DNA of 32,814 nucleotides from positions 1 to 32,814 of IMG/VR virus record IMGVR_UViG_3300046167_000022; one strand, written 5' to 3'. The translations under genes and the position numbers were made by a program. Positions 1 through 32,814 of the stretch are shown piece after piece. Every line of letters starts with the position of its first letter. Position 1 is the stretch's first letter. The notes under the pieces are model-generated. The model was not told where the DNA came from. It ran no database searches and was given only the letters and a program-made list of their open reading frames with translations. Source of the DNA: a virus.

Positions 1-49
1 TCATTCTAGGCTTTTACCTAACGTGGGCGCTATTGCTTGGAGTAACATC

Positions 50-229
50 ATGAGCGCAGTAGATGGAGTATGCCTGCACCAGATTGTGGGTGAGTTGGAA
101 AAGATCCAGAAAAGTATTGATTTGGATATTGCAGAAGCTAGACTAATGGAGCAGAAAGCAGTATGGTCTGCTTTGAGAGTCCACAGAAAAGAAATCAGTG
201 AACTGATAGAGAATATCAACAACGCATAA
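50..229 (+). CDS. Small hypothetical early protein, 59 aa
   Basis: I do not recognise this protein. The ATG at 50 is preceded by GGAG with a 7-base gap, a better start than the in-frame GTG at 23, which has no such site. The frame stays open to the left edge, so an upstream start outside the window cannot be excluded. The product is mostly predicted helix, with charged stretches such as ELEKIQKSIDLDIAEARL and a C-terminal EISELIENI, suggesting a short coiled coil. It has no signal peptide or membrane segment. It is the first gene of the + strand arm and lies 18 bases before the next gene, so it is probably an early gene of the same operon. Confidence 0.55.
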   Translation: MSAVDGVCLHQIVGELEKIQKSIDLDIAEARLMEQKAVWSALRVHRKEISELIENINNA

Positions 230-247
230 CAACAGGAGCAATAAACT

Positions 248-541
248 ATGGATTTATTTGAGCAACTAAGCATGAGCATTGGCGGGCAGAGTGTAGCGGA
301 TCACATGGACTCGCTAAGGGTGACCAATGACGCAAGAGCAATTGAGGCGCTACACAAGCCAGCAGAACCTGAGCTAAAGGACTATGGTGTCACTGTAGAG
401 CTAACACTGTCAGCATTCAGCGAAGAAGAGGCAAAAGAGCTTGCCGCGTATTTAATGGAGTATGGAGTTCTGCCCGGAAAAGCGCCGGTAGGCGCAGGAT
501 CAAATACATTTTGGGACATTGAGCGAGTCATAGAGCTATGA
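248..541 (+). CDS. Hypothetical early protein, 97 aa
   Basis: This is an unrecognised acidic protein. The ATG at 248 has AGGAG about nine bases upstream. The first 45 residues look loosely structured. Residues 45-97 look like one small alpha/beta domain: a strand (GVTVELTLSAF), a Glu-rich helix (SEEEAKELAAYLMEYG), a Gly/Pro loop and a closing strand. The TGA stop overlaps the ATG of the following zinc-ribbon gene (ATGA), which implies translational coupling. Its place among small early genes suggests a host-takeover accessory, but nothing in the sequence shows a function. Confidence 0.65.
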   Translation: MDLFEQLSMSIGGQSVADHMDSLRVTNDARAIEALHKPAEPELKDYGVTVELTLSAFSEEEAKELAAYLMEYGVLPGKAPVGAGSNTFWDIERVIEL

Positions 542-675
542 AAGCAAAGTGCAGCAGGTGCGGGCAGGAATACAACAGACACTCTATGGTGTACGTTAAC
601 GGGGCGCTAGTGTGCGCTTCGTGTTACCTAGGGAAAACTAACTACAGCAAAAGGAAGCAAAGCAATGATCTATAG
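538..675 (+). CDS. Tiny Cys4 zinc-ribbon protein, 45 aa
   Basis: This short gene reads from the ATG at 538, which overlaps the previous stop as ATGA, to a TAG at 673-675. The product has two CxxC knuckles, C5-SR-C8 and C26-AS-C29, separated by 17 residues. That is the spacing expected of a treble-clef or zinc-ribbon fold binding one zinc ion. The tail after residue 30 is basic (GKTNYSKRKQ), consistent with contact to nucleic acid or to a host transcription protein, though that is inference. The cysteine pattern, the coupling overlap and the overlap with the next start all support it as real. I cannot assign it to a named family. Confidence 0.6.
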   Translation: MKAKCSRCGQEYNRHSMVYVNGALVCASCYLGKTNYSKRKQSNDL

Positions 676-829
676 ACTAAGGAAAACAAAACGACGTTAC
701 GGCATGTCATTTGGTAGATGTTACATTGGGTACCATCTTGGCAAGCGTAGCCTGTACATACCACACGACAAGAGAATGTCCAAGATAACTATAAACGATT
801 GGCATGGACTGACTGAGGTGGTCAAATGA
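665..829 (+). CDS. Small basic hypothetical protein, 54 aa
   Basis: The ATG at 665 lies inside the end of the zinc-ribbon gene and is preceded by AAGGAAG. The TGA at 827-829 overlaps the ATG of the next gene as ATGA. The protein is strongly basic at its N-terminus (RLRKTKRRYG) and rich in Tyr and Arg, with short predicted strands (CYIGYHLGKRSLYIPHD). No family is recognised. The tight overlaps on both sides are the main evidence that it is translated. A nucleic-acid-binding role would fit the charge but is only a guess. Confidence 0.55.
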   Translation: MIYRLRKTKRRYGMSFGRCYIGYHLGKRSLYIPHDKRMSKITINDWHGLTEVVK

Positions 830-1065
830 GCACAACATATTGGGACGAAGACGTTACAGACAGTAACGAACAAGATCCAGAGCAACAAAGGCGTGACATG
901 ATAGTTAACACCTTGAGTGAGTACAGGCTTAACGTAATGGCCGTTAGCGAGATGTTAGCCATGTGCAGTGCCTACCTACATGATGACCTGGAAAACCGCT
1001 CTACGGACGATCTAGAGGGCTTATACGCGCAATTGATAGGCTCAGAGTCACAGGAGGTACACTAA
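826..1065 (+). CDS. Acidic helical hypothetical protein, 79 aa
   Basis: This is an unrecognised, strongly acidic protein. The start ATG at 826 is coupled to the preceding stop by an ATGA overlap. Residues 1-22 are Asp/Glu-rich and probably disordered. Residues 23-75 form two or three predicted helices (RRDMIVNTLSEYRLNVMAVS, then SAYLHDDLENRSTDDLEGL). It ends at a TAA that shares one base with the following ATG. Small acidic early proteins of phages often mimic DNA or bind host enzymes, but nothing here shows that directly. Confidence 0.6.
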   Translation: MSTTYWDEDVTDSNEQDPEQQRRDMIVNTLSEYRLNVMAVSEMLAMCSAYLHDDLENRSTDDLEGLYAQLIGSESQEVH

Positions 1066-1253
1066 TGCGCTGTAAAGCCTGCAATGTACTACTTGAGGAC
1101 AAAGACAAGCTAGATTTGTGCAATCCTTGCAACGTGGAGTCACTCAAAGCAAGGTTTCCAAATCAGAAGGTAGACGATAATGAGGTTCAAGATTTAGTCA
1201 AAAGACTTGAGGAGGTGAAACGGTTAACATCCCAACATGAATTATTTTCATGA
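1065..1253 (+). CDS. Small zinc-ribbon protein, 62 aa
   Basis: The N-terminal half carries two CxxC pairs, C3-KA-C6 and C19-NP-C22, typical of a minimal zinc ribbon. The C-terminal half is a charged helix (VQDLVKRLEEVKRLTSQ) that may form a coiled coil. The ATG overlaps the previous TAA as TAATG, with GGAGG just upstream, so translation is well supported. It is the second Cys4 protein in this early cluster, after the one at 538. It is the last gene before the hairpin region at 1282-1343. Its partner is unknown; host RNA polymerase or DNA are possible. Confidence 0.6.
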   Translation: MRCKACNVLLEDKDKLDLCNPCNVESLKARFPNQKVDDNEVQDLVKRLEEVKRLTSQHELFS

Positions 1254-1281
1254 TGCTTGAAGGATTATTCATGTACAATAG

Positions 1282-1343
1282 ACTCAAGAGAGCAAAGAAC
1301 ACATTGTGATTATCATAATGATTATTCTTTAGCTCTCTTAAGT
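1282..1343 (+). promoter_or_regulatory. Long imperfect hairpin between early genes and the replication operon
   Basis: Bases 1286-1299 (AAGAGAGCAAAGAA) pair with 1325-1339 (TTCTTTAGCTCTCTT), giving 14 paired bases and one bulge. The stem continues with ACT/AGT at 1282-1284 and 1341-1343 after one mismatch. The 25-base loop is AT-rich and holds its own short ATCAT/ATGAT inverted repeat. It sits in the only sizeable gap of the + arm (1254-1373), 30 bases before the SSB start. It could be an RNase processing site, an attenuator or an origin element. There is no T-run, so a classical terminator is less likely. Confidence 0.55.
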
Positions 1344-1373
1344 AAACTAAAGTAAACCTTAGAGGTAATTGAT

Positions 1374-1745
1374 ATGGCAGTAGTTAGTGGTAAAGCAGCA
1401 TTTGCTCACTTGGACAGCACAGAAGTTTATAACGGACAGGACACAGGCAAGTACACCTTGACTATCACCTTGGACGATGATAACGCTGATTTGTTAGCTG
1501 AGCAGGGTGTTAAGTTACGAGAGTACGAAGGTAACAAACAGCGAAAGTTCACCAGCAAGTTCAATGTAAAAGTCATTGATGCTAACGATCAACCTTTCGT
1601 TGGTAACATCCCACGAGGATCTGTGGTGCGTCTTAGCTATAAGACAGCAACACCACACCCTGTACACGGCACACCAACCTACCTAAACGCAGTACGGGTA
1701 GTAGAAGTAGCCGAAGACAGTAACGGCATAGATGCCGACCTATAG
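1374..1745 (+). CDS. Single-stranded DNA-binding protein, T7 gp2.5-like
   Basis: This 123-aa protein is judged to be a phage ssDNA-binding protein with an OB-fold, which coats single strands at the fork and interacts with helicase and polymerase. Visible features are strand-rich segments (GKYTLTITLD, RKFTSKFNVKVID, GSVVRLSYKT, YLNAVRVVEV), aromatic and basic residues on them, and an acidic C-terminus (VAEDSNGIDADL). That tail resembles the one T7 gp2.5 uses to contact partners. T7 gp2.5 is longer, about 230 aa. The start has GAGG upstream. The gene overlaps the primase-helicase by 14 bases, the expected partner. The assignment rests on pattern and context, not on a catalytic motif. Confidence 0.75.
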   Translation: MAVVSGKAAFAHLDSTEVYNGQDTGKYTLTITLDDDNADLLAEQGVKLREYEGNKQRKFTSKFNVKVIDANDQPFVGNIPRGSVVRLSYKTATPHPVHGTPTYLNAVRVVEVAEDSNGIDADL

Positions 1746-3375
1746 TGGAGAAAAGAGCACCTTTGTAAAACATGAGCCATGCCCTAAGTGTGGCTCAAGT
1801 GATGCGCTGGCCCGTTATAGCAACGGGTCGGCTCATTGTTTTGCAGCAGGGTGCAATCACCACGAAAATGTGAATGGCAACGTAGTTCAACTACAGCCCC
1901 AACCAAGGAGGCCATTAGAAGATATGACAGCATCGGGAGTCATAGCAGCAATACCGGACAGGAGGCTCAGCCAAGAGACTTGTAGAAAGTACAATGTCAT
2001 GGTGGAGTACAATGCCTCCGGTGAGATTGCAAAGCACATATACCCGTACTACAGCACCGACAGCGACGAGCTTAAAGCCACCAAGATACGTCATGTGAAG
2101 ACCAAGGACTTCCATGCTACAGGTGACATGACCACTAATGTAGGTCTGTTCGGACAGCAAACGTGCCGTGGTGGTGGTAAGTACATAACAATCACAGAAG
2201 GTGAGTTAGATGCCCTTAGCGTGTCTGAGATGTTTGAGCGCAAGTGGGATGTAGTCTCATTACGTAACGGAGCATCGTCAGCAGCTAAGGAGATCAAGGA
2301 GAACCTGGATTTCCTTGAAGGTTACGACAACGTGGTTGTTTGCTTTGACGGTGACAAGGCAGGCCAGCAGGCCATAGATGACATCAAGGACTTGTTCTCA
2401 CCAAGCAAGCTAAAGATAGTAAAGCTACCCTTGAAGGACGCTAGTGAGATGCTAGTAGCTAACAAGGTGAGAGATTTCACTGCGGCGTGGTGGAATTCCA
2501 AGGTCTATCAGCCTGACGGTATCATCCAAGGCAGTGACACATGGGATGCCCTAACCAACAAGATCAAGGTTAAGTCAATACCGTACCCTTGGCAGGGACT
2601 CAACACCTACACGAAGGGATTTAGACCATACGAGCTAGTGACGATAACGTCAGGGTCAGGCATGGGTAAATCTCAGATGGTCAGGGAGTTAGAGCACTAC
2701 TTGCTTAGGGCAACGGAGGACAACATTGGAATCCTAGCATTGGAGGAAGATGTTGCTCGGACTGCGCTGGGCATCATGTCAGTAGAGGCAGACTGTCCCT
2801 TGCACCTTGAGGAAGACCTTGATCCTGAGATAGCGTTTCCTTACTGGGAGGACACCCTTGGTACCGGCAGGTTCTACCTGTTTGACCACTGGGGCAGCAC
2901 CAGCGAGGACAACCTGTTGGCTAGGGTCAGGTACATGGCTAAGGCACTGGACTGCAAGTGGATTATCCTAGATCACCTGTCCATCGTTGTGTCAGCACAG
3001 GACAACGGTGATGAGCGCAAAGCTATTGACGCTATCATGACCAAGCTACGGTCACTGGTGCAGGAGCTAGGCGTAGGCTTGTTCCTTGTGTCACACCTGA
3101 AGCGTACCCAAGGCAAGGCACACGAGGACGGTGGGCAGATTAGTCTAAGTGAACTGCGTGGTTCGCAGGCTATAGCACAATTGTCTGATATGGTCATTGG
3201 TTTGGAGCGTGATCAACAGGACGATAACCCTGAACGACGTAATACGACAACAGTGCGTGTGCTCAAGAACCGTTACTCTGGACTAACTGGTGCATGTTGC
3301 TACCTGAAGTACGATAACTTTACTGGTAGAATGTCAGAGACGAGTAAGCCGAAGGATGTAGACAGTGCCTTATAA
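1732..3375 (+). CDS. Bifunctional DNA primase-helicase (T7 gp4-like)
   Basis: This enzyme lays RNA primers and unwinds DNA at the replication fork. An N-terminal zinc motif uses C17, C20, C36 and C41. A TOPRIM primase domain follows, with the catalytic Glu in ITEGELDAL (about residue 155) and the metal-binding FDGDKAG (205-211). The C-terminal half is a RecA-like DnaB-type helicase with Walker A GSGMGKS (about 306-312), Walker B WIILDHLS ending at D414, motif H4 around ELRGSQAIAQLSD and an arginine-finger region NRYSG. Its 547 aa are close to T7 gp4 (566 aa). It overlaps the SSB gene by 14 bases and the polymerase gene by 11, so the three are probably coupled. Confidence 0.95.
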   Translation: MPTYSGEKSTFVKHEPCPKCGSSDALARYSNGSAHCFAAGCNHHENVNGNVVQLQPQPRRPLEDMTASGVIAAIPDRRLSQETCRKYNVMVEYNASGEIAKHIYPYYSTDSDELKATKIRHVKTKDFHATGDMTTNVGLFGQQTCRGGGKYITITEGELDALSVSEMFERKWDVVSLRNGASSAAKEIKENLDFLEGYDNVVVCFDGDKAGQQAIDDIKDLFSPSKLKIVKLPLKDASEMLVANKVRDFTAAWWNSKVYQPDGIIQGSDTWDALTNKIKVKSIPYPWQGLNTYTKGFRPYELVTITSGSGMGKSQMVRELEHYLLRATEDNIGILALEEDVARTALGIMSVEADCPLHLEEDLDPEIAFPYWEDTLGTGRFYLFDHWGSTSEDNLLARVRYMAKALDCKWIILDHLSIVVSAQDNGDERKAIDAIMTKLRSLVQELGVGLFLVSHLKRTQGKAHEDGGQISLSELRGSQAIAQLSDMVIGLERDQQDDNPERRNTTTVRVLKNRYSGLTGACCYLKYDNFTGRMSETSKPKDVDSAL

Positions 3376-5095
3376 ACCAATGTTCTTGGACATAGAGACT
3401 AACGGTCTTGATCCTGACACCATATGGTTAGCAGTAACTATGCAGGACGATGTGGTACAGGAACACTACGACCGTGAAAGCCTCGCAAAGGCGCTAGAAG
3501 GTGACTTCCCTGTAGTGGGGCACAACCTGATAGGCTTTGATATGCCGGTGTTAGAGAAGCTGTGGAGCATCACGGTGGACAAGAGCAGAGTAGAGGACAC
3601 ATTAGTGCTCTCCCGTCTTGCTAACCCACAACGTGAAGGAGGCCACAGGCTGTCTAACTGGGGTGAAATCCTGGGATTCCCTAAAGGAGATCACAGTGAT
3701 TGGACTTGCCTGTCCGATGAGATGGTTGCTTATTGTATCCAAGATGTCCGTGTGACAGCTAAGGCATACAATCAGATGAAGCTAGAGCTACGCAAGTTTA
3801 GCAAGGAGTCTGTTGCCCTTGAGCATGAGACGCAGTGGATTGTACAGAAGCAGATACGTAATGGTTGGCTTTTGGACATGAGACATGCTATGGATTTGCT
3901 TGCTACCCTGAAGGAGCGCAAGCTTGTTGTGGAGGATGAAGTACACAAGGTATTCAAGCCTAAGTGGGTTGACGTTAAGAAGGTAGTGCCAAAGACCAAG
4001 AAGGACGGTAGCCTGTCTAAGGTAGGACTCACTGACGATGAATACCAGAAGGTGCAACAGTCAGGCAACAGAGAACCTTTCATGCGACAGGTACTCAAGC
4101 CATTCAACCTTGGCTCAAGACAGCAGATAGGTGAGTACCTGATTGACTTTGGATGGGAGCCAGAAAAGCTAACACCTACAGGTCAGCCAGTAGTAGATGA
4201 AGCAGTATTGTCTACAGTGAAGGACATACCACAGGCAGCGTTGATTGCTGAGTACCTGATGTTACAAAAGCGTGTTGCTCAAGTGCAGTCATGGGTAGAT
4301 GAAGCTAACCCAGACACCGACAGAGTGCATGGCTATGTTAACACCAACGGTGCTGTTACTGGTCGTATGACACATTCTAAACCAAACTTGGCCCAAGTAC
4401 CGGCAAGCTACTCACCGTATGGCAAGGAATGCCGACAGTGTTGGGTTGCCAGAGAAGGCTATAAACTTGTAGGGTTTGACGCTAGTGGCCTAGAGCTACG
4501 TATGTTGGCCCACTACATGGACGATAAGGAGTACACAAATGAAGTCATTAACGGAGACATCCACACTGCTAACCAGCACCTTGCAGGACTTGAATCAAGA
4601 GATCAGGCAAAGACTTTCATCTACGCACTTCTCTACGGGGCAGGAGATGAGAAACTTGGAACAGTGGCTTCAGCAGGCAGAGCTGCTGGTAAAACACTTA
4701 GAGAACGATTTATGTCTAATCTCACAGCATATGCAGATCTTAAAGACAGAATTGTCAGAGAGTCAGAGCAAGGAACTATTGAAGGCTTAGACGGCAGGCT
4801 GTTACATATTAGATCAGCACACTCTGCACTCAATACTTTACTGCAAAGTGCCGGTGCAATTGTTATGAAGAAAGCAATGTGTTTGCTGGAAGAGTATGCT
4901 ACAATGTGGAAACTAGACTATTACTTTGTGGGGAACATCCATGACGAAGTACAAGCGGAAGTTAGATCAGACCACGCAGACAAGTACGGAAGACTTGCAG
5001 TCTCCTGCTTGGAAGCAGCAGGAACTGAACTGGGACTCAACTGTAAACTCACAGGAGAGTACCAAGTTGGAAGTAGTTGGGCAGACACCCACTAA
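3365..5095 (+). CDS. Family A DNA polymerase with 3'-5' exonuclease
   Basis: This is the replicative polymerase. It starts at a GTG inside the helicase gene. The proofreading domain shows ExoI DIET (D9, E11), ExoII GHNLIGFD and ExoIII YCIQD (Y123, D127). The polymerase has motif A DASGLELR (D372), motif B RDQAKTFIYALLYGAG (R412, K416, Y420, Y424) and motif C HDE (526-528). Y420 aligns with E. coli Phe762 and T7 Tyr526, a residue tied to virulent phages. At 576 aa it is shorter than T7 polymerase (704 aa), and I see no clear thioredoxin-binding loop. From motif B onward the arginine codons shift to AGA (8 of 10, no CGT), whereas CGT leads upstream (8 of 19). Confidence 0.96.
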   Translation: MPYKPMFLDIETNGLDPDTIWLAVTMQDDVVQEHYDRESLAKALEGDFPVVGHNLIGFDMPVLEKLWSITVDKSRVEDTLVLSRLANPQREGGHRLSNWGEILGFPKGDHSDWTCLSDEMVAYCIQDVRVTAKAYNQMKLELRKFSKESVALEHETQWIVQKQIRNGWLLDMRHAMDLLATLKERKLVVEDEVHKVFKPKWVDVKKVVPKTKKDGSLSKVGLTDDEYQKVQQSGNREPFMRQVLKPFNLGSRQQIGEYLIDFGWEPEKLTPTGQPVVDEAVLSTVKDIPQAALIAEYLMLQKRVAQVQSWVDEANPDTDRVHGYVNTNGAVTGRMTHSKPNLAQVPASYSPYGKECRQCWVAREGYKLVGFDASGLELRMLAHYMDDKEYTNEVINGDIHTANQHLAGLESRDQAKTFIYALLYGAGDEKLGTVASAGRAAGKTLRERFMSNLTAYADLKDRIVRESEQGTIEGLDGRLLHIRSAHSALNTLLQSAGAIVMKKAMCLLEEYATMWKLDYYFVGNIHDEVQAEVRSDHADKYGRLAVSCLEAAGTELGLNCKLTGEYQVGSSWADTH

Positions 5096-5627
5096 GGAGT
5101 GTATTAAGTGTGGAGTTGAACTAACTGAGCATAATCAAAATAAATCTTTTATAAAAAACAACATCAAAATATGTAGGCCTTGTTTTAACACTGTACACAA
5201 TAGTCGTAACACCCCTAAAAATAACCCAAAAAGAATGTTTGTAAATGGGAAATACATATCTAAAAAACATCCTCTGTACAAACCAGGAACTTATAAGTCC
5301 TTCGGTGATGCAGCGTTTGAGTCATTAAGTAACTACAAGACTGCAAAGGAAGGTCAAGTGTACATCCTGTATAGCCCAGCTTACCCTAGCTGGGTTAAGA
5401 TAGGCATGGCAATAGATGCAGAGGACAGGCTAAAGCAGTTCCAAACAGGTAGCCCATACAGGGACTACATCTTGATAAAGGCTTATGACACTAAGGACAG
5501 ACGTAGAGCAGAGAGTGAGATACATGAGCTACTAAGGAAAACTCATGGCAGTAAGAATGAATGGTTTGTAATAGCGGCTCCAGTAGCTGAACGTATACTA
5601 GATGGATACTTTGATGAAAACGACTAA
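5067..5627 (+). CDS. Zinc finger plus GIY-YIG (T5orf172-type) endonuclease
   Basis: This 186-aa protein looks like a free-standing homing-type nuclease. It has a Cys4 zinc knuckle (C12xxC15, C36xxC39), a Lys-rich linker and a GIY-YIG domain beginning GQVYIL (96-101) and continuing VKIG (110-113), with downstream Arg (DRLKQF) and Glu (RRRAESEIHELL), as in T5orf172/MUG113 domains. I chose the TTG at 5067 because AGGAG lies nine bases upstream; the frame is open to an ATG at 4926 but that would overlap the polymerase deeply. The segment 5100-5290 is visibly more AT-rich and Lys-AAA-rich than its neighbours, a sign of separate origin. It sits directly after the polymerase motifs, a common homing target. 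Confidence 0.8.
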   Translation: MEVVGQTPTKECIKCGVELTEHNQNKSFIKNNIKICRPCFNTVHNSRNTPKNNPKRMFVNGKYISKKHPLYKPGTYKSFGDAAFESLSNYKTAKEGQVYILYSPAYPSWVKIGMAIDAEDRLKQFQTGSPYRDYILIKAYDTKDRRRAESEIHELLRKTHGSKNEWFVIAAPVAERILDGYFDEND

Positions 5628-6477
5628 CACCCTGATAGATGACATATACAATCTTGTGAAGTTCAAGTCTCCTGATCGCTCAGTAGACGCTGAACAGATC
5701 ATTGATGATTTCGGTGAGGCATGTAAGGATCTTATGCGTAAGGAGTTTACCCAGCGTGGTAGATTTGATGCACGTAAGCTGCGTATGTCTAACATCGGCA
5801 AGACTGATAGGTTCCTGTGGAATCACTACAATAATGTAGGGCCGAAGGAAAAGATGCAGCCACATACCCTTGTGAAGTTCATGTACGGACATCTCATTGA
5901 GGAGATGCTGCTACTGTTTGTACGTCTAGCAGGGCACACAGTGACACATGAGCAGGCACAGGCTACTGTACAGGGCATCTCAGGCAGCATGGATTGCAAG
6001 ATTGATGGTATAGTGACTGACGTTAAGTCTGCCAGTACCTACGGCTTCAAGAAGTTCAGGGACGCTTCACTTGCATTTGATGATCCGTTTGGTTACATAG
6101 ATCAGATCAAGGGATACGCTAGGTCTGAAGGTGAGACACAGGTAGGCTGGCTGGCTATGGATAAAGCTAATGGTCACTTGACTTACCTGAAGTATGACCT
6201 AGAGGACAAGCAGGCTCCTGTCTATGAGGTTCTAAAGAAGGACATAGAGGAGCGTATCATCCATGTTAAGGAGATGGTAGAGCAGAAGGAACCACCACCC
6301 TTGTGCCATGACACAGTGCCTGATGGCAAGTCCGGTAACAAGAAGCTGGCTATGGGTTGCTCTTACTGTCACTTCAAACATGCTTGTTATCCAGACCTTC
6401 GTACATTCCTGTACTCTACAGGGCCACGATACTTAACGGAGGTGGTAAATGAGCCTAAAGTCCAAGAGATCACGTAA
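5602..6477 (+). CDS. PD-(D/E)XK exonuclease with Fe-S cysteines (Cas4/RecB-like)
   Basis: This is probably a DNA exonuclease used in host DNA breakdown, end processing or recombination, in the place T7 fills with gp6. A helix GHLIEEMLLL supplies the acidic residue before the active site. The core reads D135-G-I-V-T-D140-V-K142, a PD-(D/E)XK signature. Cysteines C253-x2-C256-x5-C262 near the C-terminus plus an N-terminal C41 match the 4Fe-4S layout of Cas4 and AddB-type nucleases. Residue numbers assume the ATG at 5602; an ATG at 5614 is equally possible and neither has a strong ribosome site. It overlaps the GIY-YIG gene and the endonuclease I gene. A Cas role is unlikely since no array or other cas gene is present. 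Confidence 0.8.
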   Translation: MDTLMKTTNTLIDDIYNLVKFKSPDRSVDAEQIIDDFGEACKDLMRKEFTQRGRFDARKLRMSNIGKTDRFLWNHYNNVGPKEKMQPHTLVKFMYGHLIEEMLLLFVRLAGHTVTHEQAQATVQGISGSMDCKIDGIVTDVKSASTYGFKKFRDASLAFDDPFGYIDQIKGYARSEGETQVGWLAMDKANGHLTYLKYDLEDKQAPVYEVLKKDIEERIIHVKEMVEQKEPPPLCHDTVPDGKSGNKKLAMGCSYCHFKHACYPDLRTFLYSTGPRYLTEVVNEPKVQEIT

Positions 6478-6838
6478 GCAGAGCATCTACAGGTCAGGCT
6501 TAGAGAAACGCTTTGCACAGTCAGCACCTAAAAGACGCTACTTGTACGAGCCATATGATGTACCATACGTGATGCACAGGAAATACAAGCCAGACTTTGT
6601 GGATAAGAAGACGGGTGACTACATTGAGACTAAAGGATTCTTTAGGGCAGGAGACACCCAGAAGTACACATCAATACGTGATAGTATTAAACCAATCAAG
6701 TTAATCTTTGTCCTGTCAGACCCCAACAAGAAGGTCAGGAAAGGTTCTAAGATTACGATGGGACAGTGGTGCCACAAAGAAGGTTTTGAGTTTTACACAG
6801 TTGATGAGTATGTAGATCATGTCACTAACAATGGATGA
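6449..6838 (+). CDS. Endonuclease I, Holliday-junction resolvase (T7 gp3-like)
   Basis: This 129-aa enzyme resolves branched DNA and helps degrade host DNA before packaging. It closely follows T7 gp3: YRSGLEK (catalytic E19), YKPDF (D49) and YIETKG (E60, K62) correspond to T7 E20, D55, E65 and K67. The middle also matches (ITMGQWCHKEGFEF against a similar T7 segment). It lacks the basic C-terminal tail of the 149-aa T7 protein. The ATG at 6449 has GGAGG at a good distance and lies within the end of the upstream nuclease gene, so the two nucleases are likely coupled. Confidence 0.93.
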   Translation: MSLKSKRSRKQSIYRSGLEKRFAQSAPKRRYLYEPYDVPYVMHRKYKPDFVDKKTGDYIETKGFFRAGDTQKYTSIRDSIKPIKLIFVLSDPNKKVRKGSKITMGQWCHKEGFEFYTVDEYVDHVTNNG

Positions 6839-7010
6839 AGTAATAGAGCGTATCCTTAAACGCTATGACGCTGAAGACTTACTGGAAGCCCTGGACATTA
6901 GTTCTGAAGAGCTGCTGGATAGGTTTGAAGATAAATTTATTAACCGTCTACAGGTGTTTGAAGCCGAAGTAGATGAAGAGGAAGTAGAGGTAGAACAAGA
7001 TGAGTATTGA
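6831..7010 (+). CDS. Small acidic helical phage protein, 59 aa
   Basis: This is a hypothetical protein of a type often seen beside endonuclease I in podovirus genomes. The N-terminal part is helical and HTH-like (DEVIERILKRYDAEDLLEA, then SSEELLDRFEDKFINRL). The C-terminus is a run of Glu and Asp. I prefer the ATG at 6831, giving an 8-base overlap with the previous gene; an ATG at 6819 would add four residues. It overlaps the next gene by 11 bases. The function is unknown. Confidence 0.65.
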   Translation: MDEVIERILKRYDAEDLLEALDISSEELLDRFEDKFINRLQVFEAEVDEEEVEVEQDEY

Positions 7011-7368
7011 TAACGCAACACCAGAAGAGTGGAATGCACTTAGTAAAAAAACTGCTACCCCTGTAGCTGACACATGGAATCATATCTATGATGATGACAA
7101 CGAGCCTAACGACCACCCAGTGTACGGAGACTATAAGTACGACAATGTACACCGGCCAGAGCATTACAACACTGGTAGCCTAGAGTGTATTGATGCCATC
7201 AAGGGTATGCTCAATCACGATGAGTACATTGGATACCTACGTGGTAATGCCTTGAAGTACATGTGGCGCTTTAGATACAAGAAGAGTCCTATTGAAGACC
7301 TACGTAAAGCTAGGTGGTACGAAGAACGATTGATTACGTATATGCTGGAGAACCCTAGTGACAAGTAA
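7000..7368 (+). CDS. DUF3310 protein, related to part of T7 gp1.7
   Basis: Residues 48-118 hold the DUF3310 signature: VHRPEHYNTGSLECIDAI, then YLRGNALKYMWRFRYK and EDLRKARWYEERL. In T7 this domain occurs in gp1.7, reported as a nucleotide kinase acting on dGMP and dTMP, so a role in deoxynucleotide supply is plausible. The N-terminal 45 residues are acidic and probably flexible. The gene lies directly before nrdA and overlaps it by 11 bases, which also points to nucleotide metabolism. No P-loop is visible, so a standard kinase mechanism is not supported. Confidence 0.8.
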   Translation: MSIDNATPEEWNALSKKTATPVADTWNHIYDDDNEPNDHPVYGDYKYDNVHRPEHYNTGSLECIDAIKGMLNHDEYIGYLRGNALKYMWRFRYKKSPIEDLRKARWYEERLITYMLENPSDK

Positions 7369-9241
7369 GGTAGGCGTACAGGATTATTTAGGTATCCAGA
7401 TTGATTATGACAGAGAAGAAAACCTTAATGTGTTCTCACTAGAGACACTGAAGGATAGATATTTCTGGGGAGATGAGACACATGCCCAAGAAGCATTTGC
7501 CAGAGCGTCGGTCTATGGCGCAACGTATCAAGGACATACTGACTACAATCTTGCACAGCGCCTTTATAACTACGCAAGCAAGGGCTGGTTCGGTTTTAGC
7601 ACTCCTATACTTAGTAACGGGGGAACCACACGTGGTTTACCTATTAGCTGCTTTCTCAATTATGTTCCTGATTCAAGGCGTGGTCTTTCTGATCACTACG
7701 ATGAGAACATATGGTTGGCAAGTGGAGGTGGAGGCTTGGGTGGATATTGGGGTGCTGTTAGAAGTAATGGCGTTTCAACTGCTAACGGTAGTCAGTCTAC
7801 TGGTAGCATACCTTTCATGCACGTAGTTGACAGTCAAATGCTTGCCTTTAACCAAGGCGTAACAAGGAGAGGATCTTATGCAGCGTATATGGACATCAGT
7901 CATCCAGAAGTGGAAGAGTTTATCGCTATGCGAAAGACTACTGGGGGCGATCTTAATCGTAAGTGCCTTAACCTTCACAATGGAATTACAATCACAGATG
8001 AGTTCCTGGCCTCCGTCATGTCTGATGATAGCTGGAGGCTAATAGACCCTAAGTCTAAGCAGGCAGTCAAGACTGTATCCGCTAGGGACTTGTGGTGGCA
8101 GCTAGTACACACCAGAGCAGAGACAGGTGAACCCTACATTGTTAACCTAGACCGCTGTAACGAGGCTCTACCGCAGCCACAGAAGGACATGGGACTAGAG
8201 GTACGACAGAGTAACTTGTGTTCTGAGATTACACTACCAACCAGTGAAGATCGCACAGCAGTCTGTTGCTTGTCTAGTGTTAACCTAGAATACTTTGATG
8301 ATTGGAAGGATGATGAACTGTTTATCTTTGACATGATTAACATGCTGGATAACATCATCGAACACTTTATCGACAACGCTATGATAGACACAGGCATGAA
8401 CGTGTCAGCAGATAGCATAGAGGAGTTTAGAGGTTATGTTAGAGAAGATAAAACAGGCTTTGCAAAAGCCGCTTATAGTGCATATAGAGAACGTGCGGTC
8501 GGTCTTGGAGCGATGGGTTTTCATAGTTACCTTCAACGTAATGGAATCCCTTTTGAAGGAATGTACGCCTCCAGCTTCAACAATAGAGCGTTTAAGACAA
8601 TCAAAGAAAGATCTGAGATGGCTTCCAGAAGTCTGGCTAGAGACCGTGGGGAGGCTCCTGACATGGCTGGTAGTGGCCGTCGCAATTCCCATCTGCTTGC
8701 TATTGCCCCTAATGCTAGTTCTAGTATTATATGCGGTGGAACAAGTCCTAGTATTGAGCCTACAAGGGCTAACGTATTTACGCACAAAACTTTAACAGGC
8801 TCGTACAAAGTCAAGAACAAATACTTGGAGAAACTACTTGAAGAGAAAGGTACCAACACAGAGAAAACGTGGAAAGATATTGCTGCTGCTGAAGGCTCTG
8901 TTAAAGACCTACCGGAACTATCGGAAGAAGAGAAAGAAGTTTTCAAGACAGCGCCTGAACTTAACCAAATTTGGGTCATTGAACACGCCTACCAAAGACA
9001 GAAGTACGTCTGCCAAGCACAGTCAGTAAACCTGTTCTTTGAGCCGCCACCAGCTACAGCACCACAGGAGATCCACGATGAGTATCTGGAGTATGTTAAT
9101 AGCGTACATTGGACAGGAGCTAACAAACTCAAATCTATGTATTACCTGCGAACTACAGCGGCTAGAAATACAGAGAATGTTAACATCAAGATACCCAGGA
9201 TCAACCTTGAAGACGGAGAATGTTTAAGCTGTGAAGGATGA
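7358..9241 (+). CDS. nrdA: Class I ribonucleotide reductase large subunit
   Basis: This subunit reduces ribonucleoside diphosphates to deoxy forms with NrdB (10182). Active-site residues are visible: C98 in PISCFL (E. coli C225), N286-x-C288-x-E290 in SNLCSEI (N437, C439, E441), C303/C304 in AVCCLSSVNL (one equals C462), radical-transfer Y595-Y596 (Y730/Y731) and the C-terminal redox pair C622/C625. It is 627 aa against 761 for E. coli and begins almost at the barrel. The N-terminal ATP-cone is absent, so dATP feedback inhibition is probably lost. The start is GTG with GGAG seven bases upstream, within the DUF3310 gene. Four small genes separate it from nrdB. Confidence 0.96.
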   Translation: MTSKVGVQDYLGIQIDYDREENLNVFSLETLKDRYFWGDETHAQEAFARASVYGATYQGHTDYNLAQRLYNYASKGWFGFSTPILSNGGTTRGLPISCFLNYVPDSRRGLSDHYDENIWLASGGGGLGGYWGAVRSNGVSTANGSQSTGSIPFMHVVDSQMLAFNQGVTRRGSYAAYMDISHPEVEEFIAMRKTTGGDLNRKCLNLHNGITITDEFLASVMSDDSWRLIDPKSKQAVKTVSARDLWWQLVHTRAETGEPYIVNLDRCNEALPQPQKDMGLEVRQSNLCSEITLPTSEDRTAVCCLSSVNLEYFDDWKDDELFIFDMINMLDNIIEHFIDNAMIDTGMNVSADSIEEFRGYVREDKTGFAKAAYSAYRERAVGLGAMGFHSYLQRNGIPFEGMYASSFNNRAFKTIKERSEMASRSLARDRGEAPDMAGSGRRNSHLLAIAPNASSSIICGGTSPSIEPTRANVFTHKTLTGSYKVKNKYLEKLLEEKGTNTEKTWKDIAAAEGSVKDLPELSEEEKEVFKTAPELNQIWVIEHAYQRQKYVCQAQSVNLFFEPPPATAPQEIHDEYLEYVNSVHWTGANKLKSMYYLRTTAARNTENVNIKIPRINLEDGECLSCEG

Positions 9242-9491
9242 ACACCCAGCGTACAGAGCAAAGTTCTATATACCTGAGCTAAAAAAGTATGCTAACTGGT
9301 CTGACTATCTGGTATACTATAAGGAACAGGATGACAAGATTATGTTGTTCAGTAACTACTGTATGCAAATGTGGTCTAGTTACATGAGCAACAAGATCAA
9401 ACAACAAGAGGCACCCCTGAGCTACAAGGAGTACCTGAGTAAGTACAAGCAATTACTGGAGGATGGATACAGTGATAGACCAAAAGATTAG
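9231..9491 (+). CDS. Small hypothetical protein between nrdA and nrdB, 86 aa
   Basis: This is an unrecognised protein rich in Lys, Tyr and Glu with helical segments (PELKKYANWSDYLVYYKEQ, MWSSYMSNKIKQQ, YKEYLSKYKQLLED). The likely start is the GTG at 9231, overlapping the end of nrdA by 11 bases, with GGAG about a dozen bases upstream. It overlaps the next gene by 20 bases. It has no signal peptide, membrane segment or metal-binding motif. Its place in the nrd cluster suggests a nucleotide-related or regulatory accessory role, by position only. Confidence 0.6.
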   Translation: MKDEHPAYRAKFYIPELKKYANWSDYLVYYKEQDDKIMLFSNYCMQMWSSYMSNKIKQQEAPLSYKEYLSKYKQLLEDGYSDRPKD

Positions 9492-9675
9492 CGCCATGAA
9501 GCGCCTGTACAACGCTGAGATAGACGTGTACAAGTCAGAGGTGCAGAACTACCTAGACAATCCTGTAGGCGTAGGTGAGCATGGTAACTTGATTGAGACT
9601 ATGGACAAGCTGGTGCAGAAGATTGCTGAAGCAGAAGATAAACTGATTGTACTGGAGACACACTTTAGTGAGTAA
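9472..9675 (+). CDS. Small coiled-coil protein, 67 aa
   Basis: The start is taken as the GTG at 9472 because GGAGG at 9458-9462 sits nine bases upstream. The alternative ATG at 9463 directly abuts that GGAGG, so it could not be used with it. The product is almost entirely helical with heptad-like hydrophobics (AMKRLYNAEIDVYKSEVQNY, then LIETMDKLVQKIAEAEDKL), so a short coiled-coil dimer is likely. It overlaps the next start by 8 bases. Its function is unknown. Confidence 0.6.
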   Translation: MIDQKISAMKRLYNAEIDVYKSEVQNYLDNPVGVGEHGNLIETMDKLVQKIAEAEDKLIVLETHFSE

Positions 9676-9883
9676 TGTAATTAACCTAATGCCTACCCAG
9701 GCTACCGCTGACGAGGTACTAGAGGACTGTAAGGGTGAGTTTAATCACGTACTGGTACTAGGGTGGACTGAAGATGACGCTCTGACAGCTAAGGCTACAG
9801 AGTCTATGGACTTGAAGGAGACCATCTACTTGGTGGAAGTATTCAAGCAAGCAGTAATTATGGCAGGACATGAAGTAGAATGA
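9668..9883 (+). CDS. Small conserved-type phage protein, 71 aa
   Basis: I place the start at the GTG at 9668, preceded by GGAG with a 10-base gap. The upstream in-frame ATG at 9647 would add an unlikely MYWRHTL leader. The protein then begins MSNVINLMPTQATADEVLED, followed by a strand (FNHVLVLGWTED), a second strand and a helix (KETIYLVEVFKQAVIMAG). This start and fold resemble small phage proteins found near nucleotide-metabolism genes, but I cannot name a family. The TGA overlaps the MazG-like start as ATGA. Confidence 0.62.
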   Translation: MSNVINLMPTQATADEVLEDCKGEFNHVLVLGWTEDDALTAKATESMDLKETIYLVEVFKQAVIMAGHEVE

Positions 9884-10185
9884 GTGATGAACTAATACAC
9901 CTGATTAGCCTGTGGGCAATGAAGCGTGGTATACTTAACAACAGCACACCTTTAGCACAGTTTGCTAAACTTGTGTCTGAGATGGGAGAGCTAGGAGATA
10001 ACATAGCCAAGCAGCGTGATGTGACTGATGACATTGGAGACTGCTTGGTGGTGTTAAACACTTTAGCCATTATGAATGACACTACCCTAGAGGAATGCCT
10101 GAAGGTAGCGTACAATGATATTAAGGATCGCAAGGGACACATGAACAGTCATGGTGTCTTTATTAAAGAGGGAGATGCAGCTTGA
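9880..10185 (+). CDS. MazG-like nucleotide pyrophosphohydrolase
   Basis: This 101-aa all-helical protein carries the MazG-type metal-binding pattern: E34-x2-E37 in SEMGELGDN and D51-x2-D54 in DDIGDCLVVLN. Such enzymes hydrolyse (d)NTPs to monophosphates. Phage versions are thought to recycle nucleotides or lower host (p)ppGpp, though the latter is debated. One MazG domain is typically about 100 aa, so this is a full single-domain protein. It starts in an ATGA overlap and ends overlapping the TTG start of nrdB, tying it to deoxynucleotide supply. Confidence 0.8.
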   Translation: MSDELIHLISLWAMKRGILNNSTPLAQFAKLVSEMGELGDNIAKQRDVTDDIGDCLVVLNTLAIMNDTTLEECLKVAYNDIKDRKGHMNSHGVFIKEGDAA

Positions 10186-11177
10186 GTTTAAGATCAACTA
10201 GAGATTACTACAAACCGTTTGACCATCCTTGGATGTTTGACTACTACTCACAACAGAATCAGATGCACTGGTTCCCAGAGGATGTACCTCTGCACAATGA
10301 CGTTAAAGATTGGCAGACAATGACTGATGAAGAGAAGAATCTACTAACTCAGATCTTCCGTCTGTTTACACAGTCTGATGTAGATGTCAGCAATGGATAC
10401 GTTGATAGGTACATGCGTATCTTTAGAAAGCCTGAAGCACGTATGATGATGGGTGCGTTTAACAATATGGAGTCTATCCATCAACATGCATACAGCCTGC
10501 TACTGGACACCGTAGGAATGCCAGAGGTAGAGTACAAAGCCTTTGCAGAGTATGAGGCTATGGCTGCTAAACATGACTATATAAACTCTGTAAAGCTTCC
10601 AGAAAAGGCCGCTACAAGCTCACTTGTTCCCGATAGACGTGCTATTGCAAAAGCCTTGGCTATCTACTCAGGTTTTACTGAAGGACTACAACTCTTTAGT
10701 AGCTTTATCATCCTTCTAAACTTCCCAAGGTTTGGCAAGATGAAGGGCATGGGGCAGATTATTACTTATAGTATACGTGATGAATCTCTACACGTAGAGG
10801 CAATGACTAAGCTGTTCCGGGAGTTTATTCAAGAGAATATTGACATATGGACAGACTCTTTCAAGAAAGAAATCTATAAGGCTTGCCGCCAAATGGTTGA
10901 CCTAGAGGATAGGTTCTTGGACTTAGTGTTTGAGCAGGGTGATATTACTGGTTTAACCAAAGAAGAGATGAAGCAGTACATCAGGTACATTGCTGACCGT
11001 AGGCTGCTACAGTTAGGACTCAAGACTAACTACAATGTCAAAGAGAATCCACTGAACTGGCTGGATGATGTGTTAGGTGTAGAGCATCAGAACTTCTTTG
11101 AAGGGCGTGCAACTACCTACATGAAGGCTGGACTACGTGGGGATGTAGGGAAGGTTAAGTTTTCTAATGTAGCTTGA
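10182..11177 (+). CDS. nrdB: Class I ribonucleotide reductase small subunit
   Basis: This subunit houses the di-iron centre and tyrosyl radical that start NrdA catalysis. Metal ligands line up with E. coli NrdB: D66 (D84), E97 and H100 in MESIHQHAY (E115, H118), E167 (E204), E201 and H204 in RDESLH (E238, H241). The radical Tyr is Y104 (Y122). A Tyr near the C-terminus (TTYMKAG) could serve in radical transfer. It has 331 aa and is complete. The start is a TTG overlapping the MazG-like stop, with GAGGGAG upstream. It is the last + strand gene, followed nine bases later by the terminator hairpin. Confidence 0.95.
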   Translation: MSLRSTRDYYKPFDHPWMFDYYSQQNQMHWFPEDVPLHNDVKDWQTMTDEEKNLLTQIFRLFTQSDVDVSNGYVDRYMRIFRKPEARMMMGAFNNMESIHQHAYSLLLDTVGMPEVEYKAFAEYEAMAAKHDYINSVKLPEKAATSSLVPDRRAIAKALAIYSGFTEGLQLFSSFIILLNFPRFGKMKGMGQIITYSIRDESLHVEAMTKLFREFIQENIDIWTDSFKKEIYKACRQMVDLEDRFLDLVFEQGDITGLTKEEMKQYIRYIADRRLLQLGLKTNYNVKENPLNWLDDVLGVEHQNFFEGRATTYMKAGLRGDVGKVKFSNVA

Positions 11178-11185
11178 GTAGACTT

Positions 11186-11202
11186 GGGGGCGCAATGCCC
11201 CC
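11186..11202. terminator. Bidirectional rho-independent terminator between convergent arms
   Basis: GGGGGC (11186-11191) pairs with GCCCCC (11197-11202) around a GCAAT loop. TTTGTCT follows on the + side and a short AAGTC flank on the other, so the T-run is better for + transcription. It sits exactly between the nrdB stop (11177) and the end of the - strand gene at 11210, where it can end both transcripts. Confidence 0.85.
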
Positions 11203-11209
11203 TTTGTCT

Positions 11210-13246
11210 CTACTCTTGTTCTTCCCGACCCTTTCTAAGTTCTCTTTGTACTTCTCTAACTTCTTCGTCAGTTAAAGTATCAAAAACTTCCTCTACAATA
11301 CCGTTAGCTGCCAGCAAAGCAGCTTCTTGAGTAGGGAACTTTGCTTTATCAAAAGCAAGTAGTTTGTTAGTTAATTTAGGGTTTGTGACTATATTAGCCA
11401 ACACTACAGGAGCCACTAGAATAGATCCTCCCATAAGAGCGTCTACAGAAGCCACAGCAAGCCCTTGTCCCCCCATGCCTGCTGCCCTAGCATCACTCAA
11501 ACCTCTTCCAGGCGCACCTAAAGCTGCATACTCTTTAGATCTAAAAAGAAGTTCTCCTAAGTTGCCCTGTATAGTAGCGGATGTCTCAGACATCAAGTTC
11601 ATAACTTGTTTAACTCTAGGTGCATCTTCACCTAAGATTAGCTTTAGCCTAGCTGCATTCTCAGGTGTTTGGAATTGAGAAGCTAGATAAGAATACTTTT
11701 GATTGTTAAAGTCCCCGCCAATATCAGTAAAGATGTTTTTTAAGTAGGATTCTCTGATAGCTTGTTTAGCTTCGTCAGCAGTTTTGAAAGGTAAGCCACT
11801 AGGCATTCTTTTACTACTAGCTTTTCTCATAACTGCATAAGACTCATCTATGCTTTTCATCATAGCGGTAATCTCATCCAAACCTCCACTACGGCTTAAC
11901 ATCTTGCCTAAAGCAGAGTAAGATTCTTTCTGGGCGTTAGTGACAAACCTAGCGTTAACTTTAGGCAGGATACCGTTAATAGATACTCTATAAGCCTTCT
12001 TTAGGTCTTGATATTTAGCACCTAGTTCTGGACTTGTTCTGTCTAAACTTCTTTGAACTACTCCACGGATATTTTTAGACAGAATAGTTAACTCTCTAGC
12101 AGCTTCTCTTTGGGCACCTGTAGACCCTAGACCCCCTAAAGCAGCTATGTCTGTCTTTAGAGTCTTTTCAAACTCTAGTAACTCTTTTACAGACAAAGTT
12201 TTTAACTGGGACATAGTAGCTAAAGTATCGTCAACATACTTTAATGTAGAATCTTGTAAGTAGTTACGCAACTCCCCTTGTGATTTATTCCTAAACTTAG
12301 TAAAAGATGCTTTTAACGGAGAAAGTTCAGTACGCTGTGACCCCAGACCTTCCTGTATTTCCTGAAGCCCCCTAGAGTACAAAGTAGACATAGCTTCTTT
12401 GCCTTTGTCTATAACAGTAGACATAGCCTGTCCTAATGCTTTAGGGTCTTGAAACTCATCAGTGCCTGTTCTGTTCATTATCTCAGTTAACGCAGATGCA
12501 GAAGCATTATCTAGTCTTTCTGTAGCTTTGCCCATCTTACCTGAAGAAAACAAACCTAAGTTTGCAATGCCTTCAGCCAGCGTCTGCACAGTACTAGCCT
12601 GTCCTGTCTGTGAAGGCAGTAAAGTAGCTCCAAACTCTTCTGCTAACTTCTGAGACTCCTTCAAAGACTCTGGGCTACCTGAAGCCAGCAGTCCTCCTGC
12701 CCTAGCAATAGCTTCTCTTTGTCCTGCTTCTGCTACAACCCTGTTAGCTTGTTCACCAGCAACCATAGCTGCTTCTTTAACAAACAGTTTAGCAGCTTCA
12801 TCAGGAGACATTCTAGCTGCTTTAGCACTAAGCAGGAAAGGCTTTACCTTACTTCCTAGGCCAATTGTTACTATGTCAATACCTGCTGATATTAACGCTT
12901 GTTCAGTAGCTTCTGCATAGTCTATAGGTACTCCTTCTAAATAATCAGAAGTAATAGAGCCTCCAAAGCTACCTCCTGCTCCTCCAAGGATACCGCCTAC
13001 TACAGCGCCCACAGGCCCACCCATCAAAAAACCTGCCCCTGCCCCTGCAAGACTGCCTGATATACCTAAAGGTATTTCCATGTTCTTAGATAAAAACTCA
13101 CCGGCTGACTCAAAGAAACCCTGGTCTTCTGCTTCAGCAGGAGCTTCAGAACTGCGTATCTTTTCTAGTATTCTACTAGCAGCTTCGTAGTCTTTAGCGT
13201 CATAAGCTCTTTTATAAGCGTCTTTATGTTCTTGTAAAGTAGGCAT
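11210..13246 (-). CDS. Candidate internal virion (ejection) protein, 678 aa
   Basis: This is a large, mostly helical protein at the distal end of the late operon. After a short charged N-terminus (HKDAYKRAYDAKDYEAASRI), residues 57-100 form a Gly/Ala-rich hydrophobic stretch with GxxxG spacing (LAGAGAGFLMGGPVG). Such a segment can insert in or cross membranes, as expected of podoviral ejection proteins. The rest is Ala/Lys/Glu-rich helix with little recognisable sequence. A second hydrophobic patch (ASVDALMGGSILVAPVVLA) lies near the C-terminus. The assignment depends on composition and on position after tail genes beside two similar proteins. No lytic transglycosylase motif is evident. Confidence 0.6.
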   Translation of the reverse strand: MPTLQEHKDAYKRAYDAKDYEAASRILEKIRSSEAPAEAEDQGFFESAGEFLSKNMEIPLGISGSLAGAGAGFLMGGPVGAVVGGILGGAGGSFGGSITSDYLEGVPIDYAEATEQALISAGIDIVTIGLGSKVKPFLLSAKAARMSPDEAAKLFVKEAAMVAGEQANRVVAEAGQREAIARAGGLLASGSPESLKESQKLAEEFGATLLPSQTGQASTVQTLAEGIANLGLFSSGKMGKATERLDNASASALTEIMNRTGTDEFQDPKALGQAMSTVIDKGKEAMSTLYSRGLQEIQEGLGSQRTELSPLKASFTKFRNKSQGELRNYLQDSTLKYVDDTLATMSQLKTLSVKELLEFEKTLKTDIAALGGLGSTGAQREAARELTILSKNIRGVVQRSLDRTSPELGAKYQDLKKAYRVSINGILPKVNARFVTNAQKESYSALGKMLSRSGGLDEITAMMKSIDESYAVMRKASSKRMPSGLPFKTADEAKQAIRESYLKNIFTDIGGDFNNQKYSYLASQFQTPENAARLKLILGEDAPRVKQVMNLMSETSATIQGNLGELLFRSKEYAALGAPGRGLSDARAAGMGGQGLAVASVDALMGGSILVAPVVLANIVTNPKLTNKLLAFDKAKFPTQEAALLAANGIVEEVFDTLTDEEVREVQRELRKGREEQE

Positions 13247-13249
13247 ATG

Positions 13250-14584
13250 TTACTCTTGGTTCTTTTTTGTATAGTAATCACCGTCTTGGACAGCATCAGG
13301 GCTTGGTAAATCACTTGAGCTTCGTTTATCTCCATCTATAATAGCTTTAATCTCCCTTAGTCTAGCATTAGCTACGCTCTGAGGTGTAGCTCCTTCTGTT
13401 AAGACTCTAACGTAATCATCATAGCTATACTGTAGTTCTCTAATGTACGCATCAATAGTCTCAACATTTACTTGTGTAAGATCGTTAATAGAAGCTACAA
13501 GCTCTTGTGCTGAAGCTCTTTCGCCTTCAGTAGGATTAGACCCGAAGTTACCTAAGACACCTATCATTTGTTCTTTAGCGAGCTTATTGAATCTTTCTGC
13601 ATCAACAGCCCCTTGTGCTTCTATACCCAAGAAACTTAGAATAGCTTTGTAACTAGCAGGAACAATACCACCTGTTCTTATTCTAGTTAAAAGCTCTCGC
13701 TGTTCTTCTGCTTTTCTTAGCTGTGGAGCTAACTTTATAACTTTAGTTCTTGCTTCAGCAACTTCCTTTAACCAGAGTTTAGCTTCTTCCTCACCAATGT
13801 TAAACTTCTGCTTTATTTCAAGAGTTTCTCTTTCTAAGCGTTCCTGATGCTCATCCCTAGCTCTATCAGCAGCATCTTGATCTGCGCCACTTTGTCCTGT
13901 GGTGCCACTAATTGTTTCTACTTTGCCTGTAGGTGTAACAGTTTCTCCTTTACTATTTTTATAGATAAGTTCAGTTGTGCCGTCTTTATAAACAGCTTCT
14001 GTTACAAAGTATTCTTCTTTAGTTTGGCTATCTCTAACTTTACCCCTAGAAAAGAACCTAGCTTCTCCCGCTGTAGAACTAGGCTTAGTAATTCCCCTAG
14101 CGGTAGTAGCTGAGTCATAAATAGAGTCTAGCTGTGAAGGAGAAATACCATATTCTTGCTGTAAAGTAGCTACAGTGTCTAAGGTATTAGGAGTATAAAA
14201 ACTATCTTTGTCAACAGTTAACAACACATCTTGTATGGCAGCAGTGCCTTCTTCTATACGGTTAGCTTTAGAAGTAGTTTCTCTTTCTTTCCTAAGAGCA
14301 GTTAAGCGTTGTGTAGCCCTAACTTGTTGCTCAGGTGAACCAAACTTAACTAAAGCCGCTAACTGCTGTGCTTCAGCGTCTGGGCTGTTAGGGTCTACCT
14401 GAGCTAACGCTTGAGTCAGCTTCTCCTGCGGAGTCCTTACGTCTCTCCCAAGCAAACCACCAACACTTCTTGTCAATAGGTTCGCAGCCTGACTTCCGCC
14501 AATTAACGGTTGACCTGTTGCACTTACAGCGTTTACAGGATTATTAGTAAACAACCCTGCTAAATTACCTCCTAGTCTAGCCAT
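13250..14584 (-). CDS. Candidate internal virion protein, 444 aa
   Basis: This is a hydrophilic, helix-rich protein. The N-terminal 45 residues are Gly/Asn/Ala-rich, followed by helices with many Gln and Ala (PQEKLTQALAQVD, EAQQLAALVKFG). A central region with short strands includes TKEEYFVTEAVYKDGTTELI. The second half is long coiled coil (RARDEHQERLERETLEIKQK, then KLAPQLRKAEEQRELLTRI). AGGAGG precedes the ATG. It lies between the 368-aa and 678-aa proteins with only 3-13 bases between genes. Position and coiled-coil composition fit an internal core or ejection protein, but no family is recognised. Confidence 0.55.
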   Translation of the reverse strand: MARLGGNLAGLFTNNPVNAVSATGQPLIGGSQAANLLTRSVGGLLGRDVRTPQEKLTQALAQVDPNSPDAEAQQLAALVKFGSPEQQVRATQRLTALRKERETTSKANRIEEGTAAIQDVLLTVDKDSFYTPNTLDTVATLQQEYGISPSQLDSIYDSATTARGITKPSSTAGEARFFSRGKVRDSQTKEEYFVTEAVYKDGTTELIYKNSKGETVTPTGKVETISGTTGQSGADQDAADRARDEHQERLERETLEIKQKFNIGEEEAKLWLKEVAEARTKVIKLAPQLRKAEEQRELLTRIRTGGIVPASYKAILSFLGIEAQGAVDAERFNKLAKEQMIGVLGNFGSNPTEGERASAQELVASINDLTQVNVETIDAYIRELQYSYDDYVRVLTEGATPQSVANARLREIKAIIDGDKRSSSDLPSPDAVQDGDYYTKKNQE

Positions 14585-14597
14585 TACTTACTCCTCC

Positions 14598-15704
14598 TTA
14601 AAATAAACCTGCAAGTGCAGATAACAAACCACCAGCGCCTGTAGCTCCTCCAGCAGCAGCAGCACCTACGTTACCTTGGGCACCTAACAGCGCACTGTAG
14701 ATACTTGCAAGACCTTCAGTTCTAGCCTTCTCAGCAGCTATACGTCCCTCTAGTCCTGTCATTGCTGCTTCACCTCGTAGACCAGCACCCTCACGTCTCC
14801 CAAGATCAGCAATACTAGCAATGTTCACGGCTGGAGTCAGTGAAGCAAGTAGCTGTTGTTCAGGCGAGTATTGTAACCCTAAAGCAGCACCAATGTTACC
14901 TAATTGTGCTTGCTGTAGTGAAGCAGGTAATGCAGCAGCACCAGAGCCTAAACCAAACATACTTTGTGCAAGTCCTGCTTGTTGCATTTGCTCTGCTTGT
15001 GCTTGCTGTAGCGCACCTAGAGATGCTCTAGCCTTAGCTTCTTCCTGTGCTTGTGCTAAAGCAAACTGCTCAGGAGAACCACCAAACTGTGCTGTACGTA
15101 GACCTGTACGTCCCTGTGAAGCTAGACGTTCTTCCAATGCAAGCTGTTGACGTTGCTCTTCAGGGCGTTGAGTAGCTCTAATGCGCTCATAGACATCAGC
15201 TTCTCTCTGTGCCATAGGAGCCATAGCACCCGTTAGGAAGCCACCTACGCCTCCTAGAGCCTGTTCTTGGATACCTGATACATCTGGTACACCTGCTCCC
15301 ATACCGCCAAGTAAGGTGCCTGTGAGAGCTTGTAGCTTACGTTGTTGTTCAGCTTGCTCTGGAGATAATGTAGTAGCAAACCCACCTTCAGGTGTGGTAC
15401 TTACGCCACCAAAGCCAGTGGATACTGTAAAGGGTCTAAAGGCAGCATCTGTTTTAGCTCTCTCCCCTATGTTAAGTGCTTCTTCCTGTGCAGTCTTACC
15501 TAAAGAACTTAAATTATCAAAAAGATTATAACCTAAGCCTGCACCAAGAAGTGAGTCAGCAGCGCCTCCTGTAAAGAAGTTACCTAAAAGACCTCCAAGT
15601 CCTCCTGAGCTACCAGAGCCTCCCATAGTGCCACTTAAATCACCAAGAAGTTGATCCCCTAGTATTTCTCTTAGCTGATCTTGAGTTAAAGTTTCATCAC
15701 TCAT
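14598..15704 (-). CDS. Candidate internal virion protein, Ala/Gly/Gln-rich, 368 aa
   Basis: The N-terminal third is Gly-rich with hydrophobic patches (GGLGGLLGNFFTGGAADSLL). The middle is a Gln/Ala/Arg-rich helix (PEEQRQQLALEERLASQGRT, ALAQAQEEAKARASLGALQQ). The C-terminus is hydrophobic and Gly/Ala-rich (GGATGAGGLLSALAGLF). This amphipathic, low-complexity build is common in podoviral internal virion proteins, which leave the capsid to form a channel. A purine-rich AGAGAGAA site precedes the ATG. It follows the XhlA-like gene and starts the three-gene set at the end of the late operon. The precise role is inferred. Confidence 0.55.
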   Translation of the reverse strand: MSDETLTQDQLREILGDQLLGDLSGTMGGSGSSGGLGGLLGNFFTGGAADSLLGAGLGYNLFDNLSSLGKTAQEEALNIGERAKTDAAFRPFTVSTGFGGVSTTPEGGFATTLSPEQAEQQRKLQALTGTLLGGMGAGVPDVSGIQEQALGGVGGFLTGAMAPMAQREADVYERIRATQRPEEQRQQLALEERLASQGRTGLRTAQFGGSPEQFALAQAQEEAKARASLGALQQAQAEQMQQAGLAQSMFGLGSGAAALPASLQQAQLGNIGAALGLQYSPEQQLLASLTPAVNIASIADLGRREGAGLRGEAAMTGLEGRIAAEKARTEGLASIYSALLGAQGNVGAAAAGGATGAGGLLSALAGLF

Positions 15705-15715
15705 TTATATTCTCT

Positions 15716-15943
15716 CTATGTCAATACTGTTGTTATCACGGAGGCTGCACCTGTCACCACAACAGTAACAACAAGCCAAGCCAGACGCTCCCACTTACGA
15801 GCATGAGAAGATGCTAGCTCTTTAAGCTGCCTTAGCTCTGCTGTAGCTTCACCCCAGCGTTCACCACATTCTTTCTCATGTTGAGCTATCTTCTCTAGTG
15901 CTTCTAAAGCCAAGTCAAGTGTTTGCGTCTGATCTTGCTTCAT
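15716..15943 (-). CDS. XhlA-like / holin-type membrane protein, 75 aa
   Basis: The ATG at 15943 overlaps the previous stop (ATGA), so this start is preferred over a longer open frame. The protein has an N-terminal amphipathic helix or coiled coil (LDLALEALEKIAQHEKE, EATAELRQLKELASSHARKW). One C-terminal transmembrane helix follows (LAWLVVTVVVTGAASVI) with almost nothing after it. That layout matches the haemolysin XhlA family of phage lysis-associated proteins. A true 3TM holin is encoded separately at 23869, so this may be an accessory or antiholin. The family match is by architecture only. Confidence 0.6.
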   Translation of the reverse strand: MKQDQTQTLDLALEALEKIAQHEKECGERWGEATAELRQLKELASSHARKWERLAWLVVTVVVTGAASVITTVLT

Positions 15944-16191
15944 GGTGTATATGCTTTTGCGGCTGCTACAGCAGAGTCGATAGCGGTGAAGTCTTCTGAC
16001 CCCCAATCGCCAATAGCTTTGCCGTACTCAAGATAACCAGAGCTACGCAGTACACGCTCTTGCTTTTCAGTGTTGGTCAGATCGTTGCCGTACTCATTGT
16101 CGGCATCAAGTACACTTGTGATGACGTTAGCGCCATCCAGCATCGCTTGATACATCTGTGCTTTTTCTTCGTCAGTTCTTACTTCAGACAT
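15940..16191 (-). CDS. Small protein downstream of the tail fibre, 83 aa
   Basis: This is an unrecognised acidic protein with helical segments (TDEEKAQMYQAMLDGANVIT, TNTEKQERVLRSSGYLEYG). It starts nine bases after the tail-fibre stop with an AGGAGATATT-type ribosome site and overlaps the XhlA-like gene by 4 bases. Small genes in this place often encode fibre-assembly helpers or accessory virion proteins, but the sequence itself shows neither. Confidence 0.6.
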   Translation of the reverse strand: MSEVRTDEEKAQMYQAMLDGANVITSVLDADNEYGNDLTNTEKQERVLRSSGYLEYGKAIGDWGSEDFTAIDSAVAAAKAYTP

Positions 16192-16199
16192 AATATCTC

Positions 16200-19100
16200 C
16201 TATGATTCTAGTTCAGTGACTCTTGTGGTTAGTGCAGTTACTTGGGCAGATAGCTCTTGAACTGCTTTGACTAGCGGAATGACAAACATTTCACGGGATA
16301 CTTGCTGTACACCGTATTTATCTTCTTTCCAGCCACCAAAACTTGATACACCAGCAGCATCCAATGCAGCTTTAACTTCTTGAGCAATGAAGTTGTGCAT
16401 GGTTGCTTCAGTGTTCATGTAGTTAATAATGTCGCCGTTTTCATCTTTTTCACGAAGATGCGCTAGTTGGGCATCTGACGCATCTAGCTCACCACTCGCT
16501 TTCCAGTTGTACTTAACTGTTCTTAGATCATTAATAAACGACAGCCCAAGAGTTTGATCCTCTATGTTTTTCTTGAGTCGCACATCGGAAGACCTAGACC
16601 AAGCGTTATCCGTATCAAAAGCATTACTAACAACATTTCCGGCTTTACCAAAAGTAAAGTCATTGTCATTACCGGTAATTCCTACGCCTATTGTGATGTT
16701 ATTTACACCATCATGTGCCGCATCAGAATTCATCCCAATAAGGATATTACTATTACCGCTTTGTATCGTATCACCTGCCTGATAACCAAGTGCGGTGTTT
16801 GAATGCCCCGTTGTTTGAACACCTAAAGCGCCTAACCCCACAGCGGTGACGGCGTATCCAGTTGATGTATTCAACAAAGACCCCCAACCCACGGCTGTGT
16901 TCCCAGAAGCAGTGGTGCTAGAGGTTAATGCACCATACCCAACGGCAGTATTTTCATTACCTGTAGTTAAAGCATCACCAGCGCCACTACCGATTAAGGT
17001 GTTCTGTACGCCTGATGTTATCCCCTCACCTGCAGCATATCCAATTGCAGTATTATGAGATGCCGTGGCAGAGGTAAAGTTTTGACTATATAAAGCGTTT
17101 CTACCGACAGCAGTAGAATAACTGCCTAAAGTATCTGAGCTTAAAGCCTGATAACCTAAAGCTACGTTGTAATCTGCATCAGTCAGTGCATCACCTGCAA
17201 GACCACCGATGAGCGTATTCTGAGTTCCCGTGGTGACTGAGGTTCCTGCTTGTGAGCCTACAGCCACATTGTAAGCATCTGTCGCTGTTGTATTATTTTG
17301 ACTGCGTAAAGCAAAATGACCAAGAGCTACGCTGTGACTTCCTAGCGTATCTGAACTCAACGACCCATTACCTACAGCGACGTTAAAGTCAGCATCCGTC
17401 AAAGCGTCACCTGAGTTACCACCGATGAGAGTATTTTTAACGCCTGTGGTGACTGCCGCACCTGCATCATACCCAACCGCCGTATTAAAAGAATCTGTAG
17501 ACGTAGTAAAGTTTTGTACCTTTAAGGCACCTCTACCCAAAGCGGTCGTTTTGTTCCCTGCAACATCACCACCTAAAGCACTCAAACCAAAAGCGACATT
17601 TTCAGTGCCGGTGGTTAAAGCGTCTCCCGTAAGATTCCCCACTAACGTGTTAAACGAACCAGAGGTTATTGTTGTACCTGCGTGATGACCAACGGCAACA
17701 TTATGACTAGCACCATCAATATTTTGTGCGCCTAACGCATTAGTGCCGATAGCAATTGATTTCGTGCCAGTATCTTCGGCATCCAGTGCGGCATAGCCGA
17801 TAGCAACATTGTCATCCCCCGTAGTCAAAGCCGTACCCGCTTCATCGCCCACAACCACGTTATAGTTGCCGCCAGAGGTGATGCTGTTACCTGCGTTGAC
17901 ACCTACACGGACGTTAGAGGTGCCTGCGGATGCAGTGATGATGTCTGCACCGTCTGCAAAGGTTACGTCTGCTGCGAAGTTTACAGCGCCGTCTACGTCT
18001 ACAGCGTCAAGGTTGGTGGTGCCGTCTACGTCTAAATCACCGTTGAAATCTACATTTCCTGATGCAGATATAGTTGTAAAAGCACCTGTGGATGCAGAGG
18101 CAGCGCCAATAGCTGTCCCATCTATAGCTCCACCATTAATGTCAGCAGTAGGTATAGTAGTAGTACCTGTGAACGTAGCTCCAGCAATTGGAGCCTTAGC
18201 ATCTAACTGTGTCTGTACATTAGAAGTAACACCATCCAGCAGGTTCAGTTCCGCTGTGGTAGCAGTAACTCCATCCATAATGTTCAGTTCTGCTGTAGTG
18301 GCAGTAACACCATCAAGAATGTTTAGCTCTGCTGTAGTGGCAGTAACACCATCAAGAATGTTTAGCTCTGCTGTTGTGCTGGTTACACCATCTAGAATAT
18401 TTAGTTCAGCAGTAGTGCTTGTCACACCATCTAAAATATTAAGTTCAGCAGTAGTAGAAGTAACGCCATCTAAGATGTTAAGTTCTGCTGCGGTAGACGT
18501 TACGCCATCAAGAATGTTTAACTCAGCAGTAGTGCTGGTGATACCGTCCAGTACATTTAGCTCTGCAGTAGTTACTGTAGCACCGTCTAGAATTTCTAGT
18601 TCTGCTTCAGTAATAGTAGCGGAGCCAATAGTAAACGAAGTACCAATAGTAGGTGTGTTAAGCGTAGGTGACGTAAGCGTTTTATTGGTTAGCGTCTGCG
18701 TACCAGTAAGGGTAGCTACAGTGCTGTCAATAGCAAAAGTTACAGCGTTACCAGAGCCGCTAGTGTCTACACCAGTGCCTCCAGTAAACGTAAGAGTCTC
18801 TGAATCCAGGTCAATACTCAATGCACCACCGGAGTCTGCTTGGAAGTCTAAGTCCTGTGCAGTTACCTGTGAGTCTACGTATGCTTTGATTGACTGTTGT
18901 GTAGCTAGTTTAGTTGCACTGTTGGAAGACATATCGTCTTCATCTTTAATACCAGTTACAGTAGCACCATCACCAGCAATGTTAATGCTAGTGTTAGCTA
19001 CAATGGTTGTGCCTGTAATAGCAGCAGCAGTAGATGCACCTACAGTAGTACCGTCTATAGCTCCACCGTTTAGATCTACAGTTGGTATAGTTACAGTACC

Positions 19101-19259
19101 AGTAAACGTAGGGCCAGCTATGTCTGCCTTAGTTGCTGATGCGGTTGCGATATTGTCAAACTCTGTATCAATCTCAGTGCCTTTGACAATCTTGTTAGCG
19201 TTACCGGAAGGTAAGCTATCTTTAGCTGCAAAGTTTGTTGTCTTTGTGTAATTGCTCAT
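16200..19259 (-). CDS. Repeat-built tail fibre with S74 intramolecular chaperone
   Basis: This 1019-aa protein is the host-recognition fibre. Residues 1-215 form a beta-rich stalk. Residues ~219-348 are ten 13-aa repeats around AELNILDGVTSTT. Residues ~450-830 are YadA/LbR-like NxAVGxxA repeats with an exact 72-residue period in the middle. The C-terminal ~130 residues are a peptidase S74 (endosialidase chaperone) domain opening SSDVRLKKN; S891 is the expected self-cleavage serine. A short coiled coil (VQELSAQVTALTTRVTELES) closes it. The domain normally trimerises the fibre and is then cut off. Codon choice in 16560-18000 looks different from the N-terminal third, suggesting exchange of the distal module. 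Confidence 0.9.
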   Translation of the reverse strand: MSNYTKTTNFAAKDSLPSGNANKIVKGTEIDTEFDNIATASATKADIAGPTFTGTVTIPTVDLNGGAIDGTTVGASTAAAITGTTIVANTSINIAGDGATVTGIKDEDDMSSNSATKLATQQSIKAYVDSQVTAQDLDFQADSGGALSIDLDSETLTFTGGTGVDTSGSGNAVTFAIDSTVATLTGTQTLTNKTLTSPTLNTPTIGTSFTIGSATITEAELEILDGATVTTAELNVLDGITSTTAELNILDGVTSTAAELNILDGVTSTTAELNILDGVTSTTAELNILDGVTSTTAELNILDGVTATTAELNILDGVTATTAELNIMDGVTATTAELNLLDGVTSNVQTQLDAKAPIAGATFTGTTTIPTADINGGAIDGTAIGAASASTGAFTTISASGNVDFNGDLDVDGTTNLDAVDVDGAVNFAADVTFADGADIITASAGTSNVRVGVNAGNSITSGGNYNVVVGDEAGTALTTGDDNVAIGYAALDAEDTGTKSIAIGTNALGAQNIDGASHNVAVGHHAGTTITSGSFNTLVGNLTGDALTTGTENVAFGLSALGGDVAGNKTTALGRGALKVQNFTTSTDSFNTAVGYDAGAAVTTGVKNTLIGGNSGDALTDADFNVAVGNGSLSSDTLGSHSVALGHFALRSQNNTTATDAYNVAVGSQAGTSVTTGTQNTLIGGLAGDALTDADYNVALGYQALSSDTLGSYSTAVGRNALYSQNFTSATASHNTAIGYAAGEGITSGVQNTLIGSGAGDALTTGNENTAVGYGALTSSTTASGNTAVGWGSLLNTSTGYAVTAVGLGALGVQTTGHSNTALGYQAGDTIQSGNSNILIGMNSDAAHDGVNNITIGVGITGNDNDFTFGKAGNVVSNAFDTDNAWSRSSDVRLKKNIEDQTLGLSFINDLRTVKYNWKASGELDASDAQLAHLREKDENGDIINYMNTEATMHNFIAQEVKAALDAAGVSSFGGWKEDKYGVQQVSREMFVIPLVKAVQELSAQVTALTTRVTELES
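17055..17702 (-). repeat. Three tandem 216-bp (72-aa) units in the tail-fibre gene
   Basis: Units beginning NVAVGHHAG, NTAVGYDAG and NVAVGSQAG start at 17702, 17486 and 17270 on the - strand. Each is exactly 216 bases long with no indels. A fourth, divergent unit (NTAIGYAAG) begins at 17054 and is shorter. Within each, NTLIGG, GDALT and SVALG-type strands recur, consistent with a left-handed beta-roll. Confidence 0.85.
18216..18605 (-). repeat. Ten 39-bp (13-aa) repeats in the tail-fibre gene
   Basis: Ten tandem units encode variants of AELNILDGVTSTT, from AELEILDGATVTT (first, at 18605) to AELNLLDGVTSNV (last, ending at 18216). The central units are identical at the protein level but differ at synonymous codon positions. 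This points to long-standing selection on the protein repeat rather than very recent duplication. Similar ELNILDG repeats are common in fibres of marine phages. Confidence 0.9.
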
Positions 19260-20791
19260 TAAATTAACCTACCTAAAAGTGCCTCAGTGTTTAACTCTTG
19301 TATTGACAAAGCCCCACCATTAATTATTGCTTCAATACCGATAGTAGCGACTTTGCCTGAGCCTGTAGCTTTTACTTTAGCTACGTCAATAACAATGGTT
19401 GCACTATATTCCGATGTGCTAACATTGTACTCAGAGACACCGTATTCAGCAATTAAACTTGTGGCTACTGTAAACGCTTGTTTACTGTAACCTTCTGTAT
19501 AATCATAAGCCCAGTTGCCAATCACTTGACTACCTGAACCACCTATGACTGTAAAGGATATTTCCTTCAACATCTTAATTCTGGAAGGATCACCAAAAGA
19601 CATAGGATTTGTAAAATACTTCATTGTATAAGTGTCTGTGTCATCCAGAAACTCATCGTACTCATTTATGCCTTTAGCATTACCAAGGTACAAAGTACCA
19701 TCTGCAAGCCTAGTGCCAGACAGTGCCGTTACGCTTGTCCATATAGTTGCTCTGTAGCTGCCGTCCTCTAGTGTTCCTCTCATGTCAAACACATAAACTT
19801 CTAAGGACGTTGGTAAGAACAAAAGATAAAAAGATTCTTCTGGACTATAAACAGACTTGATGTTTTTTGTTTCAGCGTTGACTGCCAACATCATAGTGTC
19901 TCTTACATTCTTAGACACATTACCTATAGGGTTAGACTTCTCTTGTATAACTCTACCTAAGCTACGCAAGCCAGAGTCAGACAGGAAGATCAAGTCTGTA
20001 CCTATTGCCTGTACACTGTCCCTAGCGATACAGCCAATACCAGTAATAACATCGGATAACGTCATGCTGGCAGGAGAAGATGCACCAGAGTACAGTAAGA
20101 TACTTCTTTTACAGAAGATAACTAAAAAGTTGTTAAACTCTCTAAGTGCTACTATCTCATCAAAGCCTTCAGGAAATACAGTAGTTAAGTCTAAAGATCC
20201 TGTAGAGCCACCTGTCCACGCATGACCATTCAGTAAGTCAGACCAGTAAACAGTATGCTTGTTACCAGTAACGTCAGCAGCCCATACACGACCAAAAGCT
20301 GCTAGAGCTTCATTAGCTTGTGGTGCTGTACCTGTAGCATGGCTGTGGTCGCTTATGTTATCAAGCACACCAGAGCCAGACTCATCAGTGTAAATTAACG
20401 GCTCATGTCCTCTTTGAAAGAAGTAAGCATGATTGTTAAAGTTTATTATCTTCCAGTTGTTTGCCGTAGGCGTGTAGCCACTAGGCGTAGCGTCAGTGAG
20501 TGTAGTAGTTCCAGTAAACACCTTGTTGTTACCAGCGGAAAACACTACTTTGTCACCGCTTTGGTCTACGTACTCAAAGATAGCTTCTATACCAACACTA
20601 GACCCTAAAGGCGTAGCACTGCTTGTGATCTTCTTTAGACCCTTACGTGCTGCAATCCTGCCGTACTTATCAATAACAGCATTCTCAGCAATAGATGCAA
20701 AGGCAGGATCTTGTGTTACAGGAGAGTCCTGTGTGTTAAGACCTTTGAATCCCGGAGCGCCTATGTATATGTTCTGACGTTGTTCAGCCAT
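19259..20791 (-). CDS. Tail nozzle / tail tube protein candidate, 510 aa
   Basis: This beta-rich protein begins with a segment common in podoviral tail proteins (IYIGAPGFKGLNTQDSP). Repeated strand motifs follow and read like a propeller: KVVFSAGNNKVFTG, NHAYFFQRGHEPLIYTD, FLVIFCKRSILLYSG, YLLFLPTSLEVYVFD. The position directly after the gp11-like adaptor and before the fibre matches the T7 order of adaptor (gp11) then nozzle (gp12). The size is lower than T7 gp12 (794 aa), so the match is by position and fold type. It shares one base with each neighbour (TAATG), which implies coupled translation. Confidence 0.7.
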   Translation of the reverse strand: MAEQRQNIYIGAPGFKGLNTQDSPVTQDPAFASIAENAVIDKYGRIAARKGLKKITSSATPLGSSVGIEAIFEYVDQSGDKVVFSAGNNKVFTGTTTLTDATPSGYTPTANNWKIINFNNHAYFFQRGHEPLIYTDESGSGVLDNISDHSHATGTAPQANEALAAFGRVWAADVTGNKHTVYWSDLLNGHAWTGGSTGSLDLTTVFPEGFDEIVALREFNNFLVIFCKRSILLYSGASSPASMTLSDVITGIGCIARDSVQAIGTDLIFLSDSGLRSLGRVIQEKSNPIGNVSKNVRDTMMLAVNAETKNIKSVYSPEESFYLLFLPTSLEVYVFDMRGTLEDGSYRATIWTSVTALSGTRLADGTLYLGNAKGINEYDEFLDDTDTYTMKYFTNPMSFGDPSRIKMLKEISFTVIGGSGSQVIGNWAYDYTEGYSKQAFTVATSLIAEYGVSEYNVSTSEYSATIVIDVAKVKATGSGKVATIGIEAIINGGALSIQELNTEALLGRLI

Positions 20792-21444
20792 TAGGGTACC
20801 GTGTATATAAATTCTTCAGGATTCTTGTAAGCATCTATTGCAATAGCGTCTGACAGATGCTTGTCTGCAATTAAGAAATAATCCTGTGCAGTAGTACCTC
20901 CTGTCTCACCACGCTCTCTAGCCAACAAAGCTACAGCGTTGTGAATAATAGCGTTCTTAGGTAACACTGTAGTGTCTGTATCACTAGACAATTCATCTTC
21001 TCTAGCAATTAAATCAAAGCGCATAGAGTACACTGCATCAGGCTTAGGGTACACACGTACTTTAGTATCTTCATTACTGTCTATACCACTAAACGTGTAG
21101 GAGTCTGGAGTGCCTGTGACTTCACCAGAGATATAATATGCGTTGTTAAACCAGTTAGGTGACTCATAACGCATAAAGAAGTTTGATGTGTCGTTAATAG
21201 CACTATATATTTTAACACGTTCTCCAGCGTTTGTCAAGCTATATTCTGTAGTATCTGCTACAGTAGGAACAATAATAGTTGTTCGTAACGTAGACCACTC
21301 ATGTGCATCTTCTACAATGCGTTTAGCATCATTTACAAAGTCGCCTACCATTTTAGAGTAAGCTGTGTTAGCAACGGCAGATACTTCGTCTTCACGTAAC
21401 CTACGTAGTACCTCGTTGACTATATTCAAATATGTGGTACTCAT
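20791..21444 (-). CDS. Head-tail adaptor (T7 gp11-like tail tubular protein A)
   Basis: This 217-aa protein is similar in size to T7 gp11 (196 aa) and has its usual build. An N-terminal helix pair (YLNIVNEVLRRLREDEVSAV, DFVNDAKRIVEDAHEWSTLR) packs under the portal. Beta strands follow (TIIVPTVADTTEYSL, TKVRVYPKPDAVYSMRFDL). A C-terminal helical part (AIIHNAVALLARERGETGG) then ends in a basic/acidic tail. It forms the ring joining portal to nozzle. The start overlaps the 806-aa gene by 4 bases. Confidence 0.78.
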   Translation of the reverse strand: MSTTYLNIVNEVLRRLREDEVSAVANTAYSKMVGDFVNDAKRIVEDAHEWSTLRTTIIVPTVADTTEYSLTNAGERVKIYSAINDTSNFFMRYESPNWFNNAYYISGEVTGTPDSYTFSGIDSNEDTKVRVYPKPDAVYSMRFDLIAREDELSSDTDTTVLPKNAIIHNAVALLARERGETGGTTAQDYFLIADKHLSDAIAIDAYKNPEEFIYTVP

Positions 21445-23861
21445 CTAATTCCTCTAAATAAACCTTGTATTGCAGGAGCTTGATAAGGCTCATACATTGA
21501 AGTTAACTCTAAAATCTGAGGACGCTGGAAACCGTAAAGATAGTCTGAGAACATAGATGTCCCAATACCCCCTGATCCACCAATACCTAATCCTCCTCCT
21601 GCACCTGAGCCTCTACCTGTCCCATCTCCTGAGCCATCACCGTCACCAGTGCCTTCTCCTGTGCCTTCTCCTGCACCTTCAGCGTCACCAGTATCGCCAG
21701 CACCTCCACCGGCAGCAGTGCCATCTCCAGCAGTATCATCACCGCCTTCTTGACCTGAAGCTCCGTCACCCTCAGTACCACTGCCATCATCCGCACCACC
21801 ACTAGCGCCGCCTTCAGCACCAGTGCCTTCAGCACCTCCAGTGCTTATAGGTTCTTCAACACCTCCTGTTGATCCCCCACCTATAGTATCAGGAGCAGTA
21901 GTAATATCATCAGTAGTATCTTCAAGGATACTTGTAGTCTCTGTGGTTGTAGGCTGAGTTGTTTCTGTAACAGGAGCAGTAGTAGCTACAGGAGTTATTG
22001 GAGATGTTGAAGTGTCAGCACTCTCAACCGCAGCAGCAGTATTTAGTACATCTCCAAATAAACTGGAGGTAACTGATCCCGGTGCAGTGTAATCAACAGA
22101 AGGAGTTACACTTACTGAACCAGAAGTAGTTGTTGTGGCGCCTCCTGCTAAACCAGTACCTCCTCCTGCTCCACCACCGCCTCCTCCTGAAGGAGCTTGC
22201 TCAACCTGTAAGTAACTCTCGTCAACTACAGGTCTTTGCTCTGATAGCAAGGTTTCTAAATCTGCTTCAACAGTAGTTGTAGAGCCGGGAAACTGCTGAG
22301 TAGTTAGCTCTATAGTTACTCCTGTTTCAGGATTAGTATACTCTAGTCTACCTCCTGAAGTAAGAACTACATCGTCTACAGGTATGGGCGTACCGTCAAC
22401 TATTAAGTTTCCTGTTGCTGTATCTATTCTTTCTATATTAGCGACAGTGCGTAAAGTTTCAGGAGTAGTGCTTAAAGGAGCAACGCCTGCGGTGGACAAC
22501 ATCCCTGTAAACTCTCCTGCTTTTGGAGCAGCCCATCCTAAACTTGTTAAAAATGCTTCTTGAGTGGTTGTAGCTAATCCTAAGTCAGCTAGTACAGGAT
22601 TTCCTCTTGAAGTTAAATAAGCTCCCATGCTAAAATTAGGAGAATTAAATGTTTCTATACCTACTTCTGAAATTACTTGGTCTAAAGTACGGTCAAAAGC
22701 TGCTTGCTGAACGTCTGTTAATACCTTACCAAAGTTTTCACTTCCCTCTACAGCATATCCCGGTAAACCTATGTTACCATCGTCTAAAATAGAAGCGCCT
22801 ACATTTGAAACTTCTTCAGAAACTTTAGCTATCGTATCGTTTACTGCATCAGCAGAAACTATCTCTGGTAACTCAACACTTAGTTCTGGACTAACAGCCT
22901 GTAGAGTTTCTTCAGCTACGTTCTCTACGCCTTCTTTAACTTTATCAACTGCACCTTTAAGTAAAGAAGTACCGCCAGCCATTAACACAGCGTTAAGGAT
23001 AGCGTCTTTATCTCCACCATACGCAGCCGTAGTAAATCCTGATACAGCGGCACTTGTTGCTGCGGCTGCGGCACCTGTAAGTCCCATAGTGGCTCCCGCA
23101 CCACCTGTAAGAATACTTACGCCAATCTGAGTAACTGCTTTTATAGCTTTCTTTAGATCATTGTCTTTTACTTCTAGTGTTCTAATCTCACCAAAAGTAA
23201 ACGGGTCATAAAGATAAATAGAGCCATCATCAGTAGCTCTAAAAGGTTTTACATCGTACTCGTTGTACAGTGCTTGAATCTCAGGGTTCTGTAGATACGC
23301 CTGCTCAACAGCGTCTTTGTAGTCTAGCTTTTCCTGTGTCTGCAAACGTGCCATTACTGGAGCCATTAAAGGCTCAAGGCGAGCTTGGAACTCTTTGATC
23401 TGATCTAAAGAACTTGACGTGTGTGCAGAGAGATTACCTTGGAACTTACCTAGCTCTCTAGGAGCATAGTCAGGAGCAGTAAAAGCAGATACGGTTGGTT
23501 TAGAAACTCCTGCACCACCCCCTTCTGCATAGTCTGTGTCTACAAAACCTTGGTTAGCTAAAGTTTCATTAAGAACTTGGTCATAGCTTTGTCCTACTGT
23601 ATCTATATCAGATACTGTAGTTCCTTGACGTAGTGCGTCATAGTAGGCAGATAAATCAGCAGTTTCTCTAACAGTTTGTACAGGCTGTTGTGCTGCTTTA
23701 GCAGCTACTTCAGCAGCAATCTCTGCCTTACGTATGTCTAATGGACTAGGATCAGAAGTAGTGTCCTGCAAAAGAGGAGACAAGTTAGACAAGTCTAAAC
23801 TAAAGTCGCCTAGACCAGACAAGTCAACATTAAAATTACTGAAATCAAGATTTAGAGACAT
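21441..23861 (-). CDS. Large Gly-rich virion protein candidate, 806 aa
   Basis: This protein is not recognised. The N-terminal half is helical and contains a hydrophobic Ala/Gly block (TGGAGATMGLTGAAAAATSA, then DAILNAVLMAGGTSLLKG). Residues ~550-780 are low complexity: a poly-Gly run, Thr/Pro-rich stretches and many Gly-Asp/Glu-Gly units (GEGTGEGTGDGDGSGDGTG). The last 35 residues are ordinary sequence rich in Tyr and Pro. Lying between the holin and the tail adaptor in the late operon, it is probably structural or an ejection protein. The acidic Gly-rich part may be a flexible linker. The reading frame is intact despite the repeats. Confidence 0.6.
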   Translation of the reverse strand: MSLNLDFSNFNVDLSGLGDFSLDLSNLSPLLQDTTSDPSPLDIRKAEIAAEVAAKAAQQPVQTVRETADLSAYYDALRQGTTVSDIDTVGQSYDQVLNETLANQGFVDTDYAEGGGAGVSKPTVSAFTAPDYAPRELGKFQGNLSAHTSSSLDQIKEFQARLEPLMAPVMARLQTQEKLDYKDAVEQAYLQNPEIQALYNEYDVKPFRATDDGSIYLYDPFTFGEIRTLEVKDNDLKKAIKAVTQIGVSILTGGAGATMGLTGAAAAATSAAVSGFTTAAYGGDKDAILNAVLMAGGTSLLKGAVDKVKEGVENVAEETLQAVSPELSVELPEIVSADAVNDTIAKVSEEVSNVGASILDDGNIGLPGYAVEGSENFGKVLTDVQQAAFDRTLDQVISEVGIETFNSPNFSMGAYLTSRGNPVLADLGLATTTQEAFLTSLGWAAPKAGEFTGMLSTAGVAPLSTTPETLRTVANIERIDTATGNLIVDGTPIPVDDVVLTSGGRLEYTNPETGVTIELTTQQFPGSTTTVEADLETLLSEQRPVVDESYLQVEQAPSGGGGGGAGGGTGLAGGATTTTSGSVSVTPSVDYTAPGSVTSSLFGDVLNTAAAVESADTSTSPITPVATTAPVTETTQPTTTETTSILEDTTDDITTAPDTIGGGSTGGVEEPISTGGAEGTGAEGGASGGADDGSGTEGDGASGQEGGDDTAGDGTAAGGGAGDTGDAEGAGEGTGEGTGDGDGSGDGTGRGSGAGGGLGIGGSGGIGTSMFSDYLYGFQRPQILELTSMYEPYQAPAIQGLFRGIR

Positions 23862-23868
23862 CAGCTAC

Positions 23869-24258
23869 TTATTTCCTTGTCTTCTCAAATGAACGCATTG
23901 CGCCTAAACCTAACATACCCATAAGGACAGGCATCATAGTTTCTAGTGGTACTAAAGGTATAACAATGTCTATACCTGCTAGAGCTAATACAAAGTTAGA
24001 AAACGGAATTGTAATAAAGTTACCAAACATGCCTAATCCACATGTCCAGCCAATGAAGGGTCGCCATCCAGAAACAAATAAACTAGAGTGTCCTGCCTCT
24101 ACTTTGTTTACTTCTAGCTGACCTTTAGCTAACTCTTGAGCATGACGCTCAGACATGGTAGCAATCTCATGAGCCAAAGCATTCTTCTGGTCTTTGTCCT
24201 CAATAAACTTATCAAGCAACCCTGTTACTGGGCCAACCAAACTAGCTACTATGCTCAT
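23869..24258 (-). CDS. Holin, GTA-type three-transmembrane family
   Basis: This 129-aa protein opens the inner membrane at lysis so that the endolysin can pass. Residues 1-55 are a soluble amphipathic helix (QKNALAHEIATMSERHAQEL). The signature WRPFIGW (about 66-72) leads into hydrophobic helices (CGLGMFGNFITIPFSNFVLA, then MMPVLMGMLGLGAM). A charged FEKTRK ends it. This matches the '3TMs holin for gene-transfer release' family. The endolysin candidate (M15 peptidase) lies far away at 31622, so the lysis genes are scattered. It is the first gene after the terminator downstream of the capsid gene. Confidence 0.85.
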   Translation of the reverse strand: MSIVASLVGPVTGLLDKFIEDKDQKNALAHEIATMSERHAQELAKGQLEVNKVEAGHSSLFVSGWRPFIGWTCGLGMFGNFITIPFSNFVLALAGIDIVIPLVPLETMMPVLMGMLGLGAMRSFEKTRK

Positions 24259-24276
24259 ACTCAGCTACCTCAATAA

Positions 24277-24306
24277 AACTAGGGGCCACCGTAGCAGCCC
24301 CCAGTT
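24277..24306 (-). terminator. Hairpin terminator after the major capsid gene
   Basis: On the - strand AACT-G-GGGGC pairs with GCCCC-T-AGTT (one central mismatch, ten base pairs including the flank), followed by TTTTATT. It lies 10 bases after the capsid stop. Since the tail genes downstream have no obvious promoter, it is probably leaky and sets the ratio of capsid to tail transcripts. Confidence 0.75.
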
Positions 24307-24315
24307 AGATGGTTA

Positions 24316-25281
24316 TTACTTAGGAACAACCAAAGTCAAACCTGACTCAGGACGCAGTACAGCAACGCCATACAGAGTGTCTGAGGTGAACAGGTTAGCA
24401 AGGAACTCTTGCTTGTACTGAGTCTGAGAGCGAACGCCCAGTTGCTCAGCCATTACAATTGCATCTTTCTGGATCAACAGAGCGCCCAGAGAATCTACAG
24501 AAGAAGCAGAGTTATCGCCAGCAGCTTCAACAACAGGGCAGTTGGTGCTAACAAATACGTCAATGCCGTACAGTTGACCAATCTGACCATTGGTGACTTG
24601 ACCGTTGTTTACGAAGTCAGAGCTTACGTAACGATCAATACCCATGATAGTGTTGCGAACTGAAGGAGGAATGATGAAGCAACGGTTTTCCATTGGTACA
24701 TCTTGATCGTCCAGCTTCTGGATAATGCCACGGAAACCAGCGTCGGTAAATACGTCAGCAGGAACAACCGTGTCAGCCGTGTAAGTAGACAAGCCATTAG
24801 AGGCATCTACGAAGAACGTACCAGCATTGTTCAGGTAAGTTGTAGAAGAAGTACCTGAAGTACCAAGGCCAGTAGCCAGGCTGTGCAGGTCAGTGTCAAC
24901 TTGCTTCGCCAAAGCGTAGCCAGCATCTTCCGTGTAGAACTGACGCAGTGAGCTAAGAGCCTGTACGTCGGTAATGTCTTCAATCAAACGTGAGTATTCA
25001 AAGTGCTTGTTAATAGAAATTTGAACTTCACTTTCCGTAGCATTCTGAACCGTTACAGCAGTGTTCTCAGCTTTAGCGTGAGCGTCACCACGGACAGGCT
25101 TAGGCACATGGATCGTGTCACCTTTCTTACCAGCCATAGACATCTTCTTGACAAGGTTTGCCAAGACAAGGTTCTTTTGGTACGCAGCAATAATCTCGTC
25201 ACTCCAGATTTCTGGAATGAAAGTAGCTGCGCTAGTGTTGTCAACGAACCCGCCAGTTGCGGGATATGTGGAATCAGTCAT
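24316..25281 (-). CDS. Major capsid protein
   Basis: This 321-aa protein is the HK97-fold coat protein of the head. The N-terminal part (FIPEIWSDEIIAAYQKNLVL) and the following K-rich strand (KKGDTIHVPKPVRGDAHAKA) are typical of podoviral coat proteins. The sequence ISINKHFEYSRLIEDITDVQ matches the start of the long-helix region, and VAVLRPESGLTLVVPK the C-terminus. The gene has a strong AGGAG ribosome site and follows the scaffold gene directly. The terminator downstream fits a highly expressed gene. The codon choice is more GC-ending than in neighbouring genes, as often seen for coat proteins. Confidence 0.9.
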   Translation of the reverse strand: MTDSTYPATGGFVDNTSAATFIPEIWSDEIIAAYQKNLVLANLVKKMSMAGKKGDTIHVPKPVRGDAHAKAENTAVTVQNATESEVQISINKHFEYSRLIEDITDVQALSSLRQFYTEDAGYALAKQVDTDLHSLATGLGTSGTSSTTYLNNAGTFFVDASNGLSTYTADTVVPADVFTDAGFRGIIQKLDDQDVPMENRCFIIPPSVRNTIMGIDRYVSSDFVNNGQVTNGQIGQLYGIDVFVSTNCPVVEAAGDNSASSVDSLGALLIQKDAIVMAEQLGVRSQTQYKQEFLANLFTSDTLYGVAVLRPESGLTLVVPK

Positions 25282-25303
25282 AATAAATATCTCCTAAGAT
25301 ATA

Positions 25304-26095
25304 CTATCTGACCCGTTTCTCTGCATATGCCTTCATGATCTCTGGTTGTAGAGCAGCATAGCGATCAGGGTCGTTTCTCATAAGGTTAATAATGTCTGCG
25401 CGTCGGTAGATCTTCTTAGGTGCTGATTCAGTGCTGCCACTAGCATTGCCAGTAGAAGCTGCTTTAACTGCTTGCTTACGGGATTGCTCCTCTACAGCGG
25501 CAGTCTGCTGTACAATGTTCTGTCGCTCTTTCCACAAGCTAAATAGCTCATCAGCGGCTTCACTATCGTACTGCTGGTCTGCTGCTACAAACAGTCTAGT
25601 CCTAACATTGGATGCTTTAATCCACTCAGCAAAGTTAGCATCTTGCAAGATCTGATTCATATCAGGGTGCTTACGTTGTAGCTCTGATAGTGCAGTGCTT
25701 GCTTTGTACTGCTTTGTAAGTTCTTCAGCTTCCTTAATCTTAGGATGGTTCTGAATAGCCCTATCTACAGCCTTATCAGGGTCTGTAAACCAATCTACTT
25801 CTTCGTCTTGTTGGGGTGCTTCTTTAGTATCTTCTGTGAGTTGTGTCTGGATATACGTATCAACAACCTTACGTAGCTCACCTACTTCAGAACTCTGTCG
25901 GCCCAATAGCTTCTCAGCTTCTTGGTGCATCTGTACAAGTTCTTCAGCAGACTTACCTTTGTACTTGTCTGGGATCTCAGGTTCCTGGGGTTCAGGAGTT
26001 TCCTGTTGTTCCTCTACTTGTTCAAACATCGCTAGTTGTTGTTCGTTTTCTTCTTGGTTATCCTGCTGACGCTCAGGTTCAATAATCTTAGCCAT
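25304..26095 (-). CDS. Capsid scaffolding protein
   Basis: This 263-aa, Glu/Gln-rich, largely helical protein shapes the procapsid and leaves before maturation. The N-terminal 45 residues are almost only Gln, Glu and Pro. Residues ~50-85 form a helix (SAEELVQMHQEAEKLLGRQ). The C-terminus is basic and helical (KKIYRRADIINLMRNDPDR, KAYAEKRVR), as needed for binding the coat protein. Length, composition and place just before the coat gene match T7 gp9-type scaffolds. Spacing to the capsid start is 22 bases. Confidence 0.88.
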   Translation of the reverse strand: MAKIIEPERQQDNQEENEQQLAMFEQVEEQQETPEPQEPEIPDKYKGKSAEELVQMHQEAEKLLGRQSSEVGELRKVVDTYIQTQLTEDTKEAPQQDEEVDWFTDPDKAVDRAIQNHPKIKEAEELTKQYKASTALSELQRKHPDMNQILQDANFAEWIKASNVRTRLFVAADQQYDSEAADELFSLWKERQNIVQQTAAVEEQSRKQAVKAASTGNASGSTESAPKKIYRRADIINLMRNDPDRYAALQPEIMKAYAEKRVR

Positions 26096-26144
26096 TATTA
26101 ACTCCGTACCTTAGTATTGTGGAGATGTTTAGTATGAAGGTTCT

Positions 26145-26369
26145 CTAGGAGGTTTGCCTTCGTTCATGTGCCATGTGCTGCTCCCTACGTTTAACCCACC
26201 TATCATGTGCATCAGGGAAGTCTCCACTAATGCCTTCAAGGTTAGATCTCACTGGGGAGATAACACGTTTAGCGTCCAAGCCACAACTGCACCTAGAAGT
26301 TGTGACATCAGACTTAACTAAATCTTCAAACAGTTTGCCACAAGGACATCTGAAATCAAACAGCCTCAT
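26145..26369 (-). CDS. FmdB-like zinc-ribbon protein, 74 aa
   Basis: The N-terminus reads MRLFDFRCPCGKLFEDLV with C8/C10, and C27/C29 follow in RCSCGLDAKRV. This is the layout of FmdB-type small zinc ribbons, here with CxC rather than CxxC knuckles. The C-terminal half is charged (DAHDRWVKRREQHMAHERR). FmdB proteins are called regulatory, but their role is poorly known. Many podoviruses carry one near the capsid genes. The gene overlaps the preceding gene by 14 bases. A 49-base untranslated gap separates it from the scaffold gene. Confidence 0.75.
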   Translation of the reverse strand: MRLFDFRCPCGKLFEDLVKSDVTTSRCSCGLDAKRVISPVRSNLEGISGDFPDAHDRWVKRREQHMAHERRQTS

Positions 26370-26610
26370 CTACAGACTCTTCTGATTCTGCTTGTTCGTG
26401 AGCGTTATCAATCTGTGTTTCAAGATTTAATATGGTTGCTAGGATAGCTAACTGACCTTTGCGAAAGTTCAAGTTATCATTATCCGTAGTCATTTCTACT
26501 GAGTTGATCTGTCCAACATTACCTTGTAGGTCAGAGATTAGCTGCTTCCAGCCTTCTGATCTAAACATAGCAAAGTAGTTGTTGAAATATGTTTCTAACT
26601 CTTGAGTCAT
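26356..26610 (-). CDS. Small hypothetical protein, first gene after promoter P2
   Basis: This 84-aa protein starts at 26610, 51 bases after the -10 box of promoter P2, with AAAGGTAAAA before the ATG. It has helical segments (TYFNNYFAMFRSEGWKQLIS, FRKGQLAILATILNLETQI) and an acidic C-terminus (HEQAESEESVDEAV). Similar proteins are often seen beside capsid and portal genes of marine podoviruses. A head-completion or scaffold-helper role is possible, but no family is named here. Confidence 0.65.
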   Translation of the reverse strand: MTQELETYFNNYFAMFRSEGWKQLISDLQGNVGQINSVEMTTDNDNLNFRKGQLAILATILNLETQIDNAHEQAESEESVDEAV

Positions 26611-26660
26611 CGTATTTTACCTTTGTTAAAGAATACTGGATGTACGTAAAGTACCTATAT

Positions 26661-26689
26661 ATTATATCATACTTTTTCGTGTTTGTCAA
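26661..26689 (-). promoter_or_regulatory. Late promoter P2, perfect sigma70 consensus
   Basis: Reading on the - strand: TTGACA (26689-26684), a 17-base spacer, then TATAAT (26666-26661), with an extended -10 TG (GTATGATATAAT). It faces the genes at 26610, 26369, 26095 and 25281 (capsid block). It differs from P1 (32404-32432) at only 3 of 29 bases, all in the spacer. This indicates use of the host housekeeping RNA polymerase. Confidence 0.92.
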
Positions 26690-26692
26690 GTG

Positions 26693-27142
26693 TTATTTTG
26701 TTAAATATGAAATTAAAAGTGCTAGGCACATAGGTACTAGAAATATCAATACACCTATAACAGCACCTATTTCTCTAACGTCCTTCCAAAATTTCTTCTT
26801 AGCTGCTATTGCTTTAGCTAACTCTACTTGTTTAGCTTTTCTAGCCGCAGCCATAGAAGCCATAGCTTCTTGGTAAAGTTGTCCGTTACCACTGACTGTA
26901 AAGAGATCTTTAATCTCTTGCATAGTCTCTTGTATTTGTTTTTTAGCTAGTGCAGCTTTAACAGCATCTGCTTCAGATAGCTTGCCTTCATTCTGCGCTC
27001 TAGCTAACTCTACCTCTGCGCCTCCAAGAGTAGATAAGAAAGCAGAGATACTTGAGATGTCATTGGTAGTCTCAGCTACACGCTTAATAGCAGACGTAGC
27101 AGCATTGACACCAGCAACAATTGCACTTATCTCTGCTATCAT
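26693..27142 (-). CDS. Helical protein with C-terminal membrane helix, 149 aa
   Basis: Residues 1-115 are Ala/Glu/Lys-rich helix (VELARAQNEGKLSEADAVKA, KQIQETMQEIKDL), probably coiled coil. Residues ~125-146 form one transmembrane segment (IGAVIGVLIFLVPMCLALLI) ending in SYLTK. It has no signal peptide. It might be a virion membrane-interacting protein or a lysis accessory. It lies between the small basic genes and promoter P2, and its stop is only four bases from the -35 box of P2. No named family is recognised. Confidence 0.65.
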   Translation of the reverse strand: MIAEISAIVAGVNAATSAIKRVAETTNDISSISAFLSTLGGAEVELARAQNEGKLSEADAVKAALAKKQIQETMQEIKDLFTVSGNGQLYQEAMASMAAARKAKQVELAKAIAAKKKFWKDVREIGAVIGVLIFLVPMCLALLISYLTK

Positions 27143-27144
27143 TA

Positions 27145-27246
27145 TTACTTCTTCTTTTTCTTGTTAGCCATACGTTTTTTAGCTTTATTTGCCGCTGCTT
27201 TACCTTTAGGGGTATAGCTGTACTTCTTTCCGCCTACCATTGGCAT
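27145..27246 (-). CDS. Tiny Lys-rich protein, 33 aa
   Basis: The reading frame from the ATG at 27246 to TAA (27147-27145) encodes MPMVGGKKYSYTPKG followed by an Ala/Lys-rich tail ending in five Lys residues. AAGGAG precedes the ATG at the right distance. Proteins with this MPMVGGKKY start occur next to portal genes in many environmental podoviruses, which supports it as real. It is extremely basic, so binding to DNA is likely. Its function is unknown. Confidence 0.7.
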   Translation of the reverse strand: MPMVGGKKYSYTPKGKAAANKAKKRMANKKKKK

Positions 27247-27259
27247 AGTATTCTCCTTA

Positions 27260-27544
27260 CTACCACTTAGATTTATTAGCCCAATATGCCGCAGACATCT
27301 TGCCCTTGGCTATATTCTTTGCGTGTCTTGCTTTGAAAGACTTACGCCTTGCTTTTTCAGAAGCTGTCTTAGGGTTTTTCCCTGCGCCACTGACTCCTTG
27401 CTGACCATACCTGATGGTCTTAACTTTATCACCTTCCTTAGCTACCACCACATGAGATTTAGTAGGGTGGTTTGGTGTACGCTTTGGTTTGTTGTAACCG
27501 CTAACTCCAGCACGTTGGAGACGTGAATCTTTTTCTTTCGCCAT
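27260..27544 (-). CDS. DUF6321-like basic protein, 94 aa
   Basis: The signature is strong: KTIRYGQQGVSGAGKNP, then KARRKSFKARHAKNIAKGK and a closing SAAYWANKSKW. This matches the DUF6321 type of small basic phage proteins. The N-terminus (RLQRAGVSGYNKPKRTPNHP) resembles a module found in the same family. Its molecular role is not known to me; very basic charge and late-operon position suggest a packaged or DNA-contacting protein. It shares one base with the preceding gene (TAATG) and has its own start. Confidence 0.78.
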   Translation of the reverse strand: MAKEKDSRLQRAGVSGYNKPKRTPNHPTKSHVVVAKEGDKVKTIRYGQQGVSGAGKNPKTASEKARRKSFKARHAKNIAKGKMSAAYWANKSKW

Positions 27545-27699
27545 TACGCAGCCTTTTGTGTTTGCTTTGTAGTTTTTCTAGGTGATGCTGTATTTTTAGC
27601 ATTTAGTGCCTCTAACTCTTTAATCTTAGCCTCTAGTTCATCAAACTTCTTGTTGACTTGATCTACTATCTGAGTTAGTTCTGTACGTGTTACGACCAT
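27544..27699 (-). CDS. Small coiled-coil protein, 51 aa
   Basis: The frame runs from ATG (27699) to TAA (27546-27544) and is supported by AGGA seven bases upstream and the 1-base coupling with the next gene. Residues 7-34 form a clear heptad coiled coil (LTQIVDQVNKKFDELEAKIK, ELEALNAK). The tail is basic (RKTTKQTQKAA). It lies four bases after the portal gene. It may oligomerise and bind nucleic acid or a head protein, but no family is recognised. Confidence 0.65.
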   Translation of the reverse strand: MVVTRTELTQIVDQVNKKFDELEAKIKELEALNAKNTASPRKTTKQTQKAA

Positions 27700-27703
27700 C
27701 AAG

Positions 27704-29728
27704 TTATCCTTGTTGTAATTGAAGGGGTTGCATGGGTTGCACTGGTTGCGGTGCTTGTTGTTGAGGTTGATTCTTTAGGTCAATCTCTTTTTCTTTCAAG
27801 AATGTCTGAGCAATCTTCATACGACGCTCAAACTCCTTGTCCTCTTGGTCGCCTGCCTTCAGGTTAGCTGTGACTGCCTTAATCTGATCAATCTGTAGCT
27901 CCTGTGGTGCAAGCTGTGTCTCTACAGCAATCTTCTGCGCTCTAGCACTAGACTCCTGTGCCTGACCGTTTAGAGCCGCTGTCTGTGACTGCTGGAAGGC
28001 CATCTGTGCCTGTGCAGCCGCTTGTTGCATCTGTTGTTGCTCAGGTGTAGGTTGTGATGCCTGCTCTGCTTGAGCCAACTTAGCCATTAGTTCTTCACGG
28101 TTAGACAGGTTCATGTTGTCAATAATTGACTGAATCAACGTGTTGTACAGTGGAGACTCTTGAGACATTGTTTGCAGTAACTGTACAAGTTGTGTTACTT
28201 CGTACTCACGAGCAATGATGCCTAGAGTAGACGTAGTGTTAAACTTGTAGTCCTTGACAGGATAGTTCTCTGGGTCAAACTGCATGTAACGACAAGCAGC
28301 CATCTTAACAAAAGGAATCAAGAAGGACTGTTGGAAGTTAATCAAGGTACGCTTGTGACGCTTGATGATTGCACCTAACGACATACTGATACCAGCAGCC
28401 GTAGCGTCACCGTTAATACTGCCAGGAATACCAGCAGAGTCAATAGCACCTGTAGACATCTGAACCATCTTCTGTAGTTCTGCTGCCTGTGCAAATGTAA
28501 TCTGACTAACCTGACCAAAGTTGAATGGGTTGATAACAGACTTAGGGTCGCCGTTAGTTAACAAGATCTTACCTGGGCGTACTTCTGGACGAGAGCCTCT
28601 AGGAAGGCGTGTAGCGTCCATAGCCATCATTGGATGCACAGTTAGTGCTAGAGCATCAATACGTGCCCGAAGCTCTGTGTCAAGCGCCTTCTGGCTGTTG
28701 TAACCCTTCTCACACACACCACGTCCCCAGAACCTACCGGGAACTACATCCCAAGGAAATGCTACTACAGGACGATCCTGCATCATGTATGGGTTAGCTT
28801 CTGCTTTTAGTAGGATGCCTCCATTAGCCACAACCACAATAGCTTCGACGTAATAGCTGGCATCTTCATCGTTCTCTGGTTCCTCTAGTTCAATATCAGC
28901 AATGTCTTCATCGTCGTCAAGCAGTGCTTCTTTCTCACCAATCTCTAGCAAGTAACGAGGCACAAGTCCATAGTATTTCGTTAGGCGTACTTTGTCCTCG
29001 TCGTAGCTTGTTAGGTCTTGATCTGGCTCTAGGTCATAGTCACTAGCCGCCTGACCTACGTACACGCTCCTGTAGACACCTTCTTCCTGTAGCTGTTGTA
29101 CTTTGTGTCGTGGCACAAACTCATCCACAGCAACGCCTATAGCGTCCTGTATGGAGGTAGCTACTGGGTCAATCAAGAAGTTCTGTGGCAGTACAGGGCG
29201 TAGCTTAACTACTGTACGGTCTGTGACGTTAACACCTACTGCTTGTAACTGTCCGTCCATAATAGGCTGTGTAGCAGGAGCCATCTCTTTGACTTCCTCT
29301 AGCACTACTTCAGCTACACCAGTACCAAATACAGCACTGTTGATAAGACACTCACCTACTTGCTTGCGTATTTGAGTCTTCTCAAAGTCCTCATGCAGTT
29401 TAGTGCGTAGATACACAACGTCCTGAGACTCTGCATCACCCATATCGTCGGTAATATCAAAATACTTACCACGACCGAAGGTTGCTTCCTCAATCTCTGC
29501 TACACTAGACTCTACAGCCTGCTGTAATGCAGGTGAAATGATACGTGAACGCTCACTTTTGCGCTCCATATCCTCTGCTGCCCAGATTCCACGCCACAAA
29601 CGGTAGAATTCTTCAAATCTTTCCGCATAATTGGACTCATAGTGGTCTCGCCACGAGTCACACTTAGCCATTACCCAGTTTTCTAGGTGTTCGTCGCTAG
29701 ACAGAACGTCATTGTCACCGTAATCCAT
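27704..29728 (-). CDS. Portal protein
   Basis: This 674-aa protein forms the dodecameric vertex through which DNA enters and leaves the head. The N-terminus (WVMAKCDSWRDHYESNYAER, FYRLWRGIWA) and the following RSRIISPALQQAVESSVAEI are typical of podoviral portals. The wing/stem region includes PRGSRPEVRPGKILLTNG and GDATAAGISMSLGAIIKRHK. The C-terminal 130 residues are Gln/Ala-rich helix (QQQMQQAAAQAQMAFQQSQ) forming a barrel. Its length fits podoviral portals without fusion. It is preceded by two small basic genes and terminase, the usual order. Confidence 0.9.
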   Translation of the reverse strand: MDYGDNDVLSSDEHLENWVMAKCDSWRDHYESNYAERFEEFYRLWRGIWAAEDMERKSERSRIISPALQQAVESSVAEIEEATFGRGKYFDITDDMGDAESQDVVYLRTKLHEDFEKTQIRKQVGECLINSAVFGTGVAEVVLEEVKEMAPATQPIMDGQLQAVGVNVTDRTVVKLRPVLPQNFLIDPVATSIQDAIGVAVDEFVPRHKVQQLQEEGVYRSVYVGQAASDYDLEPDQDLTSYDEDKVRLTKYYGLVPRYLLEIGEKEALLDDDEDIADIELEEPENDEDASYYVEAIVVVANGGILLKAEANPYMMQDRPVVAFPWDVVPGRFWGRGVCEKGYNSQKALDTELRARIDALALTVHPMMAMDATRLPRGSRPEVRPGKILLTNGDPKSVINPFNFGQVSQITFAQAAELQKMVQMSTGAIDSAGIPGSINGDATAAGISMSLGAIIKRHKRTLINFQQSFLIPFVKMAACRYMQFDPENYPVKDYKFNTTSTLGIIAREYEVTQLVQLLQTMSQESPLYNTLIQSIIDNMNLSNREELMAKLAQAEQASQPTPEQQQMQQAAAQAQMAFQQSQTAALNGQAQESSARAQKIAVETQLAPQELQIDQIKAVTANLKAGDQEDKEFERRMKIAQTFLKEKEIDLKNQPQQQAPQPVQPMQPLQLQQG

Positions 29729-29734
29729 ACTTTT

Positions 29735-29992
29735 TTACCTTGAACGTGAGCGTTTGGTTTTCTTTGCTATCTTTTTAGGCTGTGAAGAGTGTTGTTTACC
29801 AGCCTTAGTATCTTTTCTTTTCTTTCTAGTAGTGGCTGCGTACTCTTTTGCAGACAAAGACTTGATTGCTTTCTCTGGTAAGTAGCGTTCTCCAGTAGCT
29901 TTAGCTCCTTGAGTGCTAGGTTTGCCTGACTTTGTACGCCACTTCTGCTTAGTCCACTTCTTTAGTGACTTCTGTGACTTAGCTAGAGCCAT
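29735..29992 (-). CDS. Small very basic protein, 85 aa
   Basis: I place the start at the ATG at 29992, which shares a base with the preceding TAA; the longer frame would run inside that gene. The sequence is dominated by Lys, Arg, Ser and Thr (SQKSLKKWTKQKWRTKSGKP), with a conserved-looking middle (TGERYLPEKAIKSLSAKEY) and a KKTKRSRSR tail. Similar proteins are found near portals in many environmental phages. DNA binding or packaging is a reasonable inference. No catalytic motif is seen. Confidence 0.72.
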   Translation of the reverse strand: MALAKSQKSLKKWTKQKWRTKSGKPSTQGAKATGERYLPEKAIKSLSAKEYAATTRKKRKDTKAGKQHSSQPKKIAKKTKRSRSR

Positions 29993-30165
29993 TACTTGTA
30001 TCCTCCACCCTTGGCTTTGTATTCTTTTGCCAACATCTGTGCCTTTCGCGCTGACCATTGTCCAGCCTTGCCACCTTTTGTACCTGCTTTGATTTTATTG
30101 AATAGGTTTTTACGCATAGTGGGTTTGGTGTAGTTACCAGCAGCATTTACTTTTGACTTCGCCAT
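29992..30165 (-). CDS. Small basic protein with GQWSARKAQ signature, 57 aa
   Basis: The frame runs from the ATG at 30165, two bases from the terminase stop, to TAA at 29992. It reads MAKSKVNAAGNYTKPTMRK, a basic linker, then GGKAGQWSARKAQMLAKEY and a KGGGYK end. The GQWSARKAQ-GGGYK pattern resembles DUF5872-type small proteins seen in phages and bacteria. It is strongly basic with conserved Gly and Trp, suggesting nucleic-acid binding. The position between terminase and portal implies a head or packaging link, by context only. Confidence 0.75.
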   Translation of the reverse strand: MAKSKVNAAGNYTKPTMRKNLFNKIKAGTKGGKAGQWSARKAQMLAKEYKAKGGGYK

Positions 30166-30166
30166 A

Positions 30167-31417
30167 TTAATATCCTGTTACTGCGTCTAAGACCTCGAGA
30201 TCATCAATCTCAAAGTCATAATTGTAGGCTACCTTAGCCAGTTGGTCTGTGTACGCAAAGGCATCCACAAGGTCATCATGTGTTAACGGGTCAGGGAACT
30301 GGAATAACTGATCCATGAATCTACTATTCCACTCACCTTGCCCTAGAGTAATCTGACCATTCTCAAATCTACCCTGTAGCGCCCACATGATTCTGTCTGT
30401 TTTCTTTCTGTTGCCGTGTGTTAGTTCCTCTACAACAAAGAATCTCCCCTGTTGCTTCATCAAGTCCATTAAGGGTGACATCACAGCTTGCTTAGAGATA
30501 CCACGCTCAATACCTACACTGATAGGTCTGTAGTCTCTAACAGCCTCAAAGATCTTCCTAGCTGTCTCCGCTAAGTCCCACCTACCGTATATGATGTTTT
30601 CTAGGTGCCAGCCATTCTCATTTACTTTAACAACAGCAATAGCTGATTCATCCAGCTTAGAGTTTTTAGTTCTCTTCTTACTTACGTCCTCAAAGCCAGC
30701 TAAGTCAATGCTTATGTAGTAGTCACCTATCTCTGGTGCTTCACCAAACTTAACCCACTCCTCCTTGAACATCTCTGAGCCTCTAGCTTCAAATGATGCC
30801 ATGAACTCTTGACGGAATGCGTAGGATGACATAGACTTCTTAGCTAGGTCAATCTCGTCTGGGTCTAACAACTCATTGTCATAACTTGTAAAGTGCCATG
30901 CAGTATAGGACTCATCGTCCTCTAGCTCTGCGTACTTGTACAGGTCATAGAAGTGATTACGCCCCATAGGTGTACCAATGAACAATGCAGCACCCTTCTG
31001 GTCAGCCAAGGCAGGTCTAAGGATCTGCTCAAAGACCTCTGGCTTCATGTCAGCGTACTCGTCCATCACTAGGAACTTTAGTGACACACCACGCATAGTC
31101 TCTGGTCTGTCAGCACCCTTGAGGCTGATCGTTGCACCGTTGACCAGTTTAATCTGTAGGTTGTTTATGTGTGCGTTAGATACAACAGGGTGCGCCAGCT
31201 CCAATAGTGTTTGCCACATGATGTCTCTGGCCTGTCCTTGTGTTGGAGCTACATAGAACACATGGCCTCTGTCTGCCTGTAGAGCATTAACAATCAACAT
31301 CCAAGCAGCTAGTCTTGACTTACCTGTACGTCTACCAGCAGCTACAATCTTAAATCTAGTAGGGTCTTCCCATACTTGTTGCTGCCAATCCAGTAGTTGT
31401 ATGTTAAGATCAGTCAT
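30167..31417 (-). CDS. terL: Terminase large subunit
   Basis: This 416-aa motor-nuclease packages DNA into the head. The ATPase has Walker A AAGRRTGKSR (about residues 26-35), Walker B FLVMDEYADM and coupling motif GTPMGR. The nuclease domain has SIDLAGFED (first acidic residue), ERG in the middle and DDLVDAFAY at the end, forming the RNase H-like metal site. I chose the ATG at 31417, which overlaps the upstream gene in ATGACTGA; an ATG at 31435 would add six residues. Neither start has a strong ribosome site, so translation is probably coupled to the 58-aa gene. Confidence 0.95.
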   Translation of the reverse strand: MTDLNIQLLDWQQQVWEDPTRFKIVAAGRRTGKSRLAAWMLIVNALQADRGHVFYVAPTQGQARDIMWQTLLELAHPVVSNAHINNLQIKLVNGATISLKGADRPETMRGVSLKFLVMDEYADMKPEVFEQILRPALADQKGAALFIGTPMGRNHFYDLYKYAELEDDESYTAWHFTSYDNELLDPDEIDLAKKSMSSYAFRQEFMASFEARGSEMFKEEWVKFGEAPEIGDYYISIDLAGFEDVSKKRTKNSKLDESAIAVVKVNENGWHLENIIYGRWDLAETARKIFEAVRDYRPISVGIERGISKQAVMSPLMDLMKQQGRFFVVEELTHGNRKKTDRIMWALQGRFENGQITLGQGEWNSRFMDQLFQFPDPLTHDDLVDAFAYTDQLAKVAYNYDFEIDDLEVLDAVTGY

Positions 31418-31586
31418 AGAAATACTTGACCACATAGATAGCTTCGCTATCGCGCAGCCTTGCTGCTAACTCATCCAAGTCTTTCTCTTCCTCACACTCA
31501 TACTCAACATCTAACTCAGGATCTCCATCCCAGTTTAGATCTTCTTGCTGTGCTAAGGTCTTCTTGTACTCTTTGTTAGTAAGCAC
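31410..31586 (-). CDS. 58-aa acidic protein with GTG start
   Basis: A GTG at 31586 preceded by GGAG with a 10-base gap opens a frame that ends at TGA (31412-31410) inside the terL start. The protein begins with a basic helix (LTNKEYKKTLAQQEDLNW) and continues with a strongly acidic stretch (ELDVEYECEEEKDLDEL). It ends in DSEAIYVVKYFYD. Its coupling to terL suggests a small packaging helper, but no family is recognised. Its C-terminal codons run through the palindrome at 31437-31451, so that hairpin is translated. Confidence 0.6.
   Translation of the reverse strand: MLTNKEYKKTLAQQEDLNWDGDPELDVEYECEEEKDLDELAARLRDSEAIYVVKYFYD
31437..31451. repeat. Palindrome GATAGC-TTC-GCTATC
   Basis: Six-base arms surround a 3-base loop, followed on + by CGCGC. 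A close relative sits at 31592-31606. This copy lies inside the 3' part of the 58-aa gene. Confidence 0.8.
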
Positions 31587-31591
31587 TAACT

Positions 31592-31606
31592 AATAGCTCC
31601 GCTATT
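31592..31606. repeat. Palindrome AATAGC-TCC-GCTATT
   Basis: Six-base arms and a 3-base loop, followed by TCGCGC, nearly matching 31437-31451. This copy is intergenic, between the M15 gene and the 58-aa gene, and overlaps the latter's GGAG site, so it could modulate its translation. Confidence 0.8.
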
Positions 31607-31609
31607 CGC

Positions 31610-31622
31610 GCCACGTAGTGGC
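31610..31622. repeat. Palindrome GCCAC-GTA-GTGGC
   Basis: Five-base GC-rich arms around GTA. On the - strand it touches the last base of the M15 gene's stop codon. It is three bases from the preceding palindrome, so the two make adjacent hairpins in the late transcript. Confidence 0.75.
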
Positions 31623-31975
31623 TAGTTATACGTCCACATTACAGGTGTATCAGTAGCTCTAATGTCTACATGCACAAAACCTCCAGCAACACCAATACCA
31701 GTAAAGCCTAACTTAATAGCATTCTTTACTACAGTGTACCTTTGTAAACCTGAAGACACAGCTATGTCCGCTGCTATGCCTTGTGCATGTGTACCTGGTC
31801 GTTGTTTACCTAGCTCAATAGGATGGTCAGGTGATCTATAGCCACTTGTGATAACAAAAGGAAAACCACAGTGCTCTCTAAGTTCATCCAAGGCATATAT
31901 TAACTCATCCTCTATTTCATTCTCGCCTGTGGCTTGACAAGCAAACTCATCCCTACTGAAATACTTAAACGTCAT
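31622..31975 (-). CDS. M15-family peptidase, probable endolysin
   Basis: This 117-aa zinc peptidase probably cuts peptidoglycan crosslinks at lysis. It has the M15A layout: SGYRSPDHP (44-52), zinc ligands H63 and D70 in GTHAQGIAAD, and H102 with D104 in GFVHVDIR. The N-terminus (TFKYFSRDEFACQATGEN) matches the usual start of phage M15 enzymes. The ATG at 31975 has AAGGAG upstream and overlaps the small terminase stop by 11 bases; a longer frame upstream lies wholly in the terminase gene. It has no signal peptide, so it needs the holin. Its position between the terminase genes is unusual. Confidence 0.88.
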   Translation of the reverse strand: MTFKYFSRDEFACQATGENEIEDELIYALDELREHCGFPFVITSGYRSPDHPIELGKQRPGTHAQGIAADIAVSSGLQRYTVVKNAIKLGFTGIGVAGGFVHVDIRATDTPVMWTYN

Positions 31976-32366
31976 TGTTGGTGTATTCTCCTTCAATAGG
32001 GTCATTGGAGTTGTCATTATTCTGTGATGAGATGGTACTAGGGACACCTGAGATAGTAATTTGTACAGACTGTCTACCACCAGCACTATCCTTCTCAAAG
32101 TAACTAAGGGGTAACATCCTGTCCATGACTAGTTTCCAAGCTGCTGCTTGATTCTTATGGTCATCATTAAGTGCTGCATCAAATATACTGTCTAACACTC
32201 TACGGGACTTAGGGCTAGCTAACATCCTAGCCTTGTACTCATTGATAATTGAAGCATCACCTTTAGGTCTACCTACCTTACCTCTAGAGCCAGTAGTCTT
32301 CTCAACTATCTCACCCTTCCTAGGTCTACCTCGCTTACGCTTTGGAGGATCATCTTGATTATCCAT
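31965..32366 (-). CDS. Small terminase subunit candidate with AT-hook-like N-terminus
   Basis: This 133-aa protein is the first late gene after promoter P1 and lies two genes before the large terminase. The N-terminus has two GRP motifs in basic surroundings (PKRKRGRPRKGE and KVGRPKGD), as in AT-hooks that bind the minor groove of AT-rich DNA. A helical middle follows (NEYKARMLASPKSRRVLDSI, then HKNQAAAWKLVMDRMLPLSY). The C-terminus is Ser/Asn/Asp-rich and probably disordered. Recognition of the packaging site by the small terminase fits all of this. The ribosome site is AAGGTAAA. Confidence 0.78.
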   Translation of the reverse strand: MDNQDDPPKRKRGRPRKGEIVEKTTGSRGKVGRPKGDASIINEYKARMLASPKSRRVLDSIFDAALNDDHKNQAAAWKLVMDRMLPLSYFEKDSAGGRQSVQITISGVPSTISSQNNDNSNDPIEGEYTNNDV

Positions 32367-32403
32367 AATGTATTTACCTTAACATTCTTTAAGATACCTC
32401 TTT

Positions 32404-32432
32404 ATTATAGCATACTTTTTAGCGTTTGTCAA
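32404..32432 (-). promoter_or_regulatory. Late promoter P1, perfect sigma70 consensus
   Basis: On the - strand: TTGACA (32432-32427), 17-base spacer, TATAAT (32409-32404), with extended -10 TG (GTATGCTATAAT). It drives the small terminase at 32366 and the operon beyond. The downstream leader also resembles that of P2, both containing AAGGTAAA-type sequence before the ATG. Confidence 0.92.
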
Positions 32433-32453
32433 GTACTTTTTACTGTTATTTTC

Positions 32454-32476
32454 TTGACTGAGTCAAAGTTTTGACT
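32454..32476. promoter_or_regulatory. Operator-like triple TTGACT element upstream of P1
   Basis: TTGACT (32454-32459), its inverse AGTCAAA (32461-32467) and TTTGACT (32470-32476) form two overlapping inverted repeats, the second with perfect 7-base arms and a 2-base centre. It starts 22 bases upstream of the -35 box of P1. A dimeric regulator or activator site is likely, but no such regulator gene is recognised here. Confidence 0.5.
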
Positions 32477-32636
32477 TTACTTGTGTTAACAAGAGGTTAC
32501 ATAAGTTAGTAAATGCTTACTTTTTTATTAATTTACTGTTGTTTTCTAAATTCTACTTTTGAGTACTGGAGTGCCTACTACAATTATTCATCAGCGCCAC
32601 AGCCCCTCCCCCGTACCCAATCTGTTAGCCCACCTT

Positions 32637-32793
32637 AGTACAACAGTTAGACTTAGGCGCACCACAGAGTACAACAGTTAGACTTAGGCGCACCACCTGG
32701 CGCTAACGGTTAGACTTAGGGGCGCAACAGAGTACAACAGTTAACCTAAGTCTACCTGAGAGGACTTAGCCTAACGGTTAGACTTAGGGGCGC
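32637..32793. repeat. Direct-repeat array around core TTAGACTTAGG
   Basis: Two perfect 29-base repeats (32637-32665 and 32668-32696) are followed by two perfect 23-base repeats that begin CTAACGGTTAG (32703-32725 and 32771-32793). All four contain TTAGACTTAGG. Between the latter two is an inverted copy, CCTAAGTCTA at 32745-32754. The array resembles iterons or the CCTAAAG-type short repeats that flank T7 terminal repeats. Confidence 0.85.
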
Positions 32794-32814
32794 TTGAGAA
32801 TGCTGAAGAGTGTG

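Follow-up and report, generated by a model that had tools for sequence, protein, structure and literature searches.

A conserved repeat array of exchangeable class in the divergent intergenic region of an uncultured marine phage, a candidate replication-origin or control region

In an uncultured marine phage, the early and late genes point in opposite directions, and between them lies a repeat array that is kept in dozens of related viral contigs and that is replaced, at the same spot in sister phages, by arrays of other classes, among them clusters of DnaA boxes and sigma-54 type sites. Judging from sequence comparisons, we give a probability of about 0.45 to the reading that this array is an iteron-like row of protein-binding sites, part of a replication-origin/control region. 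The window analyzed here is a whole virus record, a linear fragment of 32,814 bp with no end repeats of its own. The features referred to below are the following (positions in the window).

32637–32793, + strand: whole repeat array, class A (from the repeat, relative and shuffle comparison)
32641–32657, + strand: unit 1, CAACAGTTAGACTTAGG, within the first 29-mer (32637–32665)
32672–32688, + strand: unit 2, CAACAGTTAGACTTAGG, within the second 29-mer (32668–32696)
32704–32720, + strand: unit 3, TAACGGTTAGACTTAGG, within the first 23-mer (32703–32725)
32745–32755, − strand: inverted core, one mismatch
32772–32788, + strand: unit 4, TAACGGTTAGACTTAGG, within the second 23-mer (32771–32793)
32540–32617, no strand: non-coding block, CTACTACAATWAT ... 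CCCCTCCCCCG, whose outline is common to all array classes
32404–32432, − strand: perfect sigma-70 promoter of the late operon, TTGACA-17-TATAAT
32367–32590, no strand: AT-rich tract that may serve as an unwinding element (72.8% AT; whole window, 55.8%)
31965–32366, − strand: first late gene, encoding a conserved protein of 133 aa that carries AT-hook-like motifs (TerS-like below; small terminase by position only)
30167–31435, − strand: large terminase subunit
1374–1745, + strand: gp2.5-like single-strand DNA-binding protein (SSB), early operon
1732–3375, + strand: T7-type DNA primase/helicase, early operon
3365–5095, + strand: DNA polymerase, early operon

The array and its genomic setting

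The original prediction described two perfect 29-mers, two perfect 23-mers and an inverted copy built on a common core, and all of these are found at the positions given above, the 29-mers reading AGTACAACAGTTAGACTTAGGCGCACCAC, the 23-mers CTAACGGTTAGACTTAGGGGCGC, and the inverted core carrying one mismatch. Altogether, the array consists of a 17-bp unit, (C/T)AAC(A/G)GTTAGACTTAGG, present four times in direct orientation and once inverted, with a spacing of mostly 31–32 bp. It is well above chance expectation: with at most one mismatch, the core TTAGACTTAGG occurs six times in the window where 1.14 occurrences are expected, a count reached in none of 100 shuffles, and five of these six matches fall in the 150 bp of the array, the sixth (position 8048) being located within the ribonucleotide reductase gene. 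Similarly, the longest exact direct repeat in region 32367–32814 measures 29 bp, versus 12 bp at most in shuffled sequences. The array region is non-coding and lies upstream of ORF 31965–32366; Rfam returned no RNA element for it, and a plasmid search returned no iteron match.

In the dozens of related contigs that keep the array, its copy number varies from two to six per phage, with a dominant period of 31 bp and periods of 29 and 32 bp as well. The alignment of all copies present in the relatives yields a unit consensus of about (A/C)(C/T)AACAGTTAGACTWAGG, in which a small number of changes is tolerated. The units face the early genes in most cases, inverted copies being occasional. Neither the array nor the 133-aa protein has a counterpart in cultured phages, and the only match with a deposited phage is a short one, in the endolysin gene of Pseudoalteromonas phages. 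The genome collection gave only four matches, relatives by their large terminase (L174–L177), all of them in bins assembled from metagenomes and assigned to different phyla (Sphingobacteriales, Verrucomicrobiales and Flavobacteriales). Being probably misbinned phage contigs, they give no indication of the host. No tRNA genes were found in four relatives.

The late genes, on the − strand, run leftwards from the array and comprise those for the 133-aa protein, the large terminase, the portal and an M15 endolysin, whereas the early genes, on the + strand, run from the left end of the window and encode the gp2.5-like protein, the primase/helicase and the DNA polymerase, as well as an exonuclease, endonuclease I and the ribonucleotide reductase. 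From the late to the early side, the region between the two operons is made of the sigma-70 promoter, the AT-rich tract, the shared non-coding block, which ends in CCTCCCCCG and sits at the late-gene edge of the array, then the array itself and the early genes. Note that the block, roughly 170–250 bp upstream of the TerS-like gene, is a candidate cos or pac site. The 133-aa protein has no Pfam match and no significant PHROG match, and its structure model displays a low-confidence fold; hence the small terminase that had been placed beside the array keeps in its favor the gene position and the AT-hook-like motifs but finds no backing in either database. Among the 20 proteins scanned with PHROGs there is no T7-type RNA polymerase, and a Rep-like initiator is likewise absent from the proteins scanned, a set that takes in part of the small early ORFs. 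Three large late proteins (678, 444 and 368 aa, 11210–15704, − strand) have no PHROG match.

The array had been placed at the genome edge, which holds for this contig alone. Three related contigs (L101, L079 and L103) run beyond the window end through about 1.4–2 kb of early genes and then into the window start, so that the window record is incomplete at both position 1 and position 32814; in the relatives, the missing stretch consists of small, highly variable early ORFs. Furthermore, one record (G008) shows a self-overlap of 2,573 bp, giving a 34,343-bp circular map in which the array is internal. Contig ends are mildly enriched just past the array, 300–900 bp from the TerS-like gene start, an excess consistent with breaks of the assembly in this variable part of the early genes; in these contig data, the ends near the array have no end sequence in common. 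A genome end or terminal repeat at this place is thus disfavored by the through-running contigs, the over-wrapped G008 record and the differing sequences of the contig ends. The cumulative GC skew reaches its minimum no more than a few hundred bp away from the array in nearly all near-complete records; in one record (G005), the detrended minimum lies elsewhere. GC skew alone is no proof of an origin because transcription also diverges at the array region.

Array classes at one spot in sister phages

For about 100 loci, to which more were added later, we compared what lies upstream of the 133-aa protein gene. Four classes, A to D, account for part of the loci compared, which leaves a remainder unassigned. 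Class A, defined by the window motif, comprises 32 distinct loci with at least two exact cores. Class B is characterized by DnaA boxes (TTATNCACA), at least three of which are present in 12 distinct loci, with a maximum of 11 (L145) where fewer than 0.1 are expected. In several loci, these boxes form runs with an 11-bp period, i.e. with 2-bp gaps, and the clustered low-affinity DnaA sites of Escherichia coli oriC are separated by the same 2-bp gap (PMC6070618). In class C, each locus contains two to four sigma-54 type sites (TGGCAYR-N4-TTGCW), most of them in the same direction, towards the early genes; in records G001, G003 and G005, such sites occur nowhere else. Six loci (L147, L109, L133, L138, L085 and L086) have two to four consensus sigma-54 (−24/−12) sites in one intergenic region. 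Class D, a looser one, was spotted by eye from repeated TTGACA/TGTCAA. Classes A and B co-occur in none of these loci, and B and C are found together in a few of them. The array region of the window contains no cluster of DnaA boxes, nor even a single one, and sigma-54 sites are absent from the whole window; with no direct terminal repeat in the window and an internal array in the relatives, the window array is to be filed neither as a DnaA origin, nor as a sigma-54 promoter array, nor as a T7-type terminal-repeat marker.

Two further loci deserve mention. In L110, about 330–370 bp from the TerS-like gene start, there is a short tandem repeat, GTGAGATGC, in several copies, together with GCGCACGC-rich sequence, which is perhaps a further array class at the same position. 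The L145 contig ends in some 70 bases that repeat, in reverse complement, its own TerS-like promoter and the start of that gene; this is either a fold-back or chimera of the assembly or a genuine inverted duplication.

The class of an array changes between phages that are otherwise nearly identical. L083 (class C) and L224 (class D) have TerS-like proteins that are 100% identical, primases that are 99% identical and SSBs that are 98% identical; the corresponding figures are 99%, 98% and 88% for L109 (class C) and L153 (class B). In both pairs, the late-side flanks are 76–100% identical per 60-bp bin, and identity drops to 40–60% in the bins of the array. L107 differs from L133, to which it is 86–98% identical elsewhere, by a 96-bp insertion containing two DnaA boxes, about 380–450 bp from the TerS-like gene start. 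Conversely, motif A is kept in L232 and L240 with a primase and a TerS-like protein that are only 73% and 64–67% identical, respectively, and in L232, L240 and L230 with an SSB that is 34% identical.

Several phage proteins were considered as determinants of the class and rejected. The primase/helicase is at least 91% identical in the full-length matches from class A relatives and at most 77% identical in the other classes, and an early apparent link pointed to the SSB or the primase; it fails on the two pairs above, given their 98–99% identical primases, and, for the SSB, on the three loci that retain motif A. The early genes e79 and e62 fail as well, since L071 keeps motif A with identities of 39% and 44%, respectively. 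Finally, the original prediction had proposed the small terminase as a possible binder of the array, which is unlikely: TerS-like proteins that are 99–100% identical sit beside entirely different arrays.

The same pairs bear on packaging. It is very improbable that the array is a packaging site (cos or pac) or a terminal-repeat marker read by the small terminase, even though it lies near the likely small-terminase gene, close to which cos and pac sites are often found, the product of this gene has AT-hook-like motifs and contig ends are somewhat enriched at 300–900 bp from its start. The specificity of the array does not track the TerS-like protein in L083 versus L224 or L109 versus L153, contigs run through the array and end in differing sequences, and block 32540–32617, being common to all classes, would be a better candidate.

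As the content of the array swaps independently of the TerS-like protein, the primase and the SSB, each of them is unlikely to be its specific reader, and the fact that they stay 88–100% identical through such swaps suggests a binder supplied by the host. A host protein would be the simplest candidate for class A, since two of the other classes consist of consensus sites for host proteins. We therefore infer that the class A binder is more probably encoded by the host than by the phage, a small phage protein being possible.

Exchange on a larger scale is apparent in G001 and L086. Compared to class A phages, they diverge from the TerS-like gene through the early genes (SSB 33%, primase 76% identity), and their large terminase, portal, capsid, exonuclease and endonuclease are 94–99% identical, a pattern that reads as block exchange by recombination.

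Possible roles of the array

If the array belongs to an origin, several copies of a sequence-specific protein would bind the repeats, mostly about three helix turns apart and all on one DNA face; the resulting complex would help open the adjoining AT-rich tract or recruit the replication-start machinery. The T7-type primase/helicase and the polymerase of the phage would then replicate from the array region, and the clustered DnaA boxes or sigma-54 promoter sites that occupy this spot in sister phages would serve the same purpose. We favor an origin-type site because of the position between divergent operons, the GC-skew minimum, the AT-rich neighbor and the replacement by DnaA boxes in sister phages. 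Of the three roles first envisaged (origin, packaging or terminal-repeat marker), the origin-type one gains from these observations, and the other two find no support, given the through-running contigs and the circular map of G008. Against an origin stand the confounding of GC skew by divergent transcription, the detrended minimum of G005, which is not at the array, and the sigma-54 class, which suggests a role in transcription; moreover, a strict origin would not usually be expected to exchange its initiator sites while the replisome stays the same.

The sigma-54 class favors the main rival, namely transcriptional control, in which a host regulator or, for the sigma-54 class, an alternative form of the polymerase binds the repeats with no direct role in replication, either turning on the early operon or timing an early/late switch. 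This reading is possible, if rather doubtful. The array has divergent operons on either side and is upstream of the early one, the two to four sigma-54 sites of sister loci mostly face the early genes, as do the class A units, these sites are absent elsewhere in G001, G003 and G005, and DnaA is also a transcription regulator. However, class A units display no paired −35/−10 boxes at fixed spacing, clusters of up to 11 DnaA boxes are more than a simple operator needs, and the GC-skew minimum and the AT-rich tract also fit an origin.

The array could also act as a decoy: in multicopy phage DNA, it would absorb DnaA, the sigma-54 polymerase or the class A factor, in the way that datA of E. coli titrates DnaA, and thereby shut down host functions. 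Two classes made of consensus sites for host proteins would suit such titration, and so would an array content that varies freely alongside constant phage replication proteins. A decoy might be located at any place, yet the arrays always occupy the same divergent intergenic spot; they are small (2–11 sites), and we found no precedent in the literature searched, the coverage of which was partial. We consider titration unlikely.

Whether or not replication starts at the array, its exchange calls for a broader proposal, which we put forward tentatively and at less than even odds: the fixed site between the divergent operons of this T7-replisome lineage may be a rapidly exchanged docking module for host factors, accommodating arrays for different host proteins. 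The partners, put forward just as tentatively, might be DnaA, the sigma-54 polymerase and a putative protein reading AACNGTTAGWCTWWGG. If this is true, the phage recruits the host system that suits it, or titrates it, the rest of the phage genome remaining constant. To our knowledge, the way replication starts in phages with a T7-type replisome and no recognized RNA polymerase of their own is unsettled. The exchange of DnaA boxes, sigma-54 sites and the class A motif at a fixed locus of near-identical genomes amounts to a natural experiment; it points to host-protein partners and renders the origin directly testable, as well as the identity of the class A binder.

Comparison with known systems

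A repeat array in an origin/control region is of a known kind, and the surprising part is the exchange of host-factor sites. We found no report of an exchangeable array of this type in the literature searched, which is weak evidence given its partial coverage. T7 carries CCTAAAG arrays beside its terminal repeats, and the original prediction had drawn a parallel with them. Both consist of short repeats in non-coding DNA, but sequence and period differ, the window has no terminal repeat and the array is internal in the relatives, so this parallel does not hold. With datA, the DnaA titration site of E. coli, the likeness would be limited to the DnaA-box clusters of class B, the array place of the window being free of such boxes.

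The primary origin of T7 is made of tandem promoters and an AT-rich segment. The early operon is similar, with its T7-type primase/helicase, gp2.5-like protein, endonuclease I and polymerase, and the sigma-54 class has tandem promoter-type sites at the spot; unlike in T7, there is no T7-type RNA polymerase among the 20 proteins scanned and class A units are not recognizable promoters. Iteron and DnaA-box origins (oriC, plasmid iterons, lambda ori, P1 oriR) differ from the window array in that its motif is no DnaA box, is exchanged between near-identical phages and is accompanied by no Rep-like initiator gene among the window proteins scanned. Yet they resemble it in their short, asymmetric and regularly spaced sites, about 17–22 bp long in iteron origins and here four direct copies of a 17-bp unit at 31/32 bp in non-coding DNA, in the adjoining tract that is AT-rich by composition and in the GC-skew minimum, and at this very spot sister phages have true clusters of DnaA boxes.
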